The notes under the pieces: generated by a model
Told to the model about the DNA's origin: nothing
Databases searched by the model: none
The model's input: the letters and a program-made list of their open reading frames with translations, nothing else
NCBI GenBank assembly: GCA_029940035.1
Contig: JAOZRT010000018.1
Span: 1 to 32,321, forward strand
Direction of reading: 5' to 3'
DNA length: 32,321 bases
Source of the DNA: Desulfobacterales bacterium
GTDB taxonomy: Bacteria; Desulfobacterota; Desulfobacteria; Desulfobacterales; B30-G6
Position numbers and translations under genes: made by a program
Part shown: one piece after another, positions 1 through 32,321 of the stretch
Layout of the letters: every line of letters starts with the position of its first letter
Position numbering within the stretch: position 1 is the stretch's first letter

Positions 1-1189
1 TGAGGTAGGGCAGCATCAGGTAGTCCACATGGCTTTTATGGCACGGGACAAACACTATCGGGCCTTTTTGGGCCGCGGTTTTGACACGATTTAAACCGTC
101 TTCATTGTAGCTGACACCCTGGAACATGGTATTGAGGATCCAGCCCACTGTCACTTCGGCAAAACGCACTAGTCCGGCATTTTGCTTTGCGGCAATCTCA
201 TCCAGATAGGCATCGGCTTTTTTTCTGATTTTCCAAAGGGGGATGTTTCGTTTCTCGGAATGCTGGTCCATATAGCTTTTCAGCCGTTGGTTGGTCAGTA
301 TGCTCTCTTTGACTTCCTCAATTGATTTGCGCATGGGGCCTGTGATGCTCTGCCGATGGCGGTTGATCTGAAGCAGCAGGTCGCGCCTCAGCATCAGGGC
401 CTGTCGTTCTTCAGAGAGGTCGCGATTTTCGGGTGAATTCAGAAACAGCCGCAGGTTGACAGGTGTTGATACTTCATAAAACATTTTCTCAGGAGTTTTG
501 AAAAGGATCACCAGGCGACGGATAAGCCCCGGTCTGGCCTGGGAACCGAACAGGATATCCGTGACAGTCGGGACCGAACGTTTGGGTTGCTTGCCAAAGG
601 ACATGAGTTGGGGAACGATATATACAGGTTTTTCTGTGGACTTCTGGTGTTTGATTAGAAAACTGATGGGGTCGATCTGAGCTTTGACAAAACGGCGGTA
701 AAAGCCCTTTTTTTCGACCAGTGACATGAAGGCGCATTTTCCGTTCAGAAGTACCTGTGAAAAATAGCCATCGTGGTAAGGGTCTGGTTGCTTGAAGTGG
801 AGCCTAAAAGAATCCGCAGCCGATAAAAAAATCCGCAGGGTTCTGGTAATGGGTTGAAGAATAAAGAACCGGTAGCCCAGCCCTATTTCAGGCGCTGGAA
901 GGCGATGGCCTGGATATCGGGTATGAAAGAACAGAAAGTCAAACTTGCTTTTGAATTTATTCAGGTAAACGATGGTGGCATTATCCGGAATATTGCGAAT
1001 CACAGCCAATTGGTCATCATTGTCTTTGATGCCGGAAAAAAAGAGTCTGAGCAGCCACATGGAGGTTCTGCCCTTTTTTATAGGGAGATAGTTGAAAAAA
1101 TGTTCGTGGGTGCCTCCCAGAGCCTTGTCGCGCCATGATCTGAACCGGGCTGCTATTCGGGTGGCAAAGCCTTGTTTTAAGGGTTTCAT
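1..1189 (-). CDS. plsB: Glycerol-3-phosphate 1-O-acyltransferase (PlsB family), N-terminal part, cut by the window edge
   Basis: An uninterrupted frame of 396 codons runs from the ATG at 1189 leftwards off the window. It begins MKPLKQGFATRIAARF. Near the edge it reads VFVPCHKSHVDYLMLPY, the HX4D acyltransferase motif in the form typical of PlsB (E. coli has a very similar PCHRSHMDYLLLSY stretch). PlsB puts the first acyl chain on glycerol-3-phosphate at the inner membrane, starting phospholipid synthesis. The roughly 380 residues before the HX4D motif match the long N-terminal region of PlsB, not the short PlsC or PlsY proteins. An AGGA about 8 nt upstream of the ATG supports the start. The acyl-acceptor half of the protein lies outside the window. 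It is divergent from the small membrane protein at 1387. The family is confident; the symbol is slightly less so because the catalytic domain is only partly visible. Confidence 0.85.
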   Translation of the reverse strand, partial: MKPLKQGFATRIAARFRSWRDKALGGTHEHFFNYLPIKKGRTSMWLLRLFFSGIKDNDDQLAVIRNIPDNATIVYLNKFKSKFDFLFFHTRYPGHRLPAPEIGLGYRFFILQPITRTLRIFLSAADSFRLHFKQPDPYHDGYFSQVLLNGKCAFMSLVEKKGFYRRFVKAQIDPISFLIKHQKSTEKPVYIVPQLMSFGKQPKRSVPTVTDILFGSQARPGLIRRLVILFKTPEKMFYEVSTPVNLRLFLNSPENRDLSEERQALMLRRDLLLQINRHRQSITGPMRKSIEEVKESILTNQRLKSYMDQHSEKRNIPLWKIRKKADAYLDEIAAKQNAGLVRFAEVTVGWILNTMFQGVSYNEDGLNRVKTAAQKGPIVFVPCHKSHVDYLMLPYL

Positions 1190-1317
1190 AACGATCCTGT
1201 CAGCACGTTGTGGGTAACCTTGAAAATTAACCACTAAAGCTAACAGAAGGGTTGTTTGTTTGCAATATTTTAAATTTAGGCTTGCGTTAAGAAAATGGGT
1301 ATGATATCCACAAAAGA

Positions 1318-1347
1318 TTGTTACTTAACAAAAATAGCCATTATAAC
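1318..1347 (+). promoter_or_regulatory. Putative sigma70-type promoter with an overlapping dyad, for the small membrane protein gene
   Basis: TTGTTA (1318-1323), an 18-nt spacer and TATAAC (1342-1347) resemble -35 and -10 boxes (4/6 and 5/6 to consensus). The -35 box is the left arm of a perfect inverted repeat, TTGTTA-CT-TAACAA (1318-1331), which could be an operator. The distance to the ATG at 1387 is about 40 nt. This was found by eye only. Confidence 0.45.
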
Positions 1348-1386
1348 TTATTGAAATAACATCGTTATGTGAAGGAGGCGGACTTT

Positions 1387-1671
1387 ATGAAAACATTGAT
1401 TGGTGGAGCGATAGCAGCTGTCTTGGGCCTGATTGGCCTTTCGGTATGGTTTGGCGCGTTTTTGCAGCTTTTGGCAGGCGCCCTGCCTATTATGTTGCTC
1501 CTCGGTGGCGGCTTAGCCCTCTACCTCGGATTTGACGAGCTTAAAGACACATGGAAGAAAGATGATTCCTCTTTTGAGGCCGAGGCTGCGCCCGATGACT
1601 CTGGAAAATATCAGCAGGAGATCGACGACCTTAAAAAAGAGATCGAAACGCTGAAAACAGAAGAATCCTGA
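1387..1671 (+). CDS. Small two-segment membrane protein with a coiled-coil tail, function unknown
   Basis: This gene encodes 94 residues. The ATG at 1387 is preceded by AAGGAGG (1372-1378) at 8-nt spacing; an in-frame GTG at 1369 lies upstream of that ribosome site and is therefore unlikely. Residues 3-50 are a glycine- and leucine-rich hydrophobic block, readable as two membrane-spanning segments (about 4-24 and 30-49) with a tight turn between them. The rest is charged: an acidic stretch, then a heptad-like KYQQEIDDLKKEIETLKTEE tail suggesting a short coiled coil in the cytoplasm or periplasm. I do not recognise the family. The gene stands alone: divergent from plsB, with its own promoter-like sequence and a strong terminator. 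That suggests a single regulated transcript, possibly a stress or envelope protein, but this is a guess. Confidence 0.75.
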   Translation: MKTLIGGAIAAVLGLIGLSVWFGAFLQLLAGALPIMLLLGGGLALYLGFDELKDTWKKDDSSFEAEAAPDDSGKYQQEIDDLKKEIETLKTEES

Positions 1672-1695
1672 TTTAAAAATATCGATGAAAACAAG

Positions 1696-1735
1696 CGGCC
1701 TGTGGATCAGTGTTGATCTGCAGGCCGTTTTTTTT
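1696..1735 (+). terminator. Intrinsic terminator after the small membrane protein gene, probably bidirectional
   Basis: The stem is CGGCCTG (1696-1702) with CAGGCCG (1721-1727). A second inner pairing, GATCA with TGATC, extends the hairpin. Eight T follow (1728-1735). The reverse strand has CTTGTTTTC after the same stem, so it may also end the leftward rnhA transcript. Confidence 0.9.
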
Positions 1736-1740
1736 GTAAT

Positions 1741-1801
1741 ATGGCGTTTTGAAAAAATATGTGATCCGCCTCCCTGTCCAATGGTGAATCGGAACATATT
1801 T
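1741..1801. repeat. Imperfect direct repeat, copy A (downstream of rnhA)
   Basis: The core at 1777-1801 matches 2578-2602 at 23 of 25 positions. A weaker match extends left to the ATGG(C/T)GTTT and GAAAAAA blocks at 1741 and 2541. The two copies lie in the same orientation on either side of rnhA. Confidence 0.65.
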
Positions 1802-1840
1802 AGCACAACCAGTATAACGCACGCTTTGCCATAGCTGGCA

Positions 1841-2530
1841 TTATCGGTCCTTGTTGGCTCTTGTTGCCAGCCTATCAGCCATTTCATTACCTTCATTTCC
1901 GGCATGACCCCGCACCTTTACAAATTTCAGATCCTTGAACTTTTTCATTAGGTTTTGAATCGATTTTACGATGTCCTGATTTTTTTTCGGTTTCCACCCC
2001 AGGGTGAGCAGGCCTAGCGCATAGCTACTGTCAGTATAGAACCGGACAGGCAGTTCCGGATTTTTAATTTCAGAGAGCCCTACACGGATGGCTTCGAGTT
2101 CGGCGATGTTGTTGGTGGCGATGCCGATGTATTGCGAAATCTCTTTCTCGTGCACACCGTATCGAAGAAAAATTCCGATGCCTGACGGACCGGGATTGCC
2201 TGATGAGGCTCCGTCGGTATAGACATGAATGGTCTTTTCGTCGTCCATCTGCGGATCGATTTTTTTAGCACTGTGGGCTTTCATGGGAGGTGCCTTTTTT
2301 GAGGCGGGCTTTTTAGCGGATGAATCGGGCTTGCATCCTCCTTTTTCCGGCAGGGGCCTGATGCTTTCCGAATGAACCCAATACTCGTGCGGTTGGTCGA
2401 GTTGATATTTAACGAGCACCTTTCCTTTTTCGATTCGGGGACGGTCATGCTGGTCTGCCGCCACCCAAACTTTATTGTTCTTAAAGCACATGCGTTTCCA
2501 GCCGTGATGCTGCTGTTCATGCATTTCCAT
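1841..2530 (-). CDS. rnhA: Ribonuclease HI with an extra N-terminal domain
   Basis: This gene encodes 229 residues. Residues from about 98 onward are a complete RNase HI domain: YTDGASSGNPGPSG (first catalytic Asp), NNIAELEAI (Glu), YTDSSYAL (Asp), VRGHAGNEGNEMADRLA (flexible-loop His and last Asp). The enzyme cuts the RNA strand of RNA-DNA hybrids in the cytoplasm. It is longer than the usual 150-160 residues because of about 55 N-terminal residues rich in Trp, Lys and aromatic residues, then a Ser/Pro/Lys-rich linker (about 65-95). The N-terminal part does not look like the classical hybrid-binding domain of RNase H1 and could be a small SH3-like nucleic-acid-binding fold (inference). The start at 2530 has AGGAG about 6 nt upstream; an in-frame ATG two codons later is also possible. 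It lies downstream of the NamZ-like gene on the same strand and is flanked by the direct repeats. Confidence 0.92.
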   Translation of the reverse strand: MEMHEQQHHGWKRMCFKNNKVWVAADQHDRPRIEKGKVLVKYQLDQPHEYWVHSESIRPLPEKGGCKPDSSAKKPASKKAPPMKAHSAKKIDPQMDDEKTIHVYTDGASSGNPGPSGIGIFLRYGVHEKEISQYIGIATNNIAELEAIRVGLSEIKNPELPVRFYTDSSYALGLLTLGWKPKKNQDIVKSIQNLMKKFKDLKFVKVRGHAGNEGNEMADRLATRANKDR

Positions 2531-2540
2531 TGACTCCTAA

Positions 2541-2602
2541 ATGGTGTTTGAAAAAAAGTGTCCCGAATGCCTACCTATCCAATGGTGAATCTGAATATAT
2601 TT
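2541..2602. repeat. Imperfect direct repeat, copy B (upstream of rnhA)
   Basis: This is the partner of the copy at 1741-1801. It begins about 10 nt upstream of the rnhA start codon, so on the minus strand it forms the rnhA leader. Core 2578-2602 differs from copy A only at two positions. Confidence 0.65.
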
Positions 2603-2631
2603 GTCAACCGGGATAAATGAAAGCAAAAATA

Positions 2632-3807
2632 TCAATTATACAAATAATATGAACGGCTTAAATGCTGAAAATCATCTGTTTTGTCTTTCCAGGAAGTGAT
2701 GATACTATCCAGGGGCTCGAGACGTTCCAGCCGTTGGCGGATATCACTGTCCCCGATGATGAGATCGATGGGCAGTTTCTCATATTCATATTCATAGGGG
2801 GGCGATTTCCATTGAAAGGCGTCAGCATGACTGGAGAGCACGGCCTGCAGCAATAAAAGCGAGGTGACATAGGGTTCGTACGTCGTTGCATCGCTTACAT
2901 GGACCTGAAATCCTTTGCACAGGCTTCCCTGCCATTTATTGGCTGTCGGCTCAAAAGCGGTACTTCTGAGCACCATGCCAGAAAGAGGGTAGTCTCTTAA
3001 AAAAGCGGTCATTTGGGGTTGATCAATAAAGGGCGCGCCAAACAGTTCAAAGGGCTGGGTGGTGCCGCGGCCTTCGGAAACATTGGTACCTTCCCAGATA
3101 ACCTGTCCGGGATACACCAGAGCGGACGTTGGTGTCGGGAGATTGGGAGAAGGGGCTACCCAGGGAAGCCCGGTATCACGAAAATACATATTGCGCCGCC
3201 AGCCGGTCATGGGAACAATTTCCAGGTCACATCCTATTTCAAAGTGTTTGTTGAACATCAGCGCCAGTTCACCCATGGTAAGGCCGTGGCGCATGGGAAT
3301 GGGATATCTGCCCACAAAGGACGAGACTTCCGGTGAAAGACAGTTTCCTTCCACAGCTATTCCCCCCAACGGATTAGGGCGATCCAGCAGCAGTACCTTC
3401 ACATGATGTTGCCGGGCAGCTTCCAGGCAGTAGGACATGGTGTACATAAATGTATACACCCGGGTCCCCACTTCCTGCAGATCGATAATCAACACATCCA
3501 GGTTTTCCATCATCCTCTTTTCAGGGATGCGGGTTTTTCCGTACAGGCTGAAAACAGGGACTTGCAGCGTCGGGTCCAGTCTGTCTTCGGATTCCACCAT
3601 GTTGTCCTGTTTTTCGGAGAAAAAGCCGTGCTGGGGAGAAAACAGTGCATGGACAATGCCGGGTAACCGTGAGCTGATCAGCAGCCGGGCATGCTGCCAT
3701 TGGCTGTCCACAGAGGCGGGGTTGCACAAAAGTCCAGCCTTTTTACCAGCCAGCCATGTGGGTGGCGATTTTATGAGGTTTTCCAAACCGGTAATCACGC
3801 GTTTCAT
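2632..3807 (-). CDS. NamZ-like exo-beta-N-acetylmuramidase (DUF1343 family)
   Basis: This gene encodes 391 residues. Family hallmarks visible: GLENLIKSPPTWLAGKKAGLLCNPASV at the N terminus, FSPQHGFFSE, VPVFSLYGKTRIP, DVLIIDLQEVGTRVYTFMYTMSYCLEAA, LLLDRPNPLGG, and WEGTNVSEGRGTTQPFELFGAPF. Members of this family (NamZ/YbbC of Bacillus) release N-acetylmuramic acid from the non-reducing end of peptidoglycan fragments. No signal peptide is evident, since the protein begins MKRVITGLENLIK. It is therefore probably cytoplasmic and would act on imported or recycled muropeptides, unlike exported relatives. The start at 3807 has an AGGTGA ribosome site about 5 nt upstream. Divergent from the P-loop/oxidoreductase operon and followed at about 100 nt by rnhA. 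Family membership is confident; exact substrate is inferred. Confidence 0.87.
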   Translation of the reverse strand: MKRVITGLENLIKSPPTWLAGKKAGLLCNPASVDSQWQHARLLISSRLPGIVHALFSPQHGFFSEKQDNMVESEDRLDPTLQVPVFSLYGKTRIPEKRMMENLDVLIIDLQEVGTRVYTFMYTMSYCLEAARQHHVKVLLLDRPNPLGGIAVEGNCLSPEVSSFVGRYPIPMRHGLTMGELALMFNKHFEIGCDLEIVPMTGWRRNMYFRDTGLPWVAPSPNLPTPTSALVYPGQVIWEGTNVSEGRGTTQPFELFGAPFIDQPQMTAFLRDYPLSGMVLRSTAFEPTANKWQGSLCKGFQVHVSDATTYEPYVTSLLLLQAVLSSHADAFQWKSPPYEYEYEKLPIDLIIGDSDIRQRLERLEPLDSIITSWKDKTDDFQHLSRSYYLYN

Positions 3808-3901
3808 TTGTCACCTGTAGAATGTTAAATTCATCCAACCTAGAACATCCGGGATTGAAATATCATATCTGATTGGTGATAAAAAGCGGCAATTTTATTG
3901 C

Positions 3902-3930
3902 TTGACACCCCAAGAAATAGAAAATACAAA
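3902..3930 (+). promoter_or_regulatory. Putative sigma70-type promoter of the P-loop ATPase/oxidoreductase operon
   Basis: A perfect TTGACA (3902-3907), a 17-nt spacer and TACAAA (3925-3930, 4/6). A perfect 10-bp palindrome AACCTAGGTT (3929-3938) covers the expected start of transcription and could be an operator; AACCTAG also occurs at 3838-3844. The predicted start near 3937 leaves a leader of about 100 nt, in which CCGGTC and GACCGG could pair. Confidence 0.6.
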
Positions 3931-4039
3931 CCTAGGTTGTTTGCCGGTCGGGTATTGCCTCATGTTCGTTGCATGTTTTCGGTACTTGCGGGGTCAACGG
4001 GACCGGGTTTCTCTTAATAAATTATCTTAATAGTTGAAT

Positions 4040-4735
4040 ATGAAAATAGATCTGGACGGTATTGTTGTTGTCACCGGCAACTATGGTAGCGGTAAAACAG
4101 AGGTTTCCGTTAACCTGGCAGTCGACAGAAAAACAAACGGAATGGATGTGCGCCTGGCTGACCTCGATCTGGTCAATCCATATTTTAGGTCTCGGGAAGC
4201 AAGACACCAGTTGCGCGATCTGGGCATAGATGTAATCCTGCCCCATGAACAGTATATGACGGCAGATCTTCCCATCCTCGTACCGGAAGTTGCCGGGGCC
4301 ATACGCGAACAGGCAGCCCTGGTCATTCTCGATGCAGGTGGGGATAATGTCGGGGCAACCGTGCTGGCGGCGCTCGCAGACCGTCTCAGGGATGTCAACG
4401 TCAACATGCTTCAGGTGGTGAATCCGTTTCGTCCATTTACGGATAGCATCGCGGCGTGTAAGAAAATTAAAACGGAAATTGAAACCGCAGCAAAGATGAA
4501 GATGACCGGGATAGTAGGGAATGCCAATCTGATCGACGACACCTCGGCCGAAGACATATACGAAGGCTATGATTTTGCCCTTGAATATGCCCGGGAGTGC
4601 GGTTTGAAATTGGAATTCATCACCATGCCGGAAATATTGAAAACAAAAATAGATATCAGGCATTTTTCGTGCCCGGTGCTGAGCATTAAGAGACAACTGG
4701 TTCCGCCATGGAAAACGGCGGTATCACTGACCTGA
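4040..4735 (+). CDS. P-loop ATPase (CobQ/MinD-like fold) heading the 2-oxoacid oxidoreductase operon
   Basis: This gene encodes 231 residues from the ATG at 4040; a TTG two codons earlier is possible, and neither has a clear ribosome site. The N terminus is VVVTGNYGSGKTEVSVNLA, a Walker A motif (GxxGxGKT) with Lys at about residue 19. It lacks the extra signature lysine of true MinD/ParA proteins. ADLDLVNPYFRSRE looks like a switch region, and LVILDAGGDNVGATVL is Walker B-like. NTPases of this fold often act as scaffolds, carriers or maturation factors. Its place directly before the iron-sulfur and TPP subunits suggests a role in assembly or regulation of that enzyme (inference from context only). 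It is 36 nt upstream of the ferredoxin gene, on the same strand, and probably in the same transcript. Confidence 0.82.
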   Translation: MKIDLDGIVVVTGNYGSGKTEVSVNLAVDRKTNGMDVRLADLDLVNPYFRSREARHQLRDLGIDVILPHEQYMTADLPILVPEVAGAIREQAALVILDAGGDNVGATVLAALADRLRDVNVNMLQVVNPFRPFTDSIAACKKIKTEIETAAKMKMTGIVGNANLIDDTSAEDIYEGYDFALEYARECGLKLEFITMPEILKTKIDIRHFSCPVLSIKRQLVPPWKTAVSLT

Positions 4736-4771
4736 GTTTTCACGTTGATTAACATGTAAGGAGATTTTACG

Positions 4772-4990
4772 ATGGCTTATGATTATGCGATCGATATCGA
4801 GTACTGCAAGGGATGCGGTCTGTGTGTTACCGTATGCCCCAAGAAAGTTCTTGAGATTGCCAGCAAGGTCAGTCCAAAAGGGTATTTTCCGGTATTTCAA
4901 GCGCGCCCCGAGGACTGTATTTACTGTGCAACCTGTTGCCGGATGTGTCCCGACGTCGCAATAACGATCAGCGAAAAAGAAGCGGCGTGA
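4772..4990 (+). CDS. Ferredoxin subunit (two 4Fe-4S clusters) of a 2-oxoacid:ferredoxin oxidoreductase
   Basis: This gene encodes 72 residues. It contains two cluster motifs: CKGCGLCVTVCP (about residues 12-23) and CIYCATCCRMCP (about 50-61), each in the Cx2Cx2Cx3CP arrangement of bacterial 8Fe ferredoxins. It matches the delta-type subunit (VorD/KorD) that passes electrons from the TPP-bound intermediate to soluble ferredoxin. The ATG at 4772 has AAGGAG about 9 nt upstream. It lies between the P-loop ATPase gene and the alpha subunit. A GC-rich hairpin follows at 4999-5019. Confidence 0.92.
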   Translation: MAYDYAIDIEYCKGCGLCVTVCPKKVLEIASKVSPKGYFPVFQARPEDCIYCATCCRMCPDVAITISEKEAA

Positions 4991-4998
4991 TGGGAATG

Positions 4999-5019
4999 CC
5001 GGGAGGGTTATCCGCCCGG
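4999..5019 (+). other. GC-rich hairpin between the ferredoxin and alpha-subunit genes
   Basis: CCGGG (4999-5003) pairs with CCCGG (5015-5019), with an inner GG/CC pairing. No T-run follows, so it is not a simple terminator. It could protect or process the mRNA to set subunit ratios. Function is speculative. Confidence 0.4.
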
Positions 5020-5047
5020 TTCATATGATTCAATTTTGGAGGAAAAG

Positions 5048-6115
5048 ATGGCTAAAGTACTCATGAAAGGCAACGAAGCGATCGCCGAAGCGGCGATAAG
5101 ATCGGGATGCCTCAACTATTTTGCTTATCCGATAACACCGCAGTCCGAAGTCGCGGAATATCTGGTACGGCGGATGCCCGAAGTGGGCGGTGTTTTTCTT
5201 CAGGGCGAAAGTGAAGTAGCTGTTTCTTATATGATCTTCGGAGCGTCAGCAGCAGGCGCCAGGGTGTTTACCACTTCATCCAGCCCGGGCATCAGCCTGA
5301 TGAGTGAAGGCATCAGCTACATGGCGGGCGCACAGTGCCCGGCCGTAATTGTCAACATCATGCGGGGCGGTCCGGGATTGGGAGGCATCCTTCCATCCCA
5401 GGCCGATTACTTTCAGGCGACCAAGAGCATGGGCCACGGGGATTTCAGACTGCTGGTGCTGGCTCCGGCCAGTGTACAGGAGGCCGTGGAAATGATGATG
5501 GACGCTTTTCCCTTGGCTGAGAAGTACCGCAACCCCGTGATGATTCTCGGGGACGGGCTTATCGGTCAGATGATGGAGCCGGTTGAGTTCCCGGAAGGAT
5601 TGAAAAAGGAGCCCCTGAACAACGATGCATGGGCAACCAGCGGTATGGACACCCGCAAGAGCAATCAGCGGAACCTGGTAAAATCCCTTTTCCTGGACCC
5701 GGAGGCCCTCAATAACAACAACCTTACATTGAAGGCAAAATACGATAAAATGAAGCAGGAAGAAGTGCGCTTCGAAGACTACAACACAGATGCACCGTAC
5801 AAAGTGCTCATTGTCAGCTACGGCACCATGAGCCGTGTCTGTCGTACAGCCATCGACACCATGAAATCCCAGGGGGTCGAAGTGGGAATGGTACGTCCCC
5901 AGTCGCTTTTTCCGTTTCCCGAAGACCGGGTTCGAGAGGCGGCGGATGTGCCCCACTGCAGCGTCGTCGCCAGTATAGAAATGAGCATGGGACAGATGGT
6001 GGAAGATATCGAGCGCTCCGTGCAGGGGAAAAAACCGGTCAAATGGTTTGGCAAGTGCGGGGGGGATGTGCCCACACCTGAAGAAGTCGTGGACTTTGTT
6101 CATACCCTTTTGTGA
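5048..6115 (+). CDS. vorB: 2-oxoacid:ferredoxin oxidoreductase alpha subunit (VorB-like, 3-methyl-2-oxobutanoate type)
   Basis: This gene encodes 355 residues. It begins MAKVLMKGNEAIAEAAIRSGC and continues YPITPQSEVAEYLVRRMP, then GESEVAVSYMIFGASAAGARVFTTSSSPGISLMSE, the pyrimidine-binding and transketolase-like domain of the PFOR superfamily alpha subunits. A C-terminal transketolase-like domain (YKVLIVSYGTMSRVCRTAI, VGMVRPQSLFPFPEDRV) follows from about residue 250. The enzyme oxidatively decarboxylates a branched-chain or related 2-oxoacid to acyl-CoA with ferredoxin as acceptor, or runs in reverse. The ATG at 5048 is preceded by TTGGAGGAAAAG, an ideal ribosome site; the TTG at 5036 overlaps that site and is not the start. 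VOR versus 2-oxoglutarate (KOR) specificity cannot be settled by eye. Confidence 0.88.
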   Translation: MAKVLMKGNEAIAEAAIRSGCLNYFAYPITPQSEVAEYLVRRMPEVGGVFLQGESEVAVSYMIFGASAAGARVFTTSSSPGISLMSEGISYMAGAQCPAVIVNIMRGGPGLGGILPSQADYFQATKSMGHGDFRLLVLAPASVQEAVEMMMDAFPLAEKYRNPVMILGDGLIGQMMEPVEFPEGLKKEPLNNDAWATSGMDTRKSNQRNLVKSLFLDPEALNNNNLTLKAKYDKMKQEEVRFEDYNTDAPYKVLIVSYGTMSRVCRTAIDTMKSQGVEVGMVRPQSLFPFPEDRVREAADVPHCSVVASIEMSMGQMVEDIERSVQGKKPVKWFGKCGGDVPTPEEVVDFVHTLL

Positions 6116-6190
6116 AGCACGGTCAAAGAAAATCGATGTTATACTGAAACAATATTATAGTTGGAGACAGATCTTCGAAGGAGATAAAAG

Positions 6191-6934
6191 ATGGGGAAAA
6201 CATTTGCCAGGCCGGAAGCAATGTCACAACAAGTGACGCACTATTGTCCCGGATGTACGCACGGTGTGATCCACCGGCTGGTGGCAGAGGTGATCGACGA
6301 ACTCGGTATCCGGGGGCGTACGGTGGGCATTGCACCTGTGGGGTGTGCCGTGCTGGCGTATAATTATTTTACCTTTGATTTTCAGGAAGCAGCCCACGGC
6401 AGGGCACCGGCCATGGCCACCGGCATTAAACGCGTGCGGCCGGACCTTATGGTTTTTACCTACCAGGGGGACGGCGATCTCGCCAGTATCGGCATGGGGG
6501 AGATTATCCACGCGGCCAACCGCGGTGAAAAGTTCACGACCATTTTTGTAAACAATGCTGTTTACGGCATGACCGGTGGGCAAATGGCGCCGACAACCAT
6601 GCCGGGGCAGCGGACGACTACATCACCCTTCGGCAGAAATACCGATGACGTGGGCATGCCGATTAAGGTTGCCGAACTGCTGGCTGCCTTGCAGACGCCC
6701 GGATACATTGTCCGGCAGGCCGTCCTCAAACCCAAGCATATCGTGAAGGCCAAGAAAGCCATCAAGCAGGCCTTTCAATACCAACTCGAAGGCAAATGCT
6801 ACAGCCTGGTGGAAATCGTGAGTACGTGCCCCACCAACTGGGGATTGACACCTGTGGAAGCCATCAAGTGGGCAGAACAAAATATGCTGCCGTATTACAA
6901 GCTGGGAGAATATAAGACACCGGAGGATGAATAA
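6191..6934 (+). CDS. 2-oxoacid:ferredoxin oxidoreductase beta subunit (TPP-binding)
   Basis: This gene encodes 247 residues. An N-terminal HYCPGCTHG motif (about residues 17-25) is followed by GIAPVGCAV and the TPP/Mg signature, GDGDLASIGMGEIIHAANRG, ending in IFVNNAVYGMTGGQMAPTT. This is the catalytic subunit that holds thiamine diphosphate and pairs with the alpha subunit. A strong GAAGGAGATAAAAG ribosome site precedes the ATG at 6191. The gap from the alpha gene is 75 nt; its AT-rich sequence shows no convincing promoter. The stop overlaps the gamma start (TAATG), suggesting coupled translation. Confidence 0.9.
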   Translation: MGKTFARPEAMSQQVTHYCPGCTHGVIHRLVAEVIDELGIRGRTVGIAPVGCAVLAYNYFTFDFQEAAHGRAPAMATGIKRVRPDLMVFTYQGDGDLASIGMGEIIHAANRGEKFTTIFVNNAVYGMTGGQMAPTTMPGQRTTTSPFGRNTDDVGMPIKVAELLAALQTPGYIVRQAVLKPKHIVKAKKAIKQAFQYQLEGKCYSLVEIVSTCPTNWGLTPVEAIKWAEQNMLPYYKLGEYKTPEDE

Positions 6935-7473
6935 TGCAGAATGAAGTGCAATTTGCCGGTTTTGGCGGACAGGGCATCATGCTGATTGGAAAAATTCTCG
7001 CCCACGCGGCCATGGAAGAAGGATACGAGGTGTCATGGGTGCCTTCCTACGGACCTGAAATGCGCGGCGGAACAGCTTACTGCACTGTCGTCATCAGCGA
7101 TCAACCCATTGGGTCACCGGTCATCAAGAATCCCCGGCACCTGGTGGCCATGAACCGGCCCTCCCTGGAGAAGTTTTCACCTGCCGTGCAGGCGGGCGGT
7201 ACCTTATTTATCAACGGATCGTTGATACCAGTGGGTAGCGGCCGGGATGATGTTGACGAACTGAATGTTCCTGTCGTGGAGATAGCCAAGGAACTGGGAA
7301 ATGTAAAAACTGCCAATATCATCGCCCTGGCCGCATTTGTCGCCCGGAGCGGCATTGTCAGTATGGATGCCCTGAAAGCGTCGGTAAAAGAAGAATTTTC
7401 CCAGAAACCGAAACTCATTCCCTTGAACATGAAAGCCATCGAAGCCGGTATCGAAGCGGCGAAAAAGAGATAA
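6934..7473 (+). CDS. 2-oxoacid:ferredoxin oxidoreductase gamma subunit
   Basis: This gene encodes 179 residues. It opens with VQFAGFGGQGIMLIGKILAHAAM, the conserved GxGGQG motif of the gamma domain, then SWVPSYGPEMRGGTAYCTVVIS, also typical. The fold belongs to the CoA- or cofactor-contacting gamma subunit of POR/VOR/KOR enzymes. Length is close to the family norm. The start codon shares one base with the beta stop (TAATG). With the ferredoxin, alpha and beta genes it forms a four-subunit enzyme in the order delta-alpha-beta-gamma. hisC follows after about 14 nt. Confidence 0.9.
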   Translation: MQNEVQFAGFGGQGIMLIGKILAHAAMEEGYEVSWVPSYGPEMRGGTAYCTVVISDQPIGSPVIKNPRHLVAMNRPSLEKFSPAVQAGGTLFINGSLIPVGSGRDDVDELNVPVVEIAKELGNVKTANIIALAAFVARSGIVSMDALKASVKEEFSQKPKLIPLNMKAIEAGIEAAKKR

Positions 7474-7487
7474 ACCGGGTGGCTAAG

Positions 7488-8579
7488 ATGAAATTGAAAA
7501 TTCCGGATGCTGTTCTATCCATCGCTCCATATGTACCCGGGAAGCCCATATCCGCACTTGAAAGAGAGTTGGGCGTCGTCAACTCTATAAAACTGGCATC
7601 CAACGAAAATCCCATCGGCCCTTCACCGCTTGCCTTGGAAGCGCTTCAGACGGTTTTCGATGGGCTCAACCGCTACCCGGACGGCGGCGCTTATGATCTG
7701 GTCCACAAATTGTCGGAAAAACTTGGTGTGCCTCCTGAAAAAATCGTGATCGGGGCCGGGTCCGACGACATCATCGGCATGCTGACGAGGGCATTACTGT
7801 TGCCCGGTGACCAGGCGGTTATGCCCAAACCTTCCTTTCTCATGTACGACATCATGGTGCGCAGTGCTTCTGCAGAGCCTGTGTGTGTCCCCTTGAAATC
7901 CCTTGCTATAGACCTGGAAGAAATGGCTGCCCGCATCAGCAGCAAGACGCGTATGCTTTTTTTGACCAACCCGAACAATCCCACGGGGACCGGCATTACG
8001 AAAACAGATTTTGAGCGTTTTCTTGAAAACATTCCAGAAGAAGTGGTGGTTGTGGTTGATGAAGCATATATCGAATTCGTACGGGATCCCGATTGTGTGG
8101 AAAGCATTGGCTATGTTCAAGCGGAGCGTCCGATCGTGGTTCTGAGGACTTTTTCTAAAGCCTATGGGCTTGCCGGTTTGCGGGTGGGATACGGTATTAT
8201 GCCGGAGGACATGGCACTTTTGCTGCACCGCGTAAGACAGCCGTTTAACGTCAATACGCTGGCGCAGACTGCTGCCACCGCCGCCCTTGACGACCATGAT
8301 TTTCTCGAACAAACCCTTAACCTGGTGCATGCAGGTCTTGATTATATCGGCAGGCGTCTGGATGAAATGAACATAAAGCATTTTCCGACCCAGGCAAATT
8401 TTCTGCTCGTCGATGTGGGACAAAACGCTGATGAGATCTATGACAGATTGCTGCGTAAGGGGCTGATCGTCCGTTCCATGACGTCTTATGGATTTCCACA
8501 CTATATCAGGGTCACCGTAGGCCTTCCCGAGGAAAACAAACGTTTCGTGGATGCGCTCGAAGACGTTTTAAACATATAA
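7488..8579 (+). CDS. hisC: Histidinol-phosphate aminotransferase
   Basis: This gene encodes 363 residues. It belongs to fold type I PLP aminotransferases: IKLASNENPIGPSP, LNRYPDGGAYDL, GAGSDDIIGMLTRALL, TNPNNPTGTG, VVDEAYIEF, and the PLP-lysine motif TFSKAYGLAGLRVGYG (Lys at about residue 222). The C terminus has GLIVRSMTSYGFPHYIRVTVG, typical of HisC. It transfers the amino group from glutamate to imidazole-acetol phosphate in histidine synthesis; broad-specificity HisC can also act on aromatic substrates. The start is uncertain: ATG 7488 has GGGTGG 5 nt upstream; GTG 7479 would add three residues. It sits away from other his genes, directly after the oxidoreductase genes and before cmk. Confidence 0.9.
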   Translation: MKLKIPDAVLSIAPYVPGKPISALERELGVVNSIKLASNENPIGPSPLALEALQTVFDGLNRYPDGGAYDLVHKLSEKLGVPPEKIVIGAGSDDIIGMLTRALLLPGDQAVMPKPSFLMYDIMVRSASAEPVCVPLKSLAIDLEEMAARISSKTRMLFLTNPNNPTGTGITKTDFERFLENIPEEVVVVVDEAYIEFVRDPDCVESIGYVQAERPIVVLRTFSKAYGLAGLRVGYGIMPEDMALLLHRVRQPFNVNTLAQTAATAALDDHDFLEQTLNLVHAGLDYIGRRLDEMNIKHFPTQANFLLVDVGQNADEIYDRLLRKGLIVRSMTSYGFPHYIRVTVGLPEENKRFVDALEDVLNI

Positions 8580-8613
8580 ATAAGGTGACAGTCGCTCAGG
8601 AGGGTCCTACCGA

Positions 8614-9285
8614 ATGCTTATCACCATTGACGGCCCGGCCGGTGCCGGAAAAACAACGGTCAGCAGAATTCTGGCCCAGCGTCTCGGGTTTCGCTATGTG
8701 GATACCGGGGCGCTCTACCGGGGCATCGCCCTGGCCGCCCTGGACGCAAACATCGATTGTGCCGATGACAATGGTTTGGAAACAATGCTGAAAGACCTTG
8801 CCATCGGGTTTGTTGTACGAGACGGCATCACAAGGTTGATACTCAATAGTCAGGATATTTCCGATAGCATCAGAACCCCGGAAGTCACCATGGCGGCATC
8901 GACCGTATCTGCAAGGCCTGTGGTGAGACAATACCTGCTCACTGTACAGCACGCATTGGGAAGCGAAAAGAAAGCTGTTTTCGAAGGGCGTGATATGGGC
9001 ACGGTGGTTTTTCCAGGCGCCGATCTCAAATTTTTCATGGACGCTTCCGTGGAAGTGAGATCCATGCGGCGCTTTAACGAATTTAAGGATCAGAACCGGC
9101 AAAGCATCGGTGAAGTGGAAGCCGACATACGGCGCAGGGATAAAAATGACAGCACACGGACTGTGGCGCCCCTGCGGGTTGCCGAGGACGCCATCGTTGT
9201 TGACGCCACTGACCTGACCGTGGACCAGGTGGTGGAAACGATGTTGAAGCACGCCCGGCAGAAATTGTCCGGTGTCTTTGGCTAA
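8614..9285 (+). CDS. cmk: Cytidylate kinase
   Basis: This gene encodes 223 residues. The P-loop is ITIDGPAGAGKTTVSRILAQ at the extreme N terminus, followed by GFRYVDTGALYRGIAL (CMP-binding). The middle contains FEGRDMGTVVFPGADLKFFMDAS, and the LID-like region contains RRDKNDSTRTVAPL. These are hallmarks of bacterial CMP kinase, which phosphorylates CMP and dCMP in the cytoplasm. CAGGAGG upstream of the ATG at 8614 supports the start. cmk directly before rpsA is a widely conserved bacterial order. The gap to hisC is 34 nt, so the two are probably co-transcribed. A weak GC hairpin (GCCGG-CTT-CCGGC, 9287-9299) and the palindrome GGTAATTACC followed by five T (from about 9302) may attenuate read-through into rpsA. 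Confidence 0.94.
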   Translation: MLITIDGPAGAGKTTVSRILAQRLGFRYVDTGALYRGIALAALDANIDCADDNGLETMLKDLAIGFVVRDGITRLILNSQDISDSIRTPEVTMAASTVSARPVVRQYLLTVQHALGSEKKAVFEGRDMGTVVFPGADLKFFMDASVEVRSMRRFNEFKDQNRQSIGEVEADIRRRDKNDSTRTVAPLRVAEDAIVVDATDLTVDQVVETMLKHARQKLSGVFG

Positions 9286-9382
9286 AGCCGGCTTCCGGCG
9301 GGTAATTACCTTTTTCCAGGTCAACACTGCATATGGGTATTTTCAGGAAAATAACAAAACACTCATTTTATGAAAATATAGC

Positions 9383-9411
9383 TTGAATTACTCGTTTGGG
9401 CCTGTTAGAAT
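9383..9411 (+). promoter_or_regulatory. Putative sigma70-type promoter of rpsA
   Basis: TTGAAT (9383-9388, 4/6), a 17-nt spacer and TAGAAT (9406-9411, 5/6). Transcription would begin near 9418, giving a leader of about 54 nt before the rpsA ATG at 9472. An AT-rich leader is common for S1 genes, which are often autoregulated; that regulation is not shown here. Confidence 0.6.
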
Positions 9412-9471
9412 CACAAGGTTAAGCTGTTTATAAAATATGGTTAAAAATTGGCTAAGGGGGGATTTTTATTA

Positions 9472-11277
9472 ATGGAAGAATTTGTGGAAAATGACTCTAC
9501 CAAAGAAGTCATGAATGAAGAAACTGCCGATAACTCTCAAAATGCTCAGCAGGATGTGGACATGGAACTGGAGGCTTCCGAAGAGAAATTGGATGCCGCT
9601 GAGAGCATGGAAGACATGATGGACATCTACGAAGAAAGCTTTAAAAGATTTGCCGAAGGAGAAGTCGTCATCGGCAAAATCATATCCGTGGATAAAGATC
9701 ATGTCCTTGTTGACATCGGTTACAAGTCCGAAGGTCAGATCAACATTCATGAATTCAAGGATGAGAATGGAATTATAAACGCTCAAGTGGATGATGCGGT
9801 TGAGGTGATGGTGGAATGGTGGGACGACGAGAACGAAGTCGTCATGCTTTCCAAGGAAAAAGCCGCCAAGGTCAAAGTGTGGGAAGACATCAAAAAAGCC
9901 CATGAAGCCGATGAAACGGTGGAAGGGGTTATCATGAACCGCGTCAAGGGCGGGTTTTCCGTCGATATAGGCGTTCAAGCCTTTCTGCCCGGATCTCAGG
10001 CGGATCTGAGGCCCATTCGCAACCTTGACGACATGGTCGGCAAAACCTTTGAATTCAAAATATTGAAATACAATCGCAAGAGAAGCAATATCGTCCTCTC
10101 CCGAAGGGTCATTCTCGAACAGGAGCGTGAAGAGAAAAGATCAGCCACCCTGGCATCCATTCAGGAAGGCAGTGTCGTGGACGGGATCGTAAAGAATATC
10201 ACAGAGTATGGTGTATTTGTCGATCTGGGCGGTGTGGACGGACTGTTGCATATCACCGATATCAGCTGGGGGAGGGTGAAACACCCTTCGGAAATGTTTA
10301 CCATGGGGGATGAAATCAAGGTCAAGGTTCTCAACCTCGATCTCGAAAAAGAGCGTGTATCCCTGGGCATGAAACAGCTTACCGAAGATCCTTGGCTAAC
10401 GGCAACTGATCATTATCCGGTGGGTGCCCGCGTAACCGGCAAGGTGGTCAGCCTCACCGATTACGGTGCCTTCATAGAACTTGAAGAGGGTATCGAAGGA
10501 CTCATTCATGTATCTGAAATGTCCTGGACGCGCAAGGTGCGGCATCCTTCCAAGCTTGTTTCAGCAGGGGAGGAGGTCGATGCCATCGTACTTGACATCA
10601 AACCTGAAAATCGCCGGATTTCGCTGGGAATGAAGCAGGTCGTACCGAATCCATGGGATGTGATCAGTGAAAAATATCCAGTGGGTACCACCATAGAAGG
10701 GAAAATTAAAAATATCACAGACTTCGGGTTGTTCATCGGCATCGATGAGGGTATCGACGGTTTGGTGCACATATCGGACATATCCTGGACAAAGCGGATC
10801 AAACACCCTTCCGAACTTTTCAAAAAGGGGGATGTCATCCAGGCAATCGTTCTCGAGATCGACAAGGAGAATGAACGGTTTTCCCTGGGCATAAAACAAC
10901 TGCAGGCCGATCCATGGGAAACGGTCGGTGACCGCTACGAAGTCGGGAAAGAGATTACCGGAACCGTGACCAACATAACTGATTTCGGCATCTTTATCGA
11001 ACTCGAAGAAGGCATTGAAGGCTTGGTTCATGTTTCGGAAATCAGCAAGGAAAAAATTAAAACGCCGGTTGGAATGTTCAACGTAAGCGATGTGATCACC
11101 GCTCGGGTAATGAATATAAACAGCGACGAAAGAAGAATCGGACTCTCCATCAAACGTATGGAAATAGAGGATGAACAGGAACTGCTGACCGAGTATGTCA
11201 ATAATATGGGGCCGGCAACGTCCTCTTTTGGTGAAATCCTGCGGGAAAACCTCCAGGATAAGTTGAACGACGAATAA
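9472..11277 (+). CDS. rpsA: 30S ribosomal protein S1, six S1 domains with an acidic N-terminal extension
   Basis: This gene encodes 601 residues. Six S1 RNA-binding repeats lie at about 62-129, 148-212, 232-302, 317-388, 404-475 and 491-561. The last four show the classic pattern of G-x-V-x-x-(I/L)-T-(D/E)-(Y/F)-G-x-F followed by G-L-(L/I/V)-H-(I/V)-(S/T)-(D/E). S1 helps mRNA bind the 30S subunit. About 55 residues before repeat 1 are strongly acidic (many Glu/Asp, several Met), making it longer than E. coli S1 (557 residues). The ATG at 9472 has AAGGGGGG about 10 nt upstream; an in-frame TTG at 9448 precedes that ribosome site and is unlikely. It is preceded by its own promoter-like sequence and followed by a composite hairpin element and a terminator. 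Confidence 0.96.
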   Translation: MEEFVENDSTKEVMNEETADNSQNAQQDVDMELEASEEKLDAAESMEDMMDIYEESFKRFAEGEVVIGKIISVDKDHVLVDIGYKSEGQINIHEFKDENGIINAQVDDAVEVMVEWWDDENEVVMLSKEKAAKVKVWEDIKKAHEADETVEGVIMNRVKGGFSVDIGVQAFLPGSQADLRPIRNLDDMVGKTFEFKILKYNRKRSNIVLSRRVILEQEREEKRSATLASIQEGSVVDGIVKNITEYGVFVDLGGVDGLLHITDISWGRVKHPSEMFTMGDEIKVKVLNLDLEKERVSLGMKQLTEDPWLTATDHYPVGARVTGKVVSLTDYGAFIELEEGIEGLIHVSEMSWTRKVRHPSKLVSAGEEVDAIVLDIKPENRRISLGMKQVVPNPWDVISEKYPVGTTIEGKIKNITDFGLFIGIDEGIDGLVHISDISWTKRIKHPSELFKKGDVIQAIVLEIDKENERFSLGIKQLQADPWETVGDRYEVGKEITGTVTNITDFGIFIELEEGIEGLVHVSEISKEKIKTPVGMFNVSDVITARVMNINSDERRIGLSIKRMEIEDEQELLTEYVNNMGPATSSFGEILRENLQDKLNDE

Positions 11278-11316
11278 AATTTGTTTTGCAAATTTTATGT
11301 AAGGCGGCTGCGCCGC
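11274..11316 (+). repeat. Composite two-hairpin element, copy A (overlaps the rpsA stop)
   Basis: ATAAAATTTG (11274-11283), a 5-nt loop and CAAATTTTAT (11289-11298) form a perfect 10-bp hairpin containing the rpsA TAA stop. Five nt later comes GCGGC-TGC-GCCGC (11304-11316). Copies B and C at the gspF and gspC stops have the same layout. From TTATGT to GCCGCT, copies A and B match at 20 of 23 positions. Confidence 0.6.
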
Positions 11317-11331
11317 TGTTGAAAATTAAGG

Positions 11332-11361
11332 CTCCCGCAGTTCGTCCTGCGGGAGTTTTTT
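11332..11361 (+). terminator. Intrinsic terminator of rpsA
   Basis: CTCCCGCAG (11332-11340), a 6-nt loop and CTGCGGGAG (11347-11355), a perfect 9-bp GC-rich stem followed by six T. It lies 55 nt after the rpsA stop. Confidence 0.93.
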
Positions 11362-11365
11362 ATTG

Positions 11366-11400
11366 AAACACCAAACACCAAACACTAAACACCAAATGCC
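11366..11400 (+). repeat. Heptamer tandem repeat directly upstream of sppA
   Basis: Five 7-bp units: AAACACC, AAACACC, AAACACT, AAACACC, AAATGCC, then nine A. The run starts just after the rpsA terminator and ends about 15 nt before the sppA ATG, where a ribosome site would normally be. No Shine-Dalgarno sequence is visible for sppA. Confidence 0.85.
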
Positions 11401-11415
11401 AAAAAAAAATTGAAT

Positions 11416-12327
11416 ATGTTTGCAAGAAGACACCCCTATCTGTTTTTTCTGTTGACCCTGGCCGCTTTGATCAGCGTGTCGGCCATCATTTTGTCTTACC
11501 TGGTTGTCAGGGGCTTGGAAAAAGCCCAATTTTCTGAATTCGCCACCGATCCCGACGGGGGTAATGTCGGCATTGTGGAAATCAACGGCATCATCGCCGA
11601 CGCCAGCGAAACGATCCGTCTGCTCAAGCACTTCCGGGAAGATGCCACCATCAAGGCTATTGTTATCAGGGTAGACTCTCCCGGCGGTGTTGTAGGGCCG
11701 TCACAGGAAATATATCGCGAGGTGCGCAAGACCGTTCCTGCCAAGAAAGTGGTGGCGTCCATGGGGGCTGTGGCAGCTTCGGGCGGATATTATGTTGCTG
11801 CCGCTGCCGATGGTATCATGGCCAACCCGGGAACCATAACCGGCTCTATCGGTGTGATCATGGGATACACCAATTTTGAAAAACTGCTGGAAAAAATCGG
11901 CCTGTCGCCAGTGGTTATAAAAAGTGGGGAATACAAAGACATGGGGTCACCCACCCGCAAAATGACTCTCCGGGAAGAGGAAACCCTGCAGTATTTTGTC
12001 GACCAGACCCATCGCCAATTTGTCAACGCCATCGCCGACGGACGCGATATGGACCTTGCCCATGTTGAATCATTAGCAGACGGTCGCATATATACGGGTG
12101 AGGAGGCCATGAAGAACGGACTGGTGGATCGACTGGGAAATTTCGAGGACGCTATCGAGTGGGCCGGCCGTTTGGGAGGGATCGAAGGCAAGATATCGCC
12201 TGTCTACAAACGCGAAGACTCATTTTCCTTTTTCAGGCACCTATCGGAATCCACTATCAAGGAACTGATTGCGCGTACCACCGGACAGAGCCCTCAGGGT
12301 GGATATCTGTATCAGCCTGGCATGTAG
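11416..12327 (+). CDS. sppA: Signal peptide peptidase SppA-type, S49 family serine protease
   Basis: This gene encodes 303 residues. One N-terminal membrane anchor (about residues 9-33, YLFFLLTLAALISVSAIILS) is followed by the S49 domain: VGIVEINGII, AIVIRVDSPGGVVGPSQEIY, MGAVAASGGYYVAAAAD with the nucleophile Ser at residue 122, and IKSGEYKDMGSPTR with the general-base Lys at residue 174. The Ser-Lys distance of 52 residues equals that of Bacillus SppA (147/199). This is the short, single-domain form and would digest signal peptides left in the inner membrane. The ATG at 11416 is preferred; a TTG at 11410 is an alternative. No ribosome site is seen, and the upstream DNA is a heptamer repeat plus poly-A. 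Confidence 0.92.
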   Translation: MFARRHPYLFFLLTLAALISVSAIILSYLVVRGLEKAQFSEFATDPDGGNVGIVEINGIIADASETIRLLKHFREDATIKAIVIRVDSPGGVVGPSQEIYREVRKTVPAKKVVASMGAVAASGGYYVAAAADGIMANPGTITGSIGVIMGYTNFEKLLEKIGLSPVVIKSGEYKDMGSPTRKMTLREEETLQYFVDQTHRQFVNAIADGRDMDLAHVESLADGRIYTGEEAMKNGLVDRLGNFEDAIEWAGRLGGIEGKISPVYKREDSFSFFRHLSESTIKELIARTTGQSPQGGYLYQPGM

Positions 12328-12397
12328 ACTTTATGGAAGTCGGTTCCTTCTGGTTCACGTGCCAGGGGATTATAATTAAAAAAACGCTCCATTATCT

Positions 12398-13006
12398 CTA
12401 CTGAAATACACTGACATCTCCCAAACCCTCCCGCAGCACTTCCGGTTCGTCATGGATCAGTGAAATGACGCTCGAAGGACGGTCAGGTACCGGGCCGCCA
12501 TCTATCACGAAATCCAGTCGGGAATTGAGGTGCTCATGGATCAGGGATGGATCTTGAAGAATATCGTTGTTCGGCAGAGATGCACTGGTTGAGATGATGG
12601 GGTTGCCGAGTTGGCGAATCAGGTCGATGCAGATCCGATTGTCGGGTACGCGAATACCGGCGGTCTTTCTTTTGGTCAACATCATCTTGGGCACCATTTT
12701 CGATCCCTCAAGGATGAACGTATAGGGCCCCGGTAGCAGTCTTTTCATGGTACGATAAGCGTAATTCGACACCTTGGCGTAGCGACTGATGTTTTTCAGC
12801 CCGGAACAGATAAAGCTGAAGGGCTTATTTTTGTTGCGTTGTTTAATCTGATAAATTTTTTCAATCGCTTTTTTATTCATGATATCACAGCCGATCCCGT
12901 AGAAGGTGTCGGTGGGATAAGCAATAATGCCTCCCTGTTTAAGGGCATCCGCCACCTTGCGGATAAGCCTTTCCTGGGGGTTGATGGGATTGATATTGAT
13001 CAGCAT
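12398..13006 (-). CDS. YciO/TsaC/Sua5 family protein (L-threonylcarbamoyladenylate synthase-like)
   Basis: This gene encodes 202 residues. Motifs: ALKQGGIIAYPTDTFYGIGCD, IYQIKQRNKNKPFSFIC, RLLPGPYTFILEGS, KRKTAGIRVPDNRI, NPIISTSASL, and a VLREGLGDVSVFQ ending. Overall it resembles the YciO branch more than TsaC/Sua5 proper, with the closing VVREGVGDVK-like tail. Unlike E. coli YciO it keeps a K-x-R-x3-K-P stretch like that of active threonylcarbamoyl-AMP synthases. It could therefore make the precursor of the t6A tRNA modification, but the assignment between the branches is uncertain. It is convergent with sppA and divergent from guaB. No clear ribosome site precedes the ATG at 13006. I see no definite terminator in the 70-nt gap to sppA. 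Confidence 0.85.
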   Translation of the reverse strand: MLININPINPQERLIRKVADALKQGGIIAYPTDTFYGIGCDIMNKKAIEKIYQIKQRNKNKPFSFICSGLKNISRYAKVSNYAYRTMKRLLPGPYTFILEGSKMVPKMMLTKRKTAGIRVPDNRICIDLIRQLGNPIISTSASLPNNDILQDPSLIHEHLNSRLDFVIDGGPVPDRPSSVISLIHDEPEVLREGLGDVSVFQ

Positions 13007-13088
13007 AGGGATTGGTGATTACTATGACCTTTGCAGCATGTCAAGATGTGAAAGATTTGTGATTGCCAAAGACCACGACATCTGGTAT

Positions 13089-13116
13089 TTGGTGGCAAAC
13101 TTGCACCCAATATAGT
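13089..13116 (+). promoter_or_regulatory. Putative guaB promoter with an operator-like dyad
   Basis: TATAGT (13111-13116, 5/6) is a good -10 box. TTGGTG (13089-13094) is a weak -35 box at 16-nt spacing. An imperfect 22-bp dyad, TTGGTGGCAA-AC-TTGCACCCAA (13089-13110), fills the space from the -35 to the -10, with the inner GCAA-N2-TTGC perfect. It resembles LacI/PurR-type operators in layout. The rest of 13007-13191 holds no gene that I can see. Confidence 0.45.
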
Positions 13117-13191
13117 ATATGCGCTGCCCACAGCACCCAATTGATAAAAAGCCAGTTATAGGCTGCCCCCAAATAAGGACAGGAGGAAAAA

Positions 13192-14655
13192 ATGATAGAA
13201 AACACCCCTGAGGAAGCGTATTCGTTTGACGATGTATTGCTGATTCCAAGATATTCCGCTGTGTTACCCAGGGATGTTGATGTGAGCACCCGCCTCACCA
13301 AAAATATCAGCCTGAACATTCCACTTGTCAGTGCCGCCATGGATACGGTGACTGAAGCCCGTGCCTCCATCAGCATGGCCCGCGAAGGCGGGATGGGATT
13401 TATCCACAGGAACATGAGCATTGAGTCGCAGGCCCTGGAGGTGGACCGTGTAAAAAAATCCGAAAGCGGCATGATTGTCGATCCGGTCACCATCCATCCT
13501 GAAAAGAAAGTCAAGTCCGTGCTGGAACTCATGAAAAAATACAGAATATCGGGTGTGCCGGTCACTAAAGGCGACCAATTGGTGGGGATCGTCACCAACC
13601 GCGATCTGCGTTTTGAAACCAACACCGAGAAGAAAATCTCCGAGGTCATGACCCGGGATAATCTGGTTACCGTGTCCGAAGGCATTTCCCTTGAGGATTC
13701 CAAAAAACTGTTGCATGAGCACCGCATTGAAAAACTTCTGGTGGTGGATAAAAACGGACGGCTTACCGGCATGATAACCATCAAGGACCTGGAGAAAATC
13801 AAAAAGTATCCTAATGCCTGCAAGGACAGTATGGGACGGTTGCGGGTAGGCGCAGCCGTCGGTGTAGGGGAAGACATGCAGACACGGACCGAGAGCCTGC
13901 TGAGTGCAGGGGCGGACGTTATCGTCATCGACACTTCGCACGGGCACTCCGACAACGTAATGCGGACCGTTAAAACGCTCAAGGGAGATTTCAAGGGCAT
14001 CGAACTGGTGGCCGGAAATGTGGGAACCGCTGAGGGAGCCGAGGATTTGATCAAAGCTGGTGTGGATGCGGTAAAAATCGGTATCGGCCCCGGATCCATC
14101 TGCACGACCCGTATTGTGGCCGGTGTAGGCATCCCTCAAATGACGGCAATCAGAAATTGCCGGGAGACCTCCGAAAAAAGCGGTGTGCCATTGATCGCTG
14201 ACGGTGGGATAAAATTTTCAGGCGATGTCTCCAAAGCGATTGGCGCCGGTGCCCACACCGTGATGATCGGCGGTCTTTTTGCCGGGACCGAGGAGAGCCC
14301 GGGAGAATCCATTTTCTATCAGGGCAGAAGCTACAAGGTCTACCGTGGTATGGGCTCCCTGGAAGCCATGAAAAAAGGCAGCAAGGACCGGTACTACCAG
14401 GGAGAAGACGAAGAAGACGCAAAACTAGTACCCGAGGGGATTGTTGGAAGGGTCCCCTACAGGGGAACCCTCTCTTCCAACATTCACCAACTAGTGGGCG
14501 GGCTCAAGGCCGGCATGGGGTACCTTGGTTGCCACACCATCGAAGACCTCAGAACAAATGCGCGTTTTATCAAAATAAGTGCCGCTGGCCTCCGGGAAAG
14601 CCATGTTCATGATGTGATCATCACCAAGGAAGCGCCCAATTACCGGTTGGACTAA
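13192..14655 (+). CDS. guaB: Inosine-5'-monophosphate dehydrogenase
   Basis: This gene encodes 487 residues, the standard bacterial length. It begins with [24 protein letters not shown]. Two CBS domains lie at about residues 95-210 ([14 protein letters not shown]... and [18 protein letters not shown]...). The catalytic loop [17 protein letters not shown] carries the nucleophile Cys at residue 304, and the flap has [10 protein letters not shown]. The enzyme oxidises IMP to XMP with NAD, the committed step to GMP, in the cytoplasm; CBS domains sense adenine or guanine nucleotides. CAGGAGGAAAAA precedes the ATG. The gene has its own promoter-like region and a terminator that starts inside its last codons. 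guaA is not in the window. Confidence 0.97.
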
Positions 14656-14673
14656 CTGGCGCTTTGTTTTTTT
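14630..14673 (+). terminator. Intrinsic terminator overlapping the end of guaB
   Basis: AAGCGCC (14630-14636) pairs with GGCGCTT (14658-14664); an inner CCAA/TTGG pairing adds stability. TTG followed by seven T ends at 14673. The left arm lies within the last guaB codons. Confidence 0.8.
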
Positions 14674-14754
14674 CCCACCTTATCCCGGGGGTGAAGAAAG
14701 AAGATCACCGCCAATGGTAAAAAACAGATATTCAAACCAGGGTACAAAAGATAC

Positions 14755-17700
14755 ATGACTGCCGACCCAAACACGGATTTTGTTCACTTACACGTGCACA
14801 CCCAATACAGCCTGCTGGACGGTGCTATCCGGCTGGACAACCTCTTCAACCGCACCGTAGAAATGGGCATGCAGGCCGTGGCCATGACCGATCACGGCAC
14901 CATGTTCGGCACCATCGAGTTCTATGAGAAGGCAAATGCCGCAGGGGTGAAGCCGATCATCGGCTGCGAATGCTACGTGGCCCCCCGGACAATAGCCGAC
15001 AAGACCCCCGAAGACCACCGCGGCCTCACGCATCTTATTCTGCTCTGTGAATCGCAGGACGGTTACCGGAATTTGTGCAAACTGGTTTCCATTGCCCGCA
15101 TCAAAGGCTTTTATCACAAGCCGCGGGTGGATTGGTCCCTGCTGAAGGCGTACAGCAAGGGTTTGATAGCGTTGACGGCCTGCCTGCAAGGCGAAATTCC
15201 CCGGTTGGTCCGACAGGGCAACATGCAAGCCGCAGGTGAAGCGGCTCACCGTTTTCAAGACATTTTTGGGGAGGATAATTTTTATCTCGAGGTTCAAAAC
15301 AACGGCATTGAGGCCCAGGAGGCGGTCAACCAGGGTCTGTTTGAAATGAGTGACCGGCTTTCCATTCCCGTGGTGGCCACCAACGACTGCCATTATCTGA
15401 ATGCGGAGGATGTGAAAGCGCACGATGTGCTGCTGTGTATCCAGACCGGCAAGACGGTTCAGATGTCGGAGCGCATGCGGTTCGGCACCGACCAGCTCTA
15501 CTTTAAATCAAAGGAAGAGATGGCCGGCTATTTCGCCCATCGGCCGGACACGCTTGAAAATACGGTCAAAATAGCGGAACGGTGCCAGGTCGATTTTGAT
15601 TTCAATACCTATCACTTTCCCAAGTTTGACACACCCCCCGGACAAGACGAAGCCGTGCTGTTCGAACAAAAGGTGCGCGAGGGTTTTGAACGCATCCTGA
15701 AACAGGTAAAAAAAAGAAATCCCGGATTCGACAAGTCAGTCTATACGGACAGAATCGAGACGGAGCTCAATCTGATCAAGGAAATGGGGTTTCCGGGCTA
15801 TTTTTTAATCGTAGCCGATTTCATCAATTACGCCAAAGAAAATAATGTTCCGGTCGGTCCCGGTCGTGGGTCGGCAGCCGGTAGCCTGGTAGCTTACTCC
15901 CTTGGTATCACCAATATCGACCCCATTGAATACGGGTTGATTTTCGAACGATTTCTCAATCCGGCCCGGAAAAGCATGCCTGACATCGATGTTGACTTCT
16001 GCATCAACGGCAGGGAAAAGGTCTTCAAGTATGTCGTGGAAAAATACGGGGGCGGGGAAAAGGTCGCCCAGATAATTACCTTCGGAAAATTAAAAACCCG
16101 GGCAGTTATTCGTGATGTGGGTCGGGCTCTCGACATCCCGCTGGGGGAAGTGGATGCCATCGCTAAAATGGTTCCTGATGTCCTCAACATCAGCCTTGAA
16201 GAAGCGCTCCAGCAGGAACCCAGGATAATGGCGCTGGCAAACCAGAAACCGGAGGTGGCTGAGCTGATCCAGATTTCAAAGGTGCTGGAGGGACTGCCGC
16301 GGCACGCTTCCACCCATGCCGCCGGTGTGGTGATTTCCGACAAGCCCCTGGTGGAGTACCTCCCGCTTTTCACGGGTAAAAAAGAGGAAGTCGTCACCCA
16401 GTTTGATATGAAGGTTGTGGAGAAGATCGGGTTGGTCAAATTCGATTTTTTGGGTCTTCGCAATCTGACGGTCATCGACAACACCCTCAAGCTCATTGTC
16501 CGCCAGGGAAAAGAGGCGCCCGATATCGAGGCGCTGGATTTCACCGATACCGCCACCTACCGGTTGCTGGCATCCGGAGACACAACCGGCGTGTTTCAAT
16601 TGGAAAGTTCCGGGATGAAAGACCTTCTCGTACGGTTGCGGCCGGAATGTTTTGACGACGTCATAGCCCTGGTGGCGCTCTACCGGCCTGGTCCGCTGGA
16701 CAGCGGCATGGTAGATGATTTTGTACTGAGAAAACATGGAAAAAAAACAGTGGAATATCTTGTTCCTGAACTGGCGCCCCTTTTAAAGGAAACCTATGGT
16801 GTCATCGTCTACCAGGAACAGGTCATGAAGATTGCCGGTGAACTGGCCAGTTACTCCATGAGCGAAGCGGATGACCTGCGCAAGGCCATGGGAAAAAAGA
16901 TACCGGAAATCATGGCCAAACATCGGGAACGATTCGTCCAAGGGGCCGGCGACAACAGCATCGATATTAAAAAGGCCGAACAAATATTCGATCTCATTGC
17001 CAAGTTTGGCGGTTACGGCTTCAACAAATCCCACAGCGCGGCCTATGCCCTCATCGCTTTTCAAACCGCCTACTTGAAGGCTCATTTCCCGGTGGCGTTC
17101 ATGGCGTCACTTCTGACCAGTGAAATGCATTCAACGGATGGGGTGGTCAAGTACATTTCAGAATGTCGCAGTCACGAAATCAATGTTCTGCCGCCTGACA
17201 TCAACGAAAGCGATATTGTATTTACCGTTTCCGGAGACAAAATCCGGTTCGGACTGGTGGCGGTTAAAAATGTGGGCGAGGCTGCCATTGAATCAATCAT
17301 AGAGGCCCGGCAGGCGGAACACTTTGACTCGCTGTATGATTTCTGCCAGAGAGTGGATATGGGCAAGGTCAACAAAGGGGTTCTGATCAGCCTGATCAAA
17401 TGCGGTGCGTTCGATTCGACCGGGGCCGCTCGTTCCTGTCTTTTCAGTGCACTGGAAGATGCCATGGACTTTGGCCAGACCATCCAGCAGGAAAAAGCAG
17501 ATCCCCAGATGGGATTGTTCGAAGCCTGTGACGACTCCCTTGGTATAAACTGTCCGCCCCTCCCGGAAATCGAAGAATGGGAAGAGAAAGAGCTCCTGAA
17601 AATGGAGAAGGAGGCGCTGGGTTTCTACATCACCGGACACCCGCTGAATCATTACCAGGACCTTATCGATAAATTCACCAATGCGGACGCGCTGAGTTTG

Positions 17701-18282
17701 AAGGACCATGCCGATGCAGAGTGTGTACGGATTGCCGGGATTGTGCGCAGCAGCAAAGTGATTAAAACCAAGAAGGGTGATCTCATGGCTTTTGTGACCG
17801 TTGAAGACATGCACGGCGCCACGGAAGTTGTAGTCTTCTCGTCCGTGTACGCATCTGCCAGTCAGCTGTTGACCGAAGACAAACCCATATTGGTGGAGGG
17901 CCGCGTTCAGAAAGATGAAAATTCTGCAAAAATCCTGGCCGACAAGATCGTGACCATAGACAAGGCAGAGGAAACATGGACGGCAAGCATTCATTTAAAC
18001 CTGGAAGTTATGCGCACCGACAAAGCGATTTTGGAATCCTTGCGGCAAATTTTAAAAACACATGCCGGCCCCTGTGCTGCCTTTATTCATTTGAAAAACC
18101 CTGAAAGTGCAGAGGCGGTCATTGCCCTGCCGGAGATCTTGAAGTTGAAAGCCGGAAAAGCCTTAAAACGGGATGTGGAGGGCCTTTTAGGTTACCAGGC
18201 ATTGGAAACCATATGCGATAAAGCCGGCAGTTCCATTACCCGCAACGACGTCAGGCCCAGATGGAGATCGGCCCGTGCTTGA
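14755..18282 (+). CDS. dnaE: DNA polymerase III alpha subunit
   Basis: This gene encodes 1175 residues, the usual DnaE length. The N-terminal PHP domain (about 1-280) begins FVHLHVHTQYSLLDGAIR and has MTDHGTMFG, PIIGCECYVA, LTHLILL and ATNDCHYL, so the metal-binding histidines and acids look intact. The polymerase core has GPGRGSAAGSLVAYSLGIT, PDIDVDF (catalytic Asp at about 411 and 413) and KFDFLGLRNL (third Asp at about 563). Then come the helix-hairpin-helix region (GGYGFNKSHSAAYALIAFQTAYLKAHFP) and an OB-fold from about residue 990 (VRIAGIVRSSKVIKTKKGDLMAFVTVED). It synthesises the chromosome in the replisome. A weak AGGG lies upstream of the ATG at 14755. Its last 8 bases overlap the manC-like start. 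Confidence 0.97.
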   Translation: MTADPNTDFVHLHVHTQYSLLDGAIRLDNLFNRTVEMGMQAVAMTDHGTMFGTIEFYEKANAAGVKPIIGCECYVAPRTIADKTPEDHRGLTHLILLCESQDGYRNLCKLVSIARIKGFYHKPRVDWSLLKAYSKGLIALTACLQGEIPRLVRQGNMQAAGEAAHRFQDIFGEDNFYLEVQNNGIEAQEAVNQGLFEMSDRLSIPVVATNDCHYLNAEDVKAHDVLLCIQTGKTVQMSERMRFGTDQLYFKSKEEMAGYFAHRPDTLENTVKIAERCQVDFDFNTYHFPKFDTPPGQDEAVLFEQKVREGFERILKQVKKRNPGFDKSVYTDRIETELNLIKEMGFPGYFLIVADFINYAKENNVPVGPGRGSAAGSLVAYSLGITNIDPIEYGLIFERFLNPARKSMPDIDVDFCINGREKVFKYVVEKYGGGEKVAQIITFGKLKTRAVIRDVGRALDIPLGEVDAIAKMVPDVLNISLEEALQQEPRIMALANQKPEVAELIQISKVLEGLPRHASTHAAGVVISDKPLVEYLPLFTGKKEEVVTQFDMKVVEKIGLVKFDFLGLRNLTVIDNTLKLIVRQGKEAPDIEALDFTDTATYRLLASGDTTGVFQLESSGMKDLLVRLRPECFDDVIALVALYRPGPLDSGMVDDFVLRKHGKKTVEYLVPELAPLLKETYGVIVYQEQVMKIAGELASYSMSEADDLRKAMGKKIPEIMAKHRERFVQGAGDNSIDIKKAEQIFDLIAKFGGYGFNKSHSAAYALIAFQTAYLKAHFPVAFMASLLTSEMHSTDGVVKYISECRSHEINVLPPDINESDIVFTVSGDKIRFGLVAVKNVGEAAIESIIEARQAEHFDSLYDFCQRVDMGKVNKGVLISLIKCGAFDSTGAARSCLFSALEDAMDFGQTIQQEKADPQMGLFEACDDSLGINCPPLPEIEEWEEKELLKMEKEALGFYITGHPLNHYQDLIDKFTNADALSLKDHADAECVRIAGIVRSSKVIKTKKGDLMAFVTVEDMHGATEVVVFSSVYASASQLLTEDKPILVEGRVQKDENSAKILADKIVTIDKAEETWTASIHLNLEVMRTDKAILESLRQILKTHAGPCAAFIHLKNPESAEAVIALPEILKLKAGKALKRDVEGLLGYQALETICDKAGSSITRNDVRPRWRSARA

Positions 18283-19645
18283 GAATTATGACATCATTTT
18301 TCCGGTGCTGCTTGCCGGTGGTTCCGGGACGCGGTTGTGGCCCGTATCCCGGGAACTCTATCCTAAGCAACTGGTCAGCTTCATCGAAGCCGACTCCTTG
18401 ATCCAGGGAACCATCCGTCGTTTGGAACCGGTCCTGGACCGCAACCGGGTGCGGATCGTATGCGGACATGAACACTATCATGAGACCGGTAAACAGCTGC
18501 GTGATATCGGACTGACGCCGGATGGAAAAATTATTTCCGAACCTTGCGGACGCAATACCGCCCCGGCCATCCTGCTGGCCCTTTTGACGATACTCGAGGA
18601 AAACAGGGATGCTTTGGTTTTTATATTTCCGGCTGACCATGTCATCGGTGATGTGCCGGAATTCCATGAACGGTTGGCTCAGGCGGCGGCCCTTGCCCAC
18701 CAAGGGCACATCGTTACCTTCGGCATACAGCCCACATATCCTGAAACCGGTTACGGTTACATAGAAGGGCAGGGTGAAGCAACAGCCGCAGCGCTCCCTA
18801 TCAAACGTTTTGTGGAAAAGCCGGACCTTGATACCGCCAAAACCTATATCAAGGCGGGAAATTTCTTCTGGAACAGCGGCATGTTCGCTTTTAAAGGAAC
18901 CGTCATGCTGGATGAGTATGAAAAACTGGTCCCTGAGATGGTGGAGAAGATGCGTGCCCTGTTGGAAAACGGCAGACCCATTGGCAGGGAAACATATGAA
19001 AAAATGCCCAATATATCTTTTGACTACGCCATCATGGAGAAGACCACCAGAGGGGTGGTTCTTCCGTCTGATTTGGCATGGAGCGACATCGGATCCTGGA
19101 AGTCACTTTATGATTTCCTGCCCAAGGATGACCATAACAATGTGATCAACGGTGATGTGCTGACCCGCCATACTTCCAACTGTTTGATATTGGGACATGA
19201 CCGTCTGATTGCCAGCAATCGGCTGGACAACCTGGTTGTTGTCGAAACAGCCGACTCCGTGTTTGTGTCCGACCTCGACAGCAGCAGGGACGTCAAAGAG
19301 ATTGTGGATACCCTTAAACACCAAGATCGCAAAGAGTACCGTAAGCACAACACCGAGACCCATGCGTGGGGAAGCAGCACAGTTTTAGAGGACAGCAGCG
19401 ACCTGAAGATCATCAAGCGCCTGATTTCCCCTGGGACAGTTTACCGGGAAACATTCGACGTGCCGATGCTGTGGCAGGTGCTGGTGGTCAGGGGGGAGGG
19501 CATGGGAATGTTGAACGGCAGGCGTGTCTCCTTGAAGCCCGGAGATCCTGAATCACTGGTCAACCCGGTACGGGTGTCTCTGGAAACTGTTTCCGATGAA
19601 CCGCTGCTTATCGTTGAAACGCGATTGCTGACCAAGATCGATTAG
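18275..19645 (+). CDS. manC: Mannose-1-phosphate guanylyltransferase (ManC/AlgA-like) with a degenerate isomerase cupin domain
   Basis: This gene encodes 456 residues from the GTG at 18275, which has GGAGA about 8 nt upstream and overlaps dnaE by 8 bases. The nucleotidyltransferase domain begins PVLLAGGSGTRLWPVSRELYPKQLV and contains EPCGRNTAPAILLAL, FPADHVI, ETGYGYIE, KRFVEKPD (about 176-183) and FFWNSGMFAF, all typical of GDP-mannose pyrophosphorylases. The C-terminal cupin region (from about residue 365, HAWGSSTVLEDSSDLKIIKRL) aligns with type II phosphomannose isomerase. However, the usual QMHHHRAEHW-like metal site is replaced by YRETFDVPMLWQVLVVRG. It therefore probably makes GDP-mannose for envelope sugars but lacks isomerase activity. 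Translation may be coupled to dnaE. Confidence 0.88.
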   Translation: MLENYDIIFPVLLAGGSGTRLWPVSRELYPKQLVSFIEADSLIQGTIRRLEPVLDRNRVRIVCGHEHYHETGKQLRDIGLTPDGKIISEPCGRNTAPAILLALLTILEENRDALVFIFPADHVIGDVPEFHERLAQAAALAHQGHIVTFGIQPTYPETGYGYIEGQGEATAAALPIKRFVEKPDLDTAKTYIKAGNFFWNSGMFAFKGTVMLDEYEKLVPEMVEKMRALLENGRPIGRETYEKMPNISFDYAIMEKTTRGVVLPSDLAWSDIGSWKSLYDFLPKDDHNNVINGDVLTRHTSNCLILGHDRLIASNRLDNLVVVETADSVFVSDLDSSRDVKEIVDTLKHQDRKEYRKHNTETHAWGSSTVLEDSSDLKIIKRLISPGTVYRETFDVPMLWQVLVVRGEGMGMLNGRRVSLKPGDPESLVNPVRVSLETVSDEPLLIVETRLLTKID

Positions 19646-19675
19646 ACGCTTCCTCATTCCTCAATCGACTTGCTG

Positions 19676-19688
19676 GCGGCGAAGCCGC
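19676..19688 (-). repeat. Isolated GCGGC hairpin (half of the composite element, reverse orientation)
   Basis: Read on the minus strand this is GCGGC-TTC-GCCGC, identical over 13 bases to the second hairpin of the copy at 21622-21634. It lies between the convergent manC-like gene and the 140-residue gene. The first, AT-rich hairpin is not recognisable here. Confidence 0.45.
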
Positions 19689-19697
19689 ATACCGAAA

Positions 19698-20120
19698 TCA
19701 GGCAGGGATGTACTTTGTAACCTGCTGATTGATACAGAAATAAATTTCTTCATCAGACCCGAATATGTCCACGGTGTCGCGGTGGTTGATCACCTGCTCA
19801 ATGACAAAGGCGGTTACGTAGATACTGACGACGTGTGGATTGGGGATAAGCCCCCTGAATGGCGCCACCTGGTAATCGATATCAAAATCTTCTGCCCGGG
19901 TGAGCTTGTCAAGGCATTGATGAATTTGTTCCTCAAGGCCATTTTTATTGGTTGTCTCCACCAGATTGTTCTCCACCAGCTTCATGGCGATGGCGTTGCT
20001 CAAGGCATCCATGCAATCGATGACAGCCTTGATGGCAAATCGCCTGGCCCGCTCTTTTGATGATTCGATTCTGGAAAGAATGCTTGATTCATGACTGCTG
20101 GGCCGAAAAACTTTGGACAT
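19698..20120 (-). CDS. Hypothetical 140-residue protein, divergent from the T2SS operon
   Basis: I do not recognise this family. The ATG at 20120 is preceded by AAGGTGG at 6-nt spacing, so the GTG at 20129 is less likely. The protein is soluble, with no signal peptide or membrane segment. Residues 1-60 look helical and charged (SRIESSKERARRFAIKAVIDCMDALSNAIAMKLVENN). The rest is mixed, with FDIDYQVAPFRGLIPNPHVVSIYVTAFVIEQVINHRD and a C-terminal GSDEEIYFCINQQVTKYIPA. It has two scattered cysteines and no catalytic motif that I can name. Its promoter-like region is back to back with that of gspF, so shared regulation is possible but unproven. Codon use looks like that of its neighbours. Confidence 0.75.
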   Translation of the reverse strand: MSKVFRPSSHESSILSRIESSKERARRFAIKAVIDCMDALSNAIAMKLVENNLVETTNKNGLEEQIHQCLDKLTRAEDFDIDYQVAPFRGLIPNPHVVSIYVTAFVIEQVINHRDTVDIFGSDEEIYFCINQQVTKYIPA

Positions 20121-20180
20121 GTTATCCACCTTTCAATTTCACAGAACGCCGTTCCTGATCCAAGTGTCAAATTGTAGCGC

Positions 20181-20209
20181 ATAATAATGTCCGCATTTTT
20201 TAATTGCAA
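20181..20209 (-). promoter_or_regulatory. Putative promoter of the 140-residue protein gene
   Basis: On the minus strand: TTGCAA (20209-20204), a 17-nt spacer and TATTAT (20186-20181, 5/6). The predicted start near 20174 gives a leader of about 54 nt. The gene-free stretch 20121-20365 holds this promoter and the gspF promoter and no other feature that I can support. Confidence 0.5.
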
Positions 20210-20330
20210 GTAAATAATTCACCAAAATCCGATGGCGGAATCACGCAACTCCGTTTAAATCCTAAATGGTATGCAACGGTCCAAACGGATGAACTTGCAA
20301 GCGTTTTTTTATGTAAAAAAATCCAAGGTA

Positions 20331-20359
20331 TTTACAACGAAAATGGGATCGACTATAAT
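20331..20359 (+). promoter_or_regulatory. Strong sigma70-type promoter abutting the gspF start codon (predicted leaderless transcript)
   Basis: TTTACA (20331-20336, 5/6), a 17-nt spacer and a perfect TATAAT (20354-20359). Only six bases separate the -10 from the gspF ATG (20366), so transcription should start at or within a base of the A of ATG. No Shine-Dalgarno sequence is present upstream of this ATG. Confidence 0.7.
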
Positions 20360-20365
20360 CAAAAT

Positions 20366-21592
20366 ATGCCTGTTTATGAATATACCGCACTCGATATAAA
20401 GGGAAAATCAATTGCCGGGATTATCGATGCCGATAGTGCCTCCGCTGCCCGTCAAAAATTGCGCTCAACCAGGACATATCCGACGAGCATAAAGGAATCC
20501 GCTGCGTCCACCGACAAGGTCGAGAAAGGCAGACCCGCACTGACTACTCTGTTTTCAAGGGTAAAGCCTTCGGACCTGTCCATGGTGACCAGGCAGTTGG
20601 CCACGCTGGTGGGAGCTGGATTCCCCCTTGTCTCCGCCCTGGACGCGCTCCTTCCGCAAACCCGTTCAAAGGTGTTCAAAAAAATATTGGTTCAGGTGAA
20701 AGATGCGATTGTGGAAGGTAACAGCTTTGCCGGAGCCCTGTCACCGTATCCCGGGGTTTTTTCATCGCTTTACACCAATATGGTAAGGGCCGGGGAAACA
20801 TCCGGGACCCTCGAGATCGTTTTACAGCAACTTGCCGATATTACCGAAAAGCAGCAGGCGTTAAAGGGGAGAATCAGAACCGCACTGGCCTATCCGGTGT
20901 TGATGATGTTTATCGGGGCGCTGGTGCTATTTCTCCTGCTCACGTTCATCGTGCCAACCATTACATCCATATTTTCAGACATGAACCAGGTGCTTCCCGC
21001 GCCTACCCGGTTTCTCATTGCCGTGAGTGGTTTTTTCAAGTCTTGCTGGTGGATCCTGCTCATGTGCATGGCCCTTGTGCTAGCAGGGGCCCGAAGTGCT
21101 AAAAAAACAACCGGCGGGCGGTATGTCATCGACAGAGCCACGTTGATGCTCCCGCTTCTGGGACCTGTAATTCGAAAACTTTCGGTTGCGAGGTTTGCCC
21201 GCACCCTGGGATCTTTGCTGAAAAATGGCGTCACCATGCTTACCTCCATGGAAATTGTCAAAAATATAGCAGGGAACTCACTTATTTCAAGAGCCATTGA
21301 AGAAGCCACCCAGGAGGTCAGCAAAGGGCAGGGGCTCGGCGTTTCCCTAGGCAGGGCAGAGGTATTTCCCAACCTGGCCATTCAGATGATACAGGTGGGT
21401 GAGCAGAGCGGGGAACTGGAGCAGATGCTGGAAAAAATGTCTGTGGTGTATGAAAATGAAGCCGAGGCAAGTATCATGAGCATGACCTCCCTGCTGGAAC
21501 CCCTCATGATACTTTGCATGGGTCTCATCATGGGGTTCATTGTTCTGTCCATATGTCTGCCTATTTTTGAGATGAACCAGCTGGTGGGATAA
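20366..21592 (+). CDS. gspF: Type II secretion inner-membrane platform protein GspF
   Basis: This gene encodes 408 residues from the ATG at 20366 (MPVYEYTALDIKGKSIAG), the normal GspF N terminus and length. The open frame continues upstream to 20204, but that stretch has no GspF similarity. Two GspF/PilC-type helical domains contain LSMVTRQLATLVGAGFPLVSALDAL and ARFARTLGSLLKNGVTMLTSMEIV. Three membrane segments follow the usual pattern: about 230-255 (LMMFIGALVLFLLLTFIVPT), about 270-295 (a segment with FFKSCWWILLMCMALVL) and about 378-402 (MILCMGLIMGFIVLSICLPI). GspF anchors the assembly ATPase and drives pseudopilus growth. It is first in this cluster instead of following gspE. Its stop codon abuts a composite hairpin element. 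Confidence 0.94.
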   Translation: MPVYEYTALDIKGKSIAGIIDADSASAARQKLRSTRTYPTSIKESAASTDKVEKGRPALTTLFSRVKPSDLSMVTRQLATLVGAGFPLVSALDALLPQTRSKVFKKILVQVKDAIVEGNSFAGALSPYPGVFSSLYTNMVRAGETSGTLEIVLQQLADITEKQQALKGRIRTALAYPVLMMFIGALVLFLLLTFIVPTITSIFSDMNQVLPAPTRFLIAVSGFFKSCWWILLMCMALVLAGARSAKKTTGGRYVIDRATLMLPLLGPVIRKLSVARFARTLGSLLKNGVTMLTSMEIVKNIAGNSLISRAIEEATQEVSKGQGLGVSLGRAEVFPNLAIQMIQVGEQSGELEQMLEKMSVVYENEAEASIMSMTSLLEPLMILCMGLIMGFIVLSICLPIFEMNQLVG

Positions 21593-21634
21593 TAACAGCG
21601 TGTTCCACACTGTTATGTGACGCGGCTTCGCCGC
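21592..21634 (+). repeat. Composite two-hairpin element, copy B (at the gspF stop)
   Basis: ATAACAG (21592-21598), an 11-nt loop and CTGTTAT (21610-21616) form a perfect 7-bp hairpin beginning at the last base of the gspF stop and carrying a second in-frame TAA. Five nt later comes GCGGC-TTC-GCCGC (21622-21634). Same layout as copies A and C. Confidence 0.6.
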
Positions 21635-21674
21635 TATAAACATAAGAAGATAATGAGTATAATAAAGGAGTGGC

Positions 21675-22130
21675 ATGATACCATCCGTACATAAAAATAA
21701 CATCGGCAATAGAGGGTTCACCCTGATCGAACTGATGGTGGTCATCGTGATCTTAGGAATTTTGGCCGGGCTTATCGTGCCCCGAATCATGGGGCGTCCG
21801 GAAGAGGCCAAACAACTCAAATCCAAAATGACCATTGTAAGCCTGGAAACCAGCCTTCGCCTGTATAAACTGGACAACGGTTCCTACCCCACCACCGAAC
21901 AGGGGCTTCAGGCGCTTGTGGAACGGCCGGATACCGGCAATGTCCCTAAAAAATGGCGGGAGGGCGGTTATCTTGAAAAAGGGAAAGTCCCCAAGGATCC
22001 CTGGGACAATGAATACGTTTACCTCAGTCCCGGTGTAAACGGGGAGTACGACCTTGTTTCCTATGGATCGGACGGCGTGCCCGGAGGGGAAGGCAAGGAC
22101 ATGGACATCAACAGCTGGGAATTGGAATGA
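21675..22130 (+). CDS. gspG: Type II secretion major pseudopilin GspG
   Basis: This gene encodes 151 residues. A 14-residue leader ends in Gly, then the mature protein starts [22 protein letters not shown] with the required Glu at +5, so prepilin peptidase would cut between residues 14 and 15. The C-terminal half has the GspG signature: [67 protein letters not shown], which includes the calcium-binding loop. It forms the pseudopilus shaft. AAAGGAGTGGC precedes the ATG. Its last codons overlap the gspH start by four bases. Confidence 0.97.
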
Positions 22131-22654
22131 TTCCTGATCGAGGCAAATTCGGTTTGCCTGGTTTGGAAGGGTATACGCTTATAGAGCTTGTGGTTGTCAT
22201 TGCCCTGATTTCCATCATGTTTTCCTTGGCCCTGCCCAGGTTTCGGGACAATGTGCTCACCGACCAGGTCAGAAAAACCTCCCGTTGGGTAATCACCCAG
22301 ACCCGCCATTTAAAACAACAGTCCACCCGTGAGAAAAAAGACTACATCCTGCACGTGGATATGGATGCGGAAAAGCTTTGGATATCTACCCCTGACATGG
22401 AAGCGGAGGCCTTGGAACAGGCGGAAGAGGAAGCGTTTCAGCTGTCGGAGAATGTAGAGATCATGGACGTCGAGTTTCCGGGAAGGGGTAGAATCTCATC
22501 GGGACAGGTCGATATATACTTTTATGCCAAAGGCTATTCCGACAAAGCCCTGATCCACATGCAAGAGGACAATGACAGGCGGGTTTCGTTGCTCATCGAA
22601 CCATTTTTGCCGCAAACCAAATACATCGAGGATTATTCAGATTTTGACAACTGA
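22127..22654 (+). CDS. gspH: Type II secretion minor pseudopilin GspH
   Basis: This gene encodes 175 residues. A 15-residue leader ends in Gly, then [24 protein letters not shown], a class III prepilin helix with Glu at +5. Tyr at +1 is unusual, since Phe or Met is common. The rest is a beta-rich globular domain with an acidic stretch ([21 protein letters not shown]). Position between gspG and gspI, and length, fit GspH, a tip or shaft minor pseudopilin. It overlaps gspG by ATGA, so translation is probably coupled. The similarity is only in the helix; the subtype is assigned from order. Confidence 0.88.
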
Positions 22655-22682
22655 ACCGGCATCGCGGGCCACAATCAAACCC

Positions 22683-23099
22683 ATGGGGTTTATCATCCGA
22701 AAATCAAAATACCGCTTCAGCGGCTTCACGCTGCTGGAGGTTATGGTATCCCTCTCGATTATTGCCATTGCCCTTCTGGCGGTTTACGGCAACTATTCAC
22801 AAACCATTGCGATGAGTGCGGACCAACAGTTCAATATCACCGCTCCTTTGTTGGCGGCCAGGGTTGTCGCGGATTTTGAGAACAGGCCACTTGCAGACCT
22901 CACGGATGAAACCGGCAACTTTGGCCCGGAACTCGAGGGATATGCGTGGTCGGTTGTGGTGGACCCCATTACCTCGGACACGCTGGAAAGTATTGCCGAA
23001 GATCTCCACAGCATTAACATAACCGTGTCCTTGAACAATCAAGAAAAGGTGTTTCAGTGTAAGACCGTACGGTTTATACGCAGGGAGAGCGGAAACTGA
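22683..23099 (+). CDS. gspI: Type II secretion minor pseudopilin GspI
   Basis: This gene encodes 138 residues from the ATG at 22683 (MGFIIRKSKYRFSG then FTLLEVMVSLSIIAIALLAVYGNYSQTI). The prepilin cut falls after Gly14, with Glu at +5. GspI starts the pseudopilus tip complex with GspJ and GspK. The open frame continues upstream into gspH to 22572, but this ATG gives a leader of normal length. No strong ribosome site is visible, so coupling to gspH (28 nt earlier) is possible. Its TGA overlaps the gspJ ATG. Confidence 0.9.
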   Translation: MGFIIRKSKYRFSGFTLLEVMVSLSIIAIALLAVYGNYSQTIAMSADQQFNITAPLLAARVVADFENRPLADLTDETGNFGPELEGYAWSVVVDPITSDTLESIAEDLHSINITVSLNNQEKVFQCKTVRFIRRESGN

Positions 23100-23782
23100 T
23101 GCAGATACGGGATCAAAAACATTCTGCACACGGTTTCACGCTGGTGGAAGTGTTGATTGCCACTCTTATTTTCGGCATTATCGTAACCACCGTTTTTGCC
23201 TCCTATCGATCCGTATTTGTGAGCGCCCCCATTATTGAAAGCAACATCAATTTGTATGAAATGTCAGGGGCCTGTTTGGGACGCATCGCCCTCGACCTGC
23301 GATCGATTTGCATAACGCAGCCCCCGGCTTACCGGAAACCTGAGTTCGATGCCGAACCGGACCCGCACAGGGTGGTCGGGACCGCCGAAGGGACAGACAG
23401 CACACCCCGCCTCAGATTCGCTTCCCTGGCCCATCTCCCCCTGGAACAATCAAGCCGTGAAGGCGTAGCACAAATCGTTTATTATGAAACCCCCGCCGGA
23501 GAAGAGGTGTTCCAACTGCGGCGCGCTGACAACCTTTATCCTTATCCGCCTTTTGAAGCGGATGGCCGGGATCCTGTTCTGTGTGATATGGTGAAAAAGC
23601 TGGAAATTAGATATTTTGACCAGGAAGGCAACGATTACGAATATTGGGATTCCGAGTCAGACGAATTTGATTACGCCACACCCTCTGCCGTCAATTTTCT
23701 GATAGAGCTGGTCCGGAACGGAACCGCGTCTGTTTTTGAAACCCGGGTGTCTCTGCCGGTCGTGCGGGAGAGCCTTGAATGA
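23099..23782 (+). CDS. gspJ: Type II secretion minor pseudopilin GspJ
   Basis: This gene encodes 227 residues. A 12-residue leader ending in Gly precedes FTLVEVLIATLIFGIIVTTVFASYRSV, with Glu at +5. The large C-terminal domain contains PRLRFASLAHLP, IVYYETPAGEEVFQLRRADN and KKLEIRYFDQEGNDYEYWDS, typical of the GspJ beta-fold. It binds GspI and GspK at the pseudopilus tip. It shares one base with the gspI stop and overlaps gspK by ATGA, giving a tightly packed set of reading frames. Confidence 0.92.
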   Translation: MQIRDQKHSAHGFTLVEVLIATLIFGIIVTTVFASYRSVFVSAPIIESNINLYEMSGACLGRIALDLRSICITQPPAYRKPEFDAEPDPHRVVGTAEGTDSTPRLRFASLAHLPLEQSSREGVAQIVYYETPAGEEVFQLRRADNLYPYPPFEADGRDPVLCDMVKKLEIRYFDQEGNDYEYWDSESDEFDYATPSAVNFLIELVRNGTASVFETRVSLPVVRESLE

Positions 23783-24846
23783 AAAGATTGGCTAACAACA
23801 GCGGTATAGCCCTTTTGATGACCCTTACCATCGTTACCCTGCTGGTGGTGACGACGCTCGAACTGCACCGCAGGGCGCGCTCAGCCCTCCTTGCATCAGA
23901 TACAGAAAAGAACAGGTTTACCCTGGAACAGATTGCCGCATCCGGTATCCATGCGGGCATGGCCTTGCTCATCAGGGACAAGGAAGACGGCGACATCGAT
24001 TCTGTTCAGGAAGATTGGGCCAACAAGGAAAAACTCGACGAACTGCTCCTTGATCTGCCTTTTGAGCACGGCCTCCCCGACGTGACTATCACCGACGAAC
24101 TCGGCAAGATCCAGGTCAATTCACTGGTAAAGTTCCCGGACAGCCGTCAGTTCAACGAGGTGCAGCGCAATATGTGGGAGCACTTTCTGAACCTGGCCAT
24201 TTCTCCTCTGGATAGGACGGAGGATACGGAACCAACGGCCATTATAAATTCCATCAAGGATTGGCTTGATGCAGGGGATGACGATGCCACTACCGGTTTG
24301 AGCGGTGCCGAGTCAGACTACTATATGGACCTGGAAGAGGCATATCCGGCTAAGAACGGCCCTTTGACGCATCTGGGGGAATTTACAATGATCAAGGGGA
24401 TCAGCCAGGAATTCTTCGACGGTGTCGGCGGCGTTCCGGGGATAGGAAAATACATGACCGTGTTCGGTGTGTCGATTACACCTGACAACCGGTTTACCTA
24501 CAAGGGCACCATTAATATCAATACGGCGGACCATCCCGTCATTGCAGCCATCCTGCCGGTGGAGGATGAATTTCTGGCACAGGCAATCTACGAATACAGG
24601 GAAGAGATGTCTGACGAAAAATTCATCCACGATCTGTCCGGCAAGACATGGTATCAGAACGCACCCGGGTGCAGCGAGGTGGACATCGATCCCGGGCTGA
24701 TCATGAATAAAAGCGATCTTTTTAAAATTACGTCAACGGCCAGTCTATTGGACATGACAATGAGCATCAGTGCCATAGTTCAGAGGGTCAGAATAGAGAA
24801 AACAGGGCAATGGTACTGTAAAATCTTGAGTTGGCAGGAAAATTAA
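23779..24846 (+). CDS. gspK: Type II secretion pseudopilin-like protein GspK
   Basis: This gene encodes 355 residues. A short leader ending NNSG precedes IALLMTLTIVTLLVVTTLEL. The +5 position is Met instead of Glu, as expected for GspK, which caps the tip. The large globular domain follows, with DELGKIQVNSLV, INSIKDWLDAGDDDATTGLSGAESDYYMDLEEAYPAKNGPLTHLGEF, and GTININTADHPVIAAILP, the helix-hairpin-like motif of GspK. It overlaps gspJ by four bases. The 92-nt gap after it contains several hairpins. Confidence 0.94.
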   Translation: MKRLANNSGIALLMTLTIVTLLVVTTLELHRRARSALLASDTEKNRFTLEQIAASGIHAGMALLIRDKEDGDIDSVQEDWANKEKLDELLLDLPFEHGLPDVTITDELGKIQVNSLVKFPDSRQFNEVQRNMWEHFLNLAISPLDRTEDTEPTAIINSIKDWLDAGDDDATTGLSGAESDYYMDLEEAYPAKNGPLTHLGEFTMIKGISQEFFDGVGGVPGIGKYMTVFGVSITPDNRFTYKGTININTADHPVIAAILPVEDEFLAQAIYEYREEMSDEKFIHDLSGKTWYQNAPGCSEVDIDPGLIMNKSDLFKITSTASLLDMTMSISAIVQRVRIEKTGQWYCKILSWQEN

Positions 24847-24849
24847 GCT

Positions 24850-24894
24850 ATAAATATCATTTATGCATCAGGCCTTGAGCATGGAACCCAAGGC
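24850..24894 (+). repeat. Paired hairpins after gspK (possible relative of the composite element)
   Basis: ATAAAT (24850-24855), ATC, ATTTAT (24859-24864), then 7 nt and a second stem GCCTTG (24872-24877) with CAAGGC (24889-24894). The AT-rich first stem resembles that of copies A-C, but the second stem is a different sequence. It begins 4 nt after the gspK stop. Confidence 0.4.
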
Positions 24895-24904
24895 TGCAAT
24901 AAAT

Positions 24905-24941
24905 CATTTCATGCCCGGATAACACCGTCAGGCATGAAATG
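24905..24941 (+). promoter_or_regulatory. Perfect 11-bp inverted repeat covering a candidate gspL start codon
   Basis: CATTTCATGCC (24905-24915) and GGCATGAAATG (24931-24941) are perfect reverse complements around a 15-nt loop. The last three bases of the right arm are the ATG at 24939, and the AGG that could serve as ribosome site is also in the arm. No T-run follows, so this is not an intrinsic terminator. It may lower or regulate gspL translation. Confidence 0.6.
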
Positions 24942-26405
24942 TTTCGGGATCTCATGAGCAGAAAAATTCTGGGACTGGATATAAACGAAACTGCTGTTTC
25001 AGCGGTACTCGTCAGGGGCGGTATAAAGGGCAACTGGATAGAAGACCATCGGCATATCCCTTTTCCCGGGGATCAAGACGATGAAGAATCGCTGTCGCTG
25101 GCCCTGGAAACAATTGCCGCGGAAATGGATCTGGAGGGGGCCACCTGCATTGCTTCCCTGCCGGCCAGCCTGGCTGCTTTTCGCAATATGAAAGCACCTT
25201 TCAAGGAGCAGAAAAAGCTTCGCCAGATTATGCCCTATGAGCTGGAATCCATCCTGCCGTACCCACCGGAGGATGTCATCATTGATTTCAATGTGCTGAA
25301 CAACGTGGCGGATACGGAACAGCACCTTGTCTTTACGGCAGCCATTCAAAAAGAAAAAGTGGGGTTTTATCTCGACCAGCTCAAATCGCATGGCCTCGAA
25401 CCGGACGTGCTCACCATCAGCGGTTATGCGCTGGCCAGTTCATTGGCCACCTATTCAAATGACAACACAAATCGTCTGCTTGCCTTGATTGAACCGCATC
25501 GGGCAACGCTTTTTCTGCTGCTCGACGGCAACATCTGCCTCGTGCGTTCACTCAGGGCGCAATTGAGCACTGCGGCGGGGGTTAGCCATTTTTGCTCGAT
25601 TGTTCACCAAACGCTTGCCGGTTTTCAAAAACATACAGGCCTGGATGGTGACATCCAGGAAGTGATGCTGACGGGTAGCGCCCTGGAAGATTCTCATGTT
25701 GAAGATGCCATCCGCGAAGAACTCGGGATCCCGGTGAGGACCATGGATCTCATTGCCTTGAGCGGACAGGTTTCCATCGACACCGAGGGTGTCATGTGGA
25801 AGGTCAATACCATGGATGCGTCCCTCGCACTTGCCATGAGCGCGATCGTGGGATTCGATCTCTTGAATTTTCGCAGGGGTGGGTTTACGGTTCAGAAGGG
25901 GTGGGTCCAGTATCAAGGCGATATCCTTAAAACCGGGCTGATCGCCCTGGTGGTGGTTCTGCTCTTTTTTGGGAATTTCGTAGCTGATTATTTTTCCATG
26001 AAAAAACGTTCCATGCGTGTGGAGGAAGAGGTTCGCAACGTATTCTCATCCACGTTTCCCGATGTAAAACGGATCGTCGATCCGCTCCAGCAGATGCGTG
26101 TAAAGCTGGATGAGCTCAAAAAAGACGCTACTTTTTCGGCAAAAACAAATCGTTCGGTAATGGCCATTGACGTACTGAATGATATCAGCCGCCACATCCC
26201 CAAACAGATAGATGTCGAGCTTTCAAGTGTTATTATCGGCGCAGACAGCGTTCTCATTTCCGGCGACACCGGAGGGTTCGATGCGGTTGACGATGTAAAG
26301 AGCAGTCTGGAGAACGCCGCGTTGTTTAAAAGTGTCTCCATCACCTCAACAAATAAGGATCGAAGCGGGGATCGCGTACGCTTCAAAATAAAGGCCGTCA
26401 TCTGA
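24939..26405 (+). CDS. gspL: Type II secretion inner-membrane protein GspL (actin-like/PilM-like)
   Basis: This gene encodes 488 residues from the ATG at 24939; a second in-frame ATG at 24954 gives MSRKILGLDINETAVSAVLV, which fits the family N terminus equally well. Residues 6-300 are an actin-like ASKHA fold as in PilM/GspL: ILGLDINETAVSAV, CIASLPASLAAFRNMKAPF, MPYELESILPYPPEDVIIDF, and LTGSALEDSHVEDAI. A membrane segment lies at about 332-352 (LIALVVVLLFFGNFVADYF), followed by a periplasmic ferredoxin-like domain. It links the GspE ATPase to GspM and the platform. A hairpin covers the first start codon. It shares one base with gspM (TGATG). Confidence 0.9.
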   Translation: MFRDLMSRKILGLDINETAVSAVLVRGGIKGNWIEDHRHIPFPGDQDDEESLSLALETIAAEMDLEGATCIASLPASLAAFRNMKAPFKEQKKLRQIMPYELESILPYPPEDVIIDFNVLNNVADTEQHLVFTAAIQKEKVGFYLDQLKSHGLEPDVLTISGYALASSLATYSNDNTNRLLALIEPHRATLFLLLDGNICLVRSLRAQLSTAAGVSHFCSIVHQTLAGFQKHTGLDGDIQEVMLTGSALEDSHVEDAIREELGIPVRTMDLIALSGQVSIDTEGVMWKVNTMDASLALAMSAIVGFDLLNFRRGGFTVQKGWVQYQGDILKTGLIALVVVLLFFGNFVADYFSMKKRSMRVEEEVRNVFSSTFPDVKRIVDPLQQMRVKLDELKKDATFSAKTNRSVMAIDVLNDISRHIPKQIDVELSSVIIGADSVLISGDTGGFDAVDDVKSSLENAALFKSVSITSTNKDRSGDRVRFKIKAVI

Positions 26406-26950
26406 TGCAGTGGTTCAAACCTATCGCCATGAAACTTAACCGGCGCGAAAGGGTGGCCGTAATGGCCGGCGTCGGATTCATCTGTCTGTTTGTGGTGGTT
26501 AAATTTGCGATTTTTCCCTTTATGGACCGCAAAGACAGATTGAGGCGCAGCCTGACGGTGAACAGCCGCAATCTGGAGGAGATCCGTTCTCTCAAGGCAG
26601 AATATGAAACCCTCATCAGTACGGGAGAACAGGCTGAAAAACGGTTTAAAAAACGCCGGAAAAGCTTTACGCTTCTCTCTTTTCTTGTCCAACTTGCCGG
26701 TGAGGTCGGGATTAAGGATAAAATGGCCTCCATGAAACCGACCCTGACCCAGCAAAAGGACAGCCCGTATAAAATATCCCAGGTGGAGATGAAACTGAAG
26801 GGACTGAGCCTTGAGCAGATCACCCAATATCTTTATAAAATCGAAACCTCTAAAAATATGGTCAGCATTAAAAGGATTTCATTGACCAAGAGCGACGACA
26901 AACAAGGGATATTAAACGTTGTATTGCAGGTAGAGACGCTTGAAGTGTAA
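26405..26950 (+). CDS. gspM: Type II secretion inner-membrane protein GspM
   Basis: This gene encodes 181 residues. A short cytoplasmic N terminus (MQWFKPIAMKLNRRERVAV) leads to one membrane segment (about 19-39, MAGVGFICLFVVVKFAIFPF), a charged coiled-coil-like stretch (residues 40-85), and a small periplasmic domain with VEMKLKGLSLEQITQYLYKIE. That layout is the GspM/PilO type; GspM is the partner of GspL in the platform. The assignment rests on topology and on position between gspL and gspN, because GspM sequences are poorly conserved. It begins on the gspL stop. Confidence 0.88.
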   Translation: MQWFKPIAMKLNRRERVAVMAGVGFICLFVVVKFAIFPFMDRKDRLRRSLTVNSRNLEEIRSLKAEYETLISTGEQAEKRFKKRRKSFTLLSFLVQLAGEVGIKDKMASMKPTLTQQKDSPYKISQVEMKLKGLSLEQITQYLYKIETSKNMVSIKRISLTKSDDKQGILNVVLQVETLEV

Positions 26951-26953
26951 CCT

Positions 26954-27823
26954 ATGAATAAATTAAGCAAATGGGTACTTTATTCCGGATATATCATTGC
27001 CGTGACCGCATTTTTTATGTATGTGCTGTTTCCGGCGGATGCAGCCATGGAGTATGTTTCCGGCTATCTTGGAAAGCATTATCCTGAATATGCCGTTACA
27101 GCGGACACCGTAAAGCCGGCCTTTCCACCGGGGTTGAAACTCCGTGCGGTCTCCATCGCATACCGGGAAGATACATGGGTCAACATTGATCAGCTGTATG
27201 TGCGGCCACAGTATCTGTCGATCCTTTCGCCTCTAAAAACAGTGCGCTTTATCGGCAAGGCTTACAGCGGAGATCTAAAGGGATCAATCGACATCCAAAA
27301 AGCAGACACTGGTTACCAGGTGACCGCGGCCGTCGAGTTGAAAGGGATCCGGCTGGAGGAAAATGAATATTTGCAAACACTTTCCGGGCGCAAGATAGCA
27401 GGGCGTTTGGACAGCACCATCAGCTTCGGCAGTGAGAGCGGGACCGATAACAGCGTGGATGTCATCCTGCATGTTGAGGATGGAGAGGTGGGGTTGACCA
27501 ACCCGGTTTTCAGCATAAACAATCTTGCATTTGATAAACTAGAGGCTGAGCTAATTGTCGACCGGCGTTCGTTGCGACTCAACCGTTGTGAAATAGCCGG
27601 CGATCAGATTGACGGTGACGTCACCGGCGTGGTTCTTTTCCGAAAACCTTTTGAGCGGAGCCGGCTTGAATTCAAGGGGAATGTAGCGCCGCAGCACCTT
27701 CTGATGGCGAGTTTAAAAAAAGCGCTGCCGAAAAGCCTGCTGCCCTCAAAAAAAACAGGAGAAAAAGGCTTTCCCGTCAAACTGTACGGAACTGTCGAGA
27801 AACCGAAATTTTCAGTGCGATGA
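26954..27823 (+). CDS. gspN: Type II secretion accessory protein GspN
   Basis: This gene encodes 289 residues. An N-terminal membrane anchor (about 8-28, YSGYIIAVTAFFMYVLFPAD) is followed by a beta-rich periplasmic region: AFPPGLKLRAVSIAYRED, SILSPLKTVRFIGKAYSGDLKGSIDI, LAFDKLEAELIVDRRSLRL, DGDVTGVVLFRKPFERSRLEFKG and a C terminus like GTVEKPKF. It matches the long-form GspN of Desulfobacterota-type systems, which resembles AsmA-like periplasmic proteins; its exact role in secretion is unclear. It overlaps gspC by ATGA. No good ribosome site, so it is probably coupled to gspM, 3 nt upstream. Confidence 0.85.
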   Translation: MNKLSKWVLYSGYIIAVTAFFMYVLFPADAAMEYVSGYLGKHYPEYAVTADTVKPAFPPGLKLRAVSIAYREDTWVNIDQLYVRPQYLSILSPLKTVRFIGKAYSGDLKGSIDIQKADTGYQVTAAVELKGIRLEENEYLQTLSGRKIAGRLDSTISFGSESGTDNSVDVILHVEDGEVGLTNPVFSINNLAFDKLEAELIVDRRSLRLNRCEIAGDQIDGDVTGVVLFRKPFERSRLEFKGNVAPQHLLMASLKKALPKSLLPSKKTGEKGFPVKLYGTVEKPKFSVR

Positions 27824-28683
27824 GATTCTATCTGACCATAATTAACCTGTTGCTCATTACGGGAGTCGCCTATTTCAGTGTCGGCCTGTTTTACCAGACT
27901 GCCGTATCAAGGCTTGTGACGGAGAACCCTGGATTGACTGCGGTCGGAAAAACCCAGTCTGTCAATAATGAATCCCATAAAACCCTGGATGAATACCAAC
28001 AGATCAAGGAACGCAATCTTTTCCGCTTGCAAAGGAAACAACCAATTGAAATCGTAGAAGACAAAGTCGATATCGCCGAATTGAAAACAACCGAACTCAA
28101 ATTGAAATTGTGGGGAACCGTCACCGGACAAACCGCGGAAACCTATGCGGTCATCGAAGATACAAAATTGAGGAAGCAGACCCTTTACAGGGTAAACGAT
28201 ACTGTACAAAATGCCATTGTGAAAGAAATACATCGCGAAAAAGTTATCCTGGACGTGGACGGCACCTACGAGGTCCTGGAAATGGAAAAAATTAAAAGCG
28301 CTTCTGCATCCTCCCGGCGTCGCAGCGGATCTTCGGCAAAAACAAGCAAACAGCCGGTTCAGACAAACATTACGCTGAAGCGTGATAAAATTGAAACAGC
28401 GGTCAATGACCTGAATTCTTTAATGAAACAGATTCGCATTCGGCCGCACTTCAAGGATGGCAACCCTGACGGGCTCACCATTTCCGGGATTCGGTCCAAA
28501 TCAATCTTCAGCGACATGGGACTGAGAAACGGTGACGTGATCACCGGCGTGGATGGGAATAAAATCGAATCGGTGGACGATGCATTGAAACTCTATGAAA
28601 ATCTTCAATCGTCCAGCGGGGTCCAAATCGAAATCAGAAGAAGGGGACAACTCAGGACCATTGACTACAAAATCGAAGAATAA
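27820..28683 (+). CDS. gspC: Type II secretion protein GspC with PDZ domain
   Basis: This gene encodes 287 residues. A membrane segment (about 4-25, YLTIINLLLITGVAYFSVGL) is followed by the homology region (LKTTELKLKLWGTVTGQTAETYAVIEDTKLRKQTLYRVNDTV), which binds the secretin N0 domain. A Ser/Arg-rich linker (about 163-185) precedes a C-terminal PDZ domain (about 207-287: LTISGIRSKSIFSDMGLRNGDVITGVDGNKIES). GspC connects the inner platform to GspD and helps select substrates. It lies after gspN and before gspD instead of first in the cluster. Its stop codon is part of a composite hairpin element. Confidence 0.94.
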   Translation: MRFYLTIINLLLITGVAYFSVGLFYQTAVSRLVTENPGLTAVGKTQSVNNESHKTLDEYQQIKERNLFRLQRKQPIEIVEDKVDIAELKTTELKLKLWGTVTGQTAETYAVIEDTKLRKQTLYRVNDTVQNAIVKEIHREKVILDVDGTYEVLEMEKIKSASASSRRRSGSSAKTSKQPVQTNITLKRDKIETAVNDLNSLMKQIRIRPHFKDGNPDGLTISGIRSKSIFSDMGLRNGDVITGVDGNKIESVDDALKLYENLQSSSGVQIEIRRRGQLRTIDYKIEE

Positions 28684-28722
28684 ATGTGCTTCCGGCAAAT
28701 TTATCGAACGCGGCCATGCCGC
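28680..28722 (+). repeat. Composite two-hairpin element, copy C (overlaps the gspC stop)
   Basis: ATAAAT (28680-28685), a 13-nt loop and ATTTAT (28699-28704) contain the gspC TAA stop. Five nt later comes GCGGC-CAT-GCCGC (28710-28722). Layout and spacer length match copies A and B, though the sequence is more diverged. Confidence 0.55.
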
Positions 28723-28752
28723 CATATTGAAATCCAGGTGGATAATCAAATC

Positions 28753-30819
28753 ATGAGGTATACTAGTTTGAAAACAGATTCTGGAATGAACAGTGTCATG
28801 CAGCGCCCTTTCCGGAGTTGGCTGGCTCTCTTGATCGTGGCCGGCGGGGTCTTTTGCTGCACGCTCTTGTGCGGCACAGCCATGGCCCAGAACCATGAAA
28901 AAGAGACCCCTAAGGATGCTGATAAGGCGGCCTCGAAAAAATTGAACCCCTCCCAGCCGGTATCCATTGATTTCAACAACGTGGATATCAATGTTCTGAT
29001 TAAATTTATCAGCGAAATGACCGGTAAAAATTTTGTCGTCGACCAGCGGGTAAAAGGCAAGGTCACCATTATTTCACCCTCTAAAATATCTGTGGATGAA
29101 GCATATCGTGTTTTTGAATCCGTCCTGGAAGTGCACGGATATACCACGGTAAAAGCGGACAAAATCATCAAGATCGTCCCGTCCCCGGATGCGCGTTCCA
29201 AGAATATCGAGACAAGACTCAGGGAGGAAAGTGGCCTGGCTGAGGATAAAGTGATCACCCAGTTGATTCCGCTGAAATATGCCAACCCCAGCGAGGTAAA
29301 AAAACTGCTTTCTCCACTGGTGTCCAAGAGCAGTGTCATTCTCGACTATCCGCCCACCAACATGCTAATTGTCACGGATGTCTACTCCAATATCAAGCGA
29401 TTGCAGAAAATCATCAAAACCATCGATATCATGGGAATTGGTCAGGAATTGTCCATCCTGCCGCTGCAACATGCCAATGCCAAGGACCTGGTTAAAATCA
29501 TGCAGTCTGTTTTCACGGCCCGAAAGGCCAAGTCCAAAAAGAGTGCCTTAACAGACACGATTAATTTTGTGGCTGACGACCGCACCAACACCCTGATAGT
29601 TCTGGCCAGTAAAACCAATACCTATCGGATAAAGGAATTGGTGGACATGCTGGACAGGGAAACGCCCAAAGGCAAGGAGGGCATCCACGTTTATTACCTG
29701 GAGAACGCCGTTGCCGAAGACCTGGCCAAGGTCCTTCAAGACCTTCCCACAGAAAAAAGCGCTAAAGGGTCCTCCAAGGTTCCTAAAAAAGCACCGGTGA
29801 TTTCCAGCGGTGTGGTCATCAAAGCGGATAAAGCCACCAACAGTCTGATTATCATGGCCGAAAAAGAAGATTATCTGTTTCTGGAAACTATTATTAAAAA
29901 ACTGGATATCCCCCGTTCCATGGTCTACATCGAATGCCTGATCATGGAGGTCAACCTGGACAAGGATTTCAACCTGGGAACCGAATGGACAGCGGCCGGG
30001 GAAGTCAATTATAATGGGAAGGAAGGTGCCTACGGCGGCGGGTTCAGCGGGCAGGACCCCGGCTACAGCAACATTGCCGGAATGGGCGGCGGGATTGCCG
30101 GTATCGGTACCTTTCCCCCCGGTTTGTCAGTGGGTGTATTGGGCGAGTTTATCGAGGTGGGGGGGATCAAGTTCCCGAGCATTGCCGCCGTTGTTCAGGC
30201 GTATAAAAAGGATAAGGATGTCCATATCCTGGCAACCCCCCAATTGTTGACCACCGACAACGAAGAAGCCAGCATCAACGTGGGCAAGAATGTTCCTTTT
30301 CAAACCCGGTCCGCTGCTGATACCGGTATTGAAACCTACAGTTCGTATGAGTACAGGGATGTGGGCATCACTCTGAAAATAACCCCCCATATCAGCAAGG
30401 AACGTTTCGTGCGCATGAACATCTTCGAGGAGATGACCAAACTGGATGAACTGGCCACAACCTCGCCGGACCGGCCAACCACCCTGAAGCGCACCATCGA
30501 AACCACCGTGATTGTCAATGACAAGAATACCATTGTTCTCGGAGGATTGATCGATGATTCATTTTCCAGAACGGAGAACAAGATTCCCTGCCTGGGGGAC
30601 ATCCCCTTGCTTGGGTGGTTTTTTAAATCCATCTCCGAATCAAGGGAAAAAACGAACCTGTATGTTTTTCTGACACCCCATGTGATCGAGAATGAGGCAG
30701 AAGCGGCTGCCATCTACACCAATAAAAAGGGGGTCATGGATGAAAAGAAAGCCGGCAGCATAAAGATGTACGATGATGATCCGGTATATCAGCAACAGAT
30801 CCTGGATGAAGATGAGTAG
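28753..30819 (+). CDS. gspD: Type II secretion outer-membrane secretin GspD
   Basis: This gene encodes 688 residues from the ATG at 28753, which has AGGTGGAT about 10 nt upstream. The frame is open to 28684, and later ATGs at 28786 and 28798 are possible. A Sec signal peptide (FRSWLALLIVAGG to GTAMA, cut near residue 45) precedes N0 (VSIDFNNVDINVLIKFISEMTGKNFVVDQRVKGKVTI), three KH-like N1-N3 domains with repeated PLKYANPSEVKKLLSPL, LPLQHANAKDLVKIMQSVF and YYLENAVAEDLAKVLQDLP motifs, and the secretin core with VHILATPQLLTTDNEEASINVGKNVPF and TVIVNDKNTIVLGGLIDDS. It forms the gated outer-membrane channel. It lies upstream of gspE, separated by 48 nt. Confidence 0.95.
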   Translation: MRYTSLKTDSGMNSVMQRPFRSWLALLIVAGGVFCCTLLCGTAMAQNHEKETPKDADKAASKKLNPSQPVSIDFNNVDINVLIKFISEMTGKNFVVDQRVKGKVTIISPSKISVDEAYRVFESVLEVHGYTTVKADKIIKIVPSPDARSKNIETRLREESGLAEDKVITQLIPLKYANPSEVKKLLSPLVSKSSVILDYPPTNMLIVTDVYSNIKRLQKIIKTIDIMGIGQELSILPLQHANAKDLVKIMQSVFTARKAKSKKSALTDTINFVADDRTNTLIVLASKTNTYRIKELVDMLDRETPKGKEGIHVYYLENAVAEDLAKVLQDLPTEKSAKGSSKVPKKAPVISSGVVIKADKATNSLIIMAEKEDYLFLETIIKKLDIPRSMVYIECLIMEVNLDKDFNLGTEWTAAGEVNYNGKEGAYGGGFSGQDPGYSNIAGMGGGIAGIGTFPPGLSVGVLGEFIEVGGIKFPSIAAVVQAYKKDKDVHILATPQLLTTDNEEASINVGKNVPFQTRSAADTGIETYSSYEYRDVGITLKITPHISKERFVRMNIFEEMTKLDELATTSPDRPTTLKRTIETTVIVNDKNTIVLGGLIDDSFSRTENKIPCLGDIPLLGWFFKSISESREKTNLYVFLTPHVIENEAEAAAIYTNKKGVMDEKKAGSIKMYDDDPVYQQQILDEDE

Positions 30820-30867
30820 CCCTTGTATTCAAATGCCTTTCCGCTGATGTATTGAAAGAAGATACCC

Positions 30868-32321
30868 ATGCAGCCCTTATCCCAGATCCTGAACACACAA
30901 TTTAACGTCTCCGAACAAGATGTGGATGAAGCCCTTCAGATCAAGGGTAAAACCGGAGGGGATGTGGGTGAGATCCTGTGTCGCAAAATGGTGATTACCG
31001 AGCACCAACTCCTGGCGGCCAGGGGGATTCAATATCAACTGCCCGTCTGGGATAAAATTCCCCTGGAAAACATCCAGAGAGATTTTACCCAGAAAGTGCC
31101 GATCCAGTTCCTAAAGAGATTCCACATGCTCCCGTTGGAAATACAGGCAGCGCCCGTGGGTTCGTCCGAAGAGCCACCCGAAATCCAGGCCGAGGATTTC
31201 CATGCGGTAGCGAAAAAGGACGCCATTGCCGTCCATGATCCGGCGGATTTTCAACCGCTGGACGACCTGGCCGGGCTGCTGGGTATGGCATCTTTTGATG
31301 TTGTGCTGTCCACCAGGGAAGAAATCATCGCAGCCATCAATTTTGCCTATGATATGAGCAGGGATTCGGCCGAACAGCTGGTTCAGGACATGGAAGCGGA
31401 CGACGGCATGATCATCGGCGAAATGGAGGGCACGGCCGACCTCCTGGACGACACCAGCGATGCCCCCATCATCAAACTGGTCAATCATATTCTGTCGCAG
31501 TCTATCAAAGCCAGAGCCAGTGACATTCACATCGAGCCTTATCAGGAAAGTTTCAAGGTTCGCTATCGAGTCGACGGCATCCTGTATGATTTGCTGACCC
31601 CCCCCAAATGGATCCAGGCCTCTCTGATCTCCAGGATCAAGGTGATGGCTAAAATGAACATCGCTGAAAAAAGGCTGCCCCAGGATGGCCGACTTGAGGT
31701 TAAAATCGGCAATATGCAGATCGACGTCCGTGTTTCCACCATCCCGACGTCATTTGGGGAACGCGTTGTTCTCAGGTTGTTGAATAAAACCAGCTCCCTG
31801 CTTACGCTTTCGGATCTGGGACTAAACAAAGACCGCTTGACCACTTTGGAAAAACTGGTTTCCTCACCCAATGGAATTATTCTGATAACCGGGCCCACGG
31901 GCAGCGGCAAGACAACGACGCTTTACGCAATTCTGTCTTCCCTCAACTCGCCGGATATCAATATCATTACCATCGAAGACCCCATTGAATACCAGATTAA
32001 CGGCATCAGCCAGATACAGGTCAACCCCAAGATTGACCTGACCTTTGCCCTGGGCCTGAGATCCATTGTCCGTCAGGATCCCGACGTGATACTGGTGGGT
32101 GAAATCCGCGATCACGAAACAGCAGAGATAGCCGTGCAGTCTGCGCTTACCGGCCATCTCGTGTTTTCAACGCTGCACACCAACGATTCGGCCGGGGCCA
32201 TTACAAGACTTGTGGATATCGGTATCGAGCCTTTTCTCATCTCATCCTCGGTCATTGCCGTGGCCGCGCAGAGGCTTGTGCGGGTACTTTGTGAAAAGTG
32301 CAAGGAACCGTACAATCCGGA
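30868..32321 (+). CDS. gspE: Type II secretion assembly ATPase GspE, C terminus cut by the window edge
   Basis: 484 codons are visible from the ATG at 30868. The N-terminal domain (about 1-70, with VSEQDVDEALQIKGKTGGDVGEIL) is the GspL-binding type found in GspE/PilB. Then come VNHILSQSIKARASDIHIEPY and RYRVDGILYDL (N2 domain), Walker A GPTGSGKTTTLYAIL at about residue 342, the Asp box IITIEDPIEYQI, Walker B DPDVILVGEIRD at about 405, and the His box GHLVFSTLHTNDS. The last residues (RVLCEKCKEPYNP) begin the four-cysteine zinc motif; the rest lies beyond the window. It powers pseudopilus assembly from the cytoplasm. No strong ribosome site; AAAGAAGA lies upstream. Confidence 0.96.
   Translation, partial: MQPLSQILNTQFNVSEQDVDEALQIKGKTGGDVGEILCRKMVITEHQLLAARGIQYQLPVWDKIPLENIQRDFTQKVPIQFLKRFHMLPLEIQAAPVGSSEEPPEIQAEDFHAVAKKDAIAVHDPADFQPLDDLAGLLGMASFDVVLSTREEIIAAINFAYDMSRDSAEQLVQDMEADDGMIIGEMEGTADLLDDTSDAPIIKLVNHILSQSIKARASDIHIEPYQESFKVRYRVDGILYDLLTPPKWIQASLISRIKVMAKMNIAEKRLPQDGRLEVKIGNMQIDVRVSTIPTSFGERVVLRLLNKTSSLLTLSDLGLNKDRLTTLEKLVSSPNGIILITGPTGSGKTTTLYAILSSLNSPDINIITIEDPIEYQINGISQIQVNPKIDLTFALGLRSIVRQDPDVILVGEIRDHETAEIAVQSALTGHLVFSTLHTNDSAGAITRLVDIGIEPFLISSSVIAVAAQRLVRVLCEKCKEPYNP

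Follow-up and report, generated by a model that had tools for sequence, protein, structure and literature searches.

A promoter abutting gspF and a predicted leaderless start of the type II secretion operon in a Desulfobacterales genome

Background

In leaderless mRNAs the 5'-terminal AUG is recognised by ribosomes that carry the initiator tRNA, a process in which IF2 is given a central role (PMC10783764). The closest described class is that of the TA-led leaderless genes (Zheng et al. 2011, PMC3160421), which are presented there as having a TANNNT -10-type box about 12 nt before the start codon and no Shine-Dalgarno (SD) sequence. According to the same paper the class occurs in some delta-Proteobacteria, and 8 of 33 genomes of that group hold leaderless genes (PMC3160421). 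The gspF gene described here shares both features with the TA-led genes as that paper gives them, but its -35 element is also near consensus, and relatives carry the same promoter ahead of leaders predicted to be about 80 and 130 nt long. The ORFs that adjoin a -10 element in Deinococcus-Thermus (PMC12340547) likewise use an abutting -10 for expression via leaderless mRNA; this is described as an important expression mode of that phylum, whereas here gspF is just one of the genes of an order in which SD use is mixed. The non-SD genes of PMC5397173, as characterised there, resemble the many gspF orthologs that have a predicted leader and no strong SD, and differ from the gspF of the present genome, which is predicted to have lost its leader. 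No earlier report of a leaderless gspF was found in the literature searched, as judged by titles and the openings of abstracts.

The analysis covers a window of 32,321 nt, which is one complete contig of a 5.17-Mb draft genome, together with close relatives among Desulfobacterales/Deltaproteobacteria assemblies. We consider it likely, from sequence comparison, that a sigma-70-type promoter abuts gspF so that the mRNA of the type II secretion system (T2SS) operon would start on the AUG or no more than about 2 nt away from it, that GspF initiation would be leaderless, and that the leader shrank in an ancestor. A leaderless gspF would be a credible rather than a remarkable example of an established type of gene start, and the evolutionary series around it is useful: four genomes hold one conserved promoter at differing distances from one conserved, SD-poor start codon. 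Such a series allows two questions to be asked: do leadered genes without an SD give rise to leaderless ones, and does the loss of a leader alter expression?

The T2SS operon and the gspF start codon

The features of the locus are collected in Table 1. GspF scores over its curated TIGR02120 cut-off, as do GspG, L, N, C and D, encoded downstream, over theirs, and the gene is thus a true T2SS gspF. The H-like and J-like pseudopilins score slightly under the Pfam cut-offs, while gspE extends past the contig end and its truncated product scores under the NCBIfam cut-off. The GspE N terminus (30868–32319) weakly resembles the MshE-type c-di-GMP-binding motif, with 29.3 bits where the cut-off is 38. 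The divergent gene that bounds the intergenic region has no Pfam or NCBIfam match, and a 143-aa divergent ORF is found at the same place in two relatives of the same genus (L033 and L005). In the window, no known RNA family was detected at gathering thresholds.

Table 1. Coordinates of the gspF promoter, the T2SS operon and the neighbouring gene in the window.
Feature	Position	Strand	Remarks
Divergent gene bounding the intergenic region	19698..20120	-	No known family; ORF list start GTG 20129, better SD at ATG 20120
33-nt promoter block	20327..20359	+	Conserved in the family, spacer included
-35 element TTTACA	20331..20336	+	Identical in L033, L005 and L037
-10 element TATAAT	20354..20359	+	TATGAT in L033, TATAAT in L005, TATACT in L037
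Expected transcription start (A of gspF ATG)	20366..20366	+	Predicted from promoter geometry; -1 pyrimidine here and in L033
gspF, first gene of the T2SS operon	20366..21592	+	Start MPVYEYTALD; no SD; TIGR02120 433.6 bits (cut-off 424); PF00482
SD of gspG, AAAGGAG	21664..21670	+	Strong
gspG, major pseudopilin, second gene	21675..22130	+	TIGR01710
Remaining operon: gspH-like, I-like and J-like pseudopilin genes, gspK, L, M, N, C, D, start of gspE	22127..32319	+

The ortholog set comprised 112 sequences, reduced to 100 non-redundant ones by the removal of two paralogs (L002 and L003) and 10 identical copies. All 100 have ATG as the gspF start codon, and the protein begins with MPVYEY in 85 and with MPVFEY in 10. 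In L033, L005 and a third relative of the same family (L037), in-frame stops are located 1–2 codons before the ATG and no conserved N-terminal extension of GspF is present. A longer GspF starting at TTG 20204 was rejected, since these stops show that its frame is not conserved in the three relatives. Judged by the conserved N terminus, the true start is ATG 20366; a longer conserved form, which the initial annotation had named as evidence that would count against a leaderless gene, was not found in L033, L005 or L037.

The promoter ahead of gspF

Immediately upstream of gspF the plus strand reads TTTACA, 17 nt, TATAAT, CAAAAT and then ATG (20366–20368), and the arrangement TTTACA-17-TATAAT-6-ATG that the initial annotation had placed at 20331–20368 is exact in both sequence and range. 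The site matches TTGACA/TATAAT in 11 of 12 positions and is the top one of eight promoter-like sites in a scan of 18500–22500. With 6 nt separating it from the start codon, the -10 is placed as expected of a leaderless gene, and the second-position A of TATAAT lies 11 nt before the ATG, inside the range of 8–14 given in PMC3160421 for the distance from this A to the transcription start. From the promoter geometry, the expected +1 of the mRNA would be the A of the ATG.

The selection of transcription starts in bacteria varies by a few bases, and the AAAA run at 20361–20364 places purines closer to the -10. The promoter could therefore be real and its start shifted, either 3–5 nt upstream, which would leave a tiny leader, or to the G of the ATG, which would leave an incomplete start codon. 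We regard such a shift as improbable, because, of the purines nearby, the A of the ATG stands at the spacing from the -10 that is most commonly used, and a pyrimidine precedes it both here and in L033. If transcription begins with the A of the AUG, or no more than about 2 nt from it, a ribosome already carrying the initiator tRNA would recognise the 5'-terminal AUG and GspF would be made from a leaderless message, while gspG would be translated from its own strong SD. GspG is required in many more copies than GspF, and the arrangement suggests that the levels of the platform protein and the major pseudopilin could be set by different initiation routes in one operon.

The intergenic region before gspF has a GC content of 36%, and across the genome the pattern TTKACA-16..18-TATAAT occurs six times, barely above the four occurrences of a reversed control pattern, as would be expected if the promoter were a chance resemblance in AT-rich DNA. 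The gspF site alone among the six has an ATG 4–9 nt downstream. When the 236-nt intergenic region was shuffled 5000 times with dinucleotides preserved, 20 of the shuffles had an 11/12 site at any position and one had it 5–8 nt before the ATG. Together with the family comparison given below, which is the stronger argument, this makes a chance origin most improbable, and on these grounds we reject it.

Conservation of the promoter and its distance to the ATG

The comparison of upstream regions in related genomes that had been proposed at the outset was carried out. A 33-nt block, including the spacer, is kept in the four family members sampled, i.e., this genome (L001) and the assemblies G001, G002 and G003; since the upstream regions of L033 and L037 are identical to those of L004 (in G001) and L007, respectively, the three other members are those sampled under these assembly names. 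Mismatches to the block number 0 in L001, 3 in L033, 2 in L005 and 8 in L037, while the remaining 96 non-redundant orthologs have at least 13, the next best being 13. Shuffling the L037 upstream region 300 times never brought the mismatches down to 8. A BLAST search with 20300–20365 gave alignments to G001 and G002 that span exactly this block and no more. Within the genus the spacer is conserved almost as well as the hexamers, and for this reason a regulator may additionally bind at the spacer of the promoter.

The distance between the block and the start codon is not conserved. The nearest relative, L033, whose GspF is 84% identical, has TTTACA-17-TATGAT-6-ATG and thus the same geometry as the window; its weaker -10 is a point against the leaderless reading. 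Both of these genomes have 6 nt from the -10 to the start codon; in L005 this distance is 87 nt and in L037 it is 136 nt, so that the predicted leaders measure 0, 0, 81 and 130 nt. A tree of 14 GspF rows places this genome beside L033 (80/74), unites the two with L005 in a clade (99/97), and adds L037 next (100/98). The leaderless state of gspF is therefore probably derived by loss of a leader and not the ancestral condition: a promoter shared by the family would have stood some 80–130 nt before the gene, and this leader would have shrunk away in the common ancestor of this genome and L033. A loss on that branch is the simplest history and has moderate support; since the node that unites this genome with L033 has only moderate support, two separate losses, or a gain in L005, are possible, less simple alternatives. 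The L005 leader was also considered as an inserted repeat, a possibility that was rejected, as in the four genomes searched its only strong match is at its own place.

Promoters were also sought, with a hand-entered promoter matrix, within 150 nt of gspF in 99 ortholog loci (L021 was dropped, having less than 150 nt upstream). A promoter of at least 9 bits is present in 39 of them, against 3.2 (sd 1.6) in shuffles. In five loci from three lineages (L001/L033, L045/L046 and L026) it lies 5–8 nt before the ATG, compared with 0.22 in shuffles; in the other 34 it lies 32–119 nt upstream. The sequence in L045 and L046, TTGACC-17-TAAAAT-8-ATG, has the appearance of a separate near-leaderless start.

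Shine-Dalgarno use at gspF and other genes

The gspF of the window has an anti-SD duplex energy of -3.1 kcal/mol and no SD motif, in agreement with the initial annotation and with what is expected of a leaderless gene. The strong SDs that the annotation set against it are equally real (gspG -8.4, guaB -10.3 and cmk -10.8 kcal/mol); the contrast was, however, selective, in that nine other genes of the window (sppA, dnaE, gspL, gspM, gspN, gspC, gspD, gspE and a TsaC-like gene, some with guessed starts) also have no strong SD. With a cut-off of -4.5 kcal/mol, which is our own choice, 6 of 12 unambiguous starts from the window and sampled stretches of the same genome are without an SD.

Among the 100 orthologs, the median energy at gspF is -3.0 kcal/mol and 19 reach the cut-off, as do 14.7% of shuffled 20-mers. 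The PilC-type paralogs of relatives have a median of -9.7 kcal/mol and 35 of 38 reach the cut-off (two of the 40 rows, with starts one codon off, were left out; by eye, L178 has no SD and L179 has one), as opposed to 6 of 30 gspF genes from the same search. The cut-off is likewise reached by 55 of 58 gspG genes (95%) in the ortholog loci, a control biased by the choice of the gspG start, for which the candidate with the strongest SD was taken. The p values attached to these SD comparisons overstate the case, since related loci are not independent. Grouped by promoter, an SD at the cut-off is present in 0 of 5 gspF loci with an abutting promoter, in 8 of 34 with a strong promoter 32–119 nt upstream, and in 11 of 60 in which no strong promoter was found.

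Thus 26 of the 34 leadered orthologs have no strong SD, and gspF was probably already independent of SD pairing when it lost its leader, so that the absence of the SD would predate that of the leader. The loss of the leader would have cost little, as there was no SD to lose. For the initial annotation this means that a leaderless start is favoured by the conserved promoter, by the expected +1 at the ATG and by the same geometry in L033, but that the absence of an SD is not to be read as a consequence of leaderlessness. The further suggestion that a leaderless first gene would uncouple gspF output from the usual initiation route is only half right, because an SD is not seen in most of the leadered relatives as well. 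About evenly balanced, in our judgement, is the wider reading that the series (leaders of about 130, 81, 0 and 0 nt, the same promoter, an SD-poor start) records the birth of a leaderless gene, that leaders are deleted mainly in genes already independent of the SD, and that L045/L046 and L026 are separate occurrences.

The same orthologs bear on the possibility that most translation of gspF uses a message with a longer leader that has no SD, made from another and perhaps non-sigma-70 promoter in 20130–20330, with the TATAAT block minor or differently regulated and with initiation in an unstructured, AU-rich start region. The 34 loci (of 99) with a 9-bit promoter further upstream, most of them without a strong SD, are compatible with it, as is the weaker folding of gspF start regions compared with pilC start regions (median -7.0 versus -9.6 kcal/mol, composition not controlled). 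On the other hand, 18500–20331 holds no further plus-strand promoter-like site at the scan threshold, and within 20300–20365 the alignment of G001 and G002 is confined to the promoter block. We consider this explanation unlikely, although somewhat less so than a shifted start, and retain the leaderless start from the abutting promoter as the preferred one.

The absence of an SD is weakened as a mark peculiar to gspF by the 6 of 12 unambiguous starts and by dnaE, for which 0 of 30 genes reach the cut-off, whereas 30 of 30 guaB genes do (own genome included; dnaE starts were picked regardless of SD). SD use is accordingly a property of individual genes that, to judge from these genomes, is kept over long times, and gspF falls in an ordinary SD-poor class. 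The SD-poor state of dnaE (14755 in the window; L242–L271) is consistent throughout, and guaB is located upstream of it in the window. SD-lessness of gspF throughout the phylum was rejected, since 9 of 20 chosen high-scoring gspF starts outside the order reach the cut-off. Translational coupling to a short upstream ORF was likewise rejected: an SD-led ORF ending no more than 25 nt from the ATG is found in 6 of 99 loci, against 6.2 in shuffles.

Promoter-abutted starts elsewhere and candidate operators

The pattern TTGACA-16..18-TANNNT-5..7-ATG occurs at 16 sites in the genome, and in 11 of these the ATG opens a frame of at least 83 aa, compared with 1 of 14 sites for a control gap of 14–16 nt (Fisher p 0.0008; one of 15 control sites was dropped because it shares promoter and frame with a site of the 5–7 gap). 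The genome thus appears to use leaderless starts at other genes too. The 11 ORFs presumably encode ArsR-, MarR- and TetR-like regulators, ATPases, a rhodanese-like protein and small proteins of the toxin-antitoxin kind. In 58 relatives, matches to the promoter-like pattern number 772 at the leaderless gap and 678 at the gap of 14–16 nt (Wilcoxon p 0.085, binomial p 0.015), which disfavours a large excess across the order; an order-wide excess is weak at most.

For the rhodanese-like gene, the promoter abuts the ATG in three of three genomes of the genus (L204, L218 and L219). Its promoter spacers are palindrome-like, e.g., ACCACACTGTGG in L204, which suggests an operator.

Seven gspF loci (L035, L038, L049, L054, L057, L070 and L071) have TTGAAA-17-TATTAT followed by a conserved imperfect dyad, ATCATT...AATGAT, that by eye overlaps the -10 element and is possibly an operator as well. 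Part of this dyad is also present in L048, L052, L056 and L066, and the whole arrangement lies about 60–150 nt upstream of gspF.
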